In this document: positions 1 through 27,435 of the stretch, one piece after another
Numbering within the stretch: the first letter of the stretch is position 1
Layout of the letters: each line of letters starts with the position of its first letter
Virus record (IMG/VR): IMGVR_UViG_3300035157_000431
Span: 1-27,435 of that record
Strand: one strand, 5' to 3'
DNA: 27,435 nucleotides
Origin: a virus
Translations under genes and position numbers: made by a program
Notes under the pieces: generated by a model
Seen by the model: only the letters and a program-made list of their open reading frames with translations
Told to the model about the DNA's origin: nothing
Databases searched by the model: none

Positions 1-251
1 ACTCAATCTTGAGTGAGGGTATCTCTGTACCTGGTTTGACATCTCTTATTCTTCTTAGGAATATGAATGTCATTGAGATGTGTCAGTCTGTTGGTCGTGT
101 TATTCGTCCTGCACCAGACAAACAGTTTGGGAACATCGTTGTTCCTACCTACAGTAACAATGTAGGTATACAAACTTCTCGCCGTTTACATAGCGTTTAT
201 GAGACTGCTTTTGTTGATGGTGAACCTGTAGTTGCTACTATGAAAACATGA
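1..251 (+). CDS. C-terminal end of a superfamily 2 DNA/RNA helicase (5' truncated by window)
   Basis: The reading frame is open from the first base (first full codon at 3), so this is the tail of a larger gene. Just inside it is a segment EGISVPGL followed by LILLRN, then QSVGRVIRP. This matches helicase motifs V and VI of superfamily 2 (Q-x-x-G-R-x-x-R-P, with the arginine finger contacting ATP). Proteins of this group unwind or remodel nucleic acid using ATP. In T4-like phages such helicases (UvsW and others) act in recombination and replication, but motif VI alone does not say which one this is. The stop overlaps the next start as ATGA at 248. The helicase fold is fairly certain; the specific name is not. 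Confidence 0.8.
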   Translation, partial: SILSEGISVPGLTSLILLRNMNVIEMCQSVGRVIRPAPDKQFGNIVVPTYSNNVGIQTSRRLHSVYETAFVDGEPVVATMKT

Positions 252-421
252 GAAAAATTGATCCAAAAGAATACATGCTTGATGGATGGGATCGTCAAGG
301 CAAAGTCCGTTATGTAAGAGGATCTACCTACAATAAAGTTATGATGACTGGAATGTGGGTATATTATATCTTATTTGCTGTAATGTTTTTTCGTGGTCTA
401 ATTCTATTTTTGAACAGATGA
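248..421 (+). CDS. Small protein with one C-terminal membrane segment
   Basis: This is a 57-residue protein whose ATG lies inside the helicase stop (ATGA), so it is probably translated by reinitiation. The N-terminal half is charged (MRKIDPKEYM, then WDRQGKVRYVRG). Residues about 34-56 are hydrophobic (GMWVYYILFAVMFFRGLILF), which fits a single transmembrane helix with the N-terminus likely in the cytoplasm. Its own stop overlaps the next ATG at 418 in the same ATGA way, and this two-sided coupling is the main support for it being real. I do not recognise the family. An in-membrane role is inferred only from hydrophobicity. Confidence 0.65.
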   Translation: MRKIDPKEYMLDGWDRQGKVRYVRGSTYNKVMMTGMWVYYILFAVMFFRGLILFLNR

Positions 422-651
422 CTGACAAAGAAAAAGAACTAAAATCTATTTACAATTTTTATAAAGATTGTAAACATGGATTTGCCACTAAAGATGGTTA
501 TTATGCTGTCCCTGTGCTTGGCAGTGAGACCCGATTATGCATTGTGCATGAGGGTGAAATTATAAAGACTTGCAGGAATGAAAAGTCTGCTCGTAACTTT
601 GTAGTAAAGCACCGTAAACTACCTAAAGAGGGAACTGTAATCCTACCATGA
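418..651 (+). CDS. Unknown small protein, 77 aa
   Basis: The frame is open further upstream (an ATG at 355), but that part lies inside the preceding gene. The ATG at 418 overlaps the preceding stop as ATGA and begins a natural charged N-terminus (MTDKEKELKSIYNFYKD). The protein is basic, with a central strand-like part (YYAVPVLGSETRLCIVHEGEII) and a Lys/Arg-rich end. I see no recognisable motif, signal peptide or membrane segment. It ends in ATGA overlap with the next gene. Confidence 0.65.
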   Translation: MTDKEKELKSIYNFYKDCKHGFATKDGYYAVPVLGSETRLCIVHEGEIIKTCRNEKSARNFVVKHRKLPKEGTVILP

Positions 652-848
652 AAACCAAAACTAAATTCGTTTGTGTTACTCCTATTAGTGATTCTGCAAA
701 GGATCTCTTTATAAATGGCATGGACAAATTTCATTCGTGTAGAGTAAAGGAAGTTAAGGAGGAACAGTATTATCTGGAGTCTCTTAACAAGGAACATTAT
801 TTTTGGGTAAATAAAAAAGGAGACACTAACTGGAGGTTAGAATCATGA
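648..848 (+). CDS. Unknown small basic protein, 66 aa
   Basis: The protein is 66 residues, starts within the preceding stop (ATGA) and ends within the next start (ATGA at 845). It begins MKTKTKFVCVTPISDSAKDLF and ends with aromatic and charged residues (HYFWVNKKGDTNWRLES). It has no recognised domain. Coupling on both sides and codon use like its neighbours support it as a gene. Confidence 0.6.
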   Translation: MKTKTKFVCVTPISDSAKDLFINGMDKFHSCRVKEVKEEQYYLESLNKEHYFWVNKKGDTNWRLES

Positions 849-1102
849 CTGAAGCAGATGGTGTGATGAGGTTTGAGTCTCAAGTACCAAAACATACTCT
901 TGTCAATATTACTGTTGATAGGATGGGATTGATTGTGATGATAACTGCTGCACATAAGGCAATGCAACAGGTTGATGCATTTAATCTTGGTGATGACCTA
1001 GATACTGATGTAACTCCCTTCCATGATATGAGAGATACTCTCATTCAACAGTATGAGGAAGTGTTCAAAGATGAGGATTATAAGTCGCATCTTGAACTAT
1101 AA
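845..1102 (+). CDS. Unknown acidic protein, 85 aa
   Basis: This is an 85-residue acidic protein. A strand-like N-terminal half (KHTLVNITVDRMGLIVMITAAH) is followed by a helical acidic end (FHDMRDTLIQQYEEVFKDEDY). I recognise no family. It starts in ATGA overlap with the upstream gene, and its final base is shared with the start of the first oxygenase of the block (TAATG at 1100-1104). It could therefore be cotranslated with that block, but nothing in the sequence ties it to oxygenase function. Confidence 0.6.
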   Translation: MTEADGVMRFESQVPKHTLVNITVDRMGLIVMITAAHKAMQQVDAFNLGDDLDTDVTPFHDMRDTLIQQYEEVFKDEDYKSHLEL

Positions 1103-1587
1103 TGCATATTATACTAGAATGTGAGAGGGATATCACAGAATACTTTGACAAATGGTTGAAGTATTTTATGATGCGTAGTGAGTGGTATAGAGATGAGACT
1201 TATAGTTCTCTCTCTGAAGACTGCTTTGCAACTACTAACATTCTAGGAATTGTAAAAGACCCTGTGTTTGATGAGTACATTGCGTATTTAAAGGACATAG
1301 TTGAAGCAGTAAGTTCCAAGAAGATGTATTATCATTACTTACATTTGGTAAGTTATGATTCTGGTGGGTTTATGACTCGCCATAAACATGATCATAATGA
1401 GGACTTCTCATTCATTCTCTATCTTAATACATGTAAGGATGGTGCAACTGTCTTGCATTATGATGATATTCAACATCATGTATTACCTGAGAGGAATAAA
1501 ATATTGGTGTTTAGTTCCGACACTGAACACTCAGCAAAATTCTCTGATTCTAAGAGAATACTTGTCGGTGGACTTAAACTACAGTAA
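1102..1587 (+). CDS. 2OG-Fe(II) dioxygenase-like protein (161 aa)
   Basis: This is a compact jelly-roll dioxygenase of the prolyl-hydroxylase-like kind. Such enzymes use Fe(II), O2 and 2-oxoglutarate to hydroxylate proteins or small molecules. The metal site is visible as a His/Asp cluster near residues 94-98 (HKHDH) followed by SFILYLNT. Then come GATVLHYDD, a strand ending ILVFSSDTEH (distal His143) and R152 for 2OG binding (KRILVGGL). Which pair forms the proximal H-x-D/H ligand set is unclear because of the run of His. At 161 residues it is a bare core domain. It is the first of five such genes before 5511. The substrate is unknown; a protein side chain or glycan is inferred from the neighbourhood. 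Confidence 0.8.
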   Translation: MHIILECERDITEYFDKWLKYFMMRSEWYRDETYSSLSEDCFATTNILGIVKDPVFDEYIAYLKDIVEAVSSKKMYYHYLHLVSYDSGGFMTRHKHDHNEDFSFILYLNTCKDGATVLHYDDIQHHVLPERNKILVFSSDTEHSAKFSDSKRILVGGLKLQ

Positions 1588-1589
1588 CT

Positions 1590-1799
1590 ATGAAGGATCA
1601 AAACTCTATACGTGACAATGAAACTAAATCTGAGAAGTGGGATCGTGGTAAGACCTTGTTCTTAGAATCATTATACAAAGCAGATCATCAATTACGTGGT
1701 TGTGCTCATAACCAGAAGTGCTATAATGAACTGATGGAAATTCGAGATCACGTAATTGAATTAGTTAAGGACTTGGAGTATGTACAAAGCACTTCCTAA
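1590..1799 (+). CDS. Unknown small charged protein, 69 aa
   Basis: The protein has 69 residues and starts 2 bases after the oxygenase stop. It is highly charged and probably helical (NETKSEKWDRGKTLFLESLY, later ELMEIRDHVIELVKDLEYV), with two cysteines in the middle (GCAHNQKCY). I see no known motif. Its end overlaps the SET-domain gene by 20 bases, which suggests coupling. Function unknown. Confidence 0.6.
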   Translation: MKDQNSIRDNETKSEKWDRGKTLFLESLYKADHQLRGCAHNQKCYNELMEIRDHVIELVKDLEYVQSTS

Positions 1800-2073
1800 T
1801 TGTTTACATGTTAAGGATAGTCCTGTCGCAGGTCAAGGATTATTCGCAACACAGGATATACCTGATGATGTTTATCTTGGTATATCTCATGTAGTAGTGG
1901 ATGAAGAGATTATGAGAACACCTTTGGGTGGTTTTGTAAATCATTCTGATGATCCAAACTGTGTTAAAGTATTTGAGCAAGAAGAGTGGGGTAAGATATA
2001 TCATATGAGAACTATCAAAGATATAAAGAAAGGTGAAGAATTATTCTTGAAGTATACATTCTACAATGTCTAA
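1780..2073 (+). CDS. Minimal SET-domain protein (putative lysine methyltransferase), 97 aa
   Basis: SET-domain enzymes transfer methyl from S-adenosylmethionine to protein lysines. The hallmarks are present in order. GQGLFA at 18-23 matches the N-terminal G-x-G-L-F/V of SET. GFVNHSDDPNC at 51-61 matches the N-H-x-C-x-P-N cofactor motif, with Ser in the Cys place. IKKGEELFLKY at 82-92 matches the E-L-x-x-D/K-Y motif that supplies the catalytic tyrosine (Y92). The protein is smaller than free-standing viral SET proteins such as the chlorella virus enzyme (about 119 aa), and the post-SET region is essentially missing. It sits between a small unknown gene and a 50-aa gene inside an oxygenase block. 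Activity and target are unknown. Relatives in bacteria are often annotated only as SET domain-containing. Confidence 0.85.
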   Translation: MYKALPNCLHVKDSPVAGQGLFATQDIPDDVYLGISHVVVDEEIMRTPLGGFVNHSDDPNCVKVFEQEEWGKIYHMRTIKDIKKGEELFLKYTFYNV

Positions 2074-2218
2074 AGCATCGCAATTTATACTTGAGTTCCT
2101 TCTAAGTGAGGACATTACTAGCAAACTTAGATCTAAAGCAGAGAGTGAAGGAATAGATATGCTAGATCTTAAGAGAACTAGGAAGAGTGTGATAAATTAT
2201 TTGGAGGAGATGTCATGA
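2066..2218 (+). CDS. Unknown 50-aa protein
   Basis: The ATG at 2066 overlaps the end of the SET gene by 8 bases, and the stop (TGA 2216-2218) overlaps the next ATG at 2215. The 50 residues look helical and charged (MSKASQFILEFLLSEDITSK at the N-terminus, VINYLEEMS at the end). The overlap on both sides is the main evidence, because the gene is too short for composition to decide. No family recognised. Confidence 0.6.
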   Translation: MSKASQFILEFLLSEDITSKLRSKAESEGIDMLDLKRTRKSVINYLEEMS

Positions 2219-2763
2219 TATATACTGAGGATTATGATGGTCCTTATTTAAAGAAGTTTGCTATACCATTCTATCATACTAAGATAGAGGGATGGGATGT
2301 TAAAAAGATAAAGTTGGATGAAATATATGATGCTAATAAACATCATATGGTTGTATCTGATCAGGTTACTGATTACGATACTAATAGGCAATATCATTTT
2401 TTACTTGAAGGAATTCTTATGGATGATCTCATAAGAGTTAAGAAGTGTTTTGGTATAGAGAAACAAATTAGGATAAATTCTGCATGGTTCCAGCAATATA
2501 ATAAATCACATAACCATTCAGTGCATAATCATGGATTTGGTGGATTTAGTTCAGTATTATATCTTAAATTTGATCCAGAACATCATAGAGCAACTACATT
2601 TGTTGCTCCTTTTTTAAATAACTTTGATGGTAATGTATTTGAGTATGAACCATCAGGTATTGAAGAAGGAGATCTAATAGTATTCCCAACATCTTTAGCA
2701 CATTATGTACCAGTCAATAGATCTGATGTTGAGAGAAGAATATTATCAATGAACATGAACTAA
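2215..2763 (+). CDS. 2OG-Fe(II) oxygenase-like protein (182 aa)
   Basis: This is a jelly-roll oxygenase of the type common in marine phages. It has SAWFQQYNK, then H104-x-H106 (SVHNHGFGG), SSVLYLKF, EGDLIVFP, the distal H163 (SLAHYVPVN) and an Arg pair at 174-175 (ERRILSMNM). The order W-x-x-Y, H-x-H, G-D-x-x-x-F-P, H-x-V-x-P and ER-x-x-x-S is the pattern of phage 2OG-Fe(II) oxygenases. In that group H-x-H replaces the more usual H-x-D. It starts within the preceding stop and its stop shares a base with the first radical SAM gene (TAATG). This tight pairing suggests oxygenase and radical SAM enzyme are made together. Substrate unknown. Confidence 0.8.
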   Translation: MIYTEDYDGPYLKKFAIPFYHTKIEGWDVKKIKLDEIYDANKHHMVVSDQVTDYDTNRQYHFLLEGILMDDLIRVKKCFGIEKQIRINSAWFQQYNKSHNHSVHNHGFGGFSSVLYLKFDPEHHRATTFVAPFLNNFDGNVFEYEPSGIEEGDLIVFPTSLAHYVPVNRSDVERRILSMNMN

Positions 2764-3581
2764 TGATTAAAGTACCACATGAGTTTCAGTTACATGTAAC
2801 CCATTCTTGTAATTTAACTTGTGAGGGTTGTACACATTATATGAATCAGGGTCATAGTGGAAGTATAACACTAGAAGATGCTGATGAGTGGATGAGTAAT
2901 TGGAATAGAAGAGTTGTACCTAAGAGATTTACCCTAATGGGTGGTGAACCTTCACTCCATCCAAAGTTAGGAGATTTTGTGCTGCTTGCTAGAGAGAAGT
3001 TTAAACATTCAGATATTGAGATTGTTAGTAACGGATTCTTTTTACATAATCATCCAGATTTGTGGGAGATATTAGTAGATACTGGAACAGTATTGGGTGT
3101 ATCTGTTCATAGTCAAACTGATGCTGTATATGTGGAGAAGTTTAAACCTGTATATAATTTAATGAAGGAGTGGATTAAGAAAGGTGCAAGGGTAGAATTA
3201 AGACCATCTATTGTTAACTGGCAGAGACAGTATAAAGGATATGGAGATAGTATGGAACCATATGAGGATGGTGATCCAGTATCTAGTTGGTCTAATTGTG
3301 TATCTAAGTTGTGTGTTCAATTATATGAAGGTAAACTATGGAAGTGTCCTGGTTTAGCATACTTACCACTACAGGCAAAGAAGTATGATTTATCTGATAA
3401 GTGGGATCTATATTTAAAGTACAGACCACTGGATAAATATTCTACAAAAGCAGAGATTAAGAAGTTTTTTTATCGTAAGGCAGAGATATATTGTAGCATG
3501 TGTCCTGCTAAGGTAGAATCGTTTAAACCAGAAGATCCACTCCTACCTGTATCATATTGGAAAAGAAGATATGAAAATTGA
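2763..3581 (+). CDS. Radical SAM enzyme, first of two paralogs (272 aa)
   Basis: Radical SAM enzymes cleave S-adenosylmethionine at a [4Fe-4S] cluster to start radical chemistry. The cluster motif C16-x3-C20-x2-C23 (HSCNLTCEGCTHY) is complete, followed by MGGEPSLHP, the G-G-E motif that binds SAM. A C-terminal cysteine set (SNCVSKLC, then KLWKCPGLAYL, then YCSMCPAK) looks like ligands for a second, SPASM/twitch-like cluster. That feature is often found in enzymes acting on peptides or sugars. It lies between two oxygenase genes, overlapping one by a base and the other by 11 bases. It is clearly related to the gene at 5504. The product is unknown. Relatives with the C-x2-C-[ST]-H-[YF] extension occur near polysaccharide genes as well as in peptide-modifying clusters, so I do not choose. 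Confidence 0.9.
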   Translation: MIKVPHEFQLHVTHSCNLTCEGCTHYMNQGHSGSITLEDADEWMSNWNRRVVPKRFTLMGGEPSLHPKLGDFVLLAREKFKHSDIEIVSNGFFLHNHPDLWEILVDTGTVLGVSVHSQTDAVYVEKFKPVYNLMKEWIKKGARVELRPSIVNWQRQYKGYGDSMEPYEDGDPVSSWSNCVSKLCVQLYEGKLWKCPGLAYLPLQAKKYDLSDKWDLYLKYRPLDKYSTKAEIKKFFYRKAEIYCSMCPAKVESFKPEDPLLPVSYWKRRYEN

Positions 3582-4230
3582 CTGGCAACCACCAATACAT
3601 GATGATCCTAGAACTGTAGAACATTTTGATTTTTGTGGTAATAAGATTTATAGAGCATATAATTTATTGAGTCCATATGTTAGGAATCAATTGATAGAGG
3701 AGATTGAGGATGAATTGGAGCAGCATGAAGATAAATGGGATAGGTGTACAGAAGTTACTAATCACTTGGTTAATAGGAAGTTATGGTATATGCAATCTTG
3801 GAGATTATTCTTCAAATTAATTAAAAAGCATCTGTATGATTATTCTAATCTAGTTGGTGATGATAGTTTGAAGAAACTTCAAGTTGCTTCATGTTGGGCA
3901 AAAAGAATGAAGGGTGTAACTCAAAAATTATATGATAATCAACTATACATAAACTATGGTAACACACATAAGCATGAGTATTTTAATCTTGGGATGATAT
4001 ATTATCTCAGGAATCCTTCTAGAATCTATGGTACACTTATAGAGAATGATGATCGGGAGATAATTATTCCAGGTGATGAGAACTCATTGTTGATACATCA
4101 TTCAGATATTAATCATCAACCAGTTAATCCAGAACCATTGGTTGCCAAGAATTATTATAGGTGTGTTTTAGTCATTGACTTTATAGATCCACTTAAGTTA
4201 GAATACTTCAAGAAGAGAAATGCCGAGTAG
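3571..4230 (+). CDS. 2OG-Fe(II) oxygenase-like protein (219 aa)
   Basis: The N-terminal half is helical and acidic (ending near residue 100). The C-terminal half carries the jelly-roll pattern: LYINYGNTHKHEYFNLGMIY with H133-x-H135, then IIPGDENSLLIHHSDINHQP with His176, 177 and 182, and a late Arg (R197, YYRCVLVIDF). This matches the H-x-H...H...R layout of phage 2OG-Fe(II) oxygenases, although the distal His could be 177 or 182. It overlaps the radical SAM gene before it (11 bases) and the small gene after it (11 bases). Confidence is slightly lower than for its neighbours because the motifs are more spread out. Confidence 0.7.
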   Translation: MKIDWQPPIHDDPRTVEHFDFCGNKIYRAYNLLSPYVRNQLIEEIEDELEQHEDKWDRCTEVTNHLVNRKLWYMQSWRLFFKLIKKHLYDYSNLVGDDSLKKLQVASCWAKRMKGVTQKLYDNQLYINYGNTHKHEYFNLGMIYYLRNPSRIYGTLIENDDREIIIPGDENSLLIHHSDINHQPVNPEPLVAKNYYRCVLVIDFIDPLKLEYFKKRNAE

Positions 4231-4459
4231 TTTTGAACGCATAATGCATATGAATGTCCTTAATAAGATTAAGGATAAGGATATATCCAGTTTATCTGGT
4301 GATGAACTTGACTGGTTAAAGAGTAGACCAGACATTATGAATGTTGTTACTGAAGCAGCAAAGCATAATAGACGAAGAGATGATTTCTATTATAATGATG
4401 TTATCTCTGGTACTATAGAAGAGATTTTAATTGATCTAGATTTACAATCAGATGTATAG
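4220..4459 (+). CDS. Unknown acidic helical protein, 79 aa
   Basis: The protein is 79 residues and probably all helical (NVLNKIKDKDISSLSGDELD, LKSRPDIMNVVTEAAKHNRR, and an acidic end IEEILIDLDLQSD). It has no cysteine or metal motif and no membrane segment. It overlaps an oxygenase gene on each side (11 and 8 bases), so it may be an accessory subunit or simply a passenger. I recognise no family. Confidence 0.6.
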   Translation: MPSSFERIMHMNVLNKIKDKDISSLSGDELDWLKSRPDIMNVVTEAAKHNRRRDDFYYNDVISGTIEEILIDLDLQSDV

Positions 4460-5000
4460 GAAATTAAACGAGGAATGGCAGATAAATCATCTTATCAAAA
4501 CTGGTAAGAAGATAGAGTATGGTATTGATACACCAATAGGATTTGCTGGAATTAGATATTCATATGTTCAGACAAAACAAGAGAATGAATTACTTCAAGT
4601 AATACCATCAAGATATAGAGATAAGTGTACTCTGTCATTAATGGAAGTTAATCATAAGATACCTGCACATACTGATAGTGGTATTGAAGCAATAATTAAT
4701 TTTTATATTAGAACTGATAGGATGCGTACTCAGTTCTATCATCCAAGAGAAGATGTTGAGACTGTTCAGATTGCTAATCAAACTGATGGTGCAATATTCC
4801 ATGATAAGTATCTTAAGAAGTCTGATAGATTCATGGCACATCCAGGAGAAGCATATCTTCTGAATGTATCACATCCACATGCACTTATACCATCACAAAA
4901 AGGTCCAATAAAGAGATTAGCAATTTGTATGCAGTTACTTGATACAAGTTGGGATGAAGCAGTAGATATGTTAAAAGAGACGGGGTACATTGATGATTGA
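4452..5000 (+). CDS. 2OG-Fe(II) oxygenase-like protein, aspartyl-hydroxylase-like pattern (182 aa)
   Basis: The metal and cosubstrate residues can be read directly: H73-x-D75 in IPAHTDSGIEAIINFYI, a distal His (141 or 143) in LLNVSHPHALIP, and R155 in IKRLAICMQL. The pattern P-x-H-x-D followed by N-F-Y-I and an N-x-x-H-x-H-x-x-x-P strand recalls aspartyl/asparaginyl beta-hydroxylases, which act on protein side chains. That assignment rests on pattern only. The gene overlaps its neighbours by 8 bases on both sides. It carries the classical H-x-D, while the genes at 2215, 3571 and 11830 have H-x-H, so the block holds several subfamilies. Confidence 0.75.
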   Translation: MYRKLNEEWQINHLIKTGKKIEYGIDTPIGFAGIRYSYVQTKQENELLQVIPSRYRDKCTLSLMEVNHKIPAHTDSGIEAIINFYIRTDRMRTQFYHPREDVETVQIANQTDGAIFHDKYLKKSDRFMAHPGEAYLLNVSHPHALIPSQKGPIKRLAICMQLLDTSWDEAVDMLKETGYIDD

Positions 5001-5511
5001 GATAATTGATGATTATCTACCAGAACATGAGCATCGTCAGATCTATGATTATTTTACAGGATCAATGGATGATGGTACTCTCAACAATTCTTGTGCTTGG
5101 GTTTATATACCATTTACATCAACTGATTGGACTGCTAATGGTGAGAGATTCCACTTTGCTCAATTAATATATGCTCAACATCAAATAATAAGTCCAGCAT
5201 TTAATCTAATGACTCCCATCATTAAACGTGAGAACATGACTGCTATTGCTAGGATCAAAGCAAACTGTGTCATGAAGACTAGTGAGTTGGATGTTTATGA
5301 CGATGAATTTCATACAGATTTTACAGGTACTTTAACTACAGGAATCTATTATATAAATTCAAATGATGGTTATACATTATTTGAAGATGGTACTAAATGT
5401 GAGAGTGTGGCAAATAGATTTTGTAGATTCCCATGTGAGACAAAACATACAGCAACTACATGTACTAGTACTAATCGTAGATTACTAATTAATTTTAATT
5501 ACCATGCATGA
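4993..5511 (+). CDS. 2OG-Fe(II) oxygenase-like protein, prolyl-4-hydroxylase-like (172 aa)
   Basis: I start at the ATG at 4993 rather than the TTG at 4990. This gives MIEIIDDYLPEHEHRQIYDY, the usual opening of phage prolyl-hydroxylase-like proteins. Motifs are H107-x-D109 (DEFHTDFTG), a YYIN strand (TTGIYYINSND), then a YTLFEDG turn, distal H152 (CETKHTATT) and R162/R163 (NRRLLINFNYH). All ligand positions are filled. The start lies 8 bases inside the preceding oxygenase gene, and the end overlaps the second radical SAM gene by 8 bases. Two oxygenases therefore sit in tandem directly before a radical SAM enzyme. Substrate unknown. Confidence 0.8.
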   Translation: MIEIIDDYLPEHEHRQIYDYFTGSMDDGTLNNSCAWVYIPFTSTDWTANGERFHFAQLIYAQHQIISPAFNLMTPIIKRENMTAIARIKANCVMKTSELDVYDDEFHTDFTGTLTTGIYYINSNDGYTLFEDGTKCESVANRFCRFPCETKHTATTCTSTNRRLLINFNYHA

Positions 5512-6331
5512 CATTAAGCAGTTAGAGTTACACGTTACCCATGCATGTAATTTTACTTGTGAGGGATGTTCGCATTATTCTAATCATGGTCATTTTGGTA
5601 ATATATCATTAGATGATATAGAGGATTGGTTGTATGCTTGGAGTGAGAGGATAAGACCAAAGACATTAACTATACTTGGTGGAGAACCAACCTTAAACAA
5701 GGATCTACCTGAGATTGTTTACATGGTTAGGGCAATATACCCTGATCCTTTTACACATATAGATGTTATATCCAATACAACTGGATTACATCGACATCCT
5801 ACATTACCACAGATGCTTTTAGCAGCAGGTGCTACTCTAGCAGTATCAATTCATAGTAAAGAGCATCCAAACTACATTAAGAAGTTTAAGAGTGGATATC
5901 AACTTGCTAAACAATGGAAGAATGATCTTGGTGTGACTGTAGAGTTCTGGGATACTAATAAGGAGTGGGTTAGACAATATAAAGGATTTGGTGATACAAT
6001 GATGCCATTCGAGGATAATAATCCTAGGAAGAGTTGGGAGGTTTGTATCTCAAAGCATGCGATGCAGTTGCATGAGGGTAAACTATGGAAGTGTCCAGCG
6101 TTGGCATATTTGCCCATGCAAGCAAAGAAGTATAATCTATCAGAGAAGTGGGAACCATACTTAAAGTATAAACCATTGGATGTGGATTGTACTGATGATG
6201 AATTGGAAGAGTTTTTAAATAGAGAGGATGAACCCACTTGTTCAATGTGTCCAATGAATCGTGATGTATATACAAAACCTGATCCAACATTACCTGTAAG
6301 TCATTATGAGAAACTATACGGAAGAGTATAA
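5504..6331 (+). CDS. Radical SAM enzyme, second paralog (275 aa)
   Basis: The protein is collinear with the radical SAM protein at 2763. It has C15-x3-C19-x2-C22 (HACNFTCEGCSHY), LGGEPTLNKDLPEI, SNTTGLHRHP, AVSIHSK, RQYKGFGD, HEGKLWKCPALAYLPMQAKK and TCSMCP. The C-terminal cluster ligands are conserved (VC, KC, C-x-x-C). The extra Cys of the first copy (SKLC) is Ala here (SKHA), so it is not needed for the auxiliary cluster. Long shared stretches such as KLWKCP-x-LAYLP-x-QAKKY show that the copies arose by duplication. I expect different substrates rather than redundancy, since both appear intact. The next gene starts 26 bases inside this one. Confidence 0.9.
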   Translation: MHDIKQLELHVTHACNFTCEGCSHYSNHGHFGNISLDDIEDWLYAWSERIRPKTLTILGGEPTLNKDLPEIVYMVRAIYPDPFTHIDVISNTTGLHRHPTLPQMLLAAGATLAVSIHSKEHPNYIKKFKSGYQLAKQWKNDLGVTVEFWDTNKEWVRQYKGFGDTMMPFEDNNPRKSWEVCISKHAMQLHEGKLWKCPALAYLPMQAKKYNLSEKWEPYLKYKPLDVDCTDDELEEFLNREDEPTCSMCPMNRDVYTKPDPTLPVSHYEKLYGRV

Positions 6332-7046
6332 TCTCTTTAAACTTAATCACCCATTTATAAATCTGTTTAGTATTAGCAATAGACCTGAGACTAAGGATTG
6401 GTATGATCAGGATACTAAAGAACGTGCTAAGAAGAATTATACTCCTGAGTGGAAGTATGCTACTAAACGTGTAGAGTATCATGTTAATTCAGATGGTTAT
6501 CGAACAAAAGAATGGTCTAAGATTCACTGGAAGAAGTCTATAGTTGTAATGGGATGTTCTTATGTGTATGGTGTGGGTGTTGCTGAAGATGAAACTATAT
6601 CATATCAATTAGAGGATAAGATAGGTCATCCTGTAATCAACATGGGTGTACCTGGATCTTCACCAACATTTACAATACATAATCTCTCATGTTTACTGTC
6701 ACGATATAATCCTAAAGGTGTAGTGATTGGATGGCCTGGATCTGGTAGAGCACCATACTATTCTGATGAGGTAATTCATTGTGGTAATTGGGCAAAGGAT
6801 ATTGCAGGTATGGGATTAGCATGGAGATATAATAAGAGTCATGGTGAGATAACTTCTCATCTATGCAGACAGATTGCTCAACAGTTATGTCATAATACAT
6901 CATATGCTGACTTTACTCTCTTTAGGGATAACCAGATAGGTGCAGAGTACATACCACAAGTGGATTATGGTAGAGACATGGCACATGCTGGAAGTGAAAC
7001 CTATAACAATGTAGCAGATTATGTTGCTGGACAATTAGTATTATGA
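6306..7046 (+). CDS. SGNH/GDSL hydrolase-like protein (246 aa)
   Basis: SGNH hydrolases are Ser-His-Asp esterases or deacetylases acting on lipids or on acyl groups of glycans. The segment VNSDGYRTKEW (60-70) is the lead-in often seen before this fold in bacterial and phage proteins. MGCSYVYGVGV (82-92) holds the block I nucleophile, Ser85. INMGVPGSSP (111-120) fits block II with its Gly. RDMAHAGSETYN (223-234) gives the block V pair D224-x-x-H227. Block III is less clear (GWPGSGR). The start at 6306 overlaps the radical SAM gene by 26 bases; no later ATG gives a whole domain. A role in removing or transferring acyl groups on a surface glycan or modified virion protein is inferred. Confidence 0.75.
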   Translation: MRNYTEEYNLFKLNHPFINLFSISNRPETKDWYDQDTKERAKKNYTPEWKYATKRVEYHVNSDGYRTKEWSKIHWKKSIVVMGCSYVYGVGVAEDETISYQLEDKIGHPVINMGVPGSSPTFTIHNLSCLLSRYNPKGVVIGWPGSGRAPYYSDEVIHCGNWAKDIAGMGLAWRYNKSHGEITSHLCRQIAQQLCHNTSYADFTLFRDNQIGAEYIPQVDYGRDMAHAGSETYNNVADYVAGQLVL

Positions 7047-7052
7047 TATAAT
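7024..7052 (+). promoter_or_regulatory. Putative sigma70-like promoter before the talC region
   Basis: TTGCTG (7024-7029) and TATAAT (7047-7052) are 17 bases apart, at the end of the hydrolase gene and 22 bases before the next ATG. The -10 is perfect and the -35 shares only TTG with the consensus. It would drive 7075 onwards, including talC. Confidence 0.45.
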
Positions 7053-7074
7053 CTATACTAGTAGAAAACAATCT

Positions 7075-7209
7075 ATGGCAAAACGAACCTTCACACAAGA
7101 GAAGAAGAACCCTAAGCATACAAATGTATGGGAATGGGAAGAGACTCCAGAAGTTCTCAAAGCACTAGAAAATCTTCATAAGAACACACCTAAGTCTGAC
7201 GATGGATAA
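7075..7209 (+). CDS. Unknown small basic protein, 44 aa
   Basis: The protein has 44 residues, MAKRTFTQEKKNPKHTNVWE at the start and a short amphipathic helix after it (PEVLKALENLHKN). It follows a likely promoter by about 22 bases and overlaps the next gene by 8 bases. There is no clear Shine-Dalgarno before it (GTAGAAAACAATCT). I recognise no family. The support is the position after a promoter and the overlap. Confidence 0.55.
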   Translation: MAKRTFTQEKKNPKHTNVWEWEETPEVLKALENLHKNTPKSDDG

Positions 7210-7414
7210 AGCACCTCTAAATATGGAAGAACTTACGGATGCTGCGGATGAATTCTTCCCTGCATTTGATTTTGTTATGACCAGATTACCAGAGGGAACA
7301 TCTGTCAAGGATATACTTCATGTAATGGATGTCGTTGCTGACATTGGTTATAGGAATCGTGACCGTAAATCTAAAATAGTAGGATTTGTTCACTGTGAAG
7401 ATCCCGTGGAATAG
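7202..7414 (+). CDS. Unknown acidic protein, 70 aa
   Basis: This 70-residue acidic protein starts MDKAPLNMEELTDAADEFFP and has a second helix around SVKDILHVMDVVADIGYRNR. No metal or catalytic motif is seen. It lies between the 44-aa gene (8-base overlap) and talC (56-base gap), so it is probably cotranscribed with talC. A CTAAATA heptamer at 7217-7223 falls inside this gene and I do not count it as a promoter. Confidence 0.6.
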   Translation: MDKAPLNMEELTDAADEFFPAFDFVMTRLPEGTSVKDILHVMDVVADIGYRNRDRKSKIVGFVHCEDPVE

Positions 7415-7470
7415 GTTTGATACCTATGATTTTTGGAAGGCAGTCTTCCACAACATTACCAAAAGAAAAA

Positions 7471-8133
7471 ATGAGATTCTTTTTAGACACCGCAAACATA
7501 GAAGAGATTGAGTCACGTTATGATACAGGACTTATTGATGGGGTAACAACAAACCCTACCTTAATACTTAAGTCAGGTCGTACTCAACAAGAAGTAATCA
7601 GAGAGATTGCAGAACGCTATCCTCAGATGGAGAGTATATCTGCTGAAGTAGTTGCTGATACTGCTGATGATATGATAGCACAGGCAGAGACATACTATCC
7701 TATCTCACCTGCTGTTACTATTAAAGTACCATGCACAGTTGAAGGACTTAAAGCATGTAAGAGGTTGAGTGATAATGGTATCCCAACTAATGTAACATTG
7801 GTATTCTCTGTTGCTCAAGCATGTTTAGCAATGAAGGCAGGTGCTACATACCTATCACCATTTGTAGGTAGACTTAACGACAATAGTTTTAGTGGTGTAG
7901 AACTAATTAAAGCAATTTGTGGAGTTAAGAAGGAACATAAGATGCCTACTAAAATCTTAGCAGCATCTATTAGAGAAGCACATCAAGCATCACGTTGCTT
8001 GTTATATGGTGCTCAGGTACTCACACTACCACCAAAGACATTTGATAATATGTACAAGAGTGTACTGACTAGAGAAGGTCTTGATCTATTCAATCGTGAC
8101 TATGCGGAGGCAAGTTTAAATGCTGGAAATTAA
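7471..8133 (+). CDS. talC: Transaldolase, phage TalC type (220 aa)
   Basis: Transaldolase moves a dihydroxyacetone unit between sugar phosphates in the pentose phosphate pathway. It forms a Schiff base on a lysine. The signatures are clear: FFLDTANIEEI at 3-13, GVTTNPTLI at 24-32, TIKVPCTVEGLKA with the catalytic Lys85, NVTLVFSVAQA, YLSPFVGRLND and ILAASIR. At 220 residues it has the short form found in cyanophages, unlike the longer cyanobacterial TalB. In cyanophage infections the enzyme is thought to favour NADPH and pentose production over carbon fixation. The frame is open upstream to 7417, but the ATG at 7471 begins the family's standard N-terminus. It overlaps the next gene by 14 bases. 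Confidence 0.97.
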   Translation: MRFFLDTANIEEIESRYDTGLIDGVTTNPTLILKSGRTQQEVIREIAERYPQMESISAEVVADTADDMIAQAETYYPISPAVTIKVPCTVEGLKACKRLSDNGIPTNVTLVFSVAQACLAMKAGATYLSPFVGRLNDNSFSGVELIKAICGVKKEHKMPTKILAASIREAHQASRCLLYGAQVLTLPPKTFDNMYKSVLTREGLDLFNRDYAEASLNAGN

Positions 8134-8308
8134 TACTACCAAGAACAAAGAACTTGGTCTATGGGACATCACTGCTACCCTTACACTTCCACCTATTACA
8201 GTTAGTAGGTTAAAGAAGGATAAGAATGACATTCAATATGAATTGCGTAATGCATTTAGTGAAGTCATTCAAGAGATTGTAGAGAAGCATTGTGATGAGG
8301 AGATCTAA
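8120..8308 (+). CDS. Unknown small protein, 62 aa
   Basis: The protein has 62 residues: a strand-like front (LGLWDITATLTLPPITV) and a charged helical end (YELRNAFSEVIQEIVEKHCD). It begins 14 bases inside talC and its stop shares a base with the next start (TAATG). No family recognised. The overlap on both sides and matching codon use support it. Confidence 0.6.
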   Translation: MLEINTTKNKELGLWDITATLTLPPITVSRLKKDKNDIQYELRNAFSEVIQEIVEKHCDEEI

Positions 8309-8676
8309 TGGCAAAGATCTATGAGTCTCCTGATGGTGGCAAGACTGTCTATGTGAGGGATACTGATACTCCAGACAAAGAGAGGGAACTCTTATTTGAT
8401 TATAAATTGATGGATGCTGAGATGCAAGCACAGTCACCATATAATGATGGGTGGACTCAAGAGATGTATCGTGAGTATGCATTAGAACGTAGGAAGGAAT
8501 TGCAGATGCCTCAAGTTGAAGAGGAACTTTGGCCAGCATGGATTAAGATGAATCTAACTGAGGAAGCAATGGAGAGATATGGTAGTTGGAAGGCAATGCA
8601 GGATGATGGTTGGGAATTGACTGATGATGGGTTCTGGATAAATGACGGATCTAAAAAGGTGCTAAATAAAGAATAA
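8308..8676 (+). CDS. Unknown acidic protein, 122 aa
   Basis: This 122-residue acidic and Trp-rich protein starts MAKIYESPDGGKTVYVRDTD, with DYKLMDAEMQ, GWTQEMYREYALERRKELQ, WPAWIKMNLTEEAMERYGSW and a C-terminal DDGWELTDDGFWINDGSKK. Two GW/GFW turns near the end could be a small repeat. It ends just before the tail-tip-like genes, so it may belong to either the talC unit or the structural unit. I see no recognised domain. Confidence 0.65.
   Translation: MAKIYESPDGGKTVYVRDTDTPDKERELLFDYKLMDAEMQAQSPYNDGWTQEMYREYALERRKELQMPQVEEELWPAWIKMNLTEEAMERYGSWKAMQDDGWELTDDGFWINDGSKKVLNKE
8662..8668 (+). promoter_or_regulatory. CTAAATA box, putative T4-late-like promoter
   Basis: CTAAATA lies at the very end of the preceding gene, with 25 bases between it and the ATG of the first tail-tip-like gene. 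T4 late promoters consist of a TATAAATA box at -10 with no -35. The same heptamer occurs before the genes at 9874, 20582 and 26222. An AT-rich purine stretch (AATAAAGGAATAA) follows and contains AAAGGA as a possible ribosome site. Confidence 0.45.
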
Positions 8677-8693
8677 AGGAATAACATTATACA

Positions 8694-9260
8694 ATGTCGG
8701 CAATTCTTACAGCGACAGGTGTCACTTTTGGTGATTCTACCTCGTTAAATTCAAAATATGCTGTGGTAGAGCAGGGTGCTGCTATGGTATTCTTCCAAGC
8801 AGCAGCTCCGACTGGATGGGTTAAAGAGAACGCACATAACGATAAAGCATTACGACTTGTTAATGGTACTGGTGGTGGATTTGGTTTTGGTGGTACGTCA
8901 GGTGCAGGTGGTCTAACTTTCACACAAGTATTTCCAAATAGTACATCTTCACTGGCAGTACCTTTTAGTGCTACTACAACTGTAACAGGTAATGTGGGTG
9001 GTACTACTTTGGCAATATCCCAGATACCAGATCACACTCACAACTCACTAACTGGTGGTGCTGCTTCTGCTTCAGGTGGTGGTGCTAACTTCAGGGTTAC
9101 AGGTAGTGCTCCTACAGGTAATGTGGTATCTCCAAGTGGACAGATAGGACAACCACATGATCACCCTTTTAGTGGTCAAGCAACATTTACTGCTAGTGGA
9201 GCAGGGCAGATTGATTTAAGACTTCAGTATGTTGATGTACTAATATGCACATTTAGTTGA
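8694..9260 (+). CDS. Tail-tip/fibre-like structural protein, first of a tandem pair (188 aa)
   Basis: The composition is typical of phage fibre tips: rich in Gly, Thr, Ser and Ala with few charges. Landmarks are AAAPTGWVKEN (37-46), KALRLVNGTGGGFGFGG (51-67), IPDHTHNS (111-118) and PHDHPFSGQ (154-162), ending in a hydrophobic strand LQYVDVLICTFS. H114-x-H116 and H155-x-H157 are H-x-H motifs like those that bind iron in the T4 long-fibre tip. PTGW near the front is also common in tail-collar domains. The protein probably forms part of a receptor-binding tip on the virion. It shares the same layout with the next gene, one base downstream. A fibre role is inferred from family style, not proven. 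Confidence 0.75.
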   Translation: MSAILTATGVTFGDSTSLNSKYAVVEQGAAMVFFQAAAPTGWVKENAHNDKALRLVNGTGGGFGFGGTSGAGGLTFTQVFPNSTSSLAVPFSATTTVTGNVGGTTLAISQIPDHTHNSLTGGAASASGGGANFRVTGSAPTGNVVSPSGQIGQPHDHPFSGQATFTASGAGQIDLRLQYVDVLICTFS

Positions 9261-9261
9261 T

Positions 9262-9843
9262 ATGGCAAGATTAACTGCGAATGGGATACAATTTGATTTA
9301 GCAGATGCTAGTAACTCCATTAATTCATATTATTGGATGTATCCTGCTGGTACGCAGAAGATGTTTTGGGAACCTTCAGCACCTACTGGTTGGACTCAGA
9401 TAACTGATGCATCCGTTAATAATAAAGCACTTAGAGTAGTGACTGGAACTGGTGGTGGAGCAACAGCAGGTAATTTTAATTTTACAACAGTTCTATCTAC
9501 TAATGCGAACATAACAATTACAGTAAACAATACAGAGAATATTGTACCACCTCCAGGTATACCAAAGGTGGTTGGTGACCATACCTTAACAGTAGCAGAG
9601 TTACCAGAACACCAACATGTTCATACTTTGGGACCTACTGGAGGATCATCTGCTACACCATTCAGTAATACTGGTGCTAGAGTTATTGATGGATCAACTA
9701 ACACTAGTGGAGTATTAGAAGGAGCAGGTGGAGGTCCACATGATCATCCCTTTAGTGGTCAGGTATCTATTATAGGTACGTATCAAGCATCTTCCAACTT
9801 GGCAGTTCAATATCTCGATGTTATAATGTGTAAACTGGATTAG
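9262..9843 (+). CDS. Tail-tip/fibre-like structural protein, second of the pair (193 aa)
   Basis: The protein is collinear with its upstream neighbour: SAPTGWTQI (39-47), KALRVVTGTGGG (55-66), LPEHQHVHTLGP (114-125), then GGPHDHPFSGQV (158-168) and a final strand LAVQYLDVIMCKLD. The metal-type motifs are H117-x-H119-x-H121 and H160-x-H162. Ends and motifs are conserved while the middle and the loops between H-x-H motifs differ, which is what diversified receptor-binding copies would show. It starts 1 base after the first copy stops. The two may form a mixed trimer or alternative tips; the sequence cannot decide. Confidence 0.75.
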   Translation: MARLTANGIQFDLADASNSINSYYWMYPAGTQKMFWEPSAPTGWTQITDASVNNKALRVVTGTGGGATAGNFNFTTVLSTNANITITVNNTENIVPPPGIPKVVGDHTLTVAELPEHQHVHTLGPTGGSSATPFSNTGARVIDGSTNTSGVLEGAGGGPHDHPFSGQVSIIGTYQASSNLAVQYLDVIMCKLD

Positions 9844-9848
9844 TTTAT

Positions 9849-9855
9849 CTAAATA
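9849..9855 (+). promoter_or_regulatory. CTAAATA box, putative T4-late-like promoter
   Basis: CTAAATA sits in the 30-base gap after the second tail-tip-like gene, 18 bases before the ATG at 9874. It is the second of four such boxes at gene junctions in this window. Confidence 0.45.
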
Positions 9856-9873
9856 ACTTGACTTAGATTTAGT

Positions 9874-10230
9874 ATGGCACAATTAAAACCAGATGATTTT
9901 TGTCCATTGATACAGGACAAGTGTAAAAAACTTGGTTGTTCATGGTATACACAAATAAGAGGTGCTAATCCACAAACAGGTGAAGCAGTGGATGAGTGGG
10001 GATGTGCTGTAACATGGTTGCCTATGTTATTGATAGAAACATCACAACAATCTAGATCTACTGGTGCTGCTGTTGAGTCATTTAGGAATGAGATGGTGAA
10101 GGCAAATGAATCTAACATAAATGTATTATCTGCTGCTGCACAGATGATGCAAGAAAGAAAGATCATCAATGCTACTGAGGTTGTAGATGATGATAATGAC
10201 CATACTCATAAACTTGGAGGTTCAAAATGA
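9874..10230 (+). CDS. Unknown protein with a conserved-looking cysteine front, 118 aa
   Basis: The first half holds four cysteines in an ordered pattern: C10 (DDFCPLIQ), C17 and C22 (KCKKLGCSWYTQIRG), and C44 (DEWGCAVTWLPMLLIE). This could bind zinc or an iron-sulfur cluster. The second half is helical (VESFRNEMVKANESNINVLS) and ends in an acidic, His-containing tail (DDDNDHTHKLGG). I do not know a function. The context is structural: it follows two tail-tip-like genes and overlaps the coiled-coil gene by 4 bases (ATGA). Confidence 0.7.
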   Translation: MAQLKPDDFCPLIQDKCKKLGCSWYTQIRGANPQTGEAVDEWGCAVTWLPMLLIETSQQSRSTGAAVESFRNEMVKANESNINVLSAAAQMMQERKIINATEVVDDDNDHTHKLGGSK

Positions 10231-11138
10231 AACAATTTACATTAATTGAACAGGATCGTTATATTAAGATTGATGGAACTGGTATATTCTTTACTCCAGA
10301 GGATTGGCCCTTTACAGACATTGAGCATCTATGGGCAATACAATGGAAGGATGATGGAACTCCTGATGGTGAGGGTTGGGTAGAGTATGATAGTGCTATT
10401 CCAAATACTCCTATTGCAAAGTGTCAAATTGAGAAGTATGTTAATCATCATACAACAGAATTAAATAAGCAGATAGAAGAACAGAAGAGAAAGGAAGAAG
10501 AAGAGAAGAAGAAGTCAGTGTCTTGGGAAGAAGCAATGGCAGAGCTAGAGCTTCAGATGGATAGCATGCAAAAGAATCATGATGAGTATGTCAAAGAGAT
10601 GAAGGATGATCATGATATGCAGATGCAGAGATTATATCAAACAACTGAGATGCATGAGAAGGAACATCAACAACAGATGGAATTCTTGATGAAGGATCAT
10701 GAATTACAAATTGAACGTATTCAATTACAAACAGCAGATGAACAGAGACAGATCTTTGATAATCAAGATGTTGTTGAAGATGTAGCAAAAGAGAGTAAGG
10801 ATCTATTTGAGAATGAGGTAACACCAGATGTTACTCTGTTTGATGGTGAGGTAGATGAATCTTTATTTGATGATGTCATAGATGATAAGTATTTTGAGAA
10901 TGTGGTGGAGGTATCTCCTGATGAGGAATCAAAACCATTGAGTCCTAAAGAACTCTTAACAAATGAAACCAGACCAGATACATTTTTTAAGAATTTTGAT
11001 CTTAGCACACTTGATGATGAATTTGATTTAGATGTATTGTTTGATGATGAGAGTGATGTTGAGAGTGAGATTGATGGTATTATTGCTAATGATGATAAAG
11101 CACAAGTAACAGACAATCAAGAGGAGCAAAAAACTTGA
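10227..11138 (+). CDS. Coiled-coil acidic protein with a globular N-terminal domain (303 aa)
   Basis: Residues 1-65 form a Trp-rich module (DWPFTDIEHLWAIQWKDDG, then GWVEYDS) of a kind seen beside phage tail genes. Residues about 75-180 are a long Glu/Lys/Gln/His coiled coil (EEQKRKEEEEKKK, MQKNHDEYVKEMKDDHD, MHEKEHQQQMEFLMKDHE). Residues 180-303 are strongly acidic with Phe-Asp repeats (TLFDGEVDESLFDDV, LDDEFDLDVLFDDESD). The acidic end may be disordered. A scaffold or tail-assembly helper is possible from location and shape, but I have no motif for it. The stop overlaps a TTG start (TTGA at 11135). Confidence 0.7.
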   Translation: MKQFTLIEQDRYIKIDGTGIFFTPEDWPFTDIEHLWAIQWKDDGTPDGEGWVEYDSAIPNTPIAKCQIEKYVNHHTTELNKQIEEQKRKEEEEKKKSVSWEEAMAELELQMDSMQKNHDEYVKEMKDDHDMQMQRLYQTTEMHEKEHQQQMEFLMKDHELQIERIQLQTADEQRQIFDNQDVVEDVAKESKDLFENEVTPDVTLFDGEVDESLFDDVIDDKYFENVVEVSPDEESKPLSPKELLTNETRPDTFFKNFDLSTLDDEFDLDVLFDDESDVESEIDGIIANDDKAQVTDNQEEQKT

Positions 11139-11314
11139 CCGACTATGAAATTAGAGAAGGTAAAGATGACAAGGAGAAGAAGGATTTGAGAAAAACTGCT
11201 AAACGTATTATAAAAGTTGCAAAGAAACACCCAGAGTGGTATACTAAGGAGGATGTTCAGTACGCAAAACTAATTAAACGAGCAAACAAGAAACAACCGA
11301 AAGAAAAAAAATGA
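11135..11314 (+). CDS. Small basic protein with a TTG start, 59 aa
   Basis: No ATG gives this frame. A TTG at 11135 overlaps the stop of the coiled-coil gene (TTGA), and the stop overlaps the next ATG (ATGA at 11311), so coupling on both sides fits. The product is very Lys/Arg-rich (TDYEIREGKDDKEKKDLRKT, then AKRIIKVAKKHPEWYTKEDV and AKLIKRANKKQ). It is likely helical and could bind nucleic acid, or neutralise the acidic partner encoded just upstream. Both ideas are guesses from charge. Confidence 0.65.
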   Translation: MTDYEIREGKDDKEKKDLRKTAKRIIKVAKKHPEWYTKEDVQYAKLIKRANKKQPKEKK

Positions 11315-11658
11315 CTGTTATAGGATTTGCCCTCTTTGGACTTGCTTCATTCGCATTAGCGGGTGCAGCATTTGCTCTGATGTGGAAGAATCTAGCAGAC
11401 ATTAATAAACCCATTAAAGTCTATGTTAATGATGAGGATCTTAAAAAACCTAATCCTTTAGTTGATAATAAGCATCCTGAGATAGCAGAGATTAATAGTG
11501 ATGATGATTTATTGGTTGTTAACTTCCCCAAACCTGAACGTGATCCACTTAACACATCATTACAACAACGAATTGAGCAATTAAATGAGTTGAATTGGGA
11601 TGATGATGAGGATGACGAAGATGATGATGGAGATGTACCTGCCGTAGTGCGGAGATGA
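11311..11658 (+). CDS. Membrane-anchored acidic protein, 115 aa
   Basis: Residues 3-25 form one clear membrane helix (IGFALFGLASFALAGAAFAL), possibly an uncleaved signal anchor. The rest is hydrophilic, with a final run of Asp/Glu (NWDDDEDDEDDDGD) followed by a basic end (VVRR). No catalytic motif. It starts in ATGA overlap with the basic gene before it and ends in ATGA overlap with the next gene. Such small anchored proteins are frequent in cyanophages, and their jobs are mostly unknown. Confidence 0.65.
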   Translation: MTVIGFALFGLASFALAGAAFALMWKNLADINKPIKVYVNDEDLKKPNPLVDNKHPEIAEINSDDDLLVVNFPKPERDPLNTSLQQRIEQLNELNWDDDEDDEDDDGDVPAVVRR

Positions 11659-11837
11659 TTATGGATTCATTTACAATTGAATTAAAGGTGGGAGATAAGA
11701 TTGACGTTGGTAAATTTAGGAACGTCAGAACCACCATAACAGATATAAGTTTGGATGATCATGGGCAACCAGTAGTCCACACAGATAAGGGTGAACGTAA
11801 AGCATTGGCGTTCAGACTTAGGAAGTTAGATGTATAA
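11655..11837 (+). CDS. Unknown small beta-rich protein, 60 aa
   Basis: The 60 residues look like a small beta barrel: IELKVGDKIDVGKFRNVRTT, ITDISLDDHGQPVVHTDKGE, then a basic end RKALAFRLRKLDV. It could start at ATG 11655 (overlapping the stop before it) or ATG 11661. The short strand layout recalls SH3-like or KOW-like small domains, but I cannot assign one. It overlaps the oxygenase gene at 11830 by 8 bases. Confidence 0.6.
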   Translation: MIMDSFTIELKVGDKIDVGKFRNVRTTITDISLDDHGQPVVHTDKGERKALAFRLRKLDV

Positions 11838-12477
11838 TATACTCCAACCATTTGGTCCCATGATCTATCATGGGCAATGTTCAGAAGAGTTTTTAAAGTT
11901 CCTTCGTGAGTCATTAGATCCCACAAGGACAGAAGCAGAGAGTATGGCACATATTCTTGCAGGTAATATTGGAGATCAGTTTAAATTGGTTGCTGAACCA
12001 GCAACATTTGTGGAGCATGTATATCCACATATTTTGGCATATGTTGGAGCATGTCATGAGAGACATAATGAGCATGTGCTTGATCCTAGTCAGACAGGAG
12101 ATGGTCAACAGGTAAAGAGTGTTAAGTTTGACTTCCCTGTAGCACCTTGGATTAACTATCAAAAGAAGAACGAATTTAATCCATTGCATATGCATGGTGG
12201 TGAGTTGAGTGCTGTTATAATGGTGGATATACCACAAGAGATTGAGGATTACTATTATAAATCACATGGTACTACAAATATGCCAGCAGCAGGTCTATTA
12301 GAATTTGTTGATGGTAAAGGTGGGTACATGTATTCAGGGTCACATAAGATAGTACCTAAAACAGGTGACTTCTTTATATTCCCTGCTGATCTAAAACATG
12401 GTGTATATCCATTTAATGTGGATGTTGAACGAATTAGTTTATCCTTTAACATTTTTAAGGTAGAGATCAATGCTTAA
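11830..12477 (+). CDS. 2OG-Fe(II) oxygenase-like protein, H-x-H subgroup (215 aa)
   Basis: The pattern is APWINYQKKNEFNPLHMHGG with H120-x-H122, SAVIMVDIP, LLEFVDG, then PKTGDFFIFPADLKHGVYPF with distal H190, and ERISLSFNIF with R201. This is the same subgroup as the gene at 2215 (W-x-x-Y, H-x-H, G-D-x-x-x-F-P, E-R-I-x-x-S-F-N). Members are frequent in marine phages and usually have unknown substrates. It stands right after structural genes and directly before the double-domain oxygenase (8-base overlap). Virion proteins are therefore possible targets, by location only. Confidence 0.85.
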   Translation: MYNILQPFGPMIYHGQCSEEFLKFLRESLDPTRTEAESMAHILAGNIGDQFKLVAEPATFVEHVYPHILAYVGACHERHNEHVLDPSQTGDGQQVKSVKFDFPVAPWINYQKKNEFNPLHMHGGELSAVIMVDIPQEIEDYYYKSHGTTNMPAAGLLEFVDGKGGYMYSGSHKIVPKTGDFFIFPADLKHGVYPFNVDVERISLSFNIFKVEINA

Positions 12478-13663
12478 TGAGAAATTGACAGAGAACAATT
12501 ATATGGTTGTTCCTAACTTTATATCTGGTGAGAGAGCATCTGCACTAGCAGAGGATTTTAATGAGTATGCTACTACCTATGATATAAAGAATGATCCTCA
12601 AGTAGATAAGTGTCTTGGTAAGTATGATTATATCTCGTTTGTAGAGTTATTGTGTGAGAAGAATGTGCAGGTATCTCAACTGGTTGGTGAGACTGTATTA
12701 CCAACATATACTTACGCAAGGATATATGAGAAGGGTGCAGTTCTAACTCCACATGTTGATAAGGAAGAGTGTGAGATATCAATAACAGTTAATCTTGAGT
12801 GTGATACACCTTGGTCAATATGGATACAGACACCTAAAGGTGAGAAGAGAGAGGTGAAGTTGAATCCTGGCGATGCTATGATATACTTTGGTATGACTGC
12901 ACCGCATTGGAGAGAGGAGTTTAAAGGTAATGCTTGTACTCAAGTCTTTATGCATTATGTTAGAAGTAGAGGACAGTATGCCACATTTTATTTTAATAAG
13001 GATCGTAAGGTCATGACAGATAGTATGCGACCAGTACATAAAGCACCACTATATGCTGAACCAGCAAATGTTATAATCTCAGAGGACTTTAATACACCAA
13101 AGAGTAAAAGTCTCGACGAGTATGTGAAGGTGTATGATAATATATTATCTGATGAAGAGTGTGATAAGATATTAGCAGAGTATGATGACTGTAGTGACTG
13201 GTATAATGCTATGGTTGGTAATGGTGATACTAAGAATAATGTTAGGAACTGTGAGATAGTACACATATCAACAAATGATATAATTAATAAGAATTTTGAT
13301 AGAAGGAAGGAGATTGATAACATAGTTTTTAATAAAGCAGGAGTAGCAGCACAGAAATATATTGAAGAGTTCCCTATGTGTACTATTAGTACTGACAGTG
13401 GGTATGATCTCTTGAGATATAATCAAGGTGGATTCTATACTATACACACAGATAATTATAGTAAGAGTCCAAGGACAGTCTCTATGTCATTGATGTTGAG
13501 TGATGACTATGAGGGTGGTGAGTTTGCATTTTTTGAGAGAGATATGATAATTAAACCTTCTAAAGGATCTGCTGTAGTCTTCCCTTCTAACTTTTTGTAT
13601 CCACATGAGATCATGCCAATTCTCTCTGGAACTAGATATAGTATCATAACTTGGTTCACATAA
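12470..13663 (+). CDS. Fusion of two 2OG-Fe(II) oxygenase domains (397 aa)
   Basis: Two complete jelly-roll cores are joined. The N-terminal one (about 1-190) has YARIYEKGAVLTPHVDKEE with H95-x-D97, NPGDAMIYFG and H146 (APHWREEF). The C-terminal one (about 215-397) is prolyl-4-hydroxylase-like: YVKVYDNILSDEECDKI, LLRYNQGGFYTIHTDNY with H326-x-D328, YEGGEFAFF, GSAVVFPSNFLYPHEI with H379, and R389 (GTRYSIITWF). Both metal sites are filled, so both halves may be active. The N-terminal half has a less obvious 2OG-binding Arg (TQVFMHYVRSRG). The gene ends its operon; a promoter for the next unit follows. Substrate unknown. Double-hydroxylase fusions usually act on proteins or glycans. Confidence 0.85.
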   Translation: MLNEKLTENNYMVVPNFISGERASALAEDFNEYATTYDIKNDPQVDKCLGKYDYISFVELLCEKNVQVSQLVGETVLPTYTYARIYEKGAVLTPHVDKEECEISITVNLECDTPWSIWIQTPKGEKREVKLNPGDAMIYFGMTAPHWREEFKGNACTQVFMHYVRSRGQYATFYFNKDRKVMTDSMRPVHKAPLYAEPANVIISEDFNTPKSKSLDEYVKVYDNILSDEECDKILAEYDDCSDWYNAMVGNGDTKNNVRNCEIVHISTNDIINKNFDRRKEIDNIVFNKAGVAAQKYIEEFPMCTISTDSGYDLLRYNQGGFYTIHTDNYSKSPRTVSMSLMLSDDYEGGEFAFFERDMIIKPSKGSAVVFPSNFLYPHEIMPILSGTRYSIITWFT

Positions 13664-13683
13664 TATAAAGCAATCGTTAAGAG

Positions 13684-13712
13684 TTGACGAATTCGTATAT
13701 ATACAGTACAAT
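13684..13712 (+). promoter_or_regulatory. Putative sigma70-like promoter
   Basis: TTGACG (13684-13689) and TACAAT (13707-13712) are 17 bases apart, in the 78-base gap between the double oxygenase and the gene at 13742. Each box differs from consensus at one base. A transcript would begin near 13719 and give a leader of about 23 bases. Confidence 0.65.
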
Positions 13713-13741
13713 ATGTCTTTAAACCAACATATTTGTATCGT

Positions 13742-13984
13742 ATGGCACTTTCTGGACAAGTAACTGACTCTCTTGAGGATGCTGAAGTGAGTCTTCGTAA
13801 TGCATTAGCATTTGCTGCTCGTAATGAGCGACCAATGATTTGTAGAGAAATAGCTAAGATGATCTCACAAATTGAAACGATACAACATGCTGATGGTATA
13901 CTAGACACATTAGAGAATCGTGAACACGGAAGTCGTGGTTCATTTGGTTCTCACTTCAACCCTAACCCTAACGACGAGGAGTAA
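13742..13984 (+). CDS. Small helical protein, 80 aa, of a type seen in cyanophages
   Basis: I start at ATG 13742 (MALSGQVTDSLEDAEVSLRN) rather than the TTG at 13733. Residues 8-60 look helical (SLEDAEVSLRNALAFAARNE, REIAKMISQIETIQHADGIL). The end is Ser/Gly/Asn/Pro-rich and probably flexible (SRGSFGSHFNPNPNDEE). The N-terminus seems familiar from T4-like cyanophage genomes, where it has no known function. It is the first gene behind the promoter at 13684. Confidence 0.7.
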   Translation: MALSGQVTDSLEDAEVSLRNALAFAARNERPMICREIAKMISQIETIQHADGILDTLENREHGSRGSFGSHFNPNPNDEE

Positions 13985-13988
13985 TCAA

Positions 13989-14204
13989 GTGATCCACCTA
14001 GACCAAACATACGAATCCTATTTAAAAGGAGACAAGAAGTTCCGCATTGATGGAATAGAAGAACGAATCCGTGGTTATGGGTGGCATTGTGATGGTAATG
14101 AACTTAAAGGACATTATGTAACAACAGATAACTACAAACTGTTTTACAATATGGCAGGAGAATATGTAGAGAAGCATCCAATCAAACATTTGGTGAATAT
14201 ATAA
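13989..14204 (+). CDS. Unknown small protein with GTG start, 71 aa
   Basis: The frame is open upstream inside the preceding gene, but the GTG at 13989 has a good ribosome site (GAGGAG at 13976-13981) about 7 bases before it. It gives an N-terminus outside the previous gene (VIHLDQTYESYLKGDKKFRI). The product is 71 residues, basic, with a GYGWHCDGNELKGHYVTTDN stretch that looks like a beta hairpin. I recognise no family. Confidence 0.6.
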   Translation: MIHLDQTYESYLKGDKKFRIDGIEERIRGYGWHCDGNELKGHYVTTDNYKLFYNMAGEYVEKHPIKHLVNI

Positions 14205-14205
14205 T
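14200..14205 (+). promoter_or_regulatory. TATAAT box before the gene at 14225 (weak)
   Basis: A perfect TATAAT overlaps the stop of the 71-aa gene, 19 bases before the next ATG. No -35 resembling TTGACA lies at 16-18 bases upstream. The case rests on its recurrence at junctions (also 14749, 17043, 25166). Confidence 0.3.
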
Positions 14206-14224
14206 ATAGCATTTGGTAACGTGA

Positions 14225-14707
14225 ATGGACGATGATCTACTTCGGTTGTATGAAGATGGGATTAAGACGTTAGGGGACATTAAGGAAGATTATGCTGCTC
14301 GGTTAGCAGCAAGGAAGTACAGACCAGAGGAAGTTCTATTAAAGACAGGACTCCTCTGTCTTAAGTTAACAGAACAGTATTTTGGGGAGCAGAAGTATAT
14401 TGCTGATAAAGAGAGTGATGAGAAGAAGAGGAAGTTTAAGAAGAGAGAATTAGAGAATAACTATAACATAGGATCATTTATTATTGATGACAATAATAGA
14501 AAATATTATAGAGTCTTGCAGTTGACTGATGATGACGACTGTAAGACTCATTGTTTTGTGGGTATGCTTGATGGTGTGGTATATAAACCACGATCACAAA
14601 CAGCAGCAAATAAGAAGATTACATGGGATCTCAATCAGTGTTTGCGAACTGCTGATTGGAGAGGATTCTACCTCAATCCTGATCCAGAAGAGAATATGCC
14701 ACTTTAA
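14225..14707 (+). CDS. Unknown protein sharing a C-terminal domain with the next gene (160 aa)
   Basis: The front half is charged and helical (RLYEDGIKTLGDIKEDYAAR, ESDEKKRKFKKRELENNYN). The C-terminal third reads IIDDNNRKYYRVLQL, CFVGMLDGVVYKPRSQTAAN, then WDLNQCLRTADWRGFYL. The same order (F-V-x-x-x-x-G-x-V-Y-K-P-x-S, then D-L, then A-x-W-x-G-x-Y-L) occurs in the next gene, so the two share a domain of about 60 residues. It looks like a small beta-rich binding module. Function unknown. It starts 20 bases after the previous stop, with only a weak ribosome site. Confidence 0.7.
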   Translation: MDDDLLRLYEDGIKTLGDIKEDYAARLAARKYRPEEVLLKTGLLCLKLTEQYFGEQKYIADKESDEKKRKFKKRELENNYNIGSFIIDDNNRKYYRVLQLTDDDDCKTHCFVGMLDGVVYKPRSQTAANKKITWDLNQCLRTADWRGFYLNPDPEENMPL

Positions 14708-14748
14708 ATACCTACACACTCTGTATGTACTAGGAATATAATTGCGTG

Positions 14749-14754
14749 TATAAT
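14749..14754 (+). promoter_or_regulatory. TATAAT box before the gene at 14782 (weak)
   Basis: The string GTGTATAATAAGGAGG (14746-14761) holds a perfect -10 and, right after it, an AGGAGG. No clear -35 is seen. If this is a promoter, the AGGAGG would be upstream of or at the transcript start, so the two readings compete. Confidence 0.3.
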
Positions 14755-14781
14755 AAGGAGGTACTCAAGAGAAACCTTTTT

Positions 14782-15252
14782 ATGACTTTAACACCAGTTA
14801 GATTCAGTTCTCCATCTTACGACAAGTACGAAGATGTGCAGAACAAAACCATTCAAGAGAGAGTTCTTGAGTGGACTACTAAATTAGCAAAAGCACTTGA
14901 AGAGGATTACAAAACATACACAATCAGAGGTTGTCATTCACATCCTAGTGAGTATGGTTATGCAAGACTCAAAAGAATTGAGGAAGGAACTGAAAAGTTA
15001 ATGAAGTTCCGAATCATATCTGGTCGCAAGTACCACAAGATCGTCTCAGTTGAATGGGATGATCGTGAGCAAGAGTACAGAGACGGATCAGTTAATGCTT
15101 TTGTTGACAAGAATACAGGTGAAGTTTATAAACCTGCATCTTGGAGAGCACCTCACACTAAGCATGTTAGGTATGACTTACGTATCATTCAAGAGCGTGA
15201 AGCATGCTATAACAGAGCATCGTGGGCAGGTGGATACCTTTACATGAGATAA
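14782..15252 (+). CDS. Unknown protein, paralog in part of the gene at 14225 (156 aa)
   Basis: I start at ATG 14782 (MTLTPVRFSSPSYDKYEDV). The frame is open to GTG 14746, which overlaps a TATAAT box. AGGAGG at 14756-14761 is 20 bases from the ATG, too far for ideal use, so the upstream GTG or another start remains possible. A helical part (RVLEWTTKLAKALEEDYKTY) precedes a beta-rich part (FRIISGRKYHKIVSVEWDD). The end carries the shared module: FVDKNTGEVYKPASWRAP, YDLRIIQERE, ASWAGGYLYMR. The clear alignment with the neighbour suggests tandem duplication. No function known. Confidence 0.7.
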   Translation: MTLTPVRFSSPSYDKYEDVQNKTIQERVLEWTTKLAKALEEDYKTYTIRGCHSHPSEYGYARLKRIEEGTEKLMKFRIISGRKYHKIVSVEWDDREQEYRDGSVNAFVDKNTGEVYKPASWRAPHTKHVRYDLRIIQEREACYNRASWAGGYLYMR

Positions 15253-15254
15253 CC

Positions 15255-15344
15255 ATGCCACTATTACTAATCATTCTCGGTTCAACATCAGTTGGTGTTG
15301 CCATTGCACTTTACATCCTTCGCAAATACGATCCCCATGTCTAA
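15255..15344 (+). CDS. Tiny membrane peptide, 29 aa
   Basis: The 29 residues contain one membrane helix at 3-22 (LLLIILGSTSVGVAIALYIL), followed by RKYDPHV, so the basic side faces the cytoplasm. The gene lies 2 bases after the previous stop and overlaps the next start by 8 bases. No gene finder with a length cutoff would report it. The support is the clean hydrophobic helix with a positive flank plus the tight spacing. Confidence 0.5.
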   Translation: MPLLLIILGSTSVGVAIALYILRKYDPHV

Positions 15345-15660
15345 GAAACTCTTCAAACCACAAACATTCAACTGTCCTCTCACTGAGGGTCAGATCAGTA
15401 CTATTCTCTATGTCCTTGAAGGATATGTTCAAGGCAATGATGATGAAGAACTTTGTAATGAAGTTGATGACATCTTTGAAGTACTTGAGAATATAGTACC
15501 TGCAAAGTACTATGACAATCCTGCTGATGAACCAGACTGGACTAACAATCTTAAACCACCATTCACAACAGCAGAATACAACAAGATCAAAGAATCTGTT
15601 GAACTTGAGAATGTGACAGATGATTGGTATGATGAGGAGGGTAACCTTAAGCATGACTAA
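15337..15660 (+). CDS. Unknown acidic protein, 107 aa
   Basis: The frame opens at 15292, but the ATG at 15337 (MSKKLFKPQTFNCPLTEGQI) gives the natural start and overlaps the tiny membrane gene by 8 bases. The product is acidic: a helical middle (ISTILYVLEGYVQGNDDEEL, DIFEVLENIVPAKYYDNP) and a Trp/Tyr-containing tail (DDWYDEEGNLKHD). It has no metal or enzyme motif. It overlaps the zinc-ribbon gene by 8 bases. Confidence 0.65.
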   Translation: MSKKLFKPQTFNCPLTEGQISTILYVLEGYVQGNDDEELCNEVDDIFEVLENIVPAKYYDNPADEPDWTNNLKPPFTTAEYNKIKESVELENVTDDWYDEEGNLKHD

Positions 15661-15820
15661 AGTCAATCGCTACACAAGAGCAGGACAAGATGGTAAATGG
15701 ATCACTTGTCCTAAATGCTCTCAAACTTCTAAAGTATATCACTTTAGTTGGTCTGCACTCACATGTCAGTGTTGCAGAGAATCAGTAAACAAATCAGATT
15801 GGGAGGTTTATGCAGCATGA
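15653..15820 (+). CDS. Small zinc-ribbon-like protein, 55 aa
   Basis: The start at ATG 15653 is inferred because the frame extends upstream only through the preceding gene. Two cysteine knuckles are visible: C19-x2-C22 (ITCPKCSQTS) and a C-terminal C38-x-C40-C41 (TCQCCRES), separated by YHFSWSAL. This spacing fits a zinc ribbon, a fold that binds nucleic acid or protein. The protein is basic (MTKVNRYTRAGQDGK), which favours nucleic acid. It overlaps the His-rich gene by ATGA. It may be a small regulator of transcription or replication; that is inference. Confidence 0.65.
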   Translation: MTKVNRYTRAGQDGKWITCPKCSQTSKVYHFSWSALTCQCCRESVNKSDWEVYAA

Positions 15821-15999
15821 GTGAACAATTAGATAGAATTGCTAGTAGTCTTGAAGAGATTGCTACTATTCTTAAAAAACCATTACACGTTACCATTGAT
15901 CATGGTCATATTGAGCATATTGATCACATTGATGCGATTGATCATGCTAATATAGATGAGATACATGGTGATGTTATTACTCACCCTAAGAAGTTTTAA
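15817..15999 (+). CDS. Histidine/aspartate-rich small protein, 60 aa
   Basis: Residues 1-20 form a short amphipathic helix (MSEQLDRIASSLEEIATILK). From residue 24 on there is a regular His/Ile/Asp run (HVTIDHGHIEHIDHIDAIDH, then ANIDEIHGDVITHP) with a three-residue period, H-I-D / H-I-E. Such a run could be a narrow beta helix or a metal-buffering tail. The ATG overlaps the preceding stop (ATGA). I know no family. The period is also visible in the DNA (15896-15963, repeated GAT and CAT), so slippage may have built it. Confidence 0.65.
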   Translation: MSEQLDRIASSLEEIATILKKPLHVTIDHGHIEHIDHIDAIDHANIDEIHGDVITHPKKF

Positions 16000-16001
16000 T
16001 C

Positions 16002-16325
16002 ATGGCACAGTGGACAGCAAGATGTTATTTGGGAACTAAGGAAGGTTACCAGAATTTGACTGCTAATGCAGCAACGATTCAAGGTGCTAAAGACCAATTC
16101 GAGCGAGTCTACGGTTCCCAACAAACTATTAACATTCGTCGTGTAGACGACAATTTTTATTCTGGAGGTAGTAGCATGGGTGTAATAGAGAGCGTCAGCA
16201 CAATACTATTTTGGGTTGGTGCAATCTTAGTATTCTCATACTGGAAGGAGATTGCTGCAATAGCATTGATCTTTGGAATACTATCACTAATAGTATGGTT
16301 CTTTAATCAAAAGGAGACAAAATGA
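16002..16325 (+). CDS. Membrane protein with two C-terminal helices, 107 aa
   Basis: The soluble front (MAQWTARCYLGTKEGYQNLT, GAKDQFERVYGSQQTINIRR) looks like a small alpha/beta domain. It is followed by two hydrophobic segments at about 63-81 (IESVSTILFWVGAILVFSY) and 84-101 (IAAIALIFGILSLIVWFF) with a short KE loop, so both ends are probably on the same side. No known motif. It is the second gene after the His-rich gene and overlaps the next by ATGA. Confidence 0.7.
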   Translation: MAQWTARCYLGTKEGYQNLTANAATIQGAKDQFERVYGSQQTINIRRVDDNFYSGGSSMGVIESVSTILFWVGAILVFSYWKEIAAIALIFGILSLIVWFFNQKETK

Positions 16326-16450
16326 GCACACTACATCATGAAGAGATTCTTTTAAACCTATTTGATGAGGTAACAGAGGAGTTCCCATATTTGGATGAAG
16401 ATGATAGAATAGACATCACAAACCAGAGATTTGAGGAGTTATGCCAATGA
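16322..16450 (+). CDS. Tiny acidic protein, 42 aa
   Basis: The protein has 42 residues, MSTLHHEEILLNLFDEVTEE and a tail RIDITNQRFEELCQ. It is acidic and helical. It starts and ends in ATGA overlaps with membrane-protein genes. No function can be assigned. The overlaps are the support. Confidence 0.5.
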   Translation: MSTLHHEEILLNLFDEVTEEFPYLDEDDRIDITNQRFEELCQ

Positions 16451-16569
16451 GCAGGGAAATGACTGCTAAGGAGAAGTTACTCTTCATTGCATCATTTATA
16501 TGGATGATGCACTGGGGTGTTCGTGTTGCATTTGCAACCATTACTACACTTGAGATGAGGTTCTTCTAA
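16447..16569 (+). CDS. Tiny membrane protein, 40 aa
   Basis: The 40 residues start MSREMTAKEK, then one membrane helix at about 11-35 (LLFIASFIWMMHWGVRVAFA). It overlaps the 42-aa gene by ATGA and shares its last base with the HExxH gene (TAATG). Function unknown. Confidence 0.5.
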   Translation: MSREMTAKEKLLFIASFIWMMHWGVRVAFATITTLEMRFF

Positions 16570-17036
16570 TGCTTCTTTACAGTACATCTGGTTATGGATA
16601 TTCCAAACGTCTTTGTACTGATATTCTTCAGTGGTTTTGTGCTGAGTATATGCCAAGGCATAAGGTAGCGATTGATGTTCATCATTGTGGATTGGTTTAT
16701 GATGATTCTTTTGGATTCTGTGATGTTATAGATGGATTCAGAAGACCCAGAGAGTTTAAGATCACCTTGCAAGCAAGGATGGATAAACAAAACTACACTA
16801 CAACATTGTTGCATGAGTTGGTACATGTGCATCAATGGGTTAGTGGTCGTCTTACTAGCAAGCATCGTAGGATGCACTACAATGGTGAGGAGATAAACAG
16901 AGATGATTATAATAACCAACCACATGAGATAGATGCTAGGAAGCGTGAACTTGAATTATATTCACACTTCACAGGTAATCCCAAATATTACAGTCACTTT
17001 AAAAACTGTCCCAATAAGGTAGTGCATGTGGGTTAG
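16569..17036 (+). CDS. Putative HExxH metalloprotein (155 aa)
   Basis: HELVH at 82-86 (TLLHELVHVHQWVSG) is a zinc-metalloprotease motif. PHEIDARKRE (119-128) offers E120 as a third ligand, 34 residues later. The motif and the short 155-residue length recall SprT/WSS1-like or other small gluzincins. Some of these act on DNA-bound or ribosomal proteins, but the DNA-repair role is known only for SprT relatives. The front (MLLYSTSGYGYSKRLCTDIL) is unusual. Nothing like a signal peptide is seen, so a cytoplasmic place is likely. It ends a compact operon; the TATAAT at 17043 follows. Confidence 0.75.
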   Translation: MLLYSTSGYGYSKRLCTDILQWFCAEYMPRHKVAIDVHHCGLVYDDSFGFCDVIDGFRRPREFKITLQARMDKQNYTTTLLHELVHVHQWVSGRLTSKHRRMHYNGEEINRDDYNNQPHEIDARKRELELYSHFTGNPKYYSHFKNCPNKVVHVG

Positions 17037-17042
17037 TGGGTG

Positions 17043-17048
17043 TATAAT
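17043..17048 (+). promoter_or_regulatory. TATAAT box before the gene at 17072 (weak)
   Basis: A perfect -10 (GTGTATAATAG) lies in the 35-base gap, with no clear -35. The motif context GTGTATAATA is the same as at 14746. Confidence 0.35.
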
Positions 17049-17071
17049 AGATGTATACCAAAAGGATTCAC

Positions 17072-17182
17072 ATGAACGACGATCTCCTTCTCATCCAAGA
17101 CCAAGAAGATGATCTTAACGAGGATGTATTTGAATCATTCAACGAAGATCAACTTGATGATGACGACACCTTCTCCGCTTGA
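17072..17182 (+). CDS. Tiny acidic protein, 36 aa
   Basis: The protein has 36 residues, MNDDLLLIQDQEDDLNEDVF then ESFNEDQLDDDDTFSA. It is extremely acidic. A ribosome site AAAGGA (17060-17065) lies 6 bases before the ATG, and a TATAAT box lies further upstream. The terminator stem begins inside its last codons. This monocistronic layout (promoter, ribosome site, short frame, terminator) is the best support. It could also be a small leader-like transcript with a chance frame. Confidence 0.5.
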   Translation: MNDDLLLIQDQEDDLNEDVFESFNEDQLDDDDTFSA

Positions 17183-17197
17183 CGGAGAGGGTGTTTT
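17166..17197 (+). terminator. Intrinsic terminator overlapping a stop codon
   Basis: ACACC (17166-17170) pairs with GGTGT (17190-17194). Inside, CTCCG pairs with CGGAG around a CTTGA loop. TTTT follows. The stop codon TGA at 17180-17182 is in the loop, so the stem overlaps coding sequence of the 36-aa gene. Confidence 0.75.
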
Positions 17198-17230
17198 ACT
17201 TTAGAATACACCTGTTCTTTTACTCCAATA

Positions 17231-17467
17231 ATGGATAAGTATCTTTACATCGTTGACTATTGGGTTCCATTCCCACAGTCAGAGTACGGTGGTGTAATTA
17301 ATGTAGTTGCAAAGGATGATCAAGAATGTTTTGATCTGTGTAGAGAGTTGAATGATGGGTATCAGGATGACCATGTAGGTCAGATATTACCCAAGGTTAA
17401 AAATGCAGTACGTCTCAAAGTAGATGAGACAGAAGAGGTTGGTATCGTGTCATCTTTTATGACATAG
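17231..17467 (+). CDS. Unknown small protein, 78 aa
   Basis: The protein has 78 residues: an aromatic front strand (MDKYLYIVDYWVPFPQSEYG), a helix (DDQECFDLCRELNDGYQDDH) and two strands (KNAVRLKVDETEEVGIVSS). It is the first gene after the terminator at 17166. No clear promoter is visible between them, although the 48-base gap is the only place for one. No family recognised. Confidence 0.6.
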   Translation: MDKYLYIVDYWVPFPQSEYGGVINVVAKDDQECFDLCRELNDGYQDDHVGQILPKVKNAVRLKVDETEEVGIVSSFMT

Positions 17468-17500
17468 ATAATATGAGCAACATTATCTTGGGGGTGTGGT

Positions 17501-17692
17501 ATGAAGAAGATTGATCTCTTACATGAAAAATGTATAGAGAATGTGGAGCAACATTACATGTCATGTGTAACTGTTGCTGTATTAGAAGATCGTATAGAAG
17601 ATTCTCAAGCGATCCATCAAGAGTTTGTTGTAGATGAGTGTGAACCAGAGGATTGGTTATTCATAAACGATTTAACTCTTGAGGATCTATGA
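17501..17692 (+). CDS. Unknown acidic protein, 63 aa
   Basis: The protein has 63 residues, MKKIDLLHEKCIENVEQHYM at the front, then a very acidic end (CEPEDWLFINDLTLEDL). It follows a 33-base gap with a G-rich possible ribosome site (GGGGGTG, 17490-17496). It overlaps the next gene by ATGA. Unknown function. Confidence 0.55.
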   Translation: MKKIDLLHEKCIENVEQHYMSCVTVAVLEDRIEDSQAIHQEFVVDECEPEDWLFINDLTLEDL

Positions 17693-17991
17693 GTGAACCA
17701 TACATACCTAAAGTCGATGACTATGTTATCTGGGAGCGAGCAGGAATGGTTGATGAGGGATGGGTTTACTTTGTAGGTGATCCACCTATTAAGAAGAAAG
17801 GATTCCCCACATGTCCCCAGTATATTACAATAGAGACAAGTGTTAAACCTAAACCCTATTGTGAGCATGCTAAGAATGATCGACATAAGATGATACATAC
17901 ATTACTGTTATGTTATCAGGAAGATTGGAAGGATTTAAAATACGTCAAGTCACGCATTAGGACTGACACACAATTAGAATTGGATCTATGA
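17689..17991 (+). CDS. Unknown protein upstream of heme oxygenase, 100 aa
   Basis: This 100-residue protein has a beta-rich front (KVDDYVIWERAGMVDEGWVY), then FPTCPQYITIETSVKPKPYC, and a helical basic end (HKMIHTLLLCYQEDWKDLKY). Cysteines and His near residues 43-66 (CPQY, YCEHAKNDRHK) could form a metal site. The style is that of a conserved cyanophage protein of unknown role. It overlaps ho1 by ATGA, so the two are probably translated together, which does not prove a bilin role. Confidence 0.65.
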   Translation: MSEPYIPKVDDYVIWERAGMVDEGWVYFVGDPPIKKKGFPTCPQYITIETSVKPKPYCEHAKNDRHKMIHTLLLCYQEDWKDLKYVKSRIRTDTQLELDL

Positions 17992-18662
17992 CATTATCAA
18001 AAGAATTAAAAACAGGAACTAAGAAGTCACACTCCGCAGCAGAGAATACTAAGTTTGTTGCGTCATTCCTTAGAGGTGTACTTGATCCTGAACAGTATCG
18101 CAAACTCATTGCTAACTTCTATTTTGTGTATAGAGCAATGGAGGAGGAGATCAGTAAGTATCATGATGATCCTGCTATTGCGGTAATTGATGATCCTGTA
18201 TTATACAGGACAAATGCACTTGAGAGAGATCTCAGGTATTATTATGGACCAAATTGGAGATCCATTGTAACAACAACTGTTGCAGGTCAACAGTATGTTA
18301 ATCGCATACGTGAGGTAAATGATAAGTTGTTGTTGATTGGTCATCATTATACCAGATACATTGGTGATCTATCAGGAGGACAAATACTCAAAGGTATAGC
18401 AGAGAAGGCATTAACATTACCAGAGGGTGAAGGGTTACACTTCTATGATTTTGATAAGATAGAAGATGCTAAAGAGTATAAGAATGAGTATCGTGCATCA
18501 TTAGATGCGTTAGAACTTGATCAATCACAAATAGATGCTATAATTGCAGAAGCAAACTATGCGTTCAAACTAAACATGAATATGTTTGATGAGATTGAGG
18601 GCAGTGCTCGTAAATCTCTTTGGGTAATGTTTACTAAATGGATTGGAGGTATCTTTAAATGA
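17988..18662 (+). CDS. ho1: Heme oxygenase (224 aa)
   Basis: Heme oxygenase opens heme to biliverdin, CO and iron using reduced ferredoxin. It is the first step of phycobilin synthesis in cyanobacteria. The proximal His15 is in TKKSHSAAENTKFV. The distal-helix motif GDLSGGQ is at 126-132 (HHYTRYIGDLSGGQIL), with EVNDKLLLIGHHY before it. The protein has the usual length of about 220-240 residues. Cyanophages often carry ho1 beside a bilin reductase (pebS or pcyA). I see no such reductase in this window. The biliverdin may feed a host or distant phage enzyme. The start overlaps the upstream gene and the next gene starts within its stop. Confidence 0.97.
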   Translation: MTLSKELKTGTKKSHSAAENTKFVASFLRGVLDPEQYRKLIANFYFVYRAMEEEISKYHDDPAIAVIDDPVLYRTNALERDLRYYYGPNWRSIVTTTVAGQQYVNRIREVNDKLLLIGHHYTRYIGDLSGGQILKGIAEKALTLPEGEGLHFYDFDKIEDAKEYKNEYRASLDALELDQSQIDAIIAEANYAFKLNMNMFDEIEGSARKSLWVMFTKWIGGIFK

Positions 18663-18805
18663 ATGACTCTCAATACAAACACCTATGGGATCAGGTAGCA
18701 GATATGCTAACCAAACTAGGTAAAGAGGATGAGGTGGTTTATCGTGTTAAAGCAACACCTGAATCTGTTGACGCAAAATTATGTAAAATTGGAGAATTTA
18801 GATGA
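18659..18805 (+). CDS. Unknown 48-aa protein
   Basis: The protein has 48 residues, MNDSQYKHLWDQVADMLTKL then GKEDEVVYRVKATPESVDAK. Helical and charged. It starts in the ho1 stop (ATGA) and ends in the next start (ATGA). No family recognised. Confidence 0.55.
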   Translation: MNDSQYKHLWDQVADMLTKLGKEDEVVYRVKATPESVDAKLCKIGEFR

Positions 18806-19005
18806 TTAATCTATTAGCAGCAGCAAGTCTTGACTTGAATGAAGCATGGAATATGTCATGGGGTGAGGGAATACAATTCCTTATCGTATTAATTGTACTC
18901 TATTGGATTAAGGTTCAGATAGATACAAGAGCAGGTCTTGGTAAGAAGAAGGCAAATCAACTTAAAAGAATTATAGTTGAAGCATTGAAGGAAGCAAACT
19001 CATGA
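18802..19005 (+). CDS. Small single-pass membrane protein, 67 aa
   Basis: A short front (MINLLAAASLDLNEAWNMSW) leads into one membrane helix at about 24-38 (GIQFLIVLIVLYWIKVQI), then a basic helix (AGLGKKKANQLKRIIVEALK). It is coupled by ATGA overlaps on both sides. The basic tail after the helix suggests that the C-terminus is cytoplasmic. Function unknown. Confidence 0.65.
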   Translation: MINLLAAASLDLNEAWNMSWGEGIQFLIVLIVLYWIKVQIDTRAGLGKKKANQLKRIIVEALKEANS

Positions 19006-19415
19006 CTGATCCTAACGCTAAACCAAAGTATGCCATCTATGATGAAGCAGTTGGTGCATTAACATTCCTTGAAGCAAGTGGTGGTGTATCATTTAGTGGA
19101 AGACTAAAGGGTAATACTACTATTGATCTACCTGATGATTGGTTGGGTAAGAAACCACCTGAAGCAGTAAGAACTATTGATCCTGCAACTATTAATGTGC
19201 AGTTGACACCTATTGGAGTACATCAAGATCTATTTGTTAAGGCAGTAGAGTGGGGTAAGAAGGTAGTTGTTCAATCTGGTAGTGGTGGAGCAATTGATTG
19301 TTATTATACTGTGACTGCACAGTTAGCAGTAAATGATGAACCAAAGAATGTTACTCGTAAGGTCAAGGTGAAGGATGCAAATGGTAATGACTCCCATTGG
19401 GAAGAGGTTGCATGA
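19002..19415 (+). CDS. Free-standing tail-fibre-type domain protein (137 aa)
   Basis: The core FSGRLKGNTTIDLPDDWLGK, followed by RTIDPATINVQLTPIGVHQD, LFVKAVEWGKKVVVQSG and CYYTVTAQLAV, matches a domain often found near the ends of long fibre proteins of marine T4-like phages. There the order is: TT-x-D/E-LPDYW, V-D-P-x-x-I-T-V-x-L-T-P-x-G, and a Y-x-V-x-A end. Here it stands alone with a short N-terminus (MTDPNAKPKYAIYDEAVGAL). It may be a separate structural or chaperone subunit, or a broken-off fibre end. It is coupled by ATGA overlaps with the genes on both sides, away from the other fibre-like genes. Confidence 0.7.
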   Translation: MTDPNAKPKYAIYDEAVGALTFLEASGGVSFSGRLKGNTTIDLPDDWLGKKPPEAVRTIDPATINVQLTPIGVHQDLFVKAVEWGKKVVVQSGSGGAIDCYYTVTAQLAVNDEPKNVTRKVKVKDANGNDSHWEEVA

Positions 19416-19687
19416 GTGACGAATTCCATTTAGATATTGATAAAGCATTAGAAAATGCTAAACAAACAGATCTCAATGGATTCACTAAAGATGAATATCC
19501 AGATGGTCTTGAATCAGTCAGAGCAGCAGTAGATAATGCTGTAAACTTATGTGGATTAGATAAGAGGTTGATGGAGAATCTACTCAAGGGTGAGTGGTCA
19601 CAATATTGTACCAGTAACTCAGTGGGTAGAATGTCTAAGAAGATTGTCATTGAGTATGACATTACACAAAAGAAGGAGGATGAATAA
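19412..19687 (+). CDS. Unknown acidic protein, 91 aa
   Basis: The start at ATG 19412 lies in the preceding stop (ATGA). The 91 residues are helical and acidic (MSDEFHLDIDKALENAKQTD, GLESVRAAVDNAVNLCGLDK, LLKGEWSQYCTSNSVGRMSK), ending in VIEYDITQKKEDE. No known motif. The next gene begins immediately after the stop. Function unknown. Confidence 0.6.
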   Translation: MSDEFHLDIDKALENAKQTDLNGFTKDEYPDGLESVRAAVDNAVNLCGLDKRLMENLLKGEWSQYCTSNSVGRMSKKIVIEYDITQKKEDE

Positions 19688-19765
19688 ATGATGTGGTATG
19701 TTATAGGATGGACTATAGTTACCATGTGGTTACTATCTAAATTTGGTGTCTTTAAAAAGAAATGA
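19688..19765 (+). CDS. Tiny membrane peptide, 25 aa
   Basis: The 25 residues, MMWYVIGWTIVTMWLLSKFG then VFKKK, are a single membrane helix with a basic tail. It starts right after the previous stop and overlaps the oxygenase start by ATGA. The overlap and helix are the only support. Confidence 0.45.
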   Translation: MMWYVIGWTIVTMWLLSKFGVFKKK

Positions 19766-20559
19766 AGAGTGGATTTTTAGATGTATTAAATCAAGAGCAG
19801 ATTGATATTATTTTAAAAGATATTGATGCTCTTAGTGACTGGTGGATACCAAGAGGTATCTACTCAAGTGACTGTGGATTTAATGAAAATCAAGAAAATC
19901 CTGTAGATTTTTATACTCTTGGTGCTGCAACATATATTGATGGTATAACCAGTATAGAAGAATACTATCGTTACACTAAGGAACAGAATCCTGTATTTGC
20001 ACAGTATTTTGGTGGGTTATATCGTGAGTTGATGGTTGCATTTGATAAGGTGATTGGTAAGTGTGCATTGTGGGATTATCTTGCATATCCAGGATTCCAT
20101 GTGTTTAGTGCTAAACCTAATGAACCACCAAAGATGGCAACCAAGATGTATATGGAGCAACCAAGTGCAACTATACATTTAGATCTACAACATGAGAAGC
20201 ATGAGTTCTTATTTGATAATTCATTCAAAGAGATAGATTATGAGAATGTGTTATCATTTACTCTACCATTAGTTGTACCTAAGAATGGTGGTGGTCTGAA
20301 TACTTGGGAAGAGGAGTCAATGAAGCAGTATGAGATTGACAATGAATATACTAAACACATGAAGGAATTAGATTATAGTCAGTGGGGTGATTATGGTGAA
20401 CCAACTGTTGTACCATACACAGCAGGTAAGATGTTCTGGTTTACAGGTAAGTTAGTACATCAAATTGCACCAGGTTTTAATCTTGACTTTAATGATAAGA
20501 GAATTAGTTTGCAAGGACATGGTGTGAAGTGTGATGGTAATTGGATACTATACTTCTAA
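19762..20559 (+). CDS. 2OG-Fe(II) oxygenase-like protein, long form (265 aa)
   Basis: The N-terminal 100 residues are a helical extension not seen in the other oxygenases here. The core has YPGFHVFSAKPN, ATIHLDLQHEKHEF with H139-x-D141, SFTLPLVVPKNGGGLNTWEE, PYTAGKMFWFTGKLVHQIAP with distal H233, and R247 (DKRISLQGHGV). All ligand positions are filled. The H-x-D form and GGGLNTW turn differ from the H-x-H group, so it is a separate subfamily. It stands before two glycosyltransferases and a PRMT-like gene. Only a CTAAATA box lies between it and the first of these, so they may form one modification unit. Confidence 0.75.
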   Translation: MKSGFLDVLNQEQIDIILKDIDALSDWWIPRGIYSSDCGFNENQENPVDFYTLGAATYIDGITSIEEYYRYTKEQNPVFAQYFGGLYRELMVAFDKVIGKCALWDYLAYPGFHVFSAKPNEPPKMATKMYMEQPSATIHLDLQHEKHEFLFDNSFKEIDYENVLSFTLPLVVPKNGGGLNTWEEESMKQYEIDNEYTKHMKELDYSQWGDYGEPTVVPYTAGKMFWFTGKLVHQIAPGFNLDFNDKRISLQGHGVKCDGNWILYF

Positions 20560-20562
20560 ATA
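20556..20562 (+). promoter_or_regulatory. CTAAATA box, putative T4-late-like promoter
   Basis: CTAAATA overlaps the stop of the oxygenase gene (TAA 20557-20559), with 19 bases between it and the ATG of the fucosyltransferase-like gene. The gene gap is only 22 bases, so the box has little room to occur by chance. Confidence 0.45.
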
Positions 20563-20581
20563 GTCAATAAAAGTATTAACA

Positions 20582-21919
20582 ATGGCACTGAGATTAAACG
20601 AGGAGCATCAATTTACTGGTAGTGGATTGGGATACCAAATGTCATCATATGCTTTGATGAGGTCATTATGTAACCGAGCAGGGTTAAAGTATGCTGCTGG
20701 TAAGTTTGAATTGCTTGCACTTAGGAATACATTTGAGTCATTGAATATTGATGAGCAAGCACATGATAAGATGGTAGCACCAGAGATATTAAGACAAGGT
20801 AGAAGAACATTTAGTGATGATACACCAATAGATGAGGATTTAGTAATAGAATTTTTGGATGGTGAACAGTTTGAGGATATATTACCAAGAGTTAAGGATG
20901 ATGGTATATTATTTGGGTATCCAACACCAATTAATAGTATTGATGAGACACAGATAACAGATATTAAAAAAGACTTTGCATATAGAGGTGACATCCAAGA
21001 TATATGTAAAGCATGGAAGAAGGAGAAGTTTGGTGATACTCCTGTAATCTCTATGCATTTTAGGAGAGGTGACTTCAATGAGATCTCAAGTGGCATGTTC
21101 TTAATTGATGATGATTATTATATTGATGCACTTAAGCAAATGCCTGATGGTTTACCAGTGCTAATCTTCACTAATGAAAAAGATTATATCTTAAACAATC
21201 CTAAGTGGCAGAGTGATAGGTTCACTTTGGTAACTGATCTAACCAATAATAATGAGTTGATTGAATGTGAATGGATGCAGATGATTGATGAGATTGTTGA
21301 TGAGTCTGGTATGGCAAGATTTTATTATAAGATGGCAATGATGTTAGCATCACAGAGAACTGGCGTACCTGTTCAACAAATTGCTAAGGAACTTGCACCA
21401 GCAGGTAAGAAGAAGATAAAGAATAATTGGTATAATTATTCATTCGACCATTGTATGATGCACTTATGTGATTATCATATCATGGCAAACAGTACCTATG
21501 GTATGTGGGGTGTTGAGTTGTCAAATACTCAGAAGGTAGTGTATCCTAAGTATTGGATGCAAGAGGATATTCATGGTGATGATAGTCTTGCTAATCGTAT
21601 TAAAAACTTTAATGCTGAGGAACCTGGTTCATTCTCAAATTGGGTCAAAAAAGACTCACTTGCAGCAACAACAGAACAAACTATTGATTCAAAGATAGAT
21701 GATGCTGATGGTTCAAAGAGTTGGACACATACTCTAAGACCAGACTTGAATGGTGTTGATCAAACTGCTACTATTGCAGGTCATTTTATGGGTAAGAATT
21801 GGGTAGGATTAGATAATCCAGACCAACGTGCATATTCTATTGTTAAGATGCCTACAGTATCATCTGATGATTTTAATCCATTCATAGATAATAGTGTGCC
21901 ATTACCACATGAGAAATGA
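20582..21919 (+). CDS. Alpha-1,2-fucosyltransferase-like glycosyltransferase, GT11 family (445 aa)
   Basis: GT11 enzymes transfer fucose from GDP-fucose. The hallmarks appear in order: a GSGLGYQMSSYALMRSL front (13-29, the N-Q-L/G-x-Q-x family start), ISMHFRRGDF at 156-165 (the H-x-R-R-G-D donor-binding motif), VLIFTNEKDYI (193-203), and CDYHIMANSTYGMWGVEL at 296-313 (the N-S-T-F/Y-S-x-W motif). Known GT11 enzymes are about 290-300 aa. This one has an insert around 225-290 and a C-terminal extra part of about 110 residues (from about 335) with no motif I know. It is probably cytoplasmic. The acceptor may be a host surface glycan, a virion glycan, or a protein. Confidence 0.8.
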   Translation: MALRLNEEHQFTGSGLGYQMSSYALMRSLCNRAGLKYAAGKFELLALRNTFESLNIDEQAHDKMVAPEILRQGRRTFSDDTPIDEDLVIEFLDGEQFEDILPRVKDDGILFGYPTPINSIDETQITDIKKDFAYRGDIQDICKAWKKEKFGDTPVISMHFRRGDFNEISSGMFLIDDDYYIDALKQMPDGLPVLIFTNEKDYILNNPKWQSDRFTLVTDLTNNNELIECEWMQMIDEIVDESGMARFYYKMAMMLASQRTGVPVQQIAKELAPAGKKKIKNNWYNYSFDHCMMHLCDYHIMANSTYGMWGVELSNTQKVVYPKYWMQEDIHGDDSLANRIKNFNAEEPGSFSNWVKKDSLAATTEQTIDSKIDDADGSKSWTHTLRPDLNGVDQTATIAGHFMGKNWVGLDNPDQRAYSIVKMPTVSSDDFNPFIDNSVPLPHEK

Positions 21920-22023
21920 TTGTAATTAATGCTGAAAATATCAGATTATTTGCAATAATAGTATTGGGTGTAATCTGGTTCTATCTTTTAAATCAACACT
22001 TGAGGAGTAATGATGATGACTGA
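21916..22023 (+). CDS. Tiny membrane protein, 35 aa
   Basis: The 35 residues are MIVINAENIR followed by a hydrophobic helix at 11-25 (LFAIIVLGVIWFYLL) and an acidic tail (RSNDDD). The ATG overlaps the fucosyltransferase stop (ATGA), and the end overlaps the next gene. The acidic tail suggests the C-terminus lies outside, if inserted. Function unknown. Confidence 0.45.
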   Translation: MIVINAENIRLFAIIVLGVIWFYLLNQHLRSNDDD

Positions 22024-22219
22024 CCGAGGAGAGCGATTAGTAAAGTCTTATCTAATTGCTATTACAGAATTAACAAGACAAACACGATTAAATAAATCAC
22101 AGATTGGTGCTAAAGCATTAGCAGGATTCTTAAAGGCATGTGTCGATGAGTGTGATAGTCTTACATACAAATCTACACAGGAGTTATATAAAATAGCAGA
22201 TGAGATAGATAATGGTTAA
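22016..22219 (+). CDS. Unknown helical protein, 67 aa
   Basis: Three ATGs in a row (22010, 22013, 22016) share the frame. GAGGAG at 22002-22007 is 8 bases before the third, so I choose 22016. The 67 residues look helical and basic in front (MTDRGERLVKSYLIAITELT, RQTRLNKSQIGAKALAGFLK) and acidic behind (YKIADEIDNG). Its last bases overlap the PRMT-like gene by 8 bases. No known family. Confidence 0.6.
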   Translation: MTDRGERLVKSYLIAITELTRQTRLNKSQIGAKALAGFLKACVDECDSLTYKSTQELYKIADEIDNG

Positions 22220-23267
22220 AAATGCGAAGAAACATTATTCTCCTGCATTAAAAGCAATGCAGACTTATAGATTTAATAATGGATTAGAATATTATTATGA
22301 TGGGTTAGATGGTTTAATGGAGGATCACGCACGTAATAAATTTTATGATGAGATTTTAAAAGAATGTAAGGATAAACGATGTGTTGATGTTGGTGCTGGT
22401 AGTGGATTACTAGCATTTTTAGCATTGAAGCATGGTGCTAAGGAAGTTATATGTTTTGAGCAGAATAGCAATTCAGCACGTCACATTGATACGTGTAGGA
22501 AGTTGATGAAGATACCTAGTGATAAGATGACAATAATAAATGATGAGTTTAAAGTAAGTAGATGGAATAAAGGAGACTATAATCTTCCAAATGATATTGA
22601 TATATTATTCCATGAGGTGATGGGTAGTTACATATGGAATGAGTTGATGTTGAATACATTTGATGAGGAGATTAATCAAGAGCATCCATGTTGGATTCTT
22701 CCTAGTCATTATACACTAAAGTTTAGTGTTGTTGCTCCCAATTTACCATTATTCCGTCAGTTAATTGATTATCAGCATAATCTATGTGAGGATAGGGATT
22801 TAGTACAAGGAAAACCTGGAGAATATAAAGAATTCCAATTACCATTGGATGTTGGTGTAGATATTGATGATGAGTTTGTTAAGTATTATCAGATGGTGAG
22901 ACATAATCGTAGGTTTGATGTGTTATCACCATTTAAGTTGAAGACTATTCCAAATTGTAAGTTATTAGATGCACTGTATGCAAAGTCAAAGACTATTCAT
23001 ATTACCACATCTGATATTAACGATAGGAGTACCCTACGCAATATAGTATTTGACCTACCTCAAATTAATAGTGGTTATTTGTTATTAATAAATCCAATAG
23101 TTAACAATAGAGATAAGACCATTACATTTGATTTTAAGGATAGTACATCATTTACTGGATGTGGTTCACCAATAGTTGTACCACCACCAAAAGAATACCA
23201 TTTTAAGAAGTTTAGATTTAATCTATTTGATAAAAATATGTTCATTGATAATCATGGTATTTGTTGA
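22212..23267 (+). CDS. PRMT-like class I methyltransferase (351 aa)
   Basis: Class I methyltransferases use S-adenosylmethionine. Motif I is CVDVGAGSGLLAFLALKHGA (57-76), with the acidic ribose contact at E83 (VICFEQN). The telling part is FHEVMGSYIWNELML at 133-147: two glutamates (E135 and E144) nine apart around M-G-x-Y. That is the double-E loop that holds the substrate arginine in protein arginine methyltransferases (E144 and E153 in rat PRMT1). ILPSHYTLKFSVVAP follows, as the I-F/L-P-x-x-x-x-L-Y segment does in PRMTs. I see no clear THW motif, so the rest of the barrel has diverged. The target is unknown: phage or host protein. It is coupled to the next glycosyltransferase by a one-base overlap. 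Confidence 0.8.
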   Translation: MVKNAKKHYSPALKAMQTYRFNNGLEYYYDGLDGLMEDHARNKFYDEILKECKDKRCVDVGAGSGLLAFLALKHGAKEVICFEQNSNSARHIDTCRKLMKIPSDKMTIINDEFKVSRWNKGDYNLPNDIDILFHEVMGSYIWNELMLNTFDEEINQEHPCWILPSHYTLKFSVVAPNLPLFRQLIDYQHNLCEDRDLVQGKPGEYKEFQLPLDVGVDIDDEFVKYYQMVRHNRRFDVLSPFKLKTIPNCKLLDALYAKSKTIHITTSDINDRSTLRNIVFDLPQINSGYLLLINPIVNNRDKTITFDFKDSTSFTGCGSPIVVPPPKEYHFKKFRFNLFDKNMFIDNHGIC

Positions 23268-24277
23268 TGAAGGATATACTGAGGTGTGATAAAGTTTATT
23301 CTCATTATGAGGGTAGAAGATCTTATAAAGAGGATAATTATACCCAATATTCATGTGATGGTGGTAAAGATTGTGGATTTGGTCAGAAGATGTTGTTCTG
23401 GAGACAAGCAGCATTATTAAATGAGTTATGTAATAATAGATTTGAGATACAGTTTAGGGAATCCATATTCCCAGAGCATATACTATTTGACTTCCCACAT
23501 ACTACATTTGTTAGTGATGATAAGTATGAACCTAATGAACTGGATAAATTAGAATACTTAGAGGTTCCACGTCTTATAAAAACATTTAAAAATAGAACAA
23601 GACTGAGATTGAGTAAAAATAAGAATGTACTCATGAATTCATGGATAATAGATCAACCTGCACCAAATGGAGTGAGGATAGGACATTGGGGTAGATATAA
23701 TGAACCAACACGTATGCGATTAAAATATCCAGAGTATGAGAATGTATTCAAAAAAGCATTTGGTAAGTATTATACTATTCATTTAAGAAGAATGAATGGT
23801 ATTTGGTTTGAGGATAGTGATTTAGAAGGGATGCCAGCATCATTGCAGAGATTATATAAAAGAGATAAGAGTGGTGGTAGTCCAATAGGTGAGAGTCCTT
23901 GGAAGTGGCACATTGGTAAAGAACTTAAAGATAGTGGTGTGTTCAGGTATATAAAGGATGAGAAGTATTATAACATAATGGATAATGTTTTGAAGGATGA
24001 TCCAGACGCACAATTTTATATTTGTAGTGATACTCCAGAGAAATATTATAGATATTGGTCAAGAGATTATAATATTGTTAGTAGAAGTCAAATAATTGAT
24101 CAATTTAAAAAAGCATTAGGTCTTAGGTATCATAACTTAACAGATTATATTGTGGAATTATCACTTGACTTCTTTGCAATGGCATATTCAAAGAGTATAA
24201 TTGCACATGGAGGATCTTCATTTAATATTGTTGCTTCACAATTCAGAGGAGCACCCTTGATAAATGTTAGACACTAA
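23267..24277 (+). CDS. Glycosyltransferase-like protein, fucosyltransferase/NodZ-like style (336 aa)
   Basis: I start at ATG 23267, which overlaps the preceding stop, not the upstream TTG codons. YTIHLRRMNGIW (169-180) gives an H-x-R-R element, YICSDTPEKYYRYW (251-264) resembles a nucleotide-sugar loop, and DFFAMAYSKSIIAHGGSSFN (301-320) matches the D-x-x-x-M/L-S-x-S...S-x-F end of the NodZ/GT23 and GT11-type GT-B folds. Four cysteines in the first 55 residues (C7, C30, C36, C54) may be structural. This fits a second fucosyl- or related transferase. It is not a clear copy of the gene at 20582. Donor and acceptor are unknown. Confidence 0.7.
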   Translation: MKDILRCDKVYSHYEGRRSYKEDNYTQYSCDGGKDCGFGQKMLFWRQAALLNELCNNRFEIQFRESIFPEHILFDFPHTTFVSDDKYEPNELDKLEYLEVPRLIKTFKNRTRLRLSKNKNVLMNSWIIDQPAPNGVRIGHWGRYNEPTRMRLKYPEYENVFKKAFGKYYTIHLRRMNGIWFEDSDLEGMPASLQRLYKRDKSGGSPIGESPWKWHIGKELKDSGVFRYIKDEKYYNIMDNVLKDDPDAQFYICSDTPEKYYRYWSRDYNIVSRSQIIDQFKKALGLRYHNLTDYIVELSLDFFAMAYSKSIIAHGGSSFNIVASQFRGAPLINVRH

Positions 24278-24285
24278 TATATAAT
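24257..24285 (+). promoter_or_regulatory. Putative sigma70-like promoter
   Basis: TTGATA (24257-24262) and TATAAT (24280-24285) are 17 bases apart. The -35 lies in the last codons of the glycosyltransferase gene. The next gene starts at 24310, which leaves a leader of about 18 bases. This is one of the two best promoters in the window. Confidence 0.65.
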
Positions 24286-24309
24286 AAGATATTAGTACGG
24301 TGAAGACCC

Positions 24310-25053
24310 ATGAACACAGAGGAATTAGTAGCAATGTACGAGGACAACAGGAAGGGAAGGTTAAACGAAGTAGTTCATGAATATCTGCATGATAGTGCAA
24401 GCACACCAGAGATATTCTTTGAGGATCTTAAATCAATTTTTACTGGTCATGCTAACCATAAGATAGAAGAAGCAAGGTTGGCAGAAGAAGCAGCACTTGC
24501 TAAATCTGAGGAAGCAGCAAGAATTGCAGCAGAGTTAGCGGATAAGGTAGAAGAACAAAATGCTGCACAAAATGCAGCAGCAGACGCACAACAGTATGCG
24601 TCATTCCATGATGATGTCGTGGTTGCCTATGCTGGTACTGCATTTGATGCACCACAGTATTATGCAACTCCAGAATCATATAATATTGATTCAAGCATTT
24701 ATCCACCAGATCATCCATATCATATTGATACCAGTATATCAGTAGGTTCAACCGCAGGATACCCAACAACAACATATACTGTAGATACCACAACATATGG
24801 TGATGTAAGTATTGCATCAAGTGAAGCAAATCCAACAGGATATTATGACCATGATCTTGCTGGTCCATATTATGTTGATGGTCATAGCGATGTACATCAA
24901 GTACCAACAGGTATTGCATCAAGTGAAGCAAATCCAACAGGATATTATGATGAACCAAATAATGTAGATCCTCAAACACCTGAGACTTATACAGTTCCAG
25001 AACCAGAGTTTGATCCTTTAGCAGTACCATCTAAATTTGACAATCATCGCTGA
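24310..25053 (+). CDS. Ala/Glu coiled-coil protein with Tyr-rich repeat tail (247 aa)
   Basis: The front 55 residues are charged (MNTEELVAMYEDNRKGRLNE, then FFEDLKSIFTGHANH). Residues 56-98 form an Ala/Glu/Lys coiled coil (EEARLAEEAALAKSEEAARI). From 99 on the protein is Tyr/Asp/Pro/Thr-rich and likely disordered or fibre-like (PYHIDTSISVGSTAGYPTTT). The unit IASSEANPTGYYD occurs twice, 34 residues apart. I know no family. The Tyr-Pro-Thr tail may be surface-exposed, but no signal or membrane segment is present. It is probably an early or middle gene, as it follows a sigma70-like promoter. Confidence 0.65.
   Translation: MNTEELVAMYEDNRKGRLNEVVHEYLHDSASTPEIFFEDLKSIFTGHANHKIEEARLAEEAALAKSEEAARIAAELADKVEEQNAAQNAAADAQQYASFHDDVVVAYAGTAFDAPQYYATPESYNIDSSIYPPDHPYHIDTSISVGSTAGYPTTTYTVDTTTYGDVSIASSEANPTGYYDHDLAGPYYVDGHSDVHQVPTGIASSEANPTGYYDEPNNVDPQTPETYTVPEPEFDPLAVPSKFDNHR
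24811..24950 (+). repeat. Exact 38-base direct repeat within a coding tail
   Basis: The 38 bases at 24811-24848 recur exactly at 24913-24950, an offset of 102 bases or 34 codons. The unit begins ATTGCATCAAGTGAAGC and encodes IASSEANPTGYY plus the first two bases of the next codon. Because the offset keeps the frame, this is a protein repeat, not a CRISPR or transposon remnant. Confidence 0.9.
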
Positions 25054-25127
25054 TGAAAAAGATTCTAGCATGGATTAAGAAGTTTTTGGACTTAAATAAC
25101 CAACGACCTTGGGAACCAGATGAATAA
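25053..25127 (+). CDS. Tiny peptide, 24 aa
   Basis: The 24 residues are MKKILAWIKKFLDLNNQRPW then EPDE. The front is a short amphipathic basic helix. The ATG shares a base with the preceding stop (TGATG). A terminator follows 8 bases after the stop. The position at an operon end supports it weakly. Confidence 0.45.
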   Translation: MKKILAWIKKFLDLNNQRPWEPDE

Positions 25128-25134
25128 CTGTCAC

Positions 25135-25161
25135 AAACCACCTGTAACAGGGTGGTTTTTT
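25135..25161 (+). terminator. Intrinsic terminator
   Basis: AAACCACC (25135-25142) pairs with GGTGGTTT (25151-25158) around an eight-base loop, followed by T residues to 25161. It closes the operon that starts at 24310 and separates it from the RNA candidate. Confidence 0.85.
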
Positions 25162-25165
25162 GGTA

Positions 25166-25171
25166 TATAAT
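25166..25171 (+). promoter_or_regulatory. TATAAT box before the RNA candidate
   Basis: A perfect -10 (GGTATATAATAGG) lies 4 bases after the terminator. No consensus -35 exists; the place for it (25143-25148) is TGTAAC, inside the terminator loop. A transcript from here would begin near 25178. Confidence 0.45.
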
Positions 25172-25177
25172 AGGTTC

Positions 25178-25557
25178 ATCAACATAAGTGAGGTTCTTAA
25201 CTACTCTGACATCCAAAACTTTGGTACTGTTCCAAATGACTGGTAAGAAGCAGAGACATGACGTTAAGGTAATTGACTTCCCCTCCAGTTGATGACCGCA
25301 GAGGTAACTGATGTGGTTGCTATGCCCCATTAAGTTGGGGGTACAGGTGTAAGCGATTCCCATAGCGTAAATTTGGGCATGACTGGTGAAACCAGCGTAG
25401 ATGCCCCACGTTCCTCTCACACTATCCGCAGCATGAGTTAGTACCTGACCATTGTGGGCAAGGATCTATGGTTGTCTCTGTTCAGCAGGGAAATTACGTC
25501 CTGTTAGTCCTACTAAGAGCAGTCAGGTGAAGCACCTCTTGACCATGCTGCTTTTTT
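25178..25557 (+). ncRNA. Candidate structured non-coding RNA (about 380 nt)
   Basis: This is the largest stretch without a believable gene, visibly richer in G and C than its surroundings, and bounded by a -10 box and a terminator. Stems I can pair by eye: CAGAGACA (25251-25258) with TGTCTCTG (25473-25480), which encloses about 214 nt; CAGTT/AACTG (25286-25310) with inner ACC/GGT; GCTATG/CATAGC (25319-25366) enclosing CCCCA/TGGGG; GGGCAT/ATGCCC (25375-25406) with inner CTGGT/ACCAG and a GAA loop; AGCAGG/CCTGTT (25484-25505). These fit a multi-domain RNA. I do not recognise RNase P, tmRNA, 6S, SRP or an intron core. A frame on the - strand crosses the terminator and I reject it. Exact ends are inferred. 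Confidence 0.65.
25518..25557 (+). terminator. Intrinsic terminator of the RNA candidate
   Basis: AGCA/TGCT, GTCA/TGAC and GGTG/CACC stack around an AAG loop with two small bulges. Six T residues follow (25552-25557). It is also part of the RNA's 3' end. Confidence 0.75.
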
Positions 25558-25576
25558 ATTCTTTGCTATTAATCAC

Positions 25577-25789
25577 ATGATTGATGAGTTACTAAAACAT
25601 TTAGAATACTGCATCGACGTATGTGGTATGACTGATGAACAAACAGGAGAGTTCCTAGGTGTTTGTCTTGATATAGGTGTATCTCCTGAATATTTTAATG
25701 AGGAGTTCTTAGTTCTTGACAGTGAAGACTGCCATAACGATGAGTACCTAAACATAGCAGAATTTAATTGCATGTATTGGGAGCAGTAA
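25577..25789 (+). CDS. Unknown acidic protein with several cysteines, 70 aa
   Basis: The 70 residues are acidic, with five cysteines (YCIDVCGMTDEQ, GVCLDIGVS, DCHND, FNCMYWEQ). The front is helical (MIDELLKHLEYCIDVC). It starts 19 bases after the RNA terminator's T-run, so it is probably transcribed from read-through or from its own weak signal. It is coupled to the next gene by TAATG. No family recognised. Confidence 0.6.
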   Translation: MIDELLKHLEYCIDVCGMTDEQTGEFLGVCLDIGVSPEYFNEEFLVLDSEDCHNDEYLNIAEFNCMYWEQ

Positions 25790-25986
25790 TGACTTACAAA
25801 CAAATCAATTACCAACAACAACAGTACAAAGAACTGCATCCCAAACCACTCTCAAGGTATGAGCAATTCCAAGAATGGTTAAATGAATGTCCTGTACAAA
25901 TTGAAGAGTACACAGACAACACAGATCATGCTATAGTAAGGTTTGATCTTCCATTTGAACCAGAGGATGATCATGCTGACGACTAA
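25789..25986 (+). CDS. Unknown small protein, 65 aa
   Basis: The start at ATG 25789 overlaps the preceding stop. The 65 residues are Gln/Tyr-rich in front (MTYKQINYQQQQYKELHPKP), helical in the middle (YEQFQEWLNECPVQIEEYTD), and acidic at the end (FEPEDDHADD). No known domain. Confidence 0.6.
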   Translation: MTYKQINYQQQQYKELHPKPLSRYEQFQEWLNECPVQIEEYTDNTDHAIVRFDLPFEPEDDHADD

Positions 25987-26016
25987 TTTAATTGTAAACC
26001 ATTTTGGAGACGAACT

Positions 26017-26190
26017 ATGACTTGCGGAACACATCTTACTCAGGATGAGTATGAATTGATTGAAGAAGCACTCACTCATTATAGTAGCACTCTTAATGAT
26101 GGTAGAGGACTAACTTTAATCAATAGACAGGCAGGAAGACTACTTGCTAAATTAGATCCAGCAAATGCTGAGTTAGTGACAGGAGTCTAA
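26017..26190 (+). CDS. Unknown small helical protein, 57 aa
   Basis: The 57 residues (MTCGTHLTQDEYELIEEALT, then HYSSTLNDGRGLTLINRQAG, RLLAKLDPAN) look helical. TTGGAGACG (26004-26012) gives a ribosome site GGAG about 7 bases before the ATG. The next gene is separated by a CTAAATA box. Function unknown. Confidence 0.55.
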   Translation: MTCGTHLTQDEYELIEEALTHYSSTLNDGRGLTLINRQAGRLLAKLDPANAELVTGV

Positions 26191-26193
26191 ATA
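26187..26193 (+). promoter_or_regulatory. CTAAATA box, putative T4-late-like promoter
   Basis: CTAAATA overlaps the stop of the 57-aa gene (TAA 26188-26190), 28 bases before the next ATG (26222). It is the fourth junction copy in this window, and the one with the longest leader. Confidence 0.4.
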
Positions 26194-26221
26194 ATGCACA
26201 TGAATTATTGGAGACTGCCCC

Positions 26222-26560
26222 ATGACTGATTCAGAATTACAAGCGATCAATGCCAAACTTGATAGAGTATTAGAACTACTGGACAAAGGCGAAGGACATC
26301 AGTTGATACCAACGTACACAGGTAGTAGGAAGTTGGATTACATTTTAGAGGAAGCATATGCTAATAATGAACCAATCAATGATGTTCTCAAAAGACATAA
26401 TAGACAAATAACATCTAAGGTTGGCAAAGATTTAGATAGATTAGATGAAGTACTCAGAGAAAACGCCGAGAAAGCGGATGTGAAAACGCCAGTTTTTAAT
26501 GACCTGTTAACTAAATATACTGAAGAGTGGGATGGAGTACATGACTCGGAGGGATGCTAA
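26222..26560 (+). CDS. Unknown charged protein, 112 aa
   Basis: A helical front (MTDSELQAINAKLDRVLELL) looks like a short coiled-coil oligomerisation segment. The middle is IPTYTGSRKLDYILEEAYAN, and a second helix is KVGKDLDRLDEVLRENAEKA. A CTAAATA at 26511-26517 lies inside the gene and I treat it as chance. No enzyme motif. Its last base is shared with the next start (TAATG). Confidence 0.65.
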   Translation: MTDSELQAINAKLDRVLELLDKGEGHQLIPTYTGSRKLDYILEEAYANNEPINDVLKRHNRQITSKVGKDLDRLDEVLRENAEKADVKTPVFNDLLTKYTEEWDGVHDSEGC

Positions 26561-26865
26561 TGGAACATGAATGGAGTCCAGAACAGGAAGAACTAAGACA
26601 AAAGTGTTTGGTTATACTTCTCAATCATGCCCATGAACAAGGCAGAGAAGATAACCGAGCAGTATATGAGTGTGCTAATGAATGGATACAGAGTAATGGA
26701 ACAACCGAAGGGTTGGTACAGAACTATGAACAGTATCACATGAGAGGTGAACCAACTGCAACAGACTATGCACGACCAAATACAGATATAAGGGATGTAC
26801 CTGTTACTGATTTTAATAGTACACATAGTAAAGTGAGTAAAGGAGGTAGAACACAGAATTGGTGA
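26560..26865 (+). CDS. Unknown protein, 101 aa
   Basis: I choose ATG 26560, in TAATG overlap with the preceding stop, over ATG 26554. The front is helical (MEHEWSPEQEELRQKCLVIL, HAHEQGREDNRAVYECANEW). The back half is polar and probably flexible (TATDYARPNTDIRDVPVTDF, SKVSKGGRTQNW). No family recognised. An intergenic stretch of about 160 bases with a promoter follows. Confidence 0.6.
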   Translation: MEHEWSPEQEELRQKCLVILLNHAHEQGREDNRAVYECANEWIQSNGTTEGLVQNYEQYHMRGEPTATDYARPNTDIRDVPVTDFNSTHSKVSKGGRTQNW

Positions 26866-26947
26866 GTGTAAATCATCAGAGTTATACATACCTTTGTATG
26901 GTTGCTTGGGGATACTCTATAATATCTTTAAGACCCGACAAACAGAA

Positions 26948-26975
26948 TTGACAAAGGGAGTATAGATAGTATAAT
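26948..26975 (+). promoter_or_regulatory. Putative strong sigma70 promoter
   Basis: TTGACA (26948-26953) and TATAAT (26970-26975) are both perfect, with a 16-base spacer. It is the only fully consensus pair I found. It points to the genes at 27030 and 27271, and a transcript would begin near 26982. The stretch 26866-26947 before it holds a small CATAC/GTATG hairpin (26888-26900) and nothing else I can name. Confidence 0.8.
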
Positions 26976-27029
26976 ATATGCAGTGGTGATGGTACTTTGA
27001 ACAGAGATAAGTCAGAGGTAATGAGATTA

Positions 27030-27278
27030 ATGTCTAAGGAAGACTTAGATAGAATCATTGCACTGGTTGAGATAGAACACAAGATAAACCCAGATGAATG
27101 GGATTACTTGTTAGATTATCTCACAAAAACAAAGAATTGCTATGGTGGAGGGACGCTTAGTGCAGTGTCATGGTCAGGAGCAATATGTGTTCAGAGTCAT
27201 AGAGCAACATTCAGTGGATGGTTGCCGCACAATGGTTACAATTATGATAGTTCATTTACACCAGTAGACGATGATTAA
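27030..27278 (+). CDS. Unknown protein, 82 aa
   Basis: The start is uncertain: ATG 27030 (MSKEDLDRIIALVEIEHKIN) has AGAGG about 11 bases before it, ATG 27021 is too close to it, and TTG 26997 lacks a ribosome site. The product is helical in front. A Gly/Ser/aromatic end follows (CYGGGTLSAVSWSGAICVQS, then SGWLPHNGYNYDSSFTPVDD). It follows the strongest promoter of the window and overlaps the next gene by 8 bases. No family recognised. Confidence 0.55.
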   Translation: MSKEDLDRIIALVEIEHKINPDEWDYLLDYLTKTKNCYGGGTLSAVSWSGAICVQSHRATFSGWLPHNGYNYDSSFTPVDDD

Positions 27279-27435
27279 CACAGTATTACAGTACTTCAAA
27301 GACTTTAGTAATCAGAACATTGAAGGGTTAGCAGAGTCATTTGCTGAAGATATTCATTTGTGTGATTGGAACATTGATGTACATGGTAAGGAGAATGTAC
27401 TAGGAGCAATTAAGGACATATACTCAAATGTGAAG
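27271..27435 (+). CDS. NTF2/SnoaL-like protein, N-terminal part (runs off the window)
   Basis: The 55 visible residues read MINTVLQYFKDFSNQNIEGL, AESFAEDIHLCDWNIDVHGK, ENVLGAIKDIY. This is the N-terminal layout of the NTF2-like fold: a helix with F-x-x-x-x-N-x-E-x-L, an A-x-x-F-A-x-D-I-H-L strand start, and a G-K-E-N-V-x-x-A-I-K-x-I helix. Such proteins serve as isomerases, hydratases or binding modules; a specific role cannot be told from half a domain. The gene is open at the right edge. Confidence 0.65.
   Translation, partial: MINTVLQYFKDFSNQNIEGLAESFAEDIHLCDWNIDVHGKENVLGAIKDIYSNVK

Follow-up and report, generated by a model that had tools for sequence, protein, structure and literature searches.

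Positions 25177-25557 of the window, the whole stretch of DNA that was analysed (an IMG/VR virus record, 27,435 bases long), are the gene for a folded RNA of a previously undescribed kind. The candidate RNA lies on the + strand and comprises ~380 bases; its class occurs in marine phages, and the named carriers are T4-like cyanophages. It is a modular RNA whose parts can replace one another and nest recursively, arranged around three conserved hubs, A, M, and E. The novelty lies in this architecture: modules keep their sequence while moving between slots, nested in either order. An earlier note on this DNA, which had proposed a structured RNA with its own -10 box, a terminator, and a 10-base long-range pairing, is confirmed in part: it was largely right, what it saw is larger than first described, and the long-range helix is not borne out.

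Three domains of the window RNA covary: M spans 25190-25285, A spans 25301-25416, and E spans 25428-25551; the loop of E carries module B (25457-25510). The features, all on the + strand, are as follows.

25135-25164, +: terminator-like hairpin (25135-25158) and T-rich tail behind the preceding gene
25166-25171, +: -10 box TATAAT, 10/12 matches counting its -35 partner
25177-25183, +: P0 5' strand CATCAAC, close to where transcription is expected to start; predicted from sequence to pair with 25288-25294
25190-25285, +: module M, with the motif GAAG..ACATGA
25190-25193/25282-25285 and 25196-25201/25263-25268, +: M helices GAGG/CCTC and CTTAAC/GTTAAG
25204-25208/25251-25255, +: M stem CTCTG/CAGAG
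25211-25246, +: M slot, a 36-nt insert in the window, mostly replaced in the same-site relative L151
25288-25294, +: P0 3' strand GTTGATG, from sequence
25301-25416, +: module A core, from alignment, covariation, and cmsearch
25301-25304, 25306-25308, and 25313-25315 with 25407-25416, +: A helix P1
25319-25324/25361-25366, +: A helix P2; P2b lies within the slot
25325-25345, +: A slot, in its short form
25346-25359, +: unpaired A core GGTGTAAGCGATTC, without variation in a 31-sequence alignment
25375-25380/25401-25406, +: A helix P3, with inner hairpin 25383-25387/25391-25395
25428-25551, +: module E, outer stem GCAGCATG/CATGCTGC at 25428-25435/25544-25551
25444-25449/25522-25527, +: E inner stem CCTGAC/GTCAGG
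25457-25510, +: module B in the E loop
25461-25465/25498-25502, +: B helix AGGAT/GTCCT, one G-U
25475-25480/25486-25491, +: B hairpin TCTCTG/CAGGGA, one G-U
25525-25529/25533-25537, +: E hairpin AGGTG/CACCT, overlapping the inner stem and thus an alternative to it
25552-25557, +: T6 run after the E closing stem; a T-run is present in L151 too
25577-25789, +: downstream 70-aa ORF, starting 19 nt past the T-run

The G+C content reaches 0.42-0.49 over the RNA vs 0.35-0.40 in adjoining 200-base steps, with one nearby exception to the lower values (0.42 at 24500-24699), in agreement with the bump described before. The proposal that the region holds no convincing gene is upheld by frame counts over 133 module-A spans among the matches listed, which show no conserved reading frame: all three plus frames are closed in 117 and all three minus frames in 91, and the length of 62 is not divisible by three. 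These closed frames rule out a coding explanation of the RNA region; a minus-strand 129-aa ORF (25031-25420) overlaps part of the window RNA. The folding energy of the single sequence is unremarkable (z -1.11; 14/100 shuffles at least as stable), and support for the stems comes from covariation, not from folding energy.

The window is only distantly related to phages in the collection searched. A megablast search with positions 1-25000 returned four records, all P-SSM2 or P-SSM5, at 1% coverage and 88.7% identity. Positions 24900-25800 gave partial blastn matches in nine records: three entries of P-SSM2, one of P-SSM5, and five records of single-cell marine viruses; the matching pieces in P-SSM2 are reordered with a gene between them, which first pointed to a modular build. 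Scanning IMG/VR for exact matches to a 16-base A core and a 19-base B core identified at least 193 loci (L008-L200). Seven named loci (L001-L007) raise this to at least 200, and the window makes 201 sequences. Named records belong to the Kyanoviridae or to unclassified Caudoviricetes. One match, L009:8891-9057, is a chance occurrence of the 16-mer within a coding tandem 33-base repeat (DSQSPSWTGVS).

Module A is a new class, defined by a P1-P2-P2b-P3 fold, covariation, and conserved GGTT, CAGGTGTAAGCGATTCC, and TAAATTTGG. Among the matches listed, 133 of 143 cores followed by TAAATTT have the predicted P2 partner strand, with GGTT before it, no more than 450 nt upstream; these copies use 12 P2 stem types. 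Slot counts exclude the ten cores for which no exact P2 partner lies within that distance; eight of them lie near contig ends, and L025 and L099 do not. We aligned 31 short-slot copies (30 distinct, window included) and evaluated 29 named pairs, for which 95.2% of the pairing cells are paired. Changes on both sides occur in 18/29 pairs (shuffle mean 9.3) and in 111 cells (shuffle mean 33.8), values that 0/500 shuffles reach in either case, and the covariation score is 0.352 vs 0.144 in shuffles. Shifting the partner columns by 1-3 leaves at most 10 double-change cells. The number of further pair types does not exceed that in shuffles (123/500), and the weakest helix is inner P3, paired at 83.8%. 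Unaided, RNAalifold recovered P2, P2b, P3, and part of P1 from the alignment, and the covariance model R1, which includes the window sequence itself, located the window copy at 25300-25414 (cmsearch, E 6.8e-28). The invariance of the A core is partly built in because most of the 143 cores were fetched by an exact 16-mer. The A core may resemble a stretch of 16S rRNA.

For module M, 167 matches to the 3' motif were obtained. We kept the 76 copies in which an exact five-base stem encloses the slot (ten stem types, listed loci; one copy and one type are the chance match L147) and excluded 91 without a partner. Twelve of the excluded matches were inspected; coding sequence is among them, and L016 is apparently a genuine variant. 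Scoring the kept copies by their own stem is circular, as they were chosen for it, and a second scan, seeded with the 3' strand of M in the single stem type CAGAG, served as the check on fresh loci. It yielded 34 new loci, 33 of them away from contig ends. The predicted CTCTGAC partner was present in 33/33 testable loci vs 1.6% of random 260-nt segments, and the second M helix formed at least 4/5 pairs in all 33. Module M also stands without module A in genome records from other cyanophage genera, those of S-SSM4 (L203:1306-1366) and P-SSM7 (L204:2501-2560); the S-SSM4 copy lies ~150 bases 5' of a tRNA-Val gene.

In module E, the outer partner strand is found in 41/45 copies (7 types), and the inner partner as well in 38 (6 types). 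Among the 107 copies of module B listed, the hairpin changes from TCTCTG/CAGAGA to TCTCAA/TTGAGA in 16 and the second helix from GA/TC to GG/CC in 10. The long-range helix between 25249-25258 and 25473-25482 can form, with nine Watson-Crick pairs and one G-U. However, all nine tested pairs are kept in only 17/39 copies carrying both M and B, while the local B hairpin pairs 6/6 in 39/39. CAGAG at 25251-25255, which the M stem uses as its 3' strand, falls in the left arm, and the 5' strand of the B hairpin (25475-25480) falls in the right arm, so that the long-range helix clashes with two supported local helices. Poor conservation and this clash led us to reject it as a real element. Covariation is present for the RNA as a whole (modules A, M, E, and B) and absent for the long-range stem.

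The modules occur inside one another: A in M, M in A, and B in A, M, or E. Among the matches listed, 107 full B copies in 101 loci are located in the A slot (20), the M slot (15), M within A (3), or the E slot (7, including the window); the rest are free and then followed by module D (19), free or otherwise placed (29), or at a contig edge (14). M lies within A in 20 A copies, some of which hold B or E too, and A within M in 2 (listed loci); loci from the second scan add one case each of A in M and E in M. The A slot ranges from 18 to 267 nt in the 133 copies measured, among the matches listed, and with the similarity ratio set to 0.85 its fillers form 49 types, including four short loops. We compared 80 locus pairs at the same site, in which both flanks are at least 80% alike over at least 150 nt; the pairs share loci and are non-independent, and the flanks include adjoining RNA modules. 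The A slot is dissimilar (ratio <0.6) in 32/80 pairs and near-identical (≥0.9) in 34/80, and the P2 stem differs in 27/80. L018 and L021 are 96.8% and 98.4% identical in their flanks, yet B (77 nt) occupies the slot in one of them and the slot of the other is short (23 nt). By eye, B, J, K, and G share the frame GGC...TGTAAGTCC, as though one internal loop took different hairpins.

A comparison of the window with L151, which occupies the same site, separates constant from exchanged parts. The promoter and P0 (25164-25189) are identical at 26/26 positions, the 3' part of M at 43/44, the A core at 14/14, and the E 5' part at 20/20. The M slot has 12 identical, 4 changed, and 20 missing positions; P2 differs at 4/6 positions per strand with pairing kept; and the remainder of A, including P3, matches at 37/48. 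Upstream (24901-25163) we counted 203 matches, 55 mismatches, and 31 gap positions, and downstream (25553-25800) 141 matches, 73 mismatches, and 58 gaps, to which the cut L151 end contributes. Hence the promoter, the M frame, the A core, and the E 5' part are nearly constant in L151, whereas the sequence flanking the RNA diverges.

Module A is close to single-copy. The 201 sequences scanned contain 143 A cores in 142 of them; only L025 has two, the second without the 5' half. Among 30 records searched, 22 have one module A, one has a single copy split into two hits, and 7 have none; the A-free records include the S-SSM4 and P-SSM7 genomes, and most other records are contigs and possibly partial. 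The main hits in 23 phage records score 56.7-136.4 bits with the A model, and a weaker second hit in W06 scores 21.3. Module B is found in 17/30 records, one copy each; two copies per locus occur in 6/101 loci for B, 4/37 for E, and 1/74 for M (L025; an apparent second M in L147 is due to chance). In bacteria and archaea, 57 exact hits to the 16-mer core all score at most 22.5 bits, and by our own arithmetic ~119 chance 16-mers are expected in 257 Gb; hits that score like chance lend no support to a cellular origin of A. The 252-kb P-SSM2 genome has one module A (56699-56814, A model), which rules out a multi-copy regulon of leaders all bearing A. Within its first 100 kb, 17 typed module queries clearly match only two adjacent loci, two further 14-17-base hits (E 0.03-0.05) being chance; two such RNAs thus stand side by side, each preceding a gene. 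RNA annotation is absent at these loci in the P-SSM2 and P-SSM5 records.

Recursive insertion and the high turnover of slot content are what would be expected of a selfish or neutral mosaic, in which small structured elements insert into one another by recombination and survive by being harmless. We consider this very improbable: compensatory changes, invariant unpaired residues, a start linked to the promoter (below), and one A per record suggest selection on the RNA, which is also more conserved than neighbouring sequence, and selfish elements would tend towards multiple copies.

Several other elements were noticed, the first two of them by eye. TAACTGGCACA or TAACTGTCACA recurs at or near the end of a gene before a -10 box, sometimes with a GC-rich terminator hairpin next (L001 ~3100, L012, L025, L105, and others; ~25125 in the window), and looks like a gene-boundary element. 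An F-type hairpin often stands after module A; at L202:2725 (P-SSM2, downstream of manA), an F-like hairpin CTCCTTTGGTAGGTTCAGG...GGAATCTACC lies behind a -10-like box and before another ORF. Module D (CGAGGAGATGGATGTGCC...ACTAACATCC; L001:2559-2610 and 46 other matches) has GAGGAG-ATG and the open frame MDVPLGSQPKKELTS, which is found in 27/43 copies, the rest being RGSPPL-type or other variants, two with an early stop. Its inner hairpin covaries, and an RNA helix and a short peptide may overlap. We dropped a peptide gene in D, given that compensatory hairpin changes alter residues and 2/43 copies stop early; the opening of the frame is usually kept.

The hairpin at 25135-25158 with its T-rich tail would make the RNA a separate transcription unit. 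The -10 box of the window, taken alone, is no better than chance (2 promoter-like sites, shuffle mean 2.6); what sustains the RNA's own promoter is a fixed distance between the -10 box and the RNA start among relatives. We surveyed 114 distinct module-A contexts (among the matches listed) for a hexamer with at least 5/6 matches just upstream. A -10-like hexamer precedes A in 72/114 contexts vs 108/456 control segments, and in 51 of the 72 it ends 19-21 nt before GGTT, which is 5-7 nt before P1; of 17 M-first copies, 14 have the box 8 nt before their outer stem. The first transcribed base should therefore lie in the first base pair or beside it, and we infer a 5' end at ~25177. At the other end, the proposed terminator stands in part. 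The stem 25428-25435/25544-25551 is followed by six T, but it encloses 108 nt and is not a classical short hairpin, and a terminator scan of the window did not list the T6 run. A discrete transcript with its own terminator is likewise partly supported: between A and the next ORF, a T5 run is present in 46/110 copies (matches listed) and absent in 64, and many copies are therefore probably co-transcribed with the ORF.

A same-strand ORF (at least 35 codons, within 700 nt) follows A in 110/110 copies with enough flank, a mechanical pick and partly expected. In 31/110 copies it starts no more than ~28 nt from P1; this leaves little room for a promoter, so many copies must be mRNA leaders. These positions, the 5' ends paired from the expected start, and the two RNAs of P-SSM2, each directly 5' of a gene, argue for a cis-acting 5' leader, whose fold, closed from +1, would keep host RNases from degrading the transcript in a 5'-end-dependent manner. 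The downstream gene would be expressed more strongly or for longer, and any folding module would suffice, hence the swapping. Such a leader, which we regard as a serious possibility, would explain the short ORF distances, the missing T-runs, and the neighbouring RNAs of P-SSM2. It sits less well with the few RNAs per genome (one A in the 252 kb of P-SSM2, two RNAs in its first 100 kb), with near-invariant unpaired residues that exceed a shield's needs, and with the lack of any gene-family preference; moreover, an ORF behind the RNA is expected anyway where genes of the region are mostly on one strand. According to passages of PMC2518516, phage infection of Prochlorococcus MED4 is accompanied by upregulation of RNase E; this would speak for a 5' shield whether the RNA acts in trans or in cis.

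The location between a -10 box and an ORF, the T5 run in 46/110 copies (in the window right after the E stem), and conserved, aptamer-like unpaired residues are also compatible with a riboswitch-like, ligand-sensing attenuator, maybe in tandem, in which metabolite binding would decide termination at the last stem and T-run. Riboswitch classes usually accompany related genes. Here, the 122 mechanically picked downstream ORFs (matches listed) fall into 33 BLASTP clusters, distant kinship aside, an approximate number of unrelated families since the ORFs of L041 and L072 traverse RNA modules and some small ORFs share a YFxEEF-like stretch (by eye); a consistent link to related genes is thus not seen. 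The 70-aa ORF of the window clusters with ORFs after four other RNA copies and has no PHROG match. Free swapping of slot modules at one site and the 64/110 copies without a T5 run also speak against an attenuator, which we consider unlikely even though the manA and wcaG motifs have been proposed as cis-regulators in cyanophages (in the sections of PMC2864571 consulted).

Ahead of the cis-acting leader, we tentatively place a stable trans-acting RNA. On the sequence evidence at hand, the RNA would be transcribed from its own -10 box, and with its first nucleotides paired at once it is therefore probably stable. The near-invariant unpaired core of A (GGUU, CAGGUGUAAGCGAUUCC, UAAAUUUGG) may serve, as a binding site or through its three-dimensional fold, to engage a factor of the host or the phage. 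The slot modules would be recombination cassettes, traded between co-infecting phages and altering the particle surface, with this exchange perhaps under arms-race selection, and the downstream gene could be carried on the same transcript via read-through or processing. A trans-acting RNA would explain why A is nearly single-copy, why the RNA is indifferent to which gene lies downstream, why unpaired residues are conserved, and why the window has a T-run. In its favour are also the covariation in A, M, E, and B, the RNA start pinned to a promoter, cassette exchange at the same site, the lack of any single downstream gene among the 33 clusters, and, in L151, RNA parts that are conserved while the flanks diverge, together with the closing stem and T-run of the window. 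Against it stand the many copies in which no T5 run separates A from the next ORF, the ORFs that start too near P1 to leave much room for a promoter, the modules B, E, and M, which are not strictly single-copy, the two RNAs of P-SSM2, each before a gene, and the second A core of L025 without its 5' half; covariation, for its part, is evidence of structure, not of trans action.

It is quite conceivable, if somewhat short of an even chance, that phages share a pool of folded RNA cassettes for the hub slots, used recursively, which diversifies a trans-acting RNA against hosts or rival phages. If so, fast recombination would give near-identical phages different RNAs at one site, an RNA-level variation akin to antigenic variation or modular protein repertoires. 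The architecture itself suggests that complex RNAs can evolve through domain shuffling, like proteins. The cultured phages P-SSM2 and P-SSM5 thereby gain RNA loci open to direct testing, and the slots and cassettes may find use in RNA engineering.

The comparison with known RNAs supports the earlier view of an unknown structured phage RNA that is neither tmRNA nor RNase P, as do homology and covariation. An Infernal search against Rfam 15 gave no hits in the window at the gathering cut-off. At E ≤10, positions 25000-25700 gave four chance rows (E 2.8-8.7), all within 25081-25164 and outside the RNA; at E ≤1, one set of nine related loci gave none and one set of ten gave one sub-threshold isrI (E 0.44). 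ARAGORN found 0 tRNA or tmRNA genes in the window, which together with the Rfam result excludes both; RNase P RNA has no match in the whole-library search, and GOLLD and ROOL have none in such searches of the window and related loci. No manA (RF01745) row appears in the window.

Among possible analogues, T4 RNAs C and D are stable small RNAs of a T4-like phage, to which the present RNA may be likened. The xrRNAs and the ompA-type 5' stem are models for shielding action and would be analogues of action only, if the shield model is right. The portions of the open-access literature searched, preprints aside, contain no description of this RNA class; the closest prior work is drawn from parts of PMC2864571, PMC9964418, PMC9602691, PMC2518516, and PMC12286853. 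Like manA, the RNA is a structured element of T4-like cyanophages, P-SSM2 among them, that lies between a -10-like box and an ORF. However, manA matches P-SSM2 only at 142837-143034 (181.6 bits, E ≤10), a site other than that of module A, and nested swappable modules are not mentioned for manA in the sections of PMC2864571 consulted. The wcaG (RF01761) and PhotoRC-II (RF01717) RNAs are likewise structured cyanophage RNAs (parts of PMC2864571 and PMC9602691), but in the window no family reaches the cut-off and lax thresholds give only chance rows of others. GOLLD and ROOL are large structured phage or prophage RNAs, GOLLD being conserved in its 3' part and less so in its 5' part (passages of PMC12286853). 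Against 659 nt for ROOL and >800 nt for many GOLLD RNAs (same passages), we estimate ~120-500 nt from the loci found here; in contrast to both, there is no tRNA gene in the window, and the modules are swapped and nested.
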